NCBI GenBank assembly: GCA_016791475.1 | Contig: JAEUWI010000031.1 | Coordinates: 48,876-89,589, forward strand | Direction of reading: 5' to 3' | Origin: Candidatus Hydrogenedentota bacterium | GTDB taxonomy: Bacteria; Hydrogenedentota; Hydrogenedentia; Hydrogenedentales; JAEUWI01 | Length of the DNA: 40,714 nt | Shown here: one piece after another, positions 1 to 40,714 of the stretch | Layout of the letters: the number at the start of each line of letters is the position of its first letter | Numbering within the stretch: the stretch's first letter is position 1 | Program-made: the position numbers and the translations under genes | Notes under the pieces: model-generated | Seen by the model: only the letters and a program-made list of their open reading frames with translations | Databases searched by the model: none | What the model was told of the DNA's origin: nothing

Positions 1-210
1 GAGGGAGAAGGCGAGGGAGAAGGCGAGGGAGAAGGCGAGGGAGAAGGCGAGGGAGAAGGCGAGGGAGAAGGCGAGGGAGAAGGCGAGGGTGAGGGAGAAG
101 GCGAGGGAGAAGGCGAGGGAGAAGGCGAGGGTGAGGGAGAAGGTGAGGGAGAAGGCGAGGGAGAAGGCGAGGGTGAAGGTGAAGGTGAAGGTGAAGGAGA
201 AGGTGAAGGT
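1..210 (+). repeat. 12-bp/6-bp tandem repeat encoding (Glu-Gly)n
   Basis: An uninterrupted run of the 12-bp unit GAGGGAGAAGGC starts at base 1. It is broken by single GAGGGT hexamers at 85-90, 127-132 and 169-174, and decays into GAAGGT/GAAGGA hexamers from 175 to 210. Read in frame 1 it gives 35 consecutive Glu-Gly dipeptides. The strand is almost purely purine, so the tract is strongly asymmetric and likely to slip in replication. It continues past the left edge, so its full length is unknown. Confidence 0.95.
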
Positions 211-540
211 GAGCCAACGACCGAGCAACATGCCGAGGCCTTGCTGGAGGAGTTTCAGTCGGCCGACGCCAACAGCGACGGGCGTTTGAGCTTCTCCGAA
301 GCCAATGCCGCCCTTGGCGCCTTCAGCCGCCAGCAGTTCAGCGATCTGGACACCAATGGCGACAACCTGCTCTCCGAATCAGAGCTACGCGCCATTCTTG
401 GCGAGGAGGTGGAGACGCCCGGCTGCGCACTGACCACCAAGACGGTCCAGAAACACCTGGGCGACCTGTTCCTCTTCGGACTCGCCATAACGAGTCTCGC
501 GGTGCACAGCGCAACGCGGCGTCGGGACCACGTAGGCTGA
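1..540 (+). CDS. 3' part of EF-hand surface protein with Glu-Gly stalk and C-terminal sorting tail
   Basis: This is the C-terminal 179 residues of a protein whose start lies before the window. Visible order: a 70-residue (Glu-Gly) low-complexity stalk; two EF-hand-like calcium loops at residues 89-100 (DANSDGRLSFSE) and 117-128 (DTNGDNLLSESE, with Asn where the usual Gly sits at loop position 6); then a Gly-Cys pair (Cys142), a hydrophobic helix at about 153-171 and an RRR cluster at 173-175, four residues before the end. Motif–transmembrane–basic tails of this kind are known as protein-sorting signals (for example MYXO-CTERM, which also carries Cys). By inference the protein is exported, held at the envelope, processed at the tail and may bind calcium through the dockerin-like EF loops. 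The stalk would act as a flexible, highly acidic spacer. The TGA stop is at 538-540. The ligand or enzyme domain, if any, is outside the window. Confidence 0.85.
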   Translation, partial: EGEGEGEGEGEGEGEGEGEGEGEGEGEGEGEGEGEGEGEGEGEGEGEGEGEGEGEGEGEGEGEGEGEGEGEPTTEQHAEALLEEFQSADANSDGRLSFSEANAALGAFSRQQFSDLDTNGDNLLSESELRAILGEEVETPGCALTTKTVQKHLGDLFLFGLAITSLAVHSATRRRDHVG

Positions 541-564
541 TCTAGATCGAATAACTTTATTCCT

Positions 565-593
565 GGGCCCGCGCGTTCCGTTCGCGCGGGCCC
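565..593 (+). terminator. Strong GC hairpin after the EF-hand gene
   Basis: A perfect 11-bp stem (GGGCCCGCGCG at 565-575 with CGCGCGGGCCC at 583-593) encloses a 7-nt loop, 24 bp after the stop codon. The following bases (TTCGTGC) are only weakly T-rich. It is most likely the transcription terminator separating this gene from leuS, though an efficient U-tract is missing. Confidence 0.65.
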
Positions 594-617
594 TTCGTGC
601 ACCCATGGGCCGTCGTA

Positions 618-626
618 TGCTACAAT
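618..626 (+). promoter_or_regulatory. Extended -10 element upstream of leuS
   Basis: TGC-TACAAT at 618-626 fits an extended sigma70 -10 box (TGn plus 5 of 6 consensus bases). It lies about 50 bp before the leuS start and just after the preceding terminator hairpin. No convincing -35 is visible. Called by eye only. Confidence 0.35.
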
Positions 627-677
627 CCGCCCCTCGTTTGAATCCCGAAGCCCCAACGGCGGAGTTGTATCTTTTCC

Positions 678-3206
<2,529 letters not shown>

Positions 3207-3249
3207 CAGTTCTTTCCCCCGAGCGTAGGATAGCTAGCTGGACTACTGA

Positions 3250-3279
3250 CGACTTCCAAAAGTCGATACCGGAATCCGG
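3250..3279 (+). other. Two adjacent small hairpins ahead of the 33-aa ORF
   Basis: CGACTT-CCAA-AAGTCG (3250-3265) is a perfect 6-bp stem with a 4-nt loop, and CCGGAATCCGG (3269-3279) can form a second short stem. They lie 44 bp after leuS and about 40 bp before the small ORF at 3320. They could be a weak leuS terminator or a leader structure; no U-tract follows. Confidence 0.3.
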
Positions 3280-3319
3280 GTGTGTAGTTCATGGGGTAGA
3301 TCCAAACGGGAGAAAAGAC

Positions 3320-3421
3320 ATGGAGCGGCTGATACTCGTATTCGGTGGGTTCATAATCGTGTTCCTGACGTTAGCCAGCGCATTTATGACGATGCTCGGA
3401 GACGCGATAGGCGCGTTCTGA
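3320..3421 (+). CDS. 33-aa hydrophobic small membrane protein (candidate)
   Basis: A 33-codon ORF, well below the size of normal gene calls, begins MERLILVFGGFIIVFLTL and ends GDAIGAF before a TGA. Apart from Glu2, Arg3 and Asp28 it is almost wholly hydrophobic, so it would form one transmembrane helix (about residues 4-26) with a short tail. GGGAGAAAAG immediately upstream (about 3308-3317) provides a purine-rich ribosome-binding site. No homologue is recognised. A single-helix accessory subunit or a type I toxin-like peptide are both possible. The competing 60-codon frame at 3280-3462 is Arg-rich and looks like noise. Coding status rests only on composition and the ribosome-binding site. 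Confidence 0.45.
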   Translation: MERLILVFGGFIIVFLTLASAFMTMLGDAIGAF

Positions 3422-3746
3422 GGATCGCAAGTAGATCGCCAGGCTACAAAGCGCTGCGTTAACGACAAGTCCGCGTCATTGGTCCGACTTAATTTGTGTC
3501 CTGTCGTGGTTGGTAGTTTCAGTCTTGCAAAGCTGGGCTGCCCCCTGACCACATCACCCTTTCACCGGATGTAGCAAAGAGTTGGTCGATTCTGGTCGAC
3601 AAGCTGGCGAAGTCGGCTTTGTGCACTGGCGTTTGGAGTGTATGCCGACTACCTGTAGTCTCGGGTCGGCAGCGATGCTAAGTTTGAGCGGAGTCTTTGC
3701 TCCTCACACTATTCTTAGTACCCGCCACTACCTGCACCCCCACATA
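3422..3746. other. Intergenic stretch, no gene seen
   Basis: About 325 bp between two tiny hydrophobic ORFs. Codon-like structure is absent on both strands, and the base composition is lower in GC than the neighbours. A short bulged inverted repeat (TTGGTCGA...TCGACAA) occurs at about 3581-3602. No tRNA, known RNA motif or insertion-sequence end was recognised. Confidence 0.5.
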
Positions 3747-3776
3747 TTGCGCCGAATCGCGTTTTCCGTGTACAAT
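3747..3776 (+). promoter_or_regulatory. Sigma70-like promoter before the 35-aa ORF
   Basis: TTGCGC (3747-3752), an 18-bp spacer and TACAAT (3771-3776; 5 of 6 consensus) point at the small ORF starting at 3859, which would give a leader of about 75 nt. Confidence 0.4.
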
Positions 3777-3858
3777 TGAGGGGCAATTAAGGGCGGCATA
3801 CTACGCGCGCTGTCGTGCGTCGCTCGATTTTTTTACTCAATCCAGAAGGTAGTACCCC

Positions 3859-3966
3859 ATGGGTCTTCTTGCCCTGATCATCGATATCTCCACCAGCATC
3901 CTCCAGTTTGTCATCTTCACGATCGAAGCCATTCTGTCGGTGCTTTTCGGCACGCCCGCGGTCTAA
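3859..3966 (+). CDS. 35-aa hydrophobic small membrane protein (candidate)
   Basis: A 35-codon ORF begins MGLLALIIDISTSILQFVI and ends LFGTPAV before TAA. Charged residues are limited to Asp9 and Glu23, so the chain should insert in the membrane as one long or two short hydrophobic helices. The ribosome-binding site AGAAGGT (3844-3850) sits 8 nt before the ATG, and a promoter-like pair lies at 3747-3776. Its stop codon is only 3 bp from the convergent end of the gamma-glutamylcyclotransferase-like gene, so there is no room for a separate terminator. No family is recognised. Together with the 33-aa ORF at 3320 it makes this region a small-protein locus rather than empty spacer. Confidence 0.55.
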   Translation: MGLLALIIDISTSILQFVIFTIEAILSVLFGTPAV

Positions 3967-3969
3967 GCG

Positions 3970-4461
3970 CTACGGCGTCCAGACGCCACTGGAAATGCGG
4001 TGGCCGCCCTCTCCGGTCGTTCGGATATAGGTCCACGCGGGGAGGGTGTCCCGTTCGGATGCGGCGGGGATCAGCACGCGCTGGTAGAGGCACGCCTCGC
4101 CCGAGCGCACGTCTTCATACTCGTCCAGCGGCGGAACGCAGGCGGTCGGATCGCGCAAAACCGCGATCTCGCCGTGCACCCAGCCCCAGTCGCCGGATCG
4201 CATGCGGAGTGGGTGGGTGGTGCGCCACTGCGCCGTGGTGACGTCGAGCAGGGCATCCTCCGTGCCCGTCGCCAGGACGCTTTCTTCGGGCACCTCCAGC
4301 GCGGGATAGCCCGCTTCAAGCTGGAAGAGCCGTCCCCAGACCCGTGCGGGTTCGGCATGCACCAGCCAGGGCGCCACGAGGTCATGGCGGCATTCGCCGC
4401 GCATCAGGGTGCCGTAAAAGAAAAACCGAATCGTTATTTCGCGTTCGTTCATCGCCGCCAT
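3970..4461 (-). CDS. Gamma-glutamylcyclotransferase-like (AIG2/GGCT fold) protein
   Basis: A 163-residue cytosolic protein of the gamma-glutamylcyclotransferase superfamily, whose members release 5-oxoproline from gamma-glutamyl amines or peptides. The substrate-binding Tyr-Gly-Thr-Leu signature is at residues 16-19 (FFFYGTLMRGE), and the general acid/base Glu fits Glu116 in LDEYEDV, followed by the family's Y-x-R strand (LYQRVLI). Length is near the family norm. The ATG at 4461 lies 8 bp after the stop of the upstream DUF5722 gene, with a purine-rich GAAGAAGAA before it; Met4 (4452) is an alternative start. The tight spacing suggests co-transcription with the glycosidase-like gene. The actual substrate is unknown, since many family members are uncharacterised. 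Confidence 0.8.
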   Translation of the reverse strand: MAAMNEREITIRFFFYGTLMRGECRHDLVAPWLVHAEPARVWGRLFQLEAGYPALEVPEESVLATGTEDALLDVTTAQWRTTHPLRMRSGDWGWVHGEIAVLRDPTACVPPLDEYEDVRSGEACLYQRVLIPAASERDTLPAWTYIRTTGEGGHRISSGVWTP

Positions 4462-4468
4462 TTCTTCT

Positions 4469-6661
4469 TCAAGGTGTCGCAGGGGCGACTTCGGGAATCG
4501 TGCCCCGGTAGTTCACCTCGCTCCAATCGTTGATCCCGATGACCGGCTTCGCAAACTCAATTGCCCGGTCCTCATCAGGCGTGCTCAGGGCCTGGAAGAC
4601 GTACCAGACGGGCTTCCTGCCGTGGGGGTCTTCTTCGTCATCGGGATAGCGCCGCAGGCCGATGCGGAGTCCGCCCTCGTGGCGGTTGTCCACCCAGTTG
4701 TGAAAGTGAAACATGCTCACGCTGTCGAGGGGTTCCATCTTTTTCCAAAGGTAGGCCATGCAGGCGGCCTGGTCCGTCAACGACTTTTCCGAGTAGTCGG
4801 GTGAGTTTGGACCCTGCTCGGTAAACTGCAGATCGCGCCGGGTCTCGCCCCTGTACCAAGTCTCAGGATTTTTCACCCAGGCGTCAATCACTTCCATGTT
4901 CTTGAAGGTAATGCGCGGTGTGTCGAAGGAGAACCACGCAGTTTCATCTTCCCAGGCGCGGGGATCGCGCAGGTCTTCCGGATAGGGATGGTACGCGATG
5001 CCCCAGGGGAAGTCGCCCTCGGCCCGACTGAACTCGAGGAGCAATGCGAGCAACTCTTTGCCACGGTAACAGTGCTCGGCGTAGACCGAGTTCCAGTGGT
5101 GTTCCAGTGAGATATAGACCTTCGCGTAGGGGTCATATTGCCAGGCGATAAGTTGGGCCATCCGCATGGACTTGTGATAGGCGTCCATGTAGGTCAGGGG
5201 AGGCTTGTCGCCCATATTCGTCCAGACCCAGCCGGAATTCACCTCGTTGTGCAGGATCCAGTGGTGGATGCGCCCATACTGCCCGTCGGGCTTGCTGTAG
5301 CGTTCCGCCAGGAAATTCATCGCTGCCGCGTAGGCGGCCACACCCTCGGCGCTCGTGAAATTGGGCATGACGAAGATGCCTGCGGGATCCGCATCCGGGT
5401 GGGCCACGATGCGCCGGAATTCGCCCTCGGGCGCATCCTTGCCTTGATTGAGCAGGATGATGGCCGAGACGATCAGGTTGTATTTCGCGGCGGAAAGCAT
5501 GTGGTCGTCCAGGTTCGCCACCGCCGCGTCGTCCGTGTACCACGTGCGCCCGCAATACGGATAAGGCGTGCGTCCCTCACCTGGCTCCGTGCGCATGTAG
5601 CTGTCCAGCATGATATTGATCGTCACGGCGGAAACACCCAGGGCCTCAATATCCTCTACGGGCCGGCCCGGCGAGAAACCGCCCAGGCCCTTGCGATTGC
5701 GCGGTTTGGCTTCGGTGAGGCCTGGTCGCGGCGTAACCTGGGTAGCGTAGGTCCCGAAAGTCATCAGTGGGTCGTATTCACTTGGTTCCTGGAGTATGGC
5801 CCATCGAGAATAAAGCCGGTCTCTACCATCCTCCGCGTATCGGGGTGCGTTGATTTCAAATTCTTCGTCCCATCCGGCGGTGATCTGTTCCAACTTGTTC
5901 AAGGAGGATGTGTCCCCATAGTCCGCTTCGATGGGAATCTCCACCAGCCAATGGGCGGCATTCGGGTTGTCGCCGTCGCTTCTCCCGAGGGCCCCGCGAA
6001 TTGCAATGGTGGATTCGCCCACTGATATGTCGATCCCAGAGTGGATGTCCTGGCCGAGGTAGGCATTCAGTCTGGCATCGGCCGCCTCGGCGCCTGAGAG
6101 CGGGGGCTCGGCTTCAACGTTCCCTTGAGAATCGGACCTCCCGTTTCGGGCCGTGCTCTCATTCGCACGCTCTTCCGGGGTTTGCGCACGCAACACCATA
6201 TTTCGGATCTGAATCGACCGGCCAGCCTCCCGACCGAAGTCAATGCGGAGCTGGTTGTAGGGCTGGCTTGCCCGTACCCGCGCGGGCCATATATCGATGC
6301 GACAGGACGACCAGCCCTGGCTTGGGACGAGGCCTGGACCCTTGACACTATTCTCTTCGCGTCCCGGCGGCACGATGAAAACCTGTAGGTCGGTGGTGCC
6401 CGTCAGGCTGAAGTATTCAAACTCCAGAATTGAATTGGGTGCAACCGTGGTTCCCTCCGGCAGGGGCTGAGTAAACAGATACGGGTCGGGTCCTGTGGTG
6501 TTAATCTCCACCATCCCTTCGCCAACCGTCGCGATGGTCAAGTCGTTTGCGCCGTCAGGCGCAATTGTAACCGGAAGGGGCTGCTGGGCGCGGGCGGCCA
6601 ATGCCAGGATGCACGCGCAGAAGCCGCAAGAGAGGCGGTTCCACAGTGAAGGGGGGAGCAT
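4469..6661 (-). CDS. Secreted DUF5722 family glycosidase-like protein
   Basis: A 730-residue exported protein. The start is placed at the ATG at 6661 because GAGGA lies 7 nt upstream and translation from there gives a signal peptide (MLPPSLWNRLSCGFCACILA... with cleavage near ALAARA-QQ); a longer open frame continues to 6892 but its extra residues look non-coding. Residues about 30-210 are a beta-rich carbohydrate-binding-like region. From about 300 onward is the DUF5722 domain, a TIM-barrel type related in style to clan GH-A. The barrel hallmarks are HNEVNSGWVW with Glu473 as candidate acid/base and LQFTEQGPNSPDYS with Glu615 as candidate nucleophile, followed by FHNWVDNRHEGGLRIGLRRYPDD. Family membership is recalled from motif similarity; the substrate is unknown. 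Upstream (same strand) lies the TPR/gluzincin gene, and downstream the GGCT-like gene. Confidence 0.85.
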   Translation of the reverse strand: MLPPSLWNRLSCGFCACILALAARAQQPLPVTIAPDGANDLTIATVGEGMVEINTTGPDPYLFTQPLPEGTTVAPNSILEFEYFSLTGTTDLQVFIVPPGREENSVKGPGLVPSQGWSSCRIDIWPARVRASQPYNQLRIDFGREAGRSIQIRNMVLRAQTPEERANESTARNGRSDSQGNVEAEPPLSGAEAADARLNAYLGQDIHSGIDISVGESTIAIRGALGRSDGDNPNAAHWLVEIPIEADYGDTSSLNKLEQITAGWDEEFEINAPRYAEDGRDRLYSRWAILQEPSEYDPLMTFGTYATQVTPRPGLTEAKPRNRKGLGGFSPGRPVEDIEALGVSAVTINIMLDSYMRTEPGEGRTPYPYCGRTWYTDDAAVANLDDHMLSAAKYNLIVSAIILLNQGKDAPEGEFRRIVAHPDADPAGIFVMPNFTSAEGVAAYAAAMNFLAERYSKPDGQYGRIHHWILHNEVNSGWVWTNMGDKPPLTYMDAYHKSMRMAQLIAWQYDPYAKVYISLEHHWNSVYAEHCYRGKELLALLLEFSRAEGDFPWGIAYHPYPEDLRDPRAWEDETAWFSFDTPRITFKNMEVIDAWVKNPETWYRGETRRDLQFTEQGPNSPDYSEKSLTDQAACMAYLWKKMEPLDSVSMFHFHNWVDNRHEGGLRIGLRRYPDDEEDPHGRKPVWYVFQALSTPDEDRAIEFAKPVIGINDWSEVNYRGTIPEVAPATP

Positions 6662-6803
6662 GGTTGGTTCCTCGGATGCTTCGTTCATGGGATCCTGTGC
6701 GGGGCGGAAGGGATGAATCTGGCTCAGCGCCGCGGTGCATCCATCTTTCGGATGCGAATCCGTGCCCTGGAGAAGTGAATACGTTGTGGACTCGTGGAGT
6801 TCC

Positions 6804-8060
6804 CTACTTGTACGCCGCCTTAAGCTTCTCTTCGAGCGCGGCATAGTCCATGCCGAAGGCTTCTTTGATAGCGTCCTGGGGCGGGCTACCATCCTTCATC
6901 CGACGGATTGCGTCCGCCATCTTTTTTGTGCCCCCTTCATTCCAGAGAATCTGGGTGGCGGCGTGTGCCTGGGCGTAGGCGAGGGCCAGTTCATTGGCGT
7001 CGAGTTGGTCCAGTTGGCGGGCCTCAAGATCCGCCAGGGAGGAGGCGTGATCGGCGGTATAGGCCTTGCGCAGCATGCGTTCACGGGACTGATCCATCTG
7101 GCGCGAAAACGTTTCGGCGAGACCTTCGTTCAACCACCACGGTACGTGTCCGCCGCCAATCTGGGCGAGGACGACATGGACATATTCGTGGGTCAGGCGG
7201 GTCGAAAGCACCTGGGGCGTGAGGAATCGCTTGTTTTTTCCGGTGATAGGGGCGCGGATCTTGCCATCGAAAAGGGCGCCCACATGGGCGGCGGACTGGG
7301 TGGCTTCCGCAAACTGTTCGCCGCTGTAGAGCACCACCTGCACGGGCTCCGTCGGAAAGGCGCCCCCCAGCTTCTCGCCTACAGACTTGTAGGCGTCTTC
7401 CAGCACGCGAAAAACGCCATCGCGCGTGGCTTCCGAAAGCGCTTCGGCATAGCGGAGCTGAAAATGGCCCGCGTCGTAGGCGGTGAAACCGGCTTCAACG
7501 CTGTTTTCGCGAGAAAGCTTGTCCATCTTTTCCTGGAGCCCCGGCCAGGCGGGATCGAGCTTGAGCACCTCGTCCCACTGGGCGCCCGCCTCCGTAAGCT
7601 TATTTTGCTGATAATAGGCTTCACCCAGGAGAAAGCGCGCTTCCTTGCTCGCGCTGTCGAGGGCAACCGCCTTCTCCAGTTGGGTGGTGGCGGCGCTCAG
7701 GTCACCCTGCTTGAGGCGGTACGCTCCGGCCTGGGCGAGGGCGGAGACGTTGTCCGGGTCCACCTCAAGCCCCAGATTGACCCGCGCCAGGGCTTCGGGC
7801 AGCTTACCCGCGACGGCCAGATCGTTGGCCATGGCCTGATGGACCGCGCACAGGTTTCGTTTGATGGAAGGATTGTTCGCTTCCAGTTCGAGGGCTTTGC
7901 CGAAGTTTTCCAAGGCCAGTTCGTAGCGTTTTTCTCCGAAGGCCATGACTCCGAGTTCGTTGAAGCCCTTGGCCGGGGGCGCCTGCTGCGCAACGGCGCC
8001 GCTCGCCGATACAAGAAGGGCAAGGAGGGTAAAAGCGTTTACTGATGCGTGCATTCGCAT
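6804..8060 (-). CDS. Secreted TPR protein with C-terminal gluzincin (peptidase MA-like) domain
   Basis: A 418-residue exported protein. A signal peptide (residues 1-25, cleavage after GAVAQ) is followed by tetratricopeptide repeats at about 32-180 (for example LGVMAFGEKRYELALENFGK and FLLGEAYYQQNKLTEAGAQW). A zinc-metallopeptidase domain follows at about 195-418 with HEYVH at 291-295 and the third ligand Glu312 in WWLNEG. HExxH plus WxxEG is the gluzincin pattern of the peptidase-MA group. It should act in the periplasm or at the envelope as a protease or zinc-binding scaffold; the substrate is unknown. The start has only a weak GGAA ribosome-binding site, and Met3 is an alternative. It lies 142 bp upstream of the DUF5722 gene on the same strand, so they may share a transcript, although the gap could hold a promoter. 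Confidence 0.85.
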   Translation of the reverse strand: MRMHASVNAFTLLALLVSASGAVAQQAPPAKGFNELGVMAFGEKRYELALENFGKALELEANNPSIKRNLCAVHQAMANDLAVAGKLPEALARVNLGLEVDPDNVSALAQAGAYRLKQGDLSAATTQLEKAVALDSASKEARFLLGEAYYQQNKLTEAGAQWDEVLKLDPAWPGLQEKMDKLSRENSVEAGFTAYDAGHFQLRYAEALSEATRDGVFRVLEDAYKSVGEKLGGAFPTEPVQVVLYSGEQFAEATQSAAHVGALFDGKIRAPITGKNKRFLTPQVLSTRLTHEYVHVVLAQIGGGHVPWWLNEGLAETFSRQMDQSRERMLRKAYTADHASSLADLEARQLDQLDANELALAYAQAHAATQILWNEGGTKKMADAIRRMKDGSPPQDAIKEAFGMDYAALEEKLKAAYK

Positions 8061-8231
8061 GGGGCGGGGTTCCAGATTGCATTGGAAACGAGTTTCGGGG
8101 GCAAACCCTCCGACCTACGATATCACGCCGCTCCAAAGTGCATCAAACACCCCGGCCCAAGCGCCATGCATCGCCCGTAGCGGATCTGGTAAAGTGTTGG
8201 GGTCAGCAACCAAGTATGGATAGGGCCCGAC

Positions 8232-9698
8232 GTGACTACGCCAATCAAAATTCTGTTTGCCACCGCCGAGGTGGCGCCTCTGATGAGCACAGGCGGTTTG
8301 GCCGACGTTGCCGCCGCCCTTCCCAAGGCGCTGAAACAGGCGGGCCACGATGTGCGCTTGATCATGCCCTTCTACGGCACCCTGCCGGCCCTTCCGGAGT
8401 CCGCGCGCCGGGGAATGTGCGTGGCCCACATGGGCACCCACACGGCCTATGGCGCGCTGTGGGAGACGGTGATTCCGGAAACGGATATTCCCCTCTACCT
8501 CATCGAGCATGGTCACTACTTTTATCGCCCCCGGCCCTACGGCGATGGAAATCACGAGTACCACGACAACGCCGAGCGGTTCTGCTTTTTCTCGCAGGCG
8601 GCGCTGGATGCAATTCCCCAGACGGGGTGGAAACCTGATCTGGTGCATTGTCACGATTGGACCACGGCGCCGATCCCGGTCTATCTCAAGACCTCATTCG
8701 CGCGCAACCCCTTCTGGGCGGATACGCCGTGCCTGTACACCATCCACAATCTGGCCTATCAGGGGCGCTACGGCGCGGACAAGATGGCCAGCACCGGATT
8801 TGATCCGGAGCTCTTTCATCCCGAGTGCCTGGAGTACCACGGCGACCTGAACTTGATGAAAGGCGCCATAACGTTGGCGGATCGCATCTCCACCGTCAGC
8901 CCGCGCTATGCCCGGGAAATTCAGACCCGGGAATATGGCGAAGGGCTGGACGGGATCTTGCGCAATCGGGTCGGGTCCCTTACGGGCATCCTGAATGGCG
9001 CCGACTATGCGCTTTGGGACCCGGCCACGGATCCCTACCTTCCCGCCAATTATGATCGCGGCGATCTGAGCGGCAAAGCGCTTTGCAAGGCCTTTATCCA
9101 GCGAGAATTCGGGTTGCCGGAGGCGGATGTGCCGCTCTTTGGCATTGTCAGCCGCCTGGCCTGGCAGAAGGGCATCGACCTGCTGGTGGAGGCGATCCGG
9201 GCCTTGCCCGAAGGGGCGGCTCAGGTGATCGTGCTGGGTTCCGGCGACCCCTGGCTCCAGCACCAGTTGAAAGAGCTGGAGGCGCAACGACCAGCCGATG
9301 TGCGTGTTCGACTCGATTTCAACGTGCCCATCGCCCACCAGATGCAAGCCGGGATGGACTTCTTTCTGATGCCTTCCCGCTATGAGCCGTGCGGCTTGAG
9401 CCAGTTTTACAGCTATGCCTATGGCGTGATCCCCATCGTACGCCGGAGCGGTGGTCTGGCCGATACCGTATGGGATCTGAACCCGCTTAACGAGCAGCGG
9501 GGCGTGGCGACTGGCCTTTCCTTTGTACCGCTGACCTCCCATTCCCTCGCGCTTCGCATGCGGCAGGCGATCACGCTCTATGGTGATCGCGAGCGCTTCA
9601 CCGCGCTTCGTGACCGGGGTATGGCCCAGGATTTCTCCTGGTCGCGTTCCTGCAGCGAGTACGTGGCGCTCTACAGAAAATGTCTGGAGGCGGCCTGA
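8232..9698 (+). CDS. glgA: Glycogen synthase (ADP-glucose type, GT5)
   Basis: A 488-residue cytosolic GT-B enzyme that adds glucose from ADP-glucose to the non-reducing end of alpha-1,4-glucan. N-terminal domain: VAPLMSTGGLADVAAALPKAL, HCHDWTTA and YTIHNLAYQG. C-terminal domain: the donor-site block MPSRYEPCGLSQFYSYAYGVIPIVRRSGGLADTV. Length matches bacterial GlgA. The start is a GTG at 8232 with the purine-rich GGATAGGG upstream; no ATG fits the conserved N-terminus. Odd point: the Lys of the usual K-x-G-G-L motif, which contacts ADP-glucose, is Ser19 here (STGGL). The enzyme could still work or could have altered affinity. The gene is followed 2 bp later by the tsaE start, making a two-gene transcript. 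Confidence 0.95.
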   Translation: MTTPIKILFATAEVAPLMSTGGLADVAAALPKALKQAGHDVRLIMPFYGTLPALPESARRGMCVAHMGTHTAYGALWETVIPETDIPLYLIEHGHYFYRPRPYGDGNHEYHDNAERFCFFSQAALDAIPQTGWKPDLVHCHDWTTAPIPVYLKTSFARNPFWADTPCLYTIHNLAYQGRYGADKMASTGFDPELFHPECLEYHGDLNLMKGAITLADRISTVSPRYAREIQTREYGEGLDGILRNRVGSLTGILNGADYALWDPATDPYLPANYDRGDLSGKALCKAFIQREFGLPEADVPLFGIVSRLAWQKGIDLLVEAIRALPEGAAQVIVLGSGDPWLQHQLKELEAQRPADVRVRLDFNVPIAHQMQAGMDFFLMPSRYEPCGLSQFYSYAYGVIPIVRRSGGLADTVWDLNPLNEQRGVATGLSFVPLTSHSLALRMRQAITLYGDRERFTALRDRGMAQDFSWSRSCSEYVALYRKCLEAA

Positions 9699-9700
9699 TC

Positions 9701-10174
9701 GTGGAGTTCAGTTTCGAGACGGGATCACCGGAGCAGACGGAAGCGGTGGGTTTCTTGCTGGCGGGCCTGGTGCCTCAGGGGACGTTGGTAGCCCTTCACG
9801 GCGATCTGGCGGCGGGGAAGACCTGCCTGGTGCGGGGCATGGCCCGGTGCTTCGATCAGCACGCGCCGGTACATAGTCCCACCTTCACCTTGGTCAATCA
9901 ATACGGCAGCGACGCGCCCCTGTATCACCTGGATCTTTATCGCCTGGGTGGTCCGGACGAACTGGCGGATTTGGGCTATGAAGAAGTCTTCGACTCCGAG
10001 GGCCTTTGCGTGGTCGAGTGGGCGGAGCGGGCCGAGGGCCTGCTTCCGGCGCAGCGCATCGATATCCACCTGGCCCACGCCGGGGGTGATCGGCGCACAT
10101 TGCGATTCCACAACCGGGGCATTGCGCTGCCGGGGGATTTCGAATCCCGGCTGCGGGCGTTGCTCGCCGAGTAG
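9701..10174 (+). CDS. tsaE: tRNA threonylcarbamoyladenosine biosynthesis ATPase TsaE
   Basis: A 157-residue cytosolic P-loop ATPase that works with TsaB and TsaD to place the t6A37 modification on ANN-decoding tRNAs. The Walker A motif is GDLAAGKT, where GDLGAGKT is usual. SPTFTLVNQY, the HLDLYRL block and VVEWAERAEGLLP are hallmark TsaE segments. The start is set at the GTG at 9701, 2 bp after the glgA stop, with GGAGG at 9686-9690 inside the glgA end. An in-frame ATG at 9680 would overlap glgA by 19 bp but has no ribosome-binding site, and the family usually begins just before the S-x-E-x-T segment. Partners tsaB and tsaD are not in the window. Confidence 0.95.
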   Translation: MEFSFETGSPEQTEAVGFLLAGLVPQGTLVALHGDLAAGKTCLVRGMARCFDQHAPVHSPTFTLVNQYGSDAPLYHLDLYRLGGPDELADLGYEEVFDSEGLCVVEWAERAEGLLPAQRIDIHLAHAGGDRRTLRFHNRGIALPGDFESRLRALLAE

Positions 10175-10190
10175 GGACCACTACCCGGTG

Positions 10191-10326
10191 CTAAACCGCC
10201 AAGACGCGGAGAAGAGAGCGGGAAGGAAGCAATTCGCGACTCCGATTCCCCTCGTACGCCAATCAAGAACGATTCGTGTTGACTCACCTCTCAACTTTGC
10301 GCCTTGGCGCCTTTGCGTGAAAAAAA
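10191..10326. repeat. Candidate MITE-like dispersed repeat with imperfect inverted ends
   Basis: The left end carries ACCGCCAAGACGCGGAG and the right end GCGCCTTGGCGCCTTTGCGT. GCCAAGACGC (10198-10207) matches the complement of GCGCCTTGGC (10299-10308) at 9 of 10 positions. GCCAAG/CTTGGC-type ends around about 100 bp of unrelated sequence resemble non-coding repeats scattered in many environmental bacterial genomes. It lies between two convergent genes and does not look coding. Only one copy is visible in the window. Confidence 0.35.
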
Positions 10327-10348
10327 TCCGGAACCCGGCATGCCGGGT
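10326..10348 (-). terminator. Terminator of the TPR Ser/Thr kinase gene
   Basis: ACCCGGCATGCCGGGT (10333-10348) is a perfect 16-nt palindrome. Read on the minus strand it is followed after 6 nt by seven T residues (complement of the A-run at 10320-10326). It lies 50 bp downstream of the kinase stop. On the plus strand it may also stop tsaE transcription, but without a T-run. Confidence 0.6.
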
Positions 10349-10397
10349 AGTATTAGATAATCGCCAGAGTCTCGTGGTGCCGCAGTCGTTGTAACGG

Positions 10398-12704
10398 CTA
10401 TTGCTTGTCCACCATCCGCAGGTACTGGAGGAGTTGGCCCGCCGAATCAAAGCGCTCCGCCGGATCTTTGGCGATGGCCTTCATGATGATGTTGTCCAGC
10501 AATTCGGGAACACCCTCCACGACTTCACTGGGCCGAGGCGGCATTTCGAGGATCTGGCGTTCCAACACATTGCCATCGCTGAATACGGTTTTTCCGGTGA
10601 GCAGTTCGTAGAGCACGAGGCCAATGGCGTAGATGTCCGATTTCGGCCCCACATCACCGCCACGGGCCTGCTCCGGCGACATGTAGCAGGGCGTACCCAT
10701 AATCACATGGCTGCCGGTCAGTCGCTGTCCGTAGCCCTTGGCCAGGCCAAAGTCCATCAGTTTGACCAGTCCCCCCTTGGCGATGAGAATGTTGTCGGGC
10801 TTGATGTCCCGGTGGACGATACCCGCCTGGTGGATGGCTTCCAGGGCGGAACAGGCCTGGCCGATCAGGTTGACGGCCTCACGCACCGGCAGTTTGCCCT
10901 TCTGGCCGAGGTACTGGTTCAGGTTGGGGCCCTCAACGTACTCCATGGCGATATAGGTGTTGCCCTGCTCGACGCCTATGTCGTAGATGCTCAAGATATT
11001 CTGGTGGGACACCTGGGCCGCCGCCCGTGCTTCGCGCTGAAAGCGCTGGCGGAATTCTTCCGAGCCGTCCACCAGTGAACCGAGGAATTTCAGCGCTACG
11101 GGACGATCCAGTTGGGTGTCGCGCGCTTTATAGACCACGCCCATGCCGCCCCGGCCCAGTTCACGCTCCAGGTCGTAGCGATTGTGGAGACCCTTCTCGA
11201 CCATGCTCATCACGGGCGACTTACCGTCCCGCGGGGGCGCCGGCGTAGCCATGGTCGGCATGGAAGAGACATCGCGGCGCACGTCGCCCCCGTGCATGGA
11301 AATTCGGGACTGGACGTTGGAGAGACGCTGGCTCACGTCGCGGAAACTCAGGTCGACACTACGAATTTTCAGCAGCGTTTCTTCCGATTCCTTCAGTTTT
11401 CCGAGTTGCTCATAGGCCAGGGCCAGCATCCAGAAGTAGTCGATATTGTCCTTGCGCACCCGCTCGCCCATGAGGTGGTTTTCAAGGGTCGCGGCGGACT
11501 GAGCGAAGGCCTTCAATTCATAGAAGGCGCGTCCCAGCAAGGCGCGGGATTCGGCAAAATTGGGATGGTTTTCCGGGAGCTTTTGAAGCAGGCGCACGGC
11601 GTCTTCCCAGTTTTTCGCGTGAACCATGGCCAGGCCGGCGCGATAGAATTCCTGAGCCCGCTCGTAGTTGGTGGCGGCCCGGAGGGGTTCATTGACCTTG
11701 GCAAAGCAATCACCCGCTTTGCGGAAGTCCCCGCCGCCCTCATAGGCCATGCCGGCTTCTTTCCACTTGCCCAGACTTTCATAATAGCGCCCGCCGATTT
11801 CCGAGGCGCGCTTGGTTTCGCCCGCCTGATTCATGCAGCGCGCGGCGGCCTCCAGTTGGCCCGCGAGCAGGTAGGCCTCGCCCGCCATCACCAGTTCGCC
11901 GGCCTGCTGGAAGAGTTTTGCGGCAACTTCCGGGCGCTTGACGCTCTGCATCCTGCGTCCGCAGTGGACACAAAGCATCCGGAGTTTTTCGTTTGGCAGC
12001 GCCGCCTGAACCTTCGGGTCCTGCAGAAACTGGGCACACGCGTCCGCGCCAGCCATTTGCGCGGCGGCGTCCTCGGAGCCGGGCGTGGCGAAGTAGGCCT
12101 CAAAGGCAGCGAGACTGTCCGTATAACGCCCGGCCAGATGAAAGCTGTCCGCGGCCCGGGCGAAGGATTTGGCCAGTTTGAAGGACTTTGCGGCGGAGCG
12201 GTAGCTCTTCTTTTCCATATACAGTTTGCCGGCGGCCTCATATTCACCGGCGCTATAGAGGAGGCGCGCAGCCTTCTGGGGGTATCCCGCTTTGACCCAT
12301 TCCGCAGCGGCCTCTTTTTTTCGACCGCCCCGTTTCCAGGACTTGGCCGCTTCCTTGTGGCGTCCCAGGGCGGCGTAGACCTCGCCAAGCTTTTCGTGGC
12401 TGCCCTCCTTCTTGAGTCTCCCGATAATGCCCTCGGGGTTCTCCTTGACCGCCTTGTGCTCTTCTCCCGAGAGGCCACTGCCGCCGAGCTTCCCGTAGGC
12501 CTTCAGCTCCCGGTTGTAACTGCTGCGGCGGCGATATTCCTTGAAGCGGAGGTAGATCTCATAAAAGAAGATGAGAATGCCGATGGTGCAGGCGATCTTG
12601 AAGGCGATTTCCTTCCAGCCGAACATATCGATGCCCAGGTACTGCACCACCCAACCGAGGGGTACATTGAGCACCCCGTTCCAATAGCTGTCCAGAATAC
12701 CCAT
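10398..12704 (-). CDS. Membrane-anchored Ser/Thr protein kinase with N-terminal TM and TPR-like array
   Basis: A 768-residue protein. The start is the ATG at 12704, with GAGG 7 nt upstream; the open frame extends 60 codons further but that stretch is low-quality. Order: a short N-terminus, one transmembrane helix at about 33-53 (IACTIGILIFFYEIYL), a basic KEYRRR stop-transfer, then a long helical-repeat region to about residue 430 with TPR/SNAP-like units. This includes a lone CVHCGRRM pair that could be half a zinc knuckle. The C-terminal Hanks-type kinase, about 508-765, has GRGGMGVVY, VALKF, HRDIKPDN, DFG and GTPCYMSPEQARGG, all intact. Kinase and repeats both face the cytosol, the reverse of the common kinase–TM–sensor order. 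By inference the repeats recruit partners or substrates at the membrane. Its substrate is unknown. Confidence 0.93.
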   Translation of the reverse strand: MGILDSYWNGVLNVPLGWVVQYLGIDMFGWKEIAFKIACTIGILIFFYEIYLRFKEYRRRSSYNRELKAYGKLGGSGLSGEEHKAVKENPEGIIGRLKKEGSHEKLGEVYAALGRHKEAAKSWKRGGRKKEAAAEWVKAGYPQKAARLLYSAGEYEAAGKLYMEKKSYRSAAKSFKLAKSFARAADSFHLAGRYTDSLAAFEAYFATPGSEDAAAQMAGADACAQFLQDPKVQAALPNEKLRMLCVHCGRRMQSVKRPEVAAKLFQQAGELVMAGEAYLLAGQLEAAARCMNQAGETKRASEIGGRYYESLGKWKEAGMAYEGGGDFRKAGDCFAKVNEPLRAATNYERAQEFYRAGLAMVHAKNWEDAVRLLQKLPENHPNFAESRALLGRAFYELKAFAQSAATLENHLMGERVRKDNIDYFWMLALAYEQLGKLKESEETLLKIRSVDLSFRDVSQRLSNVQSRISMHGGDVRRDVSSMPTMATPAPPRDGKSPVMSMVEKGLHNRYDLERELGRGGMGVVYKARDTQLDRPVALKFLGSLVDGSEEFRQRFQREARAAAQVSHQNILSIYDIGVEQGNTYIAMEYVEGPNLNQYLGQKGKLPVREAVNLIGQACSALEAIHQAGIVHRDIKPDNILIAKGGLVKLMDFGLAKGYGQRLTGSHVIMGTPCYMSPEQARGGDVGPKSDIYAIGLVLYELLTGKTVFSDGNVLERQILEMPPRPSEVVEGVPELLDNIIMKAIAKDPAERFDSAGQLLQYLRMVDKQ

Positions 12705-12765
12705 AGTTTCGCCTCGTTGTGGGAAAAAGAATGATGCCTGTTGATAATGAAAAAATCTATTGAGT

Positions 12766-12795
12766 ATCCTACTCGACGTTTGGCGACGGAGACAA
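12766..12795 (-). promoter_or_regulatory. Candidate promoter of the TPR kinase gene
   Basis: On the minus strand TTGTCT (12795-12790), an 18-bp spacer and TAGGAT (12771-12766) precede the kinase start by about 60 bp. Each box matches 4 of 6 consensus bases. Confidence 0.35.
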
Positions 12796-13006
12796 GAGGC
12801 TTGTTGTGGCGTCTTGAGGTGACCCGGAGCGCGGCCAGCGGGGAGAAGAATGCCCCGGAAGTGTGGCTTTTTTCGCCTGGACACGGCGTCGCAATCCCTG
12901 ACATTGAAGGTTCCATACTATTGAGCGGAGTGGCGCGGCGGGCCCGGAGGTGAAGTGCGGGGCCGGGCTGGCTTGTCCCCCGTCGGGGTGGAAAGTTCAT
13001 AAGCGC

Positions 13007-13035
13007 TTGAAAATCCTCGCGGTTCCGTGCAAAAT
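13007..13035 (+). promoter_or_regulatory. Candidate promoter of the phosphoesterase–hisBH run
   Basis: TTGAAA (13007-13012), a 17-bp spacer and CAAAAT (13030-13035) lie about 160 bp before the TTG start at 13194. Moderate match to sigma70 consensus. Confidence 0.3.
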
Positions 13036-13193
13036 ATGGGGGGAGCAATTGGAGAGTAGTGCGGCAGCAGGCAAACACCCATGTAACGTGTACGACAGCG
13101 GCGTAAGCAGCGAGGCTGTGCGGTACTCAGGCACGAGTGGCGAAGTAGATTGTCGCTGGTCGAAACGAAGTAAGTAGCAGGAGATACCGTACA

Positions 13194-13919
13194 TTGAGGT
13201 ATGCCATAATTTCCGATATCCATGCCAATCTCGAGGCCTTTTGCGCGGTGCTCGAGCGAATCGAGGATATAGGTGTTGACCAGATCGTCTGTCTCGGTGA
13301 TGTCGTGGGGTACAACGCCAGCCCGAATGAATGCGCCGATATCCTTCGTGAACGCAATATTATGACCGTGTTGGGCAACCACGACGCGGTGGCCTGCGGC
13401 CTGGAAGATCCCTGGGGCTTTAATCCGGTGGCGCTGGCGGCGGCCATGTGGACCCGCGAGATGCTTTCGGACGAGAACCAGGAGTGGCTCCGCAGTCTGC
13501 CGGATGTGCTGAATTTTGAGACCTTTGCGGCGGTTCACGGGGCCCCCAGGAACCGGAATACCTACCTCTTCACCTGGGAGGATATTCTGCCCCATTTGTC
13601 ATTTCTCGATGAGCAGAACTGCAATATCTGCTTCATGGGGCACACCCATAGTCCGGGCATCTTTTCCACCGACGGGGTGTATTCCGTTGACGACGACAGC
13701 AAGTTCGCGCTGGGCAGCGGCAAGAGCTTTTTTATCAATCCGGGTTCGGTCGGCCAACCCCGTGATAGTAATCCCCATGCCGCATTTGGTATTCTAGATA
13801 CGGACGAAAATGTTTTCGAGCAGGTACGCATGAAGTACCCGGTAGAGAAAGCAGCAAAGCGGGTGATTGAAGCCGGACTGCCCCAATTCCTGGCCGAGCG
13901 ACTCGCCCTTGGAAAGTAG
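13194..13919 (+). CDS. Calcineurin-like metallophosphoesterase
   Basis: A 241-residue cytosolic metallophosphoesterase with the whole di-metal motif set: DIHAN (near residue 8), GDVVGYN, GNHD, VHGAP and GHTH. The order and spacing resemble small YfcE/MJ0936-type phosphodiesterases rather than the large nucleotidases. The start is a TTG at 13194, the only start codon near the conserved DIHAN, with AGGAG (13179-13183) 10 nt upstream. It is the first gene of a plus-strand run and is followed 12 bp later by hisB; the GGGAGG ribosome-binding site of hisB overlaps its stop. The substrate (a cyclic nucleotide or another phosphodiester) cannot be told from sequence, and the link to histidine synthesis is only positional. 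Confidence 0.9.
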   Translation: MRYAIISDIHANLEAFCAVLERIEDIGVDQIVCLGDVVGYNASPNECADILRERNIMTVLGNHDAVACGLEDPWGFNPVALAAAMWTREMLSDENQEWLRSLPDVLNFETFAAVHGAPRNRNTYLFTWEDILPHLSFLDEQNCNICFMGHTHSPGIFSTDGVYSVDDDSKFALGSGKSFFINPGSVGQPRDSNPHAAFGILDTDENVFEQVRMKYPVEKAAKRVIEAGLPQFLAERLALGK

Positions 13920-13931
13920 GGAGGCCGCCTG

Positions 13932-14525
13932 ATGCGTCAAGCACAGGTTAACCGGAAGACCAACGAGACGGAAATTGCCCTGCGTGTCAACATTGACGGC
14001 ACGGGGGACGGTCGTATCGACACGGGCATCGGCTTCTTCGACCATATGCTCAATCACATTGCCCGCCACGGCCTGATTGATCTCGATATCCAGGCGGTGG
14101 GGGATTTGCACATCGACCCGCACCACACCGTTGAAGATGTGGGCATCTGCCTGGGCAAAGCACTCCTGGAGGCGGTGGGTGTCCCCAAAGGCATCCGGCG
14201 CTACGGCCATGCCGTCATTCCGATGGACGAGGCCCTGGCGGAAGTCGCCGTGGATTTCAGCGGGCGGCCCTTTCTTGTCTTTAACGCCGATTTACCGAAG
14301 GGCAGCCTGGGTGGTTTTGACGTGGAGCTGGCGGAGGAATTCATGCAGGCCGTGGCGGTCAACGCCCGTCTGACGCTCCATGTAAACCTGCGCTACGGCA
14401 GGAACACACACCATTGCATCGAGGGTATTTTCAAGGCGTTGGCGCAGGCCTTGCGCCGCGCGCTGGAGCTGGATCCGCGAAACGGCGACACCATACCCTC
14501 CACAAAAGGAATGTTGGAAACGTGA
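13932..14525 (+). CDS. hisB: Imidazoleglycerol-phosphate dehydratase
   Basis: A 197-residue single-function HisB catalysing the dehydration of imidazole-glycerol phosphate to imidazole-acetol phosphate in histidine synthesis. The metal-binding histidine motifs are clear: [27 protein letters not shown] and [18 protein letters not shown]. There is no fused histidinol-phosphatase domain, as in most non-enteric bacteria. GGGAGG (13919-13924) lies 7 nt before the ATG. The stop overlaps the hisH GTG start (GTGA), so translation is probably coupled. Confidence 0.98.
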
Positions 14526-15166
14526 TAGCCATTGTCGACTATGGCATGGGAAACCTTCGAAGCGCGCAAAAGGGATTCGAGAAGGCCGGTCATCGCGCCG
14601 TGATCACGCGGGACCCCGACGTCATCGACTCCGCCGCGGGCGTGGTGTTGCCCGGCGTGGGCGCCTTCAAAGACTGTATCGACGGGCTGCGCGAGCGCGG
14701 TCTGGTGGACTCCGTGAAGGCCGCCGCGGAAAGCGGGCGTCCCTTTCTGGGGATATGCGTCGGCCTCCAATTGCTTTTTGAGTACAGCGAAGAAGGCGAA
14801 GGCGCGGCGGGGCTGGGCATTTTCAAGGGGCGGGTGGTGCGTTTTGACCCCGCCTCGGAAACGGGTCTTAAAGTCCCCCACATGGGCTGGAACCAGCTTC
14901 AGTGCATTGGTGAACCGGGTCCGGAAAACCTGCTCGAATACGCCAGTCGGGACCCCTACGCTTATTTTGTACACAGTTATCGTGCCGTGCCCGCGGACAG
15001 CGGGATTGTCCGCGCGACCTGCACCTATGGCACTACTTTTCCCGCAATCATTGGCGAGGGCCATGTTTTCGCGACCCAGTTTCACCCGGAAAAGAGCCAG
15101 CAGGATGGTATTGCTATTCTGCGTGCCTTCGGAAATCTGGTTTCCGGGATGAGGCGCGTGGCGTAA
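14522..15166 (+). CDS. hisH: Imidazole glycerol phosphate synthase, glutaminase subunit HisH
   Basis: A 214-residue class I glutamine amidotransferase that supplies ammonia to HisF. The nucleophile is Cys79 in [11 protein letters not shown] (GICLG is usual), with His188 and Glu190 in FHPEKSQ completing the triad. The N-terminal [11 protein letters not shown] and the PHMGWNQL strand are typical of HisH. The start is the GTG at 14522, which overlaps the hisB stop by 3 bp; the open frame runs 36 codons upstream but that lies wholly inside hisB. HisF and HisA are not adjacent: a universal stress protein follows instead, so the pathway is split over several loci. Confidence 0.97.
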
Positions 15167-15183
15167 CCCGGATGGAGACACAC

Positions 15184-16014
15184 ATGATCAAGCGAATCCT
15201 GGTACCAACGGACGGCAGTGAGTTGGCGCAGACGGGGGCGGCCTATGCGATTTCCCTTGCCCAGTCCTTCAAGGCGCACATTCAGGGTATTTATGTGATT
15301 GACGTGAAGCTTCTGGAGGGACCCTTCCTCCAGGACTTATCTGCATCGCTGGGCACGGCCCCCTATGTCAACTATCAGGGCAACATTTCCATGCTTCTTG
15401 AGGAGCGGGGGAAAAGCGCCCTGAAGGCGTTGTCCGAGGCCTGTGAGGCGGCGGGCGTGCCTTGCGAGACGACCCAGGCATCCGGTGTGGTGCCCCGGGT
15501 TATCGTCGAGCACAGCGGTCTGGCGGATCTTATCGTGATGGGGCGAGGCGGTGAGCACAACGAATGGCTGGACGGACTGGTGGGTTCCACGGCGGAAGCG
15601 GTCATCCGCCGCTCCGAGTTGCCCGTTCTGATTACGGGGACACCGGATCCGGGCCACGAGCGCGTGCTGATGGCCTATGACGGAAGCAGCCATTCCCAGA
15701 ACGCCCTCCGCACGGCGGTGGCCTTTGCGGAGATGTGGAACACGTCCCTGAACATTCTTATCGTGGGTGATGGTTCCAATCCGGCGGCCGCCGCGGAGGT
15801 GGCGGGATACCTGGAGGCACACGGTGTCAGTGGCCAGGTCATCGAGTCGACGGGTGATTCCGGTGAGCAGATCGTGGCCCATGCGAAGTCCACGAATGCG
15901 GACCTTATCGTGATGGGGGCCTACGGCCATTCAAAAGTTCGTGAACTCGTGGTGGGTAGCACGACAACTTATGTCATTAATCATGCGGCGTGTCCGGTGC
16001 TTCTGGCGCGCTAA
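15184..16014 (+). CDS. Tandem-domain universal stress protein (UspA family)
   Basis: A 276-residue protein made of two Usp domains, about 1-145 and 150-276. Both halves keep the ATP-binding G-x2-G-...-G-S/T signature (MGRGGEHNEW...VGST and MGAYGHSKVRELVVGST), so it is probably of the ATP-binding class. Each domain starts with a short strand and the DGS loop (VPTDGS, AYDGSS). The start is placed at the ATG at 15184, with GGAG 6 nt upstream; an in-frame ATG at 15172 would add METH but has no ribosome-binding site. It follows hisH by 17 bp and precedes the HDOD gene by 20 bp. The role is stress adaptation by family knowledge; the trigger is unknown. Confidence 0.93.
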   Translation: MIKRILVPTDGSELAQTGAAYAISLAQSFKAHIQGIYVIDVKLLEGPFLQDLSASLGTAPYVNYQGNISMLLEERGKSALKALSEACEAAGVPCETTQASGVVPRVIVEHSGLADLIVMGRGGEHNEWLDGLVGSTAEAVIRRSELPVLITGTPDPGHERVLMAYDGSSHSQNALRTAVAFAEMWNTSLNILIVGDGSNPAAAAEVAGYLEAHGVSGQVIESTGDSGEQIVAHAKSTNADLIVMGAYGHSKVRELVVGSTTTYVINHAACPVLLAR

Positions 16015-16034
16015 CCTTTTCTGGAGTACCCTTT

Positions 16035-16913
16035 ATGTCGGAGGAGAAGCAAAGCGCACCGGAGCAGGTGATTGGGGTGGTGGGGGACCTTCCCGCCCTG
16101 CCGGCCGTGGTTGCCGAGGTGCTGCGCATCACCGAGGATCCATCCACGTCCACTGCGGACGTCAGCGATATCATACAAAGTGATCCCGCGATGACGGCGA
16201 AAGTGCTTCGGGTCAGCAATTCCTCCTATTACGGCATGAAGCAGTACGTGGGGACGCTCAAGCTCGCTCTGGTGATCCTCGGGGTTCGCGAGGTGCGCAA
16301 CATCGTCCTGGGTATATCGGTGTTCGAGACACTGAACGAGCAGGGCGGCGACATGAAGATCGCTCAGGAGATCTGGAATCGTTCCCTGAAGACCGCCGGT
16401 CTTTGCAAGAAGCTGGCGGGCACGCTGGCTCTGGGGCTCCAGGGCGAAGAGTTTATCGCGGGGCTCCTGTCGGATATCGGTGTGATGGGCATGCTTCGCA
16501 AAGACGGCAAGGGCGCCTACCGCTCGATCTACGAAACGCTCGGCCACGATCCCCGTATCCTGTGCAAGGCCGAGAAAATGCAGTATGGTTTCACCCACGC
16601 GGCGGTAAGCCGGGCGATGGCCATGCAGTGGAGTCTGCCCCAGACCCTCTCGGATGCCCTGGGCCACCAGTATCGGGCCGAGGGGGAGAGCCTGCGCACG
16701 GCCAAGGATCCGAAACTGGCCGCCGTTATCCGCATTGGCAAGGCGATCGGCCACACCGGGGACAACGAAACCCGGATCGATCTGGCCCTGGAAGAGCTGG
16801 AGGCGTGGAATATTCTCTCGGATGCCCGCAAGCCCATTGCGGACGACGCCCGCGGCCCCCTGCTCCTCGAATTTCTGGACGAAATGCAGTCCGTCGCCGC
16901 CCTTCCGCTCTAA
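16035..16913 (+). CDS. HDOD domain signalling protein
   Basis: A 292-residue stand-alone HDOD protein. HDOD domains are HD-superfamily folds that lack the metal-dependent hydrolase residues and act as output or scaffold modules in signalling. Evidence: LPALPAVVAEVLRI...DVSDIIQSDPAMTAKVLRVSNSSYYG near the N-terminus, LALVILGVREVRNIVLGISVFE, and FIAGLLSDIGVMGML...THAAVSRAMAMQWSLP in the centre, all in the usual order. No receiver, GGDEF or EAL partner domain is attached. The start is the ATG at 16035, with CTGGAG ending 8 nt before it; a longer frame begins at 15990 inside the Usp gene and is not preferred. Likely co-transcribed with the Usp gene and the small acidic protein that follows. Confidence 0.92.
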   Translation: MSEEKQSAPEQVIGVVGDLPALPAVVAEVLRITEDPSTSTADVSDIIQSDPAMTAKVLRVSNSSYYGMKQYVGTLKLALVILGVREVRNIVLGISVFETLNEQGGDMKIAQEIWNRSLKTAGLCKKLAGTLALGLQGEEFIAGLLSDIGVMGMLRKDGKGAYRSIYETLGHDPRILCKAEKMQYGFTHAAVSRAMAMQWSLPQTLSDALGHQYRAEGESLRTAKDPKLAAVIRIGKAIGHTGDNETRIDLALEELEAWNILSDARKPIADDARGPLLLEFLDEMQSVAALPL

Positions 16914-16959
16914 CCAGCCCCCTATTGTCCGCAGTTGTTTCGATGAGGTCCGTTTCCGG

Positions 16960-17208
16960 ATGGCAAGCAAAGAAAAAGTAGAAATTAAGCGTTCCGACAA
17001 GTTTCAAGAGGTCGACGAAGAGTTGACGCGTGCGATGGCGGAGCTGGATTCCACGATCGAGCGGGTCAGCCTCATCTTTCAACCGGAATCGGACCTCGCG
17101 GCGACAGGCGGGGAAGACCTGAAGTCCGGGGATGGTCAGCCCGCGGAACGGGAGGCCCTGGAAGCCGAGGCGCCGGAAGAGCAGTCGGCTTCGTCCGAGG
17201 AACAGTAG
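16960..17208 (+). CDS. Small acidic protein of unknown function
   Basis: An 82-residue protein, not recognised. Residues 1-42 form a likely amphipathic helix or coiled coil (KRSDKFQEVDEELTRAMAEL); the rest, about 43-82, is a low-complexity acidic tail rich in Glu, Ala and Ser. There is no signal peptide and no Cys. The start is the ATG at 16960, with a distant GAGG (11 nt); it begins 46 bp after the HDOD stop. The same frame stays open through the HDOD gene, but that part is a shadow. The position suggests an accessory to the HDOD or Usp protein; this is inference. Composition differs from the neighbouring enzymes but GC is similar. Confidence 0.55.
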   Translation: MASKEKVEIKRSDKFQEVDEELTRAMAELDSTIERVSLIFQPESDLAATGGEDLKSGDGQPAEREALEAEAPEEQSASSEEQ

Positions 17209-17273
17209 CGCCCTCCTGGCCTTCCGGCCGGGAACGGGATGGCCAGGCGCGTGCCCGGGGCCGAGGAAACGGA

Positions 17274-18428
17274 ATGTCAACAGGCCCTTTGCATATCTTG
17301 CTGACCGACCCCCACAGCGATGGCGGCGGGCAGGTGCGCTACGTGCAGAGTCTCGCGGGCGAACTCCGGCGCATGGGGCACCGCGTCACGATCGGTTGCC
17401 GCCCGGGGAGTGTGCTGGTCCAGGTGGCGCGTGATACGGACAGCGACGTTCTCGATTGTTTCCACTACGCCCGGGGAATGCGCCCGGCCCGCTGGATGCG
17501 GGATATCCGCGCCATGGGACGTTTCGTGCGCGATGCGCGCCCCGACCTTGTACACGTGAACGGCTCCCAGGATCACTGGGTCGCCGCGCTGGCCTGGACA
17601 CTTTCCGGCCGCGACTTTCCAATCTTGAGAACGCGCCACAACACCTACTCGGTGAAGCGCGGCGCAATAAACCGATGGCTGAACTCCCACTGCACGCGGC
17701 ACCAGATTGCCGTATGCGAGATGGTGCGCCAGTCGCTGGCCGCCCACCCGGCTTTTGAAGCGTCGCGCCTGACCGCGATTCACAATGGCGTGGACACGGC
17801 GCGTTACGCCCCGGATCCCGTCATGCGGGCCACGGTGCGGGTGGAGTTCGGCTACGGCGATGACGACATCGTATTCGGCATCGCCGCCCGACTGGTGGAG
17901 GCGAAGGGACACACCTACCTTTTTGAGGCCGTTGCGCGGATTGCCTCGGAAGTACCCGCCCTGCGCGTGCTGGTTCTCGGCCAGGGCGCGCTGGAATCGA
18001 AGCTGAAAGACCAGGTGCGGCGTCTCGGGCTGACGTCCAGGGTCCACTTTGGGGGGTTTCGAACGGACATGGAGCGCTGCGTGCACGCCTTTGACGTTGG
18101 GGTGCTGCCGTCTATCGACTGCGACACCTCGTCGTTCAGTTTAAAGGAGCAGATGTCCGCCGGAATTCCGGTCATCACCTCCGATTACGGCGGTCTTCCC
18201 GAGATCGTGAGCGATGGGCGGGAGGGCCTGGTAGTGCCCAACGGCGCGATCGCACCCCTGGCCCGGGCGCTGTCCGAAATGGCGCTCCATCCCGAGCTCC
18301 GGCGCCGGATGGGTGAGGCCGGGCGCGCGCGCGTACTGGGCGAGTTTTCCCTGCAGGCTTTTGCCGGGCGGACCGTGGACGTTTACCGAAACCTACTGGA
18401 AACAGCCGATGAACATACTTCATCTTGA
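17274..18428 (+). CDS. Glycosyltransferase family 4 protein
   Basis: A 384-residue GT-B fold transferase, probably cytosolic and peripheral to the inner membrane. The N-terminal acceptor half begins ILLTDPHSDGGGQVRYVQSLAGEL, with the Gly-rich loop typical of GT4. The donor half has IAARLVEAKGHTYLFEA, LVLGQGALESKLKDQV and the E-x7-E-like block SFSLKEQMSAGIPVITSDYGGLPEIV. GAGGA lies 6 nt before the ATG. It overlaps the next glycosyltransferase by 20 bp, so the three transferases form one transcription unit, probably for lipopolysaccharide core or another surface glycan. Sugar specificity cannot be assigned. Confidence 0.92.
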   Translation: MSTGPLHILLTDPHSDGGGQVRYVQSLAGELRRMGHRVTIGCRPGSVLVQVARDTDSDVLDCFHYARGMRPARWMRDIRAMGRFVRDARPDLVHVNGSQDHWVAALAWTLSGRDFPILRTRHNTYSVKRGAINRWLNSHCTRHQIAVCEMVRQSLAAHPAFEASRLTAIHNGVDTARYAPDPVMRATVRVEFGYGDDDIVFGIAARLVEAKGHTYLFEAVARIASEVPALRVLVLGQGALESKLKDQVRRLGLTSRVHFGGFRTDMERCVHAFDVGVLPSIDCDTSSFSLKEQMSAGIPVITSDYGGLPEIVSDGREGLVVPNGAIAPLARALSEMALHPELRRRMGEAGRARVLGEFSLQAFAGRTVDVYRNLLETADEHTSS

Positions 18429-19509
18429 CGATCAACTGGGATGGCGTGGTGGCGAGCAGCAGGCAAGCTGGCTGGTCCAGGGGCTGGTGGCCAAAGGCCA
18501 CAAGGTCTGGATTTCTGGCAAGGCCGACGGCGAGTTCCTGAAGTCAACCCACGGTGGCGCGCCCCTGATCCGGCTGCCGCTGCCTTTCTGGGCGGAGGTG
18601 GACCTCTATACGTGCTGGCGACTCGCCCAAGTGGTCTATCAGGAGGAAATCGATATCATTCACGCCCACACCAGCCACACCCACACCATCGCCTGCATTA
18701 CGAAGGCCATGGCCCGGCGGGGATCGGCCGTCGTTTCGCGCAGGGTAAGTTTCCCTCCAAAGACTGACCGATTCAATCAGTGGAAGTATCGCGCGCCCGA
18801 TGCGCTCCTCGCCGTCTCCGAAAAAGTGGCGGATGTATTGCGGGAGAGTAATCTTCCCCAGGAGAAAATCATTCGCGTGTACAGTGCCATCGATCTTGCC
18901 CGGCTCGATGTGCCGCCCGCAACAAGGGAAAGCCTGGGGCTGGACGAAAAGGCGACCTTCATGCTCTCCGCCGGCGCGCTCGTGGATCACAAGGATCACG
19001 CCACGCTCCTGAGCGCCATGCCCGCGGTCGTTGCGGCGGTACCGAAGGCGCGCCTCCTGATCGCGGGCGAGGGAGAGCTTCGCGGGGCCTTGGAACAGCA
19101 GATTGCGGCGCTCGACCTCGGCGCACACGTCACCTTGCTCGGCCATCGTACGGATGTCCCCGCGCTGGTGAACGCGGCGGATCTCTACGTGTCCTCCAGT
19201 TGGTCCGAGGGCCTGGGAACTTCGGTACTTGAGGCCCTCGCCTGCAAGACCCCCGTGGTCGCGGCGGAAGCGGGCGGTATACCGGAAATGATACTGCCGG
19301 GGAAAACCGGGCGTCTGGTGCCGAACCGGAATCCGGAGGCGCTGGCGGACGCGATCATTGATGCCCTGAAACACCCGAAGGAAAGCGCACGGATGGCAGG
19401 CGCGGGGAAGAAGCTGGTGGAGCAATCCTTTACCGCATCGCGAATGGTGGAGAGCACGCTGGAAGTCTATTTGAAGCTGATTGCAAAGGCGCGGGAGTAT
19501 ACGCCATGA
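18409..19509 (+). CDS. Glycosyltransferase family 4 protein
   Basis: A 366-residue GT-B transferase beginning MNILHLDDQLGWRGGEQQAS. The start at 18409 sits inside the end of the preceding transferase and has GGA 8 nt upstream; the open frame extends to 18313, entirely within the other gene. The donor-binding half shows LSAGALVDHKDHATLLSAM, LLIAGEGELR, DVPALVNAADLYVSSSWSEG and the GT4 signature GLGTSVLEALACKTPVVAAEAGGIPEMI. It is a paralogue in style of the gene before it, and the two may act in sequence on the same glycan. It ends in an ATGA overlap with the GT2 gene. Confidence 0.93.
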   Translation: MNILHLDDQLGWRGGEQQASWLVQGLVAKGHKVWISGKADGEFLKSTHGGAPLIRLPLPFWAEVDLYTCWRLAQVVYQEEIDIIHAHTSHTHTIACITKAMARRGSAVVSRRVSFPPKTDRFNQWKYRAPDALLAVSEKVADVLRESNLPQEKIIRVYSAIDLARLDVPPATRESLGLDEKATFMLSAGALVDHKDHATLLSAMPAVVAAVPKARLLIAGEGELRGALEQQIAALDLGAHVTLLGHRTDVPALVNAADLYVSSSWSEGLGTSVLEALACKTPVVAAEAGGIPEMILPGKTGRLVPNRNPEALADAIIDALKHPKESARMAGAGKKLVEQSFTASRMVESTLEVYLKLIAKAREYTP

Positions 19510-20309
19510 ACGGGGCTCCCACAGTGCCGCGCGCGCATGCCCTTACGGTCTTGATTCTGGTTCCCAATGCGCAGGACAGGCTCGAACGTTGCCTTGAGAG
19601 TGTGACCTGGGCCGATGATATTTTCTGTGTGGTCGATTCCAAGACAAACGACGGATCCGAGGCCATCGCCCGTCGCTACACGGACCACGTGGTGACCCAC
19701 ACCTACGAGAACGCTGCGGCCCAGCGCAATTGGGCCCTTCCACAAATCGGGACGGAGTGGACTCTCGTGCTGGATGCGGATGAATGGATTTCCAATGAAC
19801 TTGCCGCCGAAATCCGTCGGATTATCGCGGCCCCCGGCGGCCTCAATGGCTACCAGATAAAGCGGCTGTCCTATTTCTTCGGGAAGCTGATTCTCCACTG
19901 CGGCTGGCATCGCGACTACAACCTCCGTCTCTTCCGCACGGCCCAGGGCCGCTACCTCGACAAGAAGGTCCATTCCCGGGTGGTGGTGGAAGGCGCCGAA
20001 GGCCGTATCGACGCGATCATGTATCACGACACCTACCGAAACTTTGACGAGTATTTTCGAACCTTCCAGCGGTTTACAAGTTGGGGGGCCGAAGATGCCT
20101 ACGCCCGCGGCAAGCGGGCCGGTCTGCTTGACCTGACCGTGCGCCCCTTTCTGCGTTTTGTTAAAATGTACATCCTCCGACAGGGCTTCCGGGACGGATA
20201 CCATGGCGCGGTGCTGTGCGGCCTCGCGGCCTGCTCGGTATTCACCAAGTACGCCAAGCTCTGGCACCTCGCCCAAATGGATTCACAGGACGGCGGCCAG
20301 GACCGGTAG
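19506..20309 (+). CDS. Glycosyltransferase family 2 protein (WaaE/KdtX-like)
   Basis: A 267-residue GT-A transferase. The nucleotide-sugar motifs are DGSEAIARRY at the N-terminus and LVLDADEWIS, a DxD-type metal site. YQIKRLSYFFGK...CGWHRDYNLRLFRTAQGRY and KVHSRVVVEG follow the pattern of the beta-1,4-glucosyltransferase group that modifies lipopolysaccharide inner core. C-terminal residues about 205-250 are hydrophobic and basic and may lie on the membrane. The start overlaps the previous stop by 4 bp (ATGA), with GGAG 8 nt upstream. The group resemblance supports a lipopolysaccharide-bearing, two-membrane organism. Confidence 0.9.
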   Translation: MNGAPTVPRAHALTVLILVPNAQDRLERCLESVTWADDIFCVVDSKTNDGSEAIARRYTDHVVTHTYENAAAQRNWALPQIGTEWTLVLDADEWISNELAAEIRRIIAAPGGLNGYQIKRLSYFFGKLILHCGWHRDYNLRLFRTAQGRYLDKKVHSRVVVEGAEGRIDAIMYHDTYRNFDEYFRTFQRFTSWGAEDAYARGKRAGLLDLTVRPFLRFVKMYILRQGFRDGYHGAVLCGLAACSVFTKYAKLWHLAQMDSQDGGQDR

Positions 20310-20387
20310 GCCAGTCCGTACCCGGAGTGCTCTCGAGCAGAGCCGCCCAATTCAACATTCGCCACGACAAGTCAGGTAGTAGCATTA

Positions 20388-22286
20388 ATGAGTTTAGTAC
20401 GCCTTGAAAACATAACCAAGACCTATGCCGGCCGCGAAGTGCTGGACAGTATCGACTTCCGCGTAGAGGAGGGCGAGCACGTGGGCCTGATCGGCCGGAA
20501 TGGCACCGGCAAGTCCACCATATTTCGTCTCATTACCGGGGACATCGAGCCGGACAAGGGTATCGTGGACCGGATGAAGCGCATGCGCGTGTCCTGCCTG
20601 TCCCAGCTCCACAAAGTGGACGAAAGCATGACCATTTACGACATCGTGCTGGAATCCTTCGAAGAAATCCTGGCCCTGGAGGTGGAGTTGGGCGTGCTCG
20701 AAGAGCGCATGTCGACGGGCGACGAGGACGCTCTTCACGAATACAGTGAGAAGCAGGAAAGCTTTTCGATCCGGGGCGGCTATGATTTCCGGGTGCGAAT
20801 CAAGCAGGTCCTTCAGGGACTGGGCTTCGCCGAGACCGAGTTCTCCATGCCGTTCATGAATCTCAGCGGCGGACAGCGCACACGCTTGATGCTGGCCCTG
20901 GTGCTGCTGGAAGAGGGCGATTTACTCCTGCTGGACGAGCCGGAGAACCACCTGGACCTGGAGGCGCGTGAATGGCTTGAAAGCTATCTCAAGTCGTGTC
21001 CAAAATCCGTGGTGATCATTTCCCACGACCGTCAGATGCTCAATAACGTGGTCGACCGGGTGGTGGAGTTGGAGCGGGGCGAAATCAGGAGCTATCCCGG
21101 AAACTACGACGAGTACCTTGCGCGAAAATCGCTCCACCGGGAGCAGCAGCAGGCCGAATTCGAGCGCCAGCAGGAGTTCATTCGCAAGGAACAGGCCTGG
21201 ATTGATCGATTCCGCTACAAGAACACCAAAGCCAAGCAGGTGCAGAGCCGGATCAAGCGTCTGGAAAAGCTGGACGTGGTCGATGCGCCCCTCGCCGAGG
21301 CCAATTCGGTCAAGTTCAAGATGGGGGAGGTGGCCCGCTCGGGCGAGCTGGTGCTTGAGGCTAAAGATCTTTCCATGGGCTACGGCGGCCTGACGCTGTA
21401 CAAGAAGGTCAGCTTCACCTGTTGTCGCGGCGAACGTATCGGTATCGTTGGTCCCAACGGCACCGGCAAGACCACCCTGCTGCGCCAGCTTGCCGGCCAG
21501 CATCCGGGACTTTCCGGTGAAGTCACGCTGGGCCACAAGGTGATTCGAGGATTCTACGAACAGAATCACGAGTCGCTGAACCCTTCCTTCGACATTCTGA
21601 CGGAAGTCCACTCCGCCAAAGTGGAATGGACTCCGGAACAGATTCGCAGCTACATGGGCCGCTTTCTCTTTACCGGCGATGATGTGTTCAAGAGCATCGA
21701 CAGCCTCAGCGGCGGGGAGTTGAGCCGGGTCGCCATGGCGAAACTCTTGCTGGGCGGGGCCAACCTGCTGCTGCTGGACGAACCGACAAACCACCTGGAC
21801 ATTGTCTCCCGGGAGGCGCTTGAAAAATCGCTTGCGACCTATGAAGGGGCGATTATCGTCGTGAGTCACGACCGTACCCTGATCGACAAGCTGGTGGAGA
21901 AACTGATCGTCATCGAAAATGGTGTTGCCTCGGTGCACCTGGGCAACTACAGCGACTATCGCTACAAGAACCGGGATGTCCCGGAGAAGAAGGCCGAGGC
22001 AACGGAAGAGGTGCTCAAGATCCGCCGGGGCGAGAACCGGAAGGAGAAGAAGACCGACGACAAGGAGCGGCGTAAGATCAAGCAGAAGATGGAGAAGCTT
22101 GAGCAGGACATTGAATCCATCGAGGGGCTTGTGGCGGAGATTGAGCTGCGATTCACCAAAGTGGATCCGACCGACTATGGCGCCCAGCAGGCTCTGAAGG
22201 AAGAGTACGAGGCGCTCAAGGCGGATCTAGGGGAAATGTATCAGTCCTGGGAGTCCCTCGCGTCGGGTGAGTCGGAGGTAATGTGA
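20388..22286 (+). CDS. ABC-F family ATPase
   Basis: A 632-residue cytosolic protein with two ABC domains and no membrane segments. ABC-F proteins act on ribosomes, in translation factor or antibiotic-protection roles. Domain 1: Walker A GRNGTGKST, signature LSGGQRTRL and Walker B LLLLDEPENHLD, with Glu186 where Thr is usual. The linker with the P-site tRNA interaction motif is about 238-320. Domain 2: GPNGTGKTT, LSGGELSRV and LLLLDEPTNHLD (Asp464). A charged coiled-coil tail at about 540-632 resembles Uup-type C-termini. The ATG at 20388 has a weak AGG at 11 nt. It follows the glycosyltransferase run by 78 bp and ends before a hairpin at 22346. The sub-family is not assignable by eye. Confidence 0.94.
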   Translation: MSLVRLENITKTYAGREVLDSIDFRVEEGEHVGLIGRNGTGKSTIFRLITGDIEPDKGIVDRMKRMRVSCLSQLHKVDESMTIYDIVLESFEEILALEVELGVLEERMSTGDEDALHEYSEKQESFSIRGGYDFRVRIKQVLQGLGFAETEFSMPFMNLSGGQRTRLMLALVLLEEGDLLLLDEPENHLDLEAREWLESYLKSCPKSVVIISHDRQMLNNVVDRVVELERGEIRSYPGNYDEYLARKSLHREQQQAEFERQQEFIRKEQAWIDRFRYKNTKAKQVQSRIKRLEKLDVVDAPLAEANSVKFKMGEVARSGELVLEAKDLSMGYGGLTLYKKVSFTCCRGERIGIVGPNGTGKTTLLRQLAGQHPGLSGEVTLGHKVIRGFYEQNHESLNPSFDILTEVHSAKVEWTPEQIRSYMGRFLFTGDDVFKSIDSLSGGELSRVAMAKLLLGGANLLLLDEPTNHLDIVSREALEKSLATYEGAIIVVSHDRTLIDKLVEKLIVIENGVASVHLGNYSDYRYKNRDVPEKKAEATEEVLKIRRGENRKEKKTDDKERRKIKQKMEKLEQDIESIEGLVAEIELRFTKVDPTDYGAQQALKEEYEALKADLGEMYQSWESLASGESEVM

Positions 22287-22345
22287 AAAGTGCGTTTCGG
22301 GATGCGATGAGCGCCAATGGCTCCGCCGGGGGAAGTCTGACCTGT

Positions 22346-22365
22346 GCCGTCGGCGTCCCGACGGC
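22346..22365 (+). terminator. Hairpin after the ABC-F gene
   Basis: GCCGTCGG (22346-22353) pairs with CCGACGGC (22358-22365) as a perfect 8-bp stem with a 4-nt loop, 60 bp after the stop. No T-run follows, so intrinsic termination is uncertain. Confidence 0.4.
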
Positions 22366-22461
22366 TTAAGCCGTTGCGCGATAACAGGAAGGGGTACTCG
22401 GTAATGTCCTTCGGATTCGCGGGTACTGTAGCTGAGAAATCGCGAGACCGTGAAAAAATAA

Positions 22462-22490
22462 TTGACAATAAAAGGTTTACATGCTATTAC
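22462..22490 (+). promoter_or_regulatory. Near-consensus sigma70 promoter of the small-protein pair
   Basis: A perfect TTGACA (22462-22467), a 17-bp spacer and TATTAC (22485-22490) with an extended-10 TGC just before it (22482-22484). An A-rich tract (GAAAAAATAA) directly upstream could be an UP element. This is the best promoter match in the window and the local AT content rises sharply. Transcription would start near 22498 and leave a leader of about 190 nt before the 43-aa gene. Confidence 0.7.
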
Positions 22491-22686
22491 AATGTCTGTA
22501 AAATAACGCAGGGCATGTCGGAATTCATGCTGTCGGAAGTTCAAAGCGCACAGGGCGTTGGCCGACGGCAGATTGACGTGACGGGCCAGCTACCATTTTG
22601 TGGAACGGGGATGATTCTGGGAGTGCTATCCTTTCGGGTTGCGCTCAAGTCGAATCCGAAAGTTGTAGAACAGGAGAACATCACGA

Positions 22687-22818
22687 ATGAAACACCACCG
22701 ATTGGTGAGCAAAACGCCGCAAATTTCCCAGACCAGCGGCAACTTTCAGGCCAAGGTTGACTTCAAAGTTAGTTTCTCGGCCCAGATTGTAGAATTCGTT
22801 TTTAACAAGACCTCCTAA
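22687..22818 (+). CDS. 43-aa small protein, first of a tandem related pair
   Basis: A 43-codon ORF beginning MKHHRLVSKTPQISQTSGNF and ending EFVFNKTS before TAA. AGGAG (22672-22676) sits 10 nt before the ATG. The segment LVSKTPxxxQTSxNF aligns with FVSKAPxxxQ-SxNF near the start of the next gene (22837), so the two look like diverged duplicates. Residues 20-40 alternate polar and hydrophobic (QAKVDFKVSFSAQIVEFVF), suggesting an amphipathic beta strand or hairpin. There is no Cys and no clear signal peptide. It has its own strong promoter and shares a terminator with its partner. No known family is recognised; a competing frame (to 22760) lacks any of these supports. Confidence 0.6.
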   Translation: MKHHRLVSKTPQISQTSGNFQAKVDFKVSFSAQIVEFVFNKTS

Positions 22819-22836
22819 CACCAGGGAATTTGCGCA

Positions 22837-23058
22837 ATGAAATTGAACGGACATCTTCGCTTTGTGAGCAAAGCCCCTACGGCGGCCCAGTCGAACTTCG
22901 CAATCAAGTTGCAGGGAACGCTGGACATCATCGACACGCTGCTGCTGGCCCAGCGCCAGGCACAGTGGAAGGCCTTTTTTCCCGAAGGTGGTGCAACGGG
23001 TGAATCCGGCGGTACGGATACGGGCACAGATACCGGTGGTACGGGCGGCGAACTTTAA
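22837..23058 (+). CDS. 73-aa small protein with Gly/Thr-rich tail, second of a tandem related pair
   Basis: A 73-residue protein beginning MKLNGHLRFVSKAPTAAQSN. Residues 1-23 resemble the 43-aa protein encoded 18 bp upstream (VSKxPxxxQxSxNF). Residues 24-48 are hydrophobic to amphipathic, ending RQAQWKAFF, and the C-terminal 25 residues are a Gly-Thr-Asp low-complexity tail ending in GGEL. AGGGA lies 9 nt before the ATG. A terminator hairpin follows 54 bp after the stop. No Cys, no catalytic motif and no recognised family. Possible roles are a structural or adhesive peptide, a secreted signal, or a regulator of a membrane partner; none can be chosen from sequence. Confidence 0.7.
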   Translation: MKLNGHLRFVSKAPTAAQSNFAIKLQGTLDIIDTLLLAQRQAQWKAFFPEGGATGESGGTDTGTDTGGTGGEL

Positions 23059-23104
23059 TGTTCCAGACCTGCAATTCGGCGGTGCCGGGTTGTTGATACT
23101 CCTA

Positions 23105-23150
23105 TAAAAAAGGCCCGCCTGAAACGTAGTGCGTTTCAGGCGGGCGTTCT
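23105..23150. terminator. Bidirectional intrinsic terminator
   Basis: A 14-bp perfect stem (23113-23126 with 23132-23145) has a 5-nt loop. Seven bases of A-run lie on its left (23106-23111 and neighbours), giving a T-run for minus-strand transcripts, and GTTCTATTGT lies on its right for plus-strand transcripts. It ends both the small-protein pair and the convergent Ser/Thr kinase gene, 40 bp from the latter's stop. Confidence 0.85.
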
Positions 23151-23185
23151 ATTGTGTGTACAGGAAAAGTCCGGCGGTGGATCGG

Positions 23186-24028
23186 TCAGATGCGGCTGCG
23201 GCCCATTTCGGCAATCGCGATACGCAATTCATCGCAGTCGCCGAAGCGATCCGCGGGCTTCTTGGCCATGAGCTTCAGGATAACGTCGCCCAGGGCGTGG
23301 GGGCACTTGGGGTTGACCAGCGAGGGGTGATCGGGCTGGACACTCAGGTGGCATTGGTAGAGTCGTTGAAGATTGTCAACCTGGAAGGGGAGGCGCTCGG
23401 CGAAGAGTAGATACATCGTCACCCCGAGGGAGTACTGATCACTCTGGGGGGAAGCGCCCTCGCCCCGAATGATCTCGGGCGGCACATACATCGGCGTGAT
23501 CTGCTCGCCCGCCCCTTTGTCGATGAGGTCGAGGAGTAGGCTGTTTCCGTAGAGGGAGAAGTCGGCCAGCTTCACCATGCCCGTGCGGGTGAACAGGATG
23601 TTGGCGGGCTTGATGTCGTGGTGTATGATTTTCTGCTCGTGAAGGTACTGCAGGCCGGAGCAAATCTGGGAGATGATCCCGATGCGCTCCTTGACGTTCC
23701 ACGGGCGATTGATGAGGTACCACTTCAGATCGGGGCCGTCCACGTACTCCATAATCATGCACTTGCCGTCTTCGCCGTCCAGGAAGTCATAAATCTTGAC
23801 CACGTTGGCGTGGCTGTACTTCTTGAAGCGCTTGACGCTCTTGACGATATCCCGCAGGTGGAGCATGTTCCGGAAGAAGTTTTCACGGAACAGCTTGATC
23901 GCGACGACTTCGCCCTTCTTGGTGTCGATGCCACGATATACCCGACCGGTGCCACCCTGGCCGAGAATTCGATCGAGCTTGTAGTGGTAGAGCTTCGGCC
24001 TGTCCGGAGTAAATTGATCTTCGGCCAT
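23186..24028 (-). CDS. Atypical Ser/Thr protein kinase
   Basis: A 280-residue stand-alone Hanks-type kinase, cytosolic, with no transmembrane segment or extra domain. The Gly loop GQGGTGRVY and the VAIKLF lysine are intact. The catalytic loop reads HHDIKPAN (136-143) instead of HRD, the metal loop DFS (156-158) instead of DFG, and the APE motif is PPE. Asp138, Lys140, Asn143 and Asp156 are all present, so catalysis is possible, but loss of the HRD Arg suggests no activation-loop phosphorylation control. AGGGA lies 6 nt before the ATG. It is the last gene of the gatCAB-rsfS cluster, 27 bp after rsfS, with a terminator at 23105-23150. Confidence 0.9.
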   Translation of the reverse strand: MAEDQFTPDRPKLYHYKLDRILGQGGTGRVYRGIDTKKGEVVAIKLFRENFFRNMLHLRDIVKSVKRFKKYSHANVVKIYDFLDGEDGKCMIMEYVDGPDLKWYLINRPWNVKERIGIISQICSGLQYLHEQKIIHHDIKPANILFTRTGMVKLADFSLYGNSLLLDLIDKGAGEQITPMYVPPEIIRGEGASPQSDQYSLGVTMYLLFAERLPFQVDNLQRLYQCHLSVQPDHPSLVNPKCPHALGDVILKLMAKKPADRFGDCDELRIAIAEMGRSRI

Positions 24029-24055
24029 GTTGTATCCCTGTCGAAGTCCCGCCCC

Positions 24056-24448
24056 TCAGGGCTTCAGGTCAAGCTTGAACTCTGGCGCATCCGCCCAGAG
24101 GCCGTCGAGGTCATAGAATTCCCGCGCCTGTTCGCGGAAGATGTGGAAAAGGATATCACCAAAGTCGATGATGAGCCAACCGTCGTTGTAACCGCCCTCG
24201 GTGTAGATGGAGGGTTTGCCGATTTCACGCATTCCCTCTTTAACGGCGCTGAAGACGGCCTTCACCTGGGGCTCGCTCGTGGCCGTGCAGATCACCAGCG
24301 CGTCCGTCGTCACTGTAAGCCCGTTCACATTGTAGACTTTCAGATCTTTGGCCTTCTTTTCCAGCGCGAGATCGGCCAGTTTGTAAAGATTGGCCTCAAA
24401 ACGTTCTTCTTCGGATATTTCCTGTTTCTTCGGGACTAGCGTTGCCAA
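24056..24448 (-). CDS. rsfS: Ribosomal silencing factor RsfS (Iojap/YbeB family)
   Basis: A 130-residue cytosolic protein that binds ribosomal protein uL14 and blocks subunit joining when nutrients are short. The family core is clear: DLKVYNVNGLTVTTDALVICTATSEPQVKA and DGWLIIDFGDILFHIFREQAREFYDLDGLWADAP. The start is a TTG at 24448 with GGAGG 8 nt upstream overlapping the gatB stop. An ATG at 24455 sits between them but is out of frame and too close to the ribosome-binding site, so TTG is the only sensible start. The gap to gatB is 12 bp. Confidence 0.95.
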   Translation of the reverse strand: MATLVPKKQEISEEERFEANLYKLADLALEKKAKDLKVYNVNGLTVTTDALVICTATSEPQVKAVFSAVKEGMREIGKPSIYTEGGYNDGWLIIDFGDILFHIFREQAREFYDLDGLWADAPEFKLDLKP

Positions 24449-24460
24449 CGGGCATGCCTC

Positions 24461-25888
24461 CTATTTCGCAAGTTGCTTGCGCAGTATGTCGTTTACCATT
24501 TGTGGATTGGCCTTGCCTTGGGTTGCCTTCATGATCTGCCCGACAAGGAAGCCAAGCACCTTGTCTTTACCCGCCCGAAATTCTTCCACCTGGGCGGGGT
24601 TCCGGGCCAGCACCTCCGCCACCGCGGCCTCCAGCGCGCTGCTGTCGCTGATCTGAACGAGACCTTTTTCTTCCACGACCGCTCCCGGGGTTTTCCCCGT
24701 GCGGTACATCTCCACCAGCACCTCCTTGGCTATCTTACCACTGATTGTACCATCTTCAATCAAGTTTATCATGGCGGCCAGGGCGTCGGGCGTTACTTTG
24801 ATGGCCTCGATTTCGCCCTTCTCCTCCACAATCAGCGCCTGGAGATCGCCCATGATCCAGTTGGCGGCCTTCTTCGGGTCCGCCGCCTTCGCCACGGCCT
24901 CGTAATAGTCCGCCATCGCCCTCGACGTAGTCAGCACGCCCGCGTCGTAGGCGGACAGGCCGTACACGTTGACCATGCGGTGCCGACGTACGGCCGGCAG
25001 CTCCGGGAGGGACTCGCGAATCCGCTGCTCCCACGTTTCGTCAACCGCGATGGGTACGAGATCGGGTTCGGGAAAATAGCGGTAATCGTGGGCAGATTCC
25101 TTTGCGCGCTGGGAAAAGGTGACGCCCCGTTCCTCGTCCCAGCCCCGCGTTTCCTGAACGATCTTGCCACCTTCTTTCAGCACCTGAATCTGGCGGGCGA
25201 TTTCGTACTGGATCGCCTTGTGCGCGCCGCTGAAGGAGCCCAGATTCTTCACCTCCGTCTTCGTGCCCAGGGTGGTGCTGCCTTTCGGACGCACGCTGAT
25301 GTTCGGCTCGGCCCGCAGCGCGCCTTCCTCCATGTTGCAATCGCTCACATCGAGGTACTGAAGGATCTGCTTCAGCTCGGTGAGGTAGGCGTAAGCCTCG
25401 TCCGCGCTGTGAATGTCCGGATCGGTCACGATTTCAAGCAGCGGCACACCGCAGCGATTGAAATCCACGCCGCTCTGCCCGCCGCCCAGCGCGTGCGTAT
25501 TGCGCGCCGTATCTTCCTCGATATGGGCGCGGGTAATGCCGATGCGCTTAGTCTCGCCATTGACTTCGATATCCAGATGGCCGCCGTGGTTCACGGGCAG
25601 ATCGTACTGGCTGATCTGATAGTTCTTCGACTGGTCGGGATAGAAATAGTTCTTCCGGTCCATCTTTGACCAGCGGGAAATTTTGCAGTCCAGCGCCAGA
25701 CCCACGGCCACGGATTTGTCCACCATGGCGCGGTTCATTACGGGCATGGCGCCGGGCATACCCAGACACACCGGACACACGTTCGTGTTCGCGGGCGCGT
25801 GGAAGTTCGTGCTGCAGCCGCAGAATAGCTTTGACTTGCAGTTCAACTGCACGTGCACTTCCAGGCCGATTACCGCTTCGTATTCCAT
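24461..25888 (-). CDS. gatB: Asp-tRNA(Asn)/Glu-tRNA(Gln) amidotransferase subunit B
   Basis: A 475-residue kinase/tRNA-binding subunit of GatCAB, which phosphorylates misacylated Glu-tRNA-Gln or Asp-tRNA-Asn and uses ammonia from GatA. N-terminal GLEVHVQLNCKSKLFCGCS and VCPVCLGMPGAMPVMN contain the four Cys of the zinc site (23, 25, 38, 41). KNYFYPDQSKNYQISQYDLPVN is a signature block, and the C-terminal YqeY-like helical domain ends MVNDILRKQL. AGGAG lies 7 nt before the ATG. It follows gatA by 80 bp. Confidence 0.98.
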   Translation of the reverse strand: MEYEAVIGLEVHVQLNCKSKLFCGCSTNFHAPANTNVCPVCLGMPGAMPVMNRAMVDKSVAVGLALDCKISRWSKMDRKNYFYPDQSKNYQISQYDLPVNHGGHLDIEVNGETKRIGITRAHIEEDTARNTHALGGGQSGVDFNRCGVPLLEIVTDPDIHSADEAYAYLTELKQILQYLDVSDCNMEEGALRAEPNISVRPKGSTTLGTKTEVKNLGSFSGAHKAIQYEIARQIQVLKEGGKIVQETRGWDEERGVTFSQRAKESAHDYRYFPEPDLVPIAVDETWEQRIRESLPELPAVRRHRMVNVYGLSAYDAGVLTTSRAMADYYEAVAKAADPKKAANWIMGDLQALIVEEKGEIEAIKVTPDALAAMINLIEDGTISGKIAKEVLVEMYRTGKTPGAVVEEKGLVQISDSSALEAAVAEVLARNPAQVEEFRAGKDKVLGFLVGQIMKATQGKANPQMVNDILRKQLAK

Positions 25889-25968
25889 CTATGAGCTCCT
25901 GGTCCGCGCACACGGCGCGGCACCTGAAATCTGTTTCATTCGATCAGTCTGATCAGTCCGATTCTTCC

Positions 25969-27435
25969 CTACCCGATCGCCGCCTTGCCCAGATTCAGGC
26001 CCGAGTGCTGCTCGTAGCAATACGCCGTGCGCAGCAGGGTCGCCTCATCGAAGGCCTTGCCGATCAACTGAACGCCCACCGGCAGGCCGGAGGCGCTCAG
26101 GCCGCAAGGCATGGAGAGGGCCGGCACGCCCGCGAGGTTTGTGGAAATCGTGAAGATGTCGTTCAAGTACATCTCCAGCGGGTCCTTCGACTTCTCGCCG
26201 CGCTTGAAGGCGGGCGTGGGGGCGGTAGGTGTGAGTATCACGTCGCATTGCTTGAAGGCTTCGTCGAAGTCCTGGGTGATCAGGCGACGCACCTTCTGTG
26301 CCTTCAGATAGTAGGCATCGTAGTAGCCGCTGGAGAGCACATAGGTGCCCAGCATGATCCGCCGTTGCACTTCAGGCCCGAAACCCTCGCTCTTGGTTTT
26401 CACGTACATCTCGGTCACGTTGTTGGCAGCGGGGTGACGGAAGCCGTAGCGCACGCCGTCGAAGCGGGCCAGGTTTGCACTCGCCTCGGCCGGGGCCACG
26501 ATGTAGTAGACCGTCACGGCATATTCGGAGTGGGGGAGGGACACCTCCACAATCTCCGCGCCCTGGGCCTTCAACACCGCCGCACTCGCCTCCACCAGCG
26601 AACGCACCTCGCTGCCAAGGGCGTCGATGAAGAATTCCTTTGGAAGCCCGATGCGCAGGTCTTTCACGCCGCCCTTCAGGCCAGCCACGAAATCTTCTGC
26701 CGGCAGATCGGCGCTCGTGGCGTCATGGGGATCTTTGCCGCAGATTACGTTCATCGCCAGGGCCGTATCGGTCACATCTTTCGTGAGGGGGCCAATCTGA
26801 TCCAGAGACGAGGCAAAAGCCACCAGGCCGTAGCGCGAGACGCGGCCATAGGTCGGCTTCAGGCCCACGCAGCCGCAAAAAGCAGCAGGTTGGCGAATCG
26901 AGCCGCCCGTGTCGCTGCCAAAGGACATGGCGCAGGTGTCGGAGGCCACCGAGGCGGCCGAACCGCCGCTGGAGCCGCCCGGTACGCAGTCCAGGTTCCA
27001 GGGGTTCGAGGTCTTCTGGATCGCGCTGTTCTCCGTGGAGGAGCCCATGGCGAATTCGTCCATGTTCACCTTGCCCAGGAGCACGGCATCCGCCGCCAGC
27101 AATTTTTCCGTCACCGTGGCGTTGTAGGGGCTGCGAAAGCCCTGCAGAATGCGCGAGGAGCAGGTGGTAAAACCCTCCGTCGTGCAAATAAGCTCTTTCA
27201 ACGACACCGGCACGCCAGCCATGGCGCCCACGGGTTCCCCCGCCGCGATCTTTGCGTCGATGGCGGCCGCCTGGGCCAGCGCGTGGTCGTGCCACACCTG
27301 GGTGTAGGCGCCCACCTGGCCATCCACCGCTTCGATGCGGCTCAGATAGGACCGGGTAACTTCCACGGCGCTGACAGCGCCGGAGGCCACGGCCTCGCGA
27401 ATCTCGAAGGCCGTCTTCTCATACCACTTCGTCAT
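25969..27435 (-). CDS. gatA: Asp-tRNA(Asn)/Glu-tRNA(Gln) amidotransferase subunit A
   Basis: A 488-residue amidase-signature glutaminase subunit. The Ser-cisSer-Lys triad fits Lys80 (VPVSLKELI), Ser155 (PGGSSGGSAAS) and Ser179 (GSDTGGSIRQPAAFCG), numbering almost identical to characterised GatA proteins. The GLKPTYGRVSRYGL block is diagnostic of the subunit. The ATG overlaps the gatC stop by 4 bp, as expected for coupled subunits. With GatB present, the organism probably uses the indirect route for Gln-tRNA and/or Asn-tRNA. Confidence 0.98.
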   Translation of the reverse strand: MTKWYEKTAFEIREAVASGAVSAVEVTRSYLSRIEAVDGQVGAYTQVWHDHALAQAAAIDAKIAAGEPVGAMAGVPVSLKELICTTEGFTTCSSRILQGFRSPYNATVTEKLLAADAVLLGKVNMDEFAMGSSTENSAIQKTSNPWNLDCVPGGSSGGSAASVASDTCAMSFGSDTGGSIRQPAAFCGCVGLKPTYGRVSRYGLVAFASSLDQIGPLTKDVTDTALAMNVICGKDPHDATSADLPAEDFVAGLKGGVKDLRIGLPKEFFIDALGSEVRSLVEASAAVLKAQGAEIVEVSLPHSEYAVTVYYIVAPAEASANLARFDGVRYGFRHPAANNVTEMYVKTKSEGFGPEVQRRIMLGTYVLSSGYYDAYYLKAQKVRRLITQDFDEAFKQCDVILTPTAPTPAFKRGEKSKDPLEMYLNDIFTISTNLAGVPALSMPCGLSASGLPVGVQLIGKAFDEATLLRTAYCYEQHSGLNLGKAAIG

Positions 27436-27740
27436 GCGCCACCGCCTTCCACATCCAGAATCTTCGGGACGATAAAATACTCATCGTCATGCACCGGCGC
27501 GCCGCGCAGGGCCAGCTCGCGGGGCAGCGAAGGCGCCACCACGTCGTCGCGAAACACATTCGTCATGGGCATCGCGTGCATCATCGGCTCCACGCCATCC
27601 GTGTTCAACGAATTCAGCGTGTCCATATACGTCAGAATATCGCTCATCTCCTGGGCCATCCGCGCTTTCGCGGCGTCATCCAGGTCGAGCTGGGCCAAAC
27701 CGGCCACATACTCCACATCCTGTAAAGATATCTTGCTCAT
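27432..27740 (-). CDS. gatC: Asp-tRNA(Asn)/Glu-tRNA(Gln) amidotransferase subunit C
   Basis: A 102-residue linker subunit that wraps between GatA and GatB. Typical features are VEYVAGLAQLDLDDAAKARMAQEMSDILTYMDTLNSLNTDGVEPM and the C-terminal FRDDVVAPSLPRE. It is the first gene of the minus-strand cluster gatC-gatA-gatB-rsfS-kinase. GGAAAG precedes the ATG, and a 7-bp inverted repeat lies 34-58 bp upstream. Confidence 0.95.
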   Translation of the reverse strand: MSKISLQDVEYVAGLAQLDLDDAAKARMAQEMSDILTYMDTLNSLNTDGVEPMMHAMPMTNVFRDDVVAPSLPRELALRGAPVHDDEYFIVPKILDVEGGGA

Positions 27741-27773
27741 TCAGTGCTTTCCGGGGTAAATGAGGGCATTGCG

Positions 27774-27798
27774 GGCCTGTAGACTATCACAACAGGCC
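27774..27798 (-). promoter_or_regulatory. Inverted repeat upstream of gatC
   Basis: GGCCTGT (27774-27780) and ACAGGCC (27792-27798) form a perfect 7-bp inverted repeat around 11 bp. It lies in the gatC leader or promoter zone and could be an operator or a leader hairpin. On the minus strand GATAGT in the spacer is a weak -10 match. Confidence 0.35.
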
Positions 27799-27936
27799 GT
27801 TTTGATTCCATTTTGAGCTAAAATTGGGACGGGCGCGCGCTCGAGAATCCGACCATACGAGGCCCCAGTCACGTCATAACGTGGCCCAGGGGTGGAGGGC
27901 GCCAACCGCAGGGCGCGTGGCGGTCCCCACGAGTTT

Positions 27937-27963
27937 CGCATTGATACTTCATCAAACAATGCG
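27937..27963 (+). promoter_or_regulatory. Nested inverted repeat upstream of the nuclease gene
   Basis: CGCATTG (27937-27943) and CAATGCG (27957-27963) form a 7-bp inverted repeat, and inside it TTGAT (27941-27945) faces ATCAA (27951-27955). The site is in the AT-richer part of the divergent gatC/nuclease spacer, just before a possible extended -10 (TGC-TAAACT, 27981-27989). It has the look of a repressor operator covering the -35 zone. Confidence 0.4.
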
Positions 27964-28058
27964 CATTCCGCTCAACGAAATGCTAAACTTTCTCAGAGCG
28001 ACCCGCAACCACGTTGAAAACGTTTTCTGATCGCGCGACAAGGCAGCGGAGGGCCAAC

Positions 28059-29102
28059 ATGAGCGAATTAACGTCCACTGACTACCCCGGCTTTCTCATG
28101 GAAGTCAAAAATCGTATCCGACGTGCCCGATACCAGGCGCTGCGGGCAGTCAACAAGGAGCTTCTTGAACTCTATTGGGACATTGGGGAGTCCATCTATC
28201 AGCGTCAAGAGTCGCTTGGATGGGGTAAGGCTGTGGTCGAGAACCTGGCACGCGACCTCCAGGCGGAGTTTCCGGGCCGAAATGGGTTTTCAGCGCAGAA
28301 TCTTTGGTTTATGCGCCAGTTTTACGTTGAATACATCGGAGACTCAAAACTCCAACCATTGGTTAGAGATTTAAGTTGGACCAAAAATGTCGTCATCATG
28401 ACCCGATGCAAGGATGCCCTGGAACGTGAATTCTACCTACGCGCCACCGCCCGATTCGGTTGGACAAAGGCCGTCCTCCAGCACCAGATTGACAATAAGA
28501 GTTACGAAAAATACCTGCTTAATCAAACCAATTTTGATGATGCCCTGCCGGAGGATATGAGGGCACAGGCCTCCCTGGCCGTGAAGGATCACTACACCTT
28601 CGATTTTCTGGATCTGGCCGATGAACACTCCGAGCGCGAGCTCGAACGCGCTCTGGTCAACAATCTGCGCCGGTTCCTATCGGAGATGGGCGGCACCTTC
28701 ACTTTCGTGGGTAATCAGCACCGAATCGAAGTGGGAGGAAAGGAATACTTCATCGATCTGCTCCTCTTTCACCGGCGGTTGCGGTGTCTCGTTGCACTTG
28801 AACTCAAAATTGGCAGCTTCGAGCCCGAGCACAAGGGGAAAATGGAATTTTATCTTGAGGCCCTGGATGCTCAGGAGCGTTTGGAGGGCGAGAACGCTCC
28901 GATCGGCATTATTATCTGCCGCGACAAGAACAAGACTGTTGTGGAGTACGCGCTGCGATCCGCAGGCAGACCCATCGGCGTTGCGACTTACACGGTGGTT
29001 CCCGAACTCCCTGAGGCTTTTCGTGCGGAGCTACCCAGCCCCGAAGCGATTGCCGAGCGCTTGCGCCTGTGGGCTGAAGGGCATGGGGCAGACAATGAGT
29101 AG
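28059..29102 (+). CDS. DUF1016/YhcG-type PD-(D/E)XK nuclease
   Basis: A 347-residue protein of the YhcG type. The N-terminal DUF1016 helical domain, about 8-160 (VNKELLELYWDIGESIYQRQESLGWGKAVVENLARDLQ, FSAQNLWFMRQFY), is followed by a PD-(D/E)XK nuclease core with Asp233 (FIDLLLFH) and Glu248-x-Lys250 (LELKIG), all intact. The start is the ATG at 28059, with GGAGG 6 nt upstream; the frame opens 15 codons earlier without support. YhcG-type genes are spread by horizontal transfer and occur near defence and mobile regions, but no methylase, toxin partner or integrase is adjacent here. Target DNA and role are unknown. Codon use looks more AT-tolerant than the neighbours, consistent with transfer. 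Confidence 0.9.
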   Translation: MSELTSTDYPGFLMEVKNRIRRARYQALRAVNKELLELYWDIGESIYQRQESLGWGKAVVENLARDLQAEFPGRNGFSAQNLWFMRQFYVEYIGDSKLQPLVRDLSWTKNVVIMTRCKDALEREFYLRATARFGWTKAVLQHQIDNKSYEKYLLNQTNFDDALPEDMRAQASLAVKDHYTFDFLDLADEHSERELERALVNNLRRFLSEMGGTFTFVGNQHRIEVGGKEYFIDLLLFHRRLRCLVALELKIGSFEPEHKGKMEFYLEALDAQERLEGENAPIGIIICRDKNKTVVEYALRSAGRPIGVATYTVVPELPEAFRAELPSPEAIAERLRLWAEGHGADNE

Positions 29103-29380
29103 AGCGAGCGCCTGCGTCGCGCCAGTTCAATTTCAAACTGCCACTGCGAGGTTCCCGAGTCCTGCCGTGCGCAAGTTACTACCTCATTGTCAGAGCGATT
29201 TGCGTTTCCGCCCATTTGGCCAACGGTGCTCCAGGGAGAAATACTTCTTCTAGGCAATCGGATACAAAGAACCCTGGGCAGAAAAATCTATCTCTTAAAC
29301 GAAAAGCCTTTTCAATTCAGTGGCTATTCGTATGCGTATAAGCGCAATCAGTACCGTCATCGACGTTGAAGAGTGCGATG

Positions 29381-32300
29381 TTACGGGATAGATGCCTGTT
29401 CGGTCGTAGTCTCAATGTAGCGCACGATCAGCTCCAGACGGTCCAACTGCACTGAACCACCCTCGACGGCGCGAGAGGTGGCGAATCGCACCTCCACCTC
29501 ATTGTCGCCAACCCGAAAATCCTGGACGGGCGGCGAAAGTTCAAACCAGGCGGGTGCCGGGGTTGCTCCCCGGGGGGCCTCCGGCGTCGCCGCCCCGAGA
29601 TCTGCGCCGTTCAGGGTAACGTGGAGGCTATCGCCCTCGGCAGCCGCGCTCACGCGTATTCGGAGACACACCTGCGGCACCTTGCCCTCCGGGGCATTGG
29701 CGGCGAGGTCTTCTCCAATGGGCAGCATTGCGATCACGCTTTCATTTGGCACGAGCGCGATCGGAAGGCGGTCGGGCACCACGAGCGCCGCACGGTCGAA
29801 GCCCCAGAAGTCACGGGGCTCGATGGCATCGATGGCGTAAATCTTATTCAGTCCCTTCAGTGTGTCGGGCGAACCGAGGCGACTGAGCCGTTCGTCGGGC
29901 TCGGTGGGGAAGAGATTGAAGGTGTAGATGCCGTCAACGCCCGAATTCCAGGCGTTCATGGCCGCCGCCCACCAGGCCTCGTTCGTGTGGTAGGTGTGGG
30001 CGGGCTGAAGGCCCGAACCGCAGATATTGGCAAGTGCGGGGACTTCGTGGCGACGGGCCAGGGCCACCATCGTGCGCAACTGGGGCGCCATGGCCATGGG
30101 GCCAAGATCACCGCCCAGTATCAGCAGGTCGACCAGATCTTCCTCCAGCCAGGTCTCCACGTCGAGGCCGATGGCCAGGCAGCGTTCCACGCTCAGGGGA
30201 ATACGGCAGGCCACGAGAAGCGGACGTTGCCGCTGCGCGCCCACCGCATCGGCCTGGGCGCGCACCTTGCGCATGAAGTCGTTCATCATGGCGACATGCT
30301 CCGGGGTCGCGGGCAGGTCTTCGTTCGTTTCGCGAAAGAAGCGAGGATGGCGGAACCAGTCCATCTCGATGCCGTCGATATCGTAGCGCGTGAAGACGTC
30401 GTCGAAGATGTTGAGGAGATGTTCGCGCACTTCGGGAACGGCGAAATCGAGCGCGGCCCACCATTTTCGCGGGTCGGTCATCTCGTACTTGTCATAGTCC
30501 TCGGGCACACCGAAGAGATACTCCGGGTGTTCCCGTTTCCATCGCGAGCGCGACCATGGGGCGAAGCTGTCTTCAATGTTGTTCATTCGGCAGGACCAGA
30601 AGGTCGCCATACCGTTTTCATGACCAAACTTGACGGCCAGTGCGAGGGGGTCGGTGCCCTGCTTTTCCAGAGCGTGGAGTCCGGCGCTCAGATCCTTCAC
30701 GTACTGTTCATCGCTGTCCGTGACGAACTCTCCGAGGGCCTCGCCGACTTTCGGAATGTGCCCCCAGAAGAGACCGCCACCGCCGGTGCAGTAGGAGATG
30801 GTGTCCACCTGCGTGTTCGCGACCTGCTTCAGCCGGAGCGCCAGAAACTCGTCGGGCGTGGTGAATGGTCGGGTGTCGCAGCCATCGTCGTTATACATGA
30901 TTCTGCGTTTGCGCCAGGCGGCGGCCTTTCGCGCCGCCTTCATGTCCGCCGCGGTATTCGGGCGCACTTCGTAGGAATAGAGGGAGGCGTTCTGCAGGAT
31001 GAAGCGGAGCTGGATGCGTTCGTGATTCTGGGGGAGTATCGGGCTCGACTTCCAGCGCAGCGTTTCGCTGGTGCTGTCACCCGTTAGTGGCATGGAATCG
31101 TCGCGGCCATAGCCCTCGATCACGGCTCCCTGGTCATCCAGCACTTCCACGCGCAGGCTGCCGCCCCGGGCGGCGTAGTTGACCGCCAATTGGCCGCCCG
31201 TGTTCTTCACGGGCGCGGTGGTGACGCTGCCTTCCTCTGCGCCGGCGTCCAGCGAGGCGAAGCCATCCTTGCGCATCGTCGCAAGACCGATGGCGGCTTT
31301 GGCGTTATCGTCCTTGTGCGTACCGTCGAATCCGCCGTAGTACAGTTTGATGGTGTCGCCCTCAACCAGCGGATGGTTCGTGGTGAAGAGCATGCCGTCG
31401 TCCCAGGAGCCCTCGGGGCCCAGCGGCAGGATCGGCGTGCGCGGCGCTTCCTGCCGGATCCAGTTCTTGCCATCCCGACTACTCACCAGCTCCACAAAGA
31501 TGGGGCCGTCGTCCCCCTTCGCGGTGATTCGAAAAACCCAGAGAAATCCAATATACATGGATTCATAGGGAAAGGCGCAGAGGCCATAGAAATCGGTATG
31601 CTCCACAGGGCCCGAAGCCCACCGGTCATCAAACTCGTCCGGCTCCAACACCAGCGTTTGTGCGGGCCACGATTCAAACACCTTTGTCTCCGCAAAGCCC
31701 ACACAGCGCCGCCGAAAGCCCCGGACCTCCGCGAACTTCTTCGGATAGCCAAGGTAACGTTCGGCAAGCGCGTCCCAGGTGAAATTGCCGACATCTCCGA
31801 CGGGATCCACCAGCACCGGGTTCTGCGGCGCATCGGTCCAGTGAATCCCATCGGGCGAGGTTGCCCCATAGTATCCACTCACGACGTTCACCGGCGGTGT
31901 GCGGCCATAGTCCCAGTTCAAGAGTTTGTAGCGCCGCTCCGGCGCGCTCTCCCACGGGGTGTAGATGACTTGCGGGTTGTGGTCCTCCTTCGTCCTTCGG
32001 AAAAGGATGTTGTTTTCCTTGCCGCCGTCGTATTCGACCAGGCCCAGGCTGGGTTTGGCCCACCGAAGACCGTCGTCGCTTTCGGCGTAGAGGTTGTGAT
32101 ATTCGCCGCCGGCCCAACTGTGGTACCACATGCGATAGCCCGGACCGTCCTCCGCGGGCAGCACCGTACCGTACACGTAAACGGTGCCGCCTTCCCAGGG
32201 CTTCTCCGGCGCCAGCACGGGATTGGCGGGCGACTTCTCGAAGGCATGATAGACCCTGGAGACATTGGACTTCGCCGCGATTCCGCCATCGTCAACAAAA

Positions 32301-32383
32301 AGCTGCCAGGGCCCGCTCAAGTCGGCCGGGGAGGTGGTGGATCCGGCGGCGGCCAGGAGAATCAAGGGGATCAACTTGAGCAC
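29381..32383 (-). CDS. Secreted beta-propeller / TIM-barrel glycosidase-like fusion
   Basis: A 1000-residue exported protein. The start is a GTG at 32383, with GAGGAG whose last base is 9 nt before it, followed by a signal peptide (MLKLIPLILLAAAGSTTS). Residues about 25-400 form a five-bladed beta-propeller of the GH32/GH43/GH130-like kind, with repeated blades such as YRMWYHSWAGGEYHNLYAESDDG and IKLYYGGFDG. A beta-sandwich link spans about 400-490. Residues about 490-880 form a TIM barrel resembling glycosidase-like GHL10 proteins, with YDIDGIEMDWFRHPRFF as the candidate active strand, and a C-terminal beta-sandwich completes the chain. Fusion of two catalytic-type folds suggests depolymerisation of a complex polysaccharide outside the cytoplasm. 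Which domain is catalytic is not certain. The gene has no close neighbour on its strand. Confidence 0.8.
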   Translation of the reverse strand: MLKLIPLILLAAAGSTTSPADLSGPWQLFVDDGGIAAKSNVSRVYHAFEKSPANPVLAPEKPWEGGTVYVYGTVLPAEDGPGYRMWYHSWAGGEYHNLYAESDDGLRWAKPSLGLVEYDGGKENNILFRRTKEDHNPQVIYTPWESAPERRYKLLNWDYGRTPPVNVVSGYYGATSPDGIHWTDAPQNPVLVDPVGDVGNFTWDALAERYLGYPKKFAEVRGFRRRCVGFAETKVFESWPAQTLVLEPDEFDDRWASGPVEHTDFYGLCAFPYESMYIGFLWVFRITAKGDDGPIFVELVSSRDGKNWIRQEAPRTPILPLGPEGSWDDGMLFTTNHPLVEGDTIKLYYGGFDGTHKDDNAKAAIGLATMRKDGFASLDAGAEEGSVTTAPVKNTGGQLAVNYAARGGSLRVEVLDDQGAVIEGYGRDDSMPLTGDSTSETLRWKSSPILPQNHERIQLRFILQNASLYSYEVRPNTAADMKAARKAAAWRKRRIMYNDDGCDTRPFTTPDEFLALRLKQVANTQVDTISYCTGGGGLFWGHIPKVGEALGEFVTDSDEQYVKDLSAGLHALEKQGTDPLALAVKFGHENGMATFWSCRMNNIEDSFAPWSRSRWKREHPEYLFGVPEDYDKYEMTDPRKWWAALDFAVPEVREHLLNIFDDVFTRYDIDGIEMDWFRHPRFFRETNEDLPATPEHVAMMNDFMRKVRAQADAVGAQRQRPLLVACRIPLSVERCLAIGLDVETWLEEDLVDLLILGGDLGPMAMAPQLRTMVALARRHEVPALANICGSGLQPAHTYHTNEAWWAAAMNAWNSGVDGIYTFNLFPTEPDERLSRLGSPDTLKGLNKIYAIDAIEPRDFWGFDRAALVVPDRLPIALVPNESVIAMLPIGEDLAANAPEGKVPQVCLRIRVSAAAEGDSLHVTLNGADLGAATPEAPRGATPAPAWFELSPPVQDFRVGDNEVEVRFATSRAVEGGSVQLDRLELIVRYIETTTEQASIP

Positions 32384-32925
32384 GTATTCTTACTCCTCGT
32401 GGTACTGGTGGTCCGTCTACGCTTCGGTCACGCGATTGCCCGAGTATGTTCTCGTGTGTGCGTTGGTGAAACACCAAGCGAACTCGTCGCGGTCTAATTG
32501 CAAATTCGCGGATGCGGCGTGACCTCGGGACCGCCATTCTGACACATTTGAGAGCCTGAAAGTAGCGCTGGAATAATTTGGAGTTTTGGTGTAGCATAGT
32601 AGTGGGGGAGAGTTGTAAGCAGTCGCGGACTCCTGATCGCTGGCGTCTTAGCGCGACTGACGGATGGGATACCAGCCATGAATTCCCACGGCGACCGAAG
32701 GGGGGACGTCACCTTGGCCAGGTTGGTGCGTTGCACGGGCAACGTGCCTGCGCTCCCACGCTTTCCCATCGCCGATCAGAATTTAGCCCTCTCCTCTTCC
32801 CTGCGCAGATCTGCTCGTTTGTTTGCCGAAGTACCCATAGTTTGGGGGCCAGGCGGGGGTGATCCCGGTACTGCTAAAGATCTCTTCGCCTGGTCCAGTG
32901 CCGGGGAACATTCTCCGAGGCCGAC
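32384..32925. other. Divergent intergenic region before the phosphorelay operon
   Basis: 542 bp between the glycosidase-like gene (minus) and the hybrid kinase (plus). It contains a sigma70-like pair at 32548-32577 and a weak hairpin around GCACGGGCAACGTGC (about 32735-32750). Short open frames here (for example 32678-32932) have unlikely composition. I checked by eye for riboswitch-like cores and recognised none. Confidence 0.5.
32548..32577 (+). promoter_or_regulatory. Candidate promoter of the phosphorelay operon
   Basis: TTGAGA (32548-32553), an 18-bp spacer and AATAAT (32572-32577); each box matches 5 of 6 consensus bases. It lies about 350 bp upstream of the hybrid kinase, implying a long leader. 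Confidence 0.4.
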
Positions 32926-35900
32926 ATGTTGAAAAACGCTCGTCTCGCTACCCGTATCGGCCTTGGCTTTCTCTCTATCGTGGCGATTTCCGCCCTGCTC
33001 GGCATCTTCTGCGTAACCAGCATGAGTCGGGTGGAGTCGGTTGCCAGCGATCTTGCAGGGGAGCATATTCCGGCGGTCAGCATCGCGAGCGATATTGAGC
33101 GCTGGTCCTATCTGACCATGTATGCGACGCGGGGGTACGTGTTTGCGGGCGATGGGAGCCTGAAGGGAACGGCGGAGGAGAACCTGGCCAAAGTCATGGC
33201 GAGTATCGACGCCGGGCTGGCCCACGCCAGCGCCCACGACAACCGCGCGCTTGCGGATCGCATCCAGGTGGCCCGGGATCAGGCCACCGTGTACGCAAAT
33301 CGGTTTCACGAGACTGTCCAGGAAATCGAGACCATGGCGGGCGATCGGAAAGACTTCGAGGCCTCCATGAACCGCTTTCTCCAGGCGTGCGAAGGGCTCC
33401 TGGCGCTCCAGTATGACGGCTCTGAATCGGGGAAGGAAGGAGACGCCGCGGGGGGAAGCGAAAAGGCCGCACCCGTCCCCGACATCGGGGCCGATCACGT
33501 GGAGAAGGTGCGAATTGCGGAAAGCCTGCTCGCGGTGGGGAATGAGATCCGCCTGGACGCGTGGCGCGCCATCGCCCTGAACGACCCCGCGATTATGCGG
33601 GCCACGCAGGCGAACTACAAAGAGGCCGACACCCTGCTGCAAGCGCTCAGCCCCCGGGGCACCGGGACCGACGAGCGCGATCTCATCGAAGAATGCCGCG
33701 CCGCGCGGGAAGACTGTGGTATGACGATGGACAGTTTCCTAATGCGCTGGCAATCCCGCCTGGAGAAGGACGAGGAGCGGGCGGTTGCCGCCCAGGGCGT
33801 GCTCGATACCGCCCGGGACGCCGCGAAATTGAACATGGAAACCATGGACCGTTACGCCAACTCGGCGGCGGAGCAACTCTCACAGACCTCGAAGACCCTC
33901 GCGCTGGGGCTTTTCGTTGGCGCCGTAGTCGCGTTGCTGCTGGCCGGCGCGATAACGTCCGGAATCACGGGGCCGCTGGAACAACTCACACGCGCGGCGG
34001 GCCTGGCCGCTGAGGGGGACTTGCGCGAAGTCCCGGAGATTCACACGGGGGGTGAGCTCGGTGCGCTTTCGGCCACCTTTCGTCGCATGAACCTGTTTTT
34101 CAGGGAGATGGGAGAAAAGGGGGACGCCCTCGCGCGCGGGGACTATACGATTGAGATTCGACCGCGTAGCGAGAACGACGCCCTTGGAAAATCCTTCGCC
34201 GAAGTAACACGTACGCTTCGCGCCGTGGCCGAGGTTTCCCAGGGGGGGGCTTCGGGCGACTATTCAGCGCAGGTTGAGGTAAAAGGAGAGCGGGACGAAC
34301 TCGGCAGGGCCATCAACGAAATGATCAGGCGTCTGAGAGCCGTTGCCGAAGAAAGCAAATCCCGCGAGTGGTTTAAGACGGGCGTCGCCGAGCTTGCGGA
34401 GCACATGCGCGGCGAGCACTCGGTAAAATCACTGGCCGAAGCCGTGGTCACGTTTTTGTCCGACCATCTGGACGCCCCGATGGCCACGCTCTACGTCCCG
34501 GATCCCGCGCGGCAATCCCTCCACCTGAAGGCGAGCTGCGCGGCGGATTTGGATCGCGTACCGGTGACAATTAATATCGGTGACGGCGTCGCCGGGCAGG
34601 CGGCCGCGGGCCGACGCGCCAGAACCATCACCGATCTCCCGTCGGAGTATCCGTTCATCTCGTCCTCGCTGGGCGCGACGCCGCCCGGCAGCGTCCTGGC
34701 GTATCCAATCCTTCATTCCGGGGAGGTGACGGTCGTTCTGGAGCTTGCATTTATCGGGACGCCCGAAGACCGGGTCCTGGCATTTCTTCGCACGGTGGAG
34801 GAGGGTATCGCGATTGCGTTTGCCGCGGCTGTGAGCCGTCAGAGGATGCAGGAACTGCTGGAGGTGCTGCAGGCCCAGACCGAGGAACTTCAAGCCCAGA
34901 CGGAGGAACTCGAAAGTCAGCAGTTGGCGTTGAAGACGAGCAATGAGGAGCTCGAACAGCAAAGCGAGGAACTCCGCTCATCGAATGAAGAGCTTGAAGA
35001 GAAGACCCAGGCCCTGGAGCGGCAAGCGGCCCAGCTTGAAGAGCGACGCCAGGAAGTGGAGCGAGGCAAGCATGAGATTGAGGAGAAGGCGAGCGAGCTT
35101 GAGCTTGCCAACCGCTATAAGTCGGAGTTCCTGGCGAATATGTCCCATGAACTCCGCACGCCGCTCAACAGCCTCCTTATCCTGGCCAAGATGCTCGCCG
35201 GAAACGATGAGGGTAACCTGAACGACGAGCAGGTGGCCTCCGCCCGCATTATCTATGAGGGGGGGCAGGATCTCCTCCTCCTGATTAACGAGATCCTGGA
35301 TCTGTCGAAGGTCGAGGCCGGCATGATGGAGATACGCCCCGAACCCATCGGCCTGGAGGGCCTGCTTGCGCGCACCCAGAGTCTCTTCCAGCCCACCGCC
35401 TCCGAAAAGGGGCTCGACTTCTCCGTCACGCGACTTGGCGGGACTCCCGACTCACTCTTCACCGATGGGCAGCGGCTGGAGCAGATTCTGCGCAATCTCC
35501 TGTCCAACGCGTTCAAGTTTACCGCCGCGGGATCGGTACGCCTGGAGGTTCATAAGCCGGGGCGTGAGGCCGAACTCGCCTATGGCGGCCCCTGGCGGGA
35601 TGGTGGAATCGCATTCTCGATTCACGACGCGGGCCCCGGAATCCCCGAAGACAAACGCGAGGCCATTTTTGAGGCGTTTCGCCAGGCGGATGGTTCAACG
35701 AGCCGCCACTACGGCGGAACGGGTCTGGGCCTGAGCATTTCCCGTGCGCTCGCCCATCTGCTTGGCGGGGAGATCGGGCTGGAAACCAGTGTCGGCCAGG
35801 GAAGCACGTTCACGCTCTATCTTCCCATCTCGGTGAACGTCCCACCCGGCGGCGGAACGCGTGGATACCCAGTGCCGCCGCCCGCCCCGATTCCGGCGGA

Positions 35901-37155
35901 GCCGGTCGTTTCGGCGCCAGGGGGCCAGGAGAGCGCGCCACAGCCCTTTGTGCCCGATGACCGGGAATTGATCGAGCCGGGTGATCGCACGGTGCTGATT
36001 ATCGAGGATGACCGTACGTTTGCCGGGATTTTGCTGGAGCAGGCGCACAAGAAGGGTTTCAAATGCCTGACGGCCGGCGACGGAAGCGGGGGCATCAGGC
36101 TGGCCAATCAATTCAAGCCAAGCGCCATCATTCTGGACCTGGGATTGCCCGATATCGATGGTGGAACGGTGCTGGATAGCCTGAAATACAACCTCGCCAC
36201 GCGACACATCCCCGTGCATGTGGTTTCAGCCAGGGATAAGTCCAGGGAGATGCTCAACAAAGGCGCGCTGGGGTACCTGAGCAAACCAGTGGACCTGATG
36301 GCCATCGACCAGGCCCTGGAACGGATCGAGGAGCTCCTCGTCAGTACCGCCAAGAGAATACTTGTGGTGGAGGATGACGGTCACAGCCGCAGCGCCATCG
36401 AGAAGCTTCTGGCCGCCGAAGGGGTGGAGATCATCGGATCCGGCACGGGTGCCGACGCCATTGAACGCGTGAATACCGGGAATTTCGACTGCATTATCCT
36501 CGATCTCGGTTTACCCGACATGTCCGGCTTCGACGTGCTCCGATCCCTGGCGTCCAATCCTGCCATTGCCCTTCCCCCCACGATTGTATACACGGGGAGG
36601 GAGCTGACCCGCGAAGAGGTTCGGGAACTCGGAAAGTACACGACCAATGTGGTCGTAAAGGGAGTAAACTCGCCGGAACGCCTACTCGACGAAACTTCCC
36701 TCTTTCTCCATACGGTCGCGTCCAAACTTCCGCGTGTCCAGCGCCAGATGCTTCGCATGCTCCACGATCCGGAGCACCTGCTGAAGGGGCGGAAGGTACT
36801 GCTGGTGGACGACGATCTCCGCAACAGTTTCGCCCTTTCCCGCGTATTGGAGAAGGCCAGTCTGAATGTATTTCTGGCGGAGAATGGCGAAGTCGCGCTT
36901 GACACCCTGGACCGCGAGCCGGACATCGAGTTGGTCCTGATGGACATTATGATGCCCGTGATGGACGGCTACGAGGCCATAGCCCGGATTCGCGCCCAGT
37001 CCCGCTTCAAGGAGTTGCCCATTGTGGCGCTGACGGCCAAGGCCATGCAGGATGACCGGGCGAAGTGCATCGAGGCCGGGGCCAACGATTATCTGGCCAA
37101 GCCGCTGGATACCGACAAACTCCTGTCCCTGATGAGGCTCCTGCTGTACAAATGA
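32926..37155 (+). CDS. Hybrid sensor histidine kinase with three receiver domains
   Basis: A 1409-residue inner-membrane kinase. Order: TM1 (about 10-32), an extracytoplasmic helical sensor (about 35-320, MCP-like four-helix type with a Gly/Glu-rich insertion near 165-185), TM2 (324-346), HAMP-like modules (about 347-480), a GAF domain (about 495-640), a long Glu/Gln-rich coiled coil (645-735), HisKA with His741 in SHELRTPLNSLL, HATPase (DAGPGIPEDK, GGTGLGLSIS), a Pro-rich linker, then three receivers with phospho-acceptors Asp1071, Asp1193 and Asp1340. The third receiver keeps LTAKAM and KPLD; the second has VKG in place of the usual K-P. GAGG sits 5 nt before the ATG. It overlaps cheR by 4 bp, so the operon is translationally coupled. 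The signal sensed is unknown. Confidence 0.95.
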   Translation: MLKNARLATRIGLGFLSIVAISALLGIFCVTSMSRVESVASDLAGEHIPAVSIASDIERWSYLTMYATRGYVFAGDGSLKGTAEENLAKVMASIDAGLAHASAHDNRALADRIQVARDQATVYANRFHETVQEIETMAGDRKDFEASMNRFLQACEGLLALQYDGSESGKEGDAAGGSEKAAPVPDIGADHVEKVRIAESLLAVGNEIRLDAWRAIALNDPAIMRATQANYKEADTLLQALSPRGTGTDERDLIEECRAAREDCGMTMDSFLMRWQSRLEKDEERAVAAQGVLDTARDAAKLNMETMDRYANSAAEQLSQTSKTLALGLFVGAVVALLLAGAITSGITGPLEQLTRAAGLAAEGDLREVPEIHTGGELGALSATFRRMNLFFREMGEKGDALARGDYTIEIRPRSENDALGKSFAEVTRTLRAVAEVSQGGASGDYSAQVEVKGERDELGRAINEMIRRLRAVAEESKSREWFKTGVAELAEHMRGEHSVKSLAEAVVTFLSDHLDAPMATLYVPDPARQSLHLKASCAADLDRVPVTINIGDGVAGQAAAGRRARTITDLPSEYPFISSSLGATPPGSVLAYPILHSGEVTVVLELAFIGTPEDRVLAFLRTVEEGIAIAFAAAVSRQRMQELLEVLQAQTEELQAQTEELESQQLALKTSNEELEQQSEELRSSNEELEEKTQALERQAAQLEERRQEVERGKHEIEEKASELELANRYKSEFLANMSHELRTPLNSLLILAKMLAGNDEGNLNDEQVASARIIYEGGQDLLLLINEILDLSKVEAGMMEIRPEPIGLEGLLARTQSLFQPTASEKGLDFSVTRLGGTPDSLFTDGQRLEQILRNLLSNAFKFTAAGSVRLEVHKPGREAELAYGGPWRDGGIAFSIHDAGPGIPEDKREAIFEAFRQADGSTSRHYGGTGLGLSISRALAHLLGGEIGLETSVGQGSTFTLYLPISVNVPPGGGTRGYPVPPPAPIPAEPVVSAPGGQESAPQPFVPDDRELIEPGDRTVLIIEDDRTFAGILLEQAHKKGFKCLTAGDGSGGIRLANQFKPSAIILDLGLPDIDGGTVLDSLKYNLATRHIPVHVVSARDKSREMLNKGALGYLSKPVDLMAIDQALERIEELLVSTAKRILVVEDDGHSRSAIEKLLAAEGVEIIGSGTGADAIERVNTGNFDCIILDLGLPDMSGFDVLRSLASNPAIALPPTIVYTGRELTREEVRELGKYTTNVVVKGVNSPERLLDETSLFLHTVASKLPRVQRQMLRMLHDPEHLLKGRKVLLVDDDLRNSFALSRVLEKASLNVFLAENGEVALDTLDREPDIELVLMDIMMPVMDGYEAIARIRAQSRFKELPIVALTAKAMQDDRAKCIEAGANDYLAKPLDTDKLLSLMRLLLYK

Positions 37156-38018
37156 GAGACAAAGTACTCCGAGATTTGGAAGTCGAATTGCTGCTGGAGG
37201 GGATTCAGCGCCGCTACGGCCATGACTTCCGGCACTACGCGCGGGCCTCCCTGAACCGCCGCGTTGGTAATCTTGTCCTGAAGATGGGGCTGAAGCATGT
37301 GTCGGAGCTCATTCCGCTGGTGCTGCGCGACGAAAGGGTCTTCAACGACTTTCTTCGGGAAATGTCCGTCACCGTGACCGAGATGTTCCGGGATCCACAG
37401 TTCTATCGGGTGCTGAAGGACGAAGTGCTGCCCTATCTCGCGACCTACCCGCTCATTCGGATCTGGCACGCGGGCTGCGCCACGGGCGAAGAGGTCTATT
37501 CCGTCGCAATCGTGCTGAAGCAGGCGGGCCTGTACAATCGCGCGCAGATCTATGCGACGGACTTTAACAATGAGTCCCTCGACCATGCAAAGGCCGGCGT
37601 GTACGAACTGGATCGGCTGGCGAAATTCTCGGCCAACTATGAAGGTACCCTTCCGGTCGAGTCTCTGTCGGAATACTATGTCACCAACGATACCTCCGTG
37701 AAGATGCTGGACTCCCTGAAGCAACACATCACGTTCGCCAATCACAATCTGGTGACCGATGGCGTGTTTGGCGAAATGAATCTCATCATCTGCCGGAACG
37801 TCCTGATCTACTTTGATCGCGAGCTGCAGGACCGTGTCCTGCGCCTTTTCCTCGACAGCCTCGGGTATCGCGGGTTTCTATGCCTCGGTTCAAAGGAGTC
37901 GCTGGGGTTTTCGGGGGTTGGGGAGTATTTTGAACCGGTATCCAGGAGCGAGCGGGTCTTTCGACGTCTACGCCATGAGAGTCAGTTCGCGCTCGCGGGA
38001 GGCGCCCGCCATGATTGA
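37152..38018 (+). CDS. cheR: CheR-type protein-glutamate O-methyltransferase
   Basis: A 288-residue S-adenosylmethionine-dependent methyltransferase of the CheR family. The N-terminal helical domain, about 1-85, includes RRYGHDFRHYARASLNRRVG. The catalytic domain has the SAM motif HAGCATGEEVYSVAI, ATDFNNESLDHAKAGVY and NLIICRNVLIYFD. The start is the ATG at 37152 in an ATGA overlap with the kinase stop; the open frame 87 bp upstream lies inside the kinase. No beta-subdomain partner such as CheA, CheW or an MCP is encoded nearby, so the methyl-acceptor may be the kinase's own sensor/HAMP region or an unlinked receptor. Confidence 0.93.
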   Translation: MRDKVLRDLEVELLLEGIQRRYGHDFRHYARASLNRRVGNLVLKMGLKHVSELIPLVLRDERVFNDFLREMSVTVTEMFRDPQFYRVLKDEVLPYLATYPLIRIWHAGCATGEEVYSVAIVLKQAGLYNRAQIYATDFNNESLDHAKAGVYELDRLAKFSANYEGTLPVESLSEYYVTNDTSVKMLDSLKQHITFANHNLVTDGVFGEMNLIICRNVLIYFDRELQDRVLRLFLDSLGYRGFLCLGSKESLGFSGVGEYFEPVSRSERVFRRLRHESQFALAGGARHD

Positions 38019-38634
38019 CGCCATAGCCATTGGCGTTTCCGCCGGGGGCGTGAATGCGCTCACCAATCTGCTGCCCGGCCTGCCCGCGGACTTTCGCTGT
38101 GCGGTGATGATCGTGCAACACCTCCCCGAGGACTCCATGGGAGCCCTCGTATCCATTCTCCACCAGACCTGCCGGATGCCACTGAAGGAGGCCGAGGTGG
38201 GCGAGCGGATACGGGGCGGCAGTGTTTACCTTGCCCCGCCCGGTTACCATCTCCTGGTCGAGAACAATCGCACCTTCAGCCTCTCCAATGACGGGCCGGT
38301 TAACCACGCCCGCCCGTCCATCGATGTATTGTTCGAAAGCGCGGCGGACGCCTATGAGGAACGGATCGCGGGAGTTATTCTAACCGGGGCAAACTCCGAT
38401 GGCGCGGCCGGACTCGCCGCGATCAAGCGGGCGGGGGGCGTTACCATTGTACAGAACCCCGAAACGGCGGAGTCTCCGGCCATGCCCCGCGCGGCCCTGA
38501 GAGCAACGCAAGTGGACTTTCAGTTGAATCTTGTCGATATCGCACCCCTCCTCTGCACCCTGAGCCGCACCCGAATGGGTGACGTACCCGCCCAAGGAAC
38601 CAGCCATGCCGCCCAATCCCGCTGCCCCGGTTGA
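38011..38634 (+). CDS. cheB: CheB-type methylesterase domain protein without receiver
   Basis: A 207-residue protein consisting only of the CheB C-terminal catalytic domain. The triad fits Ser10 (GVSAGGV), His37 (VQHLPE) and Asp130 (LTGANSDGAAG), with spacing like full-length CheB. The usual M-G-x-D before the last motif is A-N-S-D. There is no N-terminal receiver, so activation cannot be by its own phosphorylation and may depend on neighbouring receivers. GGAGG ends 8 nt before the ATG, which overlaps the cheR stop by 8 bp. Its 3' end overlaps the next kinase by 29 bp. Confidence 0.92.
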   Translation: MIDAIAIGVSAGGVNALTNLLPGLPADFRCAVMIVQHLPEDSMGALVSILHQTCRMPLKEAEVGERIRGGSVYLAPPGYHLLVENNRTFSLSNDGPVNHARPSIDVLFESAADAYEERIAGVILTGANSDGAAGLAAIKRAGGVTIVQNPETAESPAMPRAALRATQVDFQLNLVDIAPLLCTLSRTRMGDVPAQGTSHAAQSRCPG

Positions 38635-40645
38635 CGAACCGGTCAAGGTCCTGGTTGTGGATGATCGCCCCGAGAACATCTACGCCATGGAGCTTCTCCT
38701 CAAGTCCCTCGATGTCACCGTCGTCAGCGCCCAGTCGGGGCAGGATGCCCTGCGATTGCTGCTCCACCACGATTTTGCCGTGGTGCTGCTGGATGTGCAA
38801 ATGCCGGAAATGGACGGATTCGAACTGGCCGCGCTGATGCGCAGCAATCGCAAGACCGCCACGGTCCCGATTATATTCCTCACGGCGCTCAGCAGGGAGG
38901 ACAAACACATTTTCCGCGGTTATGAAAGTGGCGCCGTGGACTATATTCTCAAGCCGGTGGAGCCCGAAATAGTCCTGAGCAAGGTGCGGGTCTTTTGCCA
39001 GTTGTATGCCCAGCAACAGGAACTGGTCCGTGAGATCGAGCGGCGCAAGCAGACCGAAGAAGAAAACGTGGTTCTTATTGCCGAGATCCAGGACGCGCTC
39101 GCGGAGCGCCAGGCCTTTAACGAGGCCCTGAGCGAGGCCAAGAGCCGCCTCGCCGTGATCCTCGAATCGATGCAGGCGGCGGTCCTCGTTGTTGACGCCG
39201 AAACCCGAACCATTACCGACGTCAACCCCACGATGGCGAACATACTTCAGCAGCCGGCCGAGGAAATCATCGGGCGCGAGTGTTGTAGTTTTCTCTGTCG
39301 CGGCCGCGAGGCCAATTGCCCGGTTTGTGAACTCGCCCATATGCAGCATTCGACCGAAGGCGTCCTGCACGATGTCGGCGGCAAGGATATCGAGGTGCTG
39401 AAGACCGCCGTGCCGGTGGTGATGGGCGAGCGACTCCACTATGTGGCCAATTTCCTGGATATATCCGAACTGAAACGGCTCCAGCGCGAGATGCTTCAAG
39501 CGCAGAAGTTGGAGGGCCTCGGCGTGCTGGCCGGCGGCATTGCCCACGACTTCAACAACCTGCTCATGGGTATCCTGGGCTATGCGGAACTGGCCATGAT
39601 GGAGGTCCAGGCGGATACGAAACTGAAGCGTAATGTGGAACGGATACAGACCTCGGCGCAGCGGGCCGCCGACCTCACCAAGCTCATGCTCGCCTATTCG
39701 GGCAGAGGCAGCTTCGAGGTGCTCCCCCTCGATCTCACTCACCTGGTCGAGGAAATGGCCTCCCTGCTGGAGGTCGCCGCCTCAAAGAACGTATCCCTCA
39801 TCCGCCGATTTGCCCCGGAACTCCCGCCGGTGGAGGCCGACGCCACGCAACTGCGACAGGTGATCATGAACCTGATTACAAACGCGTCCGAGGCCATCGG
39901 CGATCGCAATGGCAACATCACTATCGCCACCGGACTGAAGAACTGTAACACGACCTATCTGGAGCTGGCCGATCCCAGCCCGTCGTTGCCTCCCGGCCTT
40001 TACATCTACCTTGACGTGTCTGATACCGGATGCGGCATGACACGGGAAACGCTCAAGCGGATCTTTGACCCATTCTTCACGACCAAGTTCACCGGACGCG
40101 GCCTCGGTCTATCCGCTATCCAGGGAATTGTCCGCGGACACGGGGGCGGGATCGTCGTGAAAAGCGAGCCGGGAATCGGTACGACATTTCGCATACTGCT
40201 CCCGCCGAGTGAGCGGCCGGTGAGCGTTCCCCAGGACCGTCGCGTCCGCATCGGCGACTGGCAGGGCAGCGGGACTATCCTCATCGTCGATGATGAAGAG
40301 AGCGTGCGGGAACTGACCAAGCTCATGTTAAAGCGCTTCGGATTCACCGTGCTTACCGCGGAGGACGGGGCCCGCGCCCTGGAAATATTTGAGAACAGGC
40401 CGTCCGAGATCGACTGCGTTCTTCTGGACATGACCATGCCCCGAATGAACGGCGTCGAGACCTTCAGGGCGATGCGGAAAATCCGCCACGACGTTTGCGT
40501 GCTCCTTACCAGCGGCTTCGCCGAAGAGGATGCCTCGGAGCGATTTCGCGAACCCGGTCTCTGCGGTTTTCTTCAAAAGCCCTATCGTCTTCGTGAATTG
40601 CGCGGCAAGATCGAGGAGATGATGCAGTCGCGCTCCCCTGAGTGA
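38606..40645 (+). CDS. REC-PAS-histidine kinase-REC hybrid
   Basis: A 679-residue cytosolic hybrid kinase. REC1 is at about 14-130 with Asp63 (LLDVQMPEMDG) and KPVEP; a coiled coil spans about 135-180; PAS is at about 180-300. The PAS holds five Cys (226, 227, 231, 238, 241) in ECCSFLCRGREANCPVCE. HisKA has His314 in GGIAHDFNNLLMG, and the HATPase has DTGCGM, FDPFFTTKFTGRGLGLS and GGGIVVKSEPGIGTTF. REC2 is at about 555-670 with Asp608 (LLDMTMPRMNG). The start is the ATG at 38606, with AAGGA 7 nt upstream; a GTG at 38579 would add nine residues without support. It is the last gene of the operon; phosphate can enter at REC1 and leave through REC2. No membrane segment is present. Confidence 0.94.
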   Translation: MPPNPAAPVDEPVKVLVVDDRPENIYAMELLLKSLDVTVVSAQSGQDALRLLLHHDFAVVLLDVQMPEMDGFELAALMRSNRKTATVPIIFLTALSREDKHIFRGYESGAVDYILKPVEPEIVLSKVRVFCQLYAQQQELVREIERRKQTEEENVVLIAEIQDALAERQAFNEALSEAKSRLAVILESMQAAVLVVDAETRTITDVNPTMANILQQPAEEIIGRECCSFLCRGREANCPVCELAHMQHSTEGVLHDVGGKDIEVLKTAVPVVMGERLHYVANFLDISELKRLQREMLQAQKLEGLGVLAGGIAHDFNNLLMGILGYAELAMMEVQADTKLKRNVERIQTSAQRAADLTKLMLAYSGRGSFEVLPLDLTHLVEEMASLLEVAASKNVSLIRRFAPELPPVEADATQLRQVIMNLITNASEAIGDRNGNITIATGLKNCNTTYLELADPSPSLPPGLYIYLDVSDTGCGMTRETLKRIFDPFFTTKFTGRGLGLSAIQGIVRGHGGGIVVKSEPGIGTTFRILLPPSERPVSVPQDRRVRIGDWQGSGTILIVDDEESVRELTKLMLKRFGFTVLTAEDGARALEIFENRPSEIDCVLLDMTMPRMNGVETFRAMRKIRHDVCVLLTSGFAEEDASERFREPGLCGFLQKPYRLRELRGKIEEMMQSRSPE

Positions 40646-40714
40646 TCCCCAGTTTTCGATTCTTTGCAATTGTTTGTGTAGCAGATAGTTAGCTGTTGAC
40701 GTAGCGCCAAATTT
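40646..40714. other. Right edge, no feature seen
   Basis: 69 bp after the last stop. No hairpin or gene start is visible. TTGACG near 40697-40702 could be a -35 box of a gene beyond the edge. Confidence 0.4.

Follow-up and report, generated by a model that had tools for sequence, protein, structure and literature searches.

The window analysed here, a stretch of 40,714 nucleotides (G000:C31:48876-89589) within a 7.7-Mb genome of Candidatus Hydrogenedentota, contains two small genes in tandem on the plus strand. They lie between an ABC-F ATPase gene upstream (20388..22286, plus strand) and a convergent protein kinase gene downstream (23186..24028, minus strand), both of which were named in an earlier note made from the sequence alone and confirmed with Pfam. 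The small gene (22687..22818, with its ATG at 22687 and stop codon at 22816-22818) follows a Shine-Dalgarno sequence, AGGAG at 22672..22676, that is kept in the genus, and it encodes a 43 AA protein with a leader, MKHHRLVSKTPQISQ, and a predicted helix at residues 16-42. The large gene (22837..23058, with its ATG at 22837 and stop codon at 23056-23058) follows a Shine-Dalgarno-like AGGGA at 22823..22827 and encodes a 73 AA protein with a leader, a predicted helix at residues 20-42, an invariant W44, a conserved K45, and a disordered tail rich in Gly, Thr, and Asp. The two reading frames, their Shine-Dalgarno sequences, and the 18-bp gap described in the earlier note can be read directly, and the gap measures 11-30 nt at most homologous loci. 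AlphaFold models of both proteins had a flexible N-terminus and one helix, which in the small protein reached a pLDDT above 90 at its middle and in the large protein was confident and followed by a disordered tail.

The promoter proposed for the pair is present at 22462..22490 (plus strand), with a -35 TTGACA at 22462-22467, a 17-bp spacer, and a -10 TATTAC at 22485-22490, and the sequence reads as having a TG extension at 22482-22483 and an A-rich tract upstream. Although a promoter scan favoured an overlapping TTTACA-17-TAAAAT in this region, we adopted TTGACA-17-TATTAC because it was the one supported as conserved by sequence comparison within the genus. Promoters of this type (TTGACA-17-TAT, TG-extended, with an A-rich tract upstream) were found at 35 of 52 homologous loci compared with 3.4% of dinucleotide shuffles, and were kept across families and despite different neighbours. 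We infer high, constitutive expression of the window pair. An inverted repeat, TTTACA-15-TGTAAA, spans the -10 element (22476..22502) and is kept in the four members of the genus, with the leader 3' of it diverging; it is a possible operator. The untranslated leader of about 190 nt (22491..22686, plus strand) is not conserved, had no Rfam match, and gave a fold z of -1.09, and on these grounds a structured RNA was rejected. A hairpin at 23113..23145 forms a bidirectional terminator common to the pair and the convergent kinase gene; the earlier note had called it strong, and the hairpin is indeed there, but its T-run is weak on the plus side and good only on the minus side, which serves the kinase.

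Homologues of the 73 AA protein occur with open frames in most of 60 relatives, and homologues of the 43 AA protein lie directly upstream of them, so the claim that these are genes stands; the condition that the earlier note set for its refutation, a lack of homologues or frameshifts in them, was checked and did not apply. Profile searches of 68 genomes of the phylum found the large protein in 55 (at E up to 1e-3, a few being matched by the N-terminal half only) and the small protein in 61 (at a lax E of 0.05), with the pair in tandem in about 55. None of 318 genomes of other phyla held a homologue of the pair at a threshold of 1e-4, and a pattern scan of 84,980 species returned 19 confirmed loci, all labelled Hydrogenedentota, Hydrogenedentes, Hydrogenedens, or 'uncultured bacterium'. 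The pair is under purifying selection, with pN/pS values across homologues mostly of 0.05-0.3 and one of 0.6. Neither protein has a family in Pfam, NCBIfam, PHROGs, PADLOC, or PDB, in agreement with the earlier note, whose author knew no family with their motif. A phage or plasmid origin was rejected, as IMG/VR and the phage and plasmid collections gave no match to the pair. In some genomes (L065, L036, and L074) a third tandem family member lies beside it.

The alignment of the small and large protein profiles had a probability of 98.5% and an E of 2e-15 over the first 37 columns, which supports the relatedness and origin by duplication that had been suggested for them. In the large protein H6 and W44 are invariant and K45 is present in 32 of 35 sequences; in the small protein M-K-H, P11, and F26 are nearly invariant, and the lysine after the helix is often R or M. 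The window pair proved to be two members of a multi-copy family, of which a joint profile found 12 matches in the same genome and matches in 64 of the 68 phylum genomes, the small-protein profile also detecting further copies in the same genomes. The family is restricted to Candidatus Hydrogenedentota. Its other loci are arrays of 3-6 tandem small genes and some singletons, and the members have in common a basic leader at the N-terminus, M-K-H-x-[RK]-x-[VI]-[ST]-[RK]-x-P-x2-A-Q, after which one helix is predicted; starts at arrays and singletons mostly read M-[KR]-H-x-[RK]-x-[VI]-[ST]-[RK]-x-P-x2-A-[QA]. A profile built from arrays only matched the window families at E 1.7e-14 (small) and 1.1e-10 (large), and by sequence the pair and the arrays are one family. 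Among 153 anchored members the information content peaked in the leader (H at 94%, P-x2-A, and [ST]-[RK]) and fell sharply after it, the conserved leader and more variable core that are general to RiPP precursors. In the array alignment a lysine follows the helix in all 37 members. A good sigma-70 promoter was found upstream of only some arrays, so that constant possession of one sets the pair apart. One conserved singleton of the family (L131:5871-6035, minus strand, and also at L144, L149, and L157) adjoins genes for a parvulin-type peptidyl-prolyl isomerase and a GspF-like secretion protein in several genomes.

In many genomes, this one included, the genes immediately after the arrays encode two GNATs, a CPBP membrane protease, an ABC ATPase, a permease, and a SPASM-GNAT fusion protein. 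In the genome of the window, an array of six small genes (contig C81, about 18508-17346, minus strand) is followed on the same strand by GNAT, GNAT, CPBP/Rce1-like protease, ABC ATPase, ABC-2 permease, and fusion protein genes, the two GNATs and the permease being assigned by similarity to the L136 cluster. The earlier note had seen no modification enzymes beside the pair, which holds within the window but not for the family elsewhere: the pair is never adjacent to the maturation genes, and the predicted leader-binding enzyme accompanies the arrays instead. Glutamate synthase genes (GltB and GltD) lie upstream of arrays at L134, L135, L143, L151, and L163, and also at L083, which suggests an inherited cluster position.

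The fusion protein of C81 is about 615 AA long and has an RRE-like, leader-binding domain at its N-terminus, followed by a degenerate radical-SAM/SPASM domain and, at the C-terminus, a GNAT domain. A profile of ten such proteins aligned with CteB (PDB; 5WGG) over residues 6-442, leader-binding domain included, at E 3.2e-38, and its C-terminus aligned with RimL-type acetyltransferases in profile comparison. NCBIfam maturase models matched all ten proteins and the SPASM domain (TIGR04085) scored above its cut-off, so that the fusion protein has both the leader-binding N-terminal domain and the SPASM domain of a CteB-like maturase. The N-terminal domain of CteB is a precursor recognition element (PMC8172795). 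The radical-SAM motif CxxxCxxC was absent from all 25 homologous frames, while the SPASM cysteines were kept in all members and all 25 frames, among them overlapping extracts of one locus, had a CxCxxC in the recognition domain. This invariant C-x-C-x2-C (L171:11245-13089, minus strand, and homologues) is a possible metal site. The fusion protein was found in 62 of the 68 phylum genomes and outside the phylum gave two matches only, both to the SPASM region. The fusion protein was also missing from the four genomes in which no family member was found (Fisher p 1.8e-5), but because all four belong to one family this represents one or two events rather than four independent losses. Conversely, a family member but not the fusion protein was found in G009 and in G006, the latter being 60% complete.

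We consider it slightly more probable than an even chance that the pair are orphan precursors, modified and exported in trans by this RiPP-like machinery of fusion protein, GNATs, CPBP protease, and ABC-2 transporter. The leader would recruit each precursor by being bound by the N-terminal domain of the fusion protein, the GNAT domains would acylate it, with the lysine after the helix as a possible site, the CPBP protease would remove the leader, and the ABC-2 transporter would export a product that may be bioactive. The window pair, with its own and probably constitutive promoter, would be served in trans by the cluster machinery and may act as a two-peptide product. With more reserve, we suggest that the family may form a phylum-defining RiPP class in which the pair is a conserved, constitutive two-peptide product with a housekeeping role, for example in the envelope or in signalling, rather than a variable antibiotic. 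Against processing in trans are the position of the pair apart from the maturation genes, the small number of events behind the co-absence, the two genomes with a family member and no fusion protein, the absence of the radical-SAM motif from the fusion protein, the frequent R or M at the lysine position of the small protein, and the lack of significant amphipathicity in the helices; the core of the pair is also conserved, unlike that of most antimicrobial RiPPs. Two-peptide (class IIb) bacteriocins have a double-glycine leader and GxxxG motifs, and the pair does not fit this class, having neither GG at the leader end nor GxxxG in its helices. An amphipathic membrane-active helix was rejected, since the hydrophobic moments did not exceed those of shuffles.

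As the chief alternative, the pair would share the ancestry of the arrays but would now be a stand-alone, unprocessed intracellular pair, such as a regulatory or structural helical heterodimer. Its constant separation from the maturation genes, its own strong and conserved promoter, its conservation over the full length of the proteins, and its tight pairing and spacing all fit this explanation; however, the leader is under no looser constraint here than at the arrays, although a protein that is not processed would have no need of it, and the genomes without family members are also without the machinery. We judge this rival unlikely, although serious. It is a good deal less probable that the leader is an export signal for the ABC-2 and CPBP proteins, with unmodified products and with the GNATs and fusion protein serving immunity or regulation. 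The constancy of the exporter and protease in the cluster and the missing CxxxCxxC of the fusion protein would agree with this, but a maturase homologue whose members all keep the SPASM cysteines and the leader-binding domain points to peptide handling beyond export.

Very improbable is a function of the pair with the adjacent ABC-F protein or kinase, which are upstream at about 19 loci and downstream at about 18, respectively. The shared order also takes in RsfS and GatB/A/C and looks inherited, and many loci keep the pair with neither neighbour, so the association was rejected as inherited gene order only and the ABC-F gene was placed outside the system. The earlier description of a self-contained operon holds in that the pair is an independent unit persisting where its neighbours change, but it is self-contained only within the window. 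Upstream of the pair, PEPCK genes were seen in one group of loci (L042, L049, L053, L054, L065, L066, L076, and L077) and in another (L036, L037, L038, L046, and L069); because these are by reading of two types, GTP-type and ATP-type, and many loci have no PEPCK, we treated the link as a gene-order residue. Clusters 11 and 13 of the gene-order comparison were taken as antisense ORFs of adjacent genes. Elsewhere in the window (28014-29102, plus strand) lies a PD-(D/E)xK nuclease-like protein matching the PADLOC candidate defence family PDC-S02 at E 2e-143. Finally, that the two frames are not genes at all, as their shortness and lack of a database family might suggest, is scarcely credible given frames open in nearly all homologues, purifying selection, and a conserved start, gap, and promoter.

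Several known systems resemble this one in part. In prochlorosin-type systems a single maturation machine serves numerous precursors that have a leader in common and are dispersed over the genome, as we propose here, but the leader and enzyme are unrelated and the window pair is conserved phylum-wide rather than fast-evolving. In the sporulation killing factor (skf) system, SkfC is a CPBP-type protease. The skf cluster contains a small precursor, a leader-binding-domain maturase, a putative protease, and export genes (PMC8172795), and in Hydrogenedentota a precursor, a leader-binding maturase homologue, a protease, and export genes are likewise clustered; SkfB, however, is a true radical-SAM enzyme, whereas the Hydrogenedentota fusion protein has no radical-SAM motif, and its system differs further in having as many as six precursors in an array, GNAT domains numbering three, and orphan precursors at dispersed loci. 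The selidamides are RiPPs to which GNATs add a fatty acyl group at lysine or ornithine (PMC9505594), and GNAT genes beside leader-bearing precursors and a conserved lysine are present here too, where acylation would be analogous, but selidamides have an NHLP leader, which is of a different family, and no SPASM fusion. The fusion protein aligns with the maturase of the SCIFF/ranthipeptide system (CteA precursor, CteB maturase) from the leader-binding domain through SPASM, yet compared with CteB it lacks CxxxCxxC and has the CxCxxC in its leader-binding domain and a C-terminal GNAT. The Hydrogenedentota precursors are mostly without Cys, in contrast to the SCIFF peptides, which have six cysteines in their C-terminal part, and the two window proteins contain none.

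We found no paper on such a system in Candidatus Hydrogenedentota, and no name for the small proteins or the fusion enzyme in the libraries searched or the literature found. The leader family, the architecture of the fusion enzyme, and the phylum-wide orphan pair are new, and the general kind, a RiPP-like cluster, is known, membership among the RiPPs being putative. A small orphan operon could be assigned here through a leader common to distant loci. Peptide modification would take an unusual route if it relied on a maturase homologue in which the radical-SAM motif is lost, the leader-binding and SPASM parts are retained, and an acetyltransferase is gained, and a largely uncultured phylum gains a nearly universal, undescribed peptide system.
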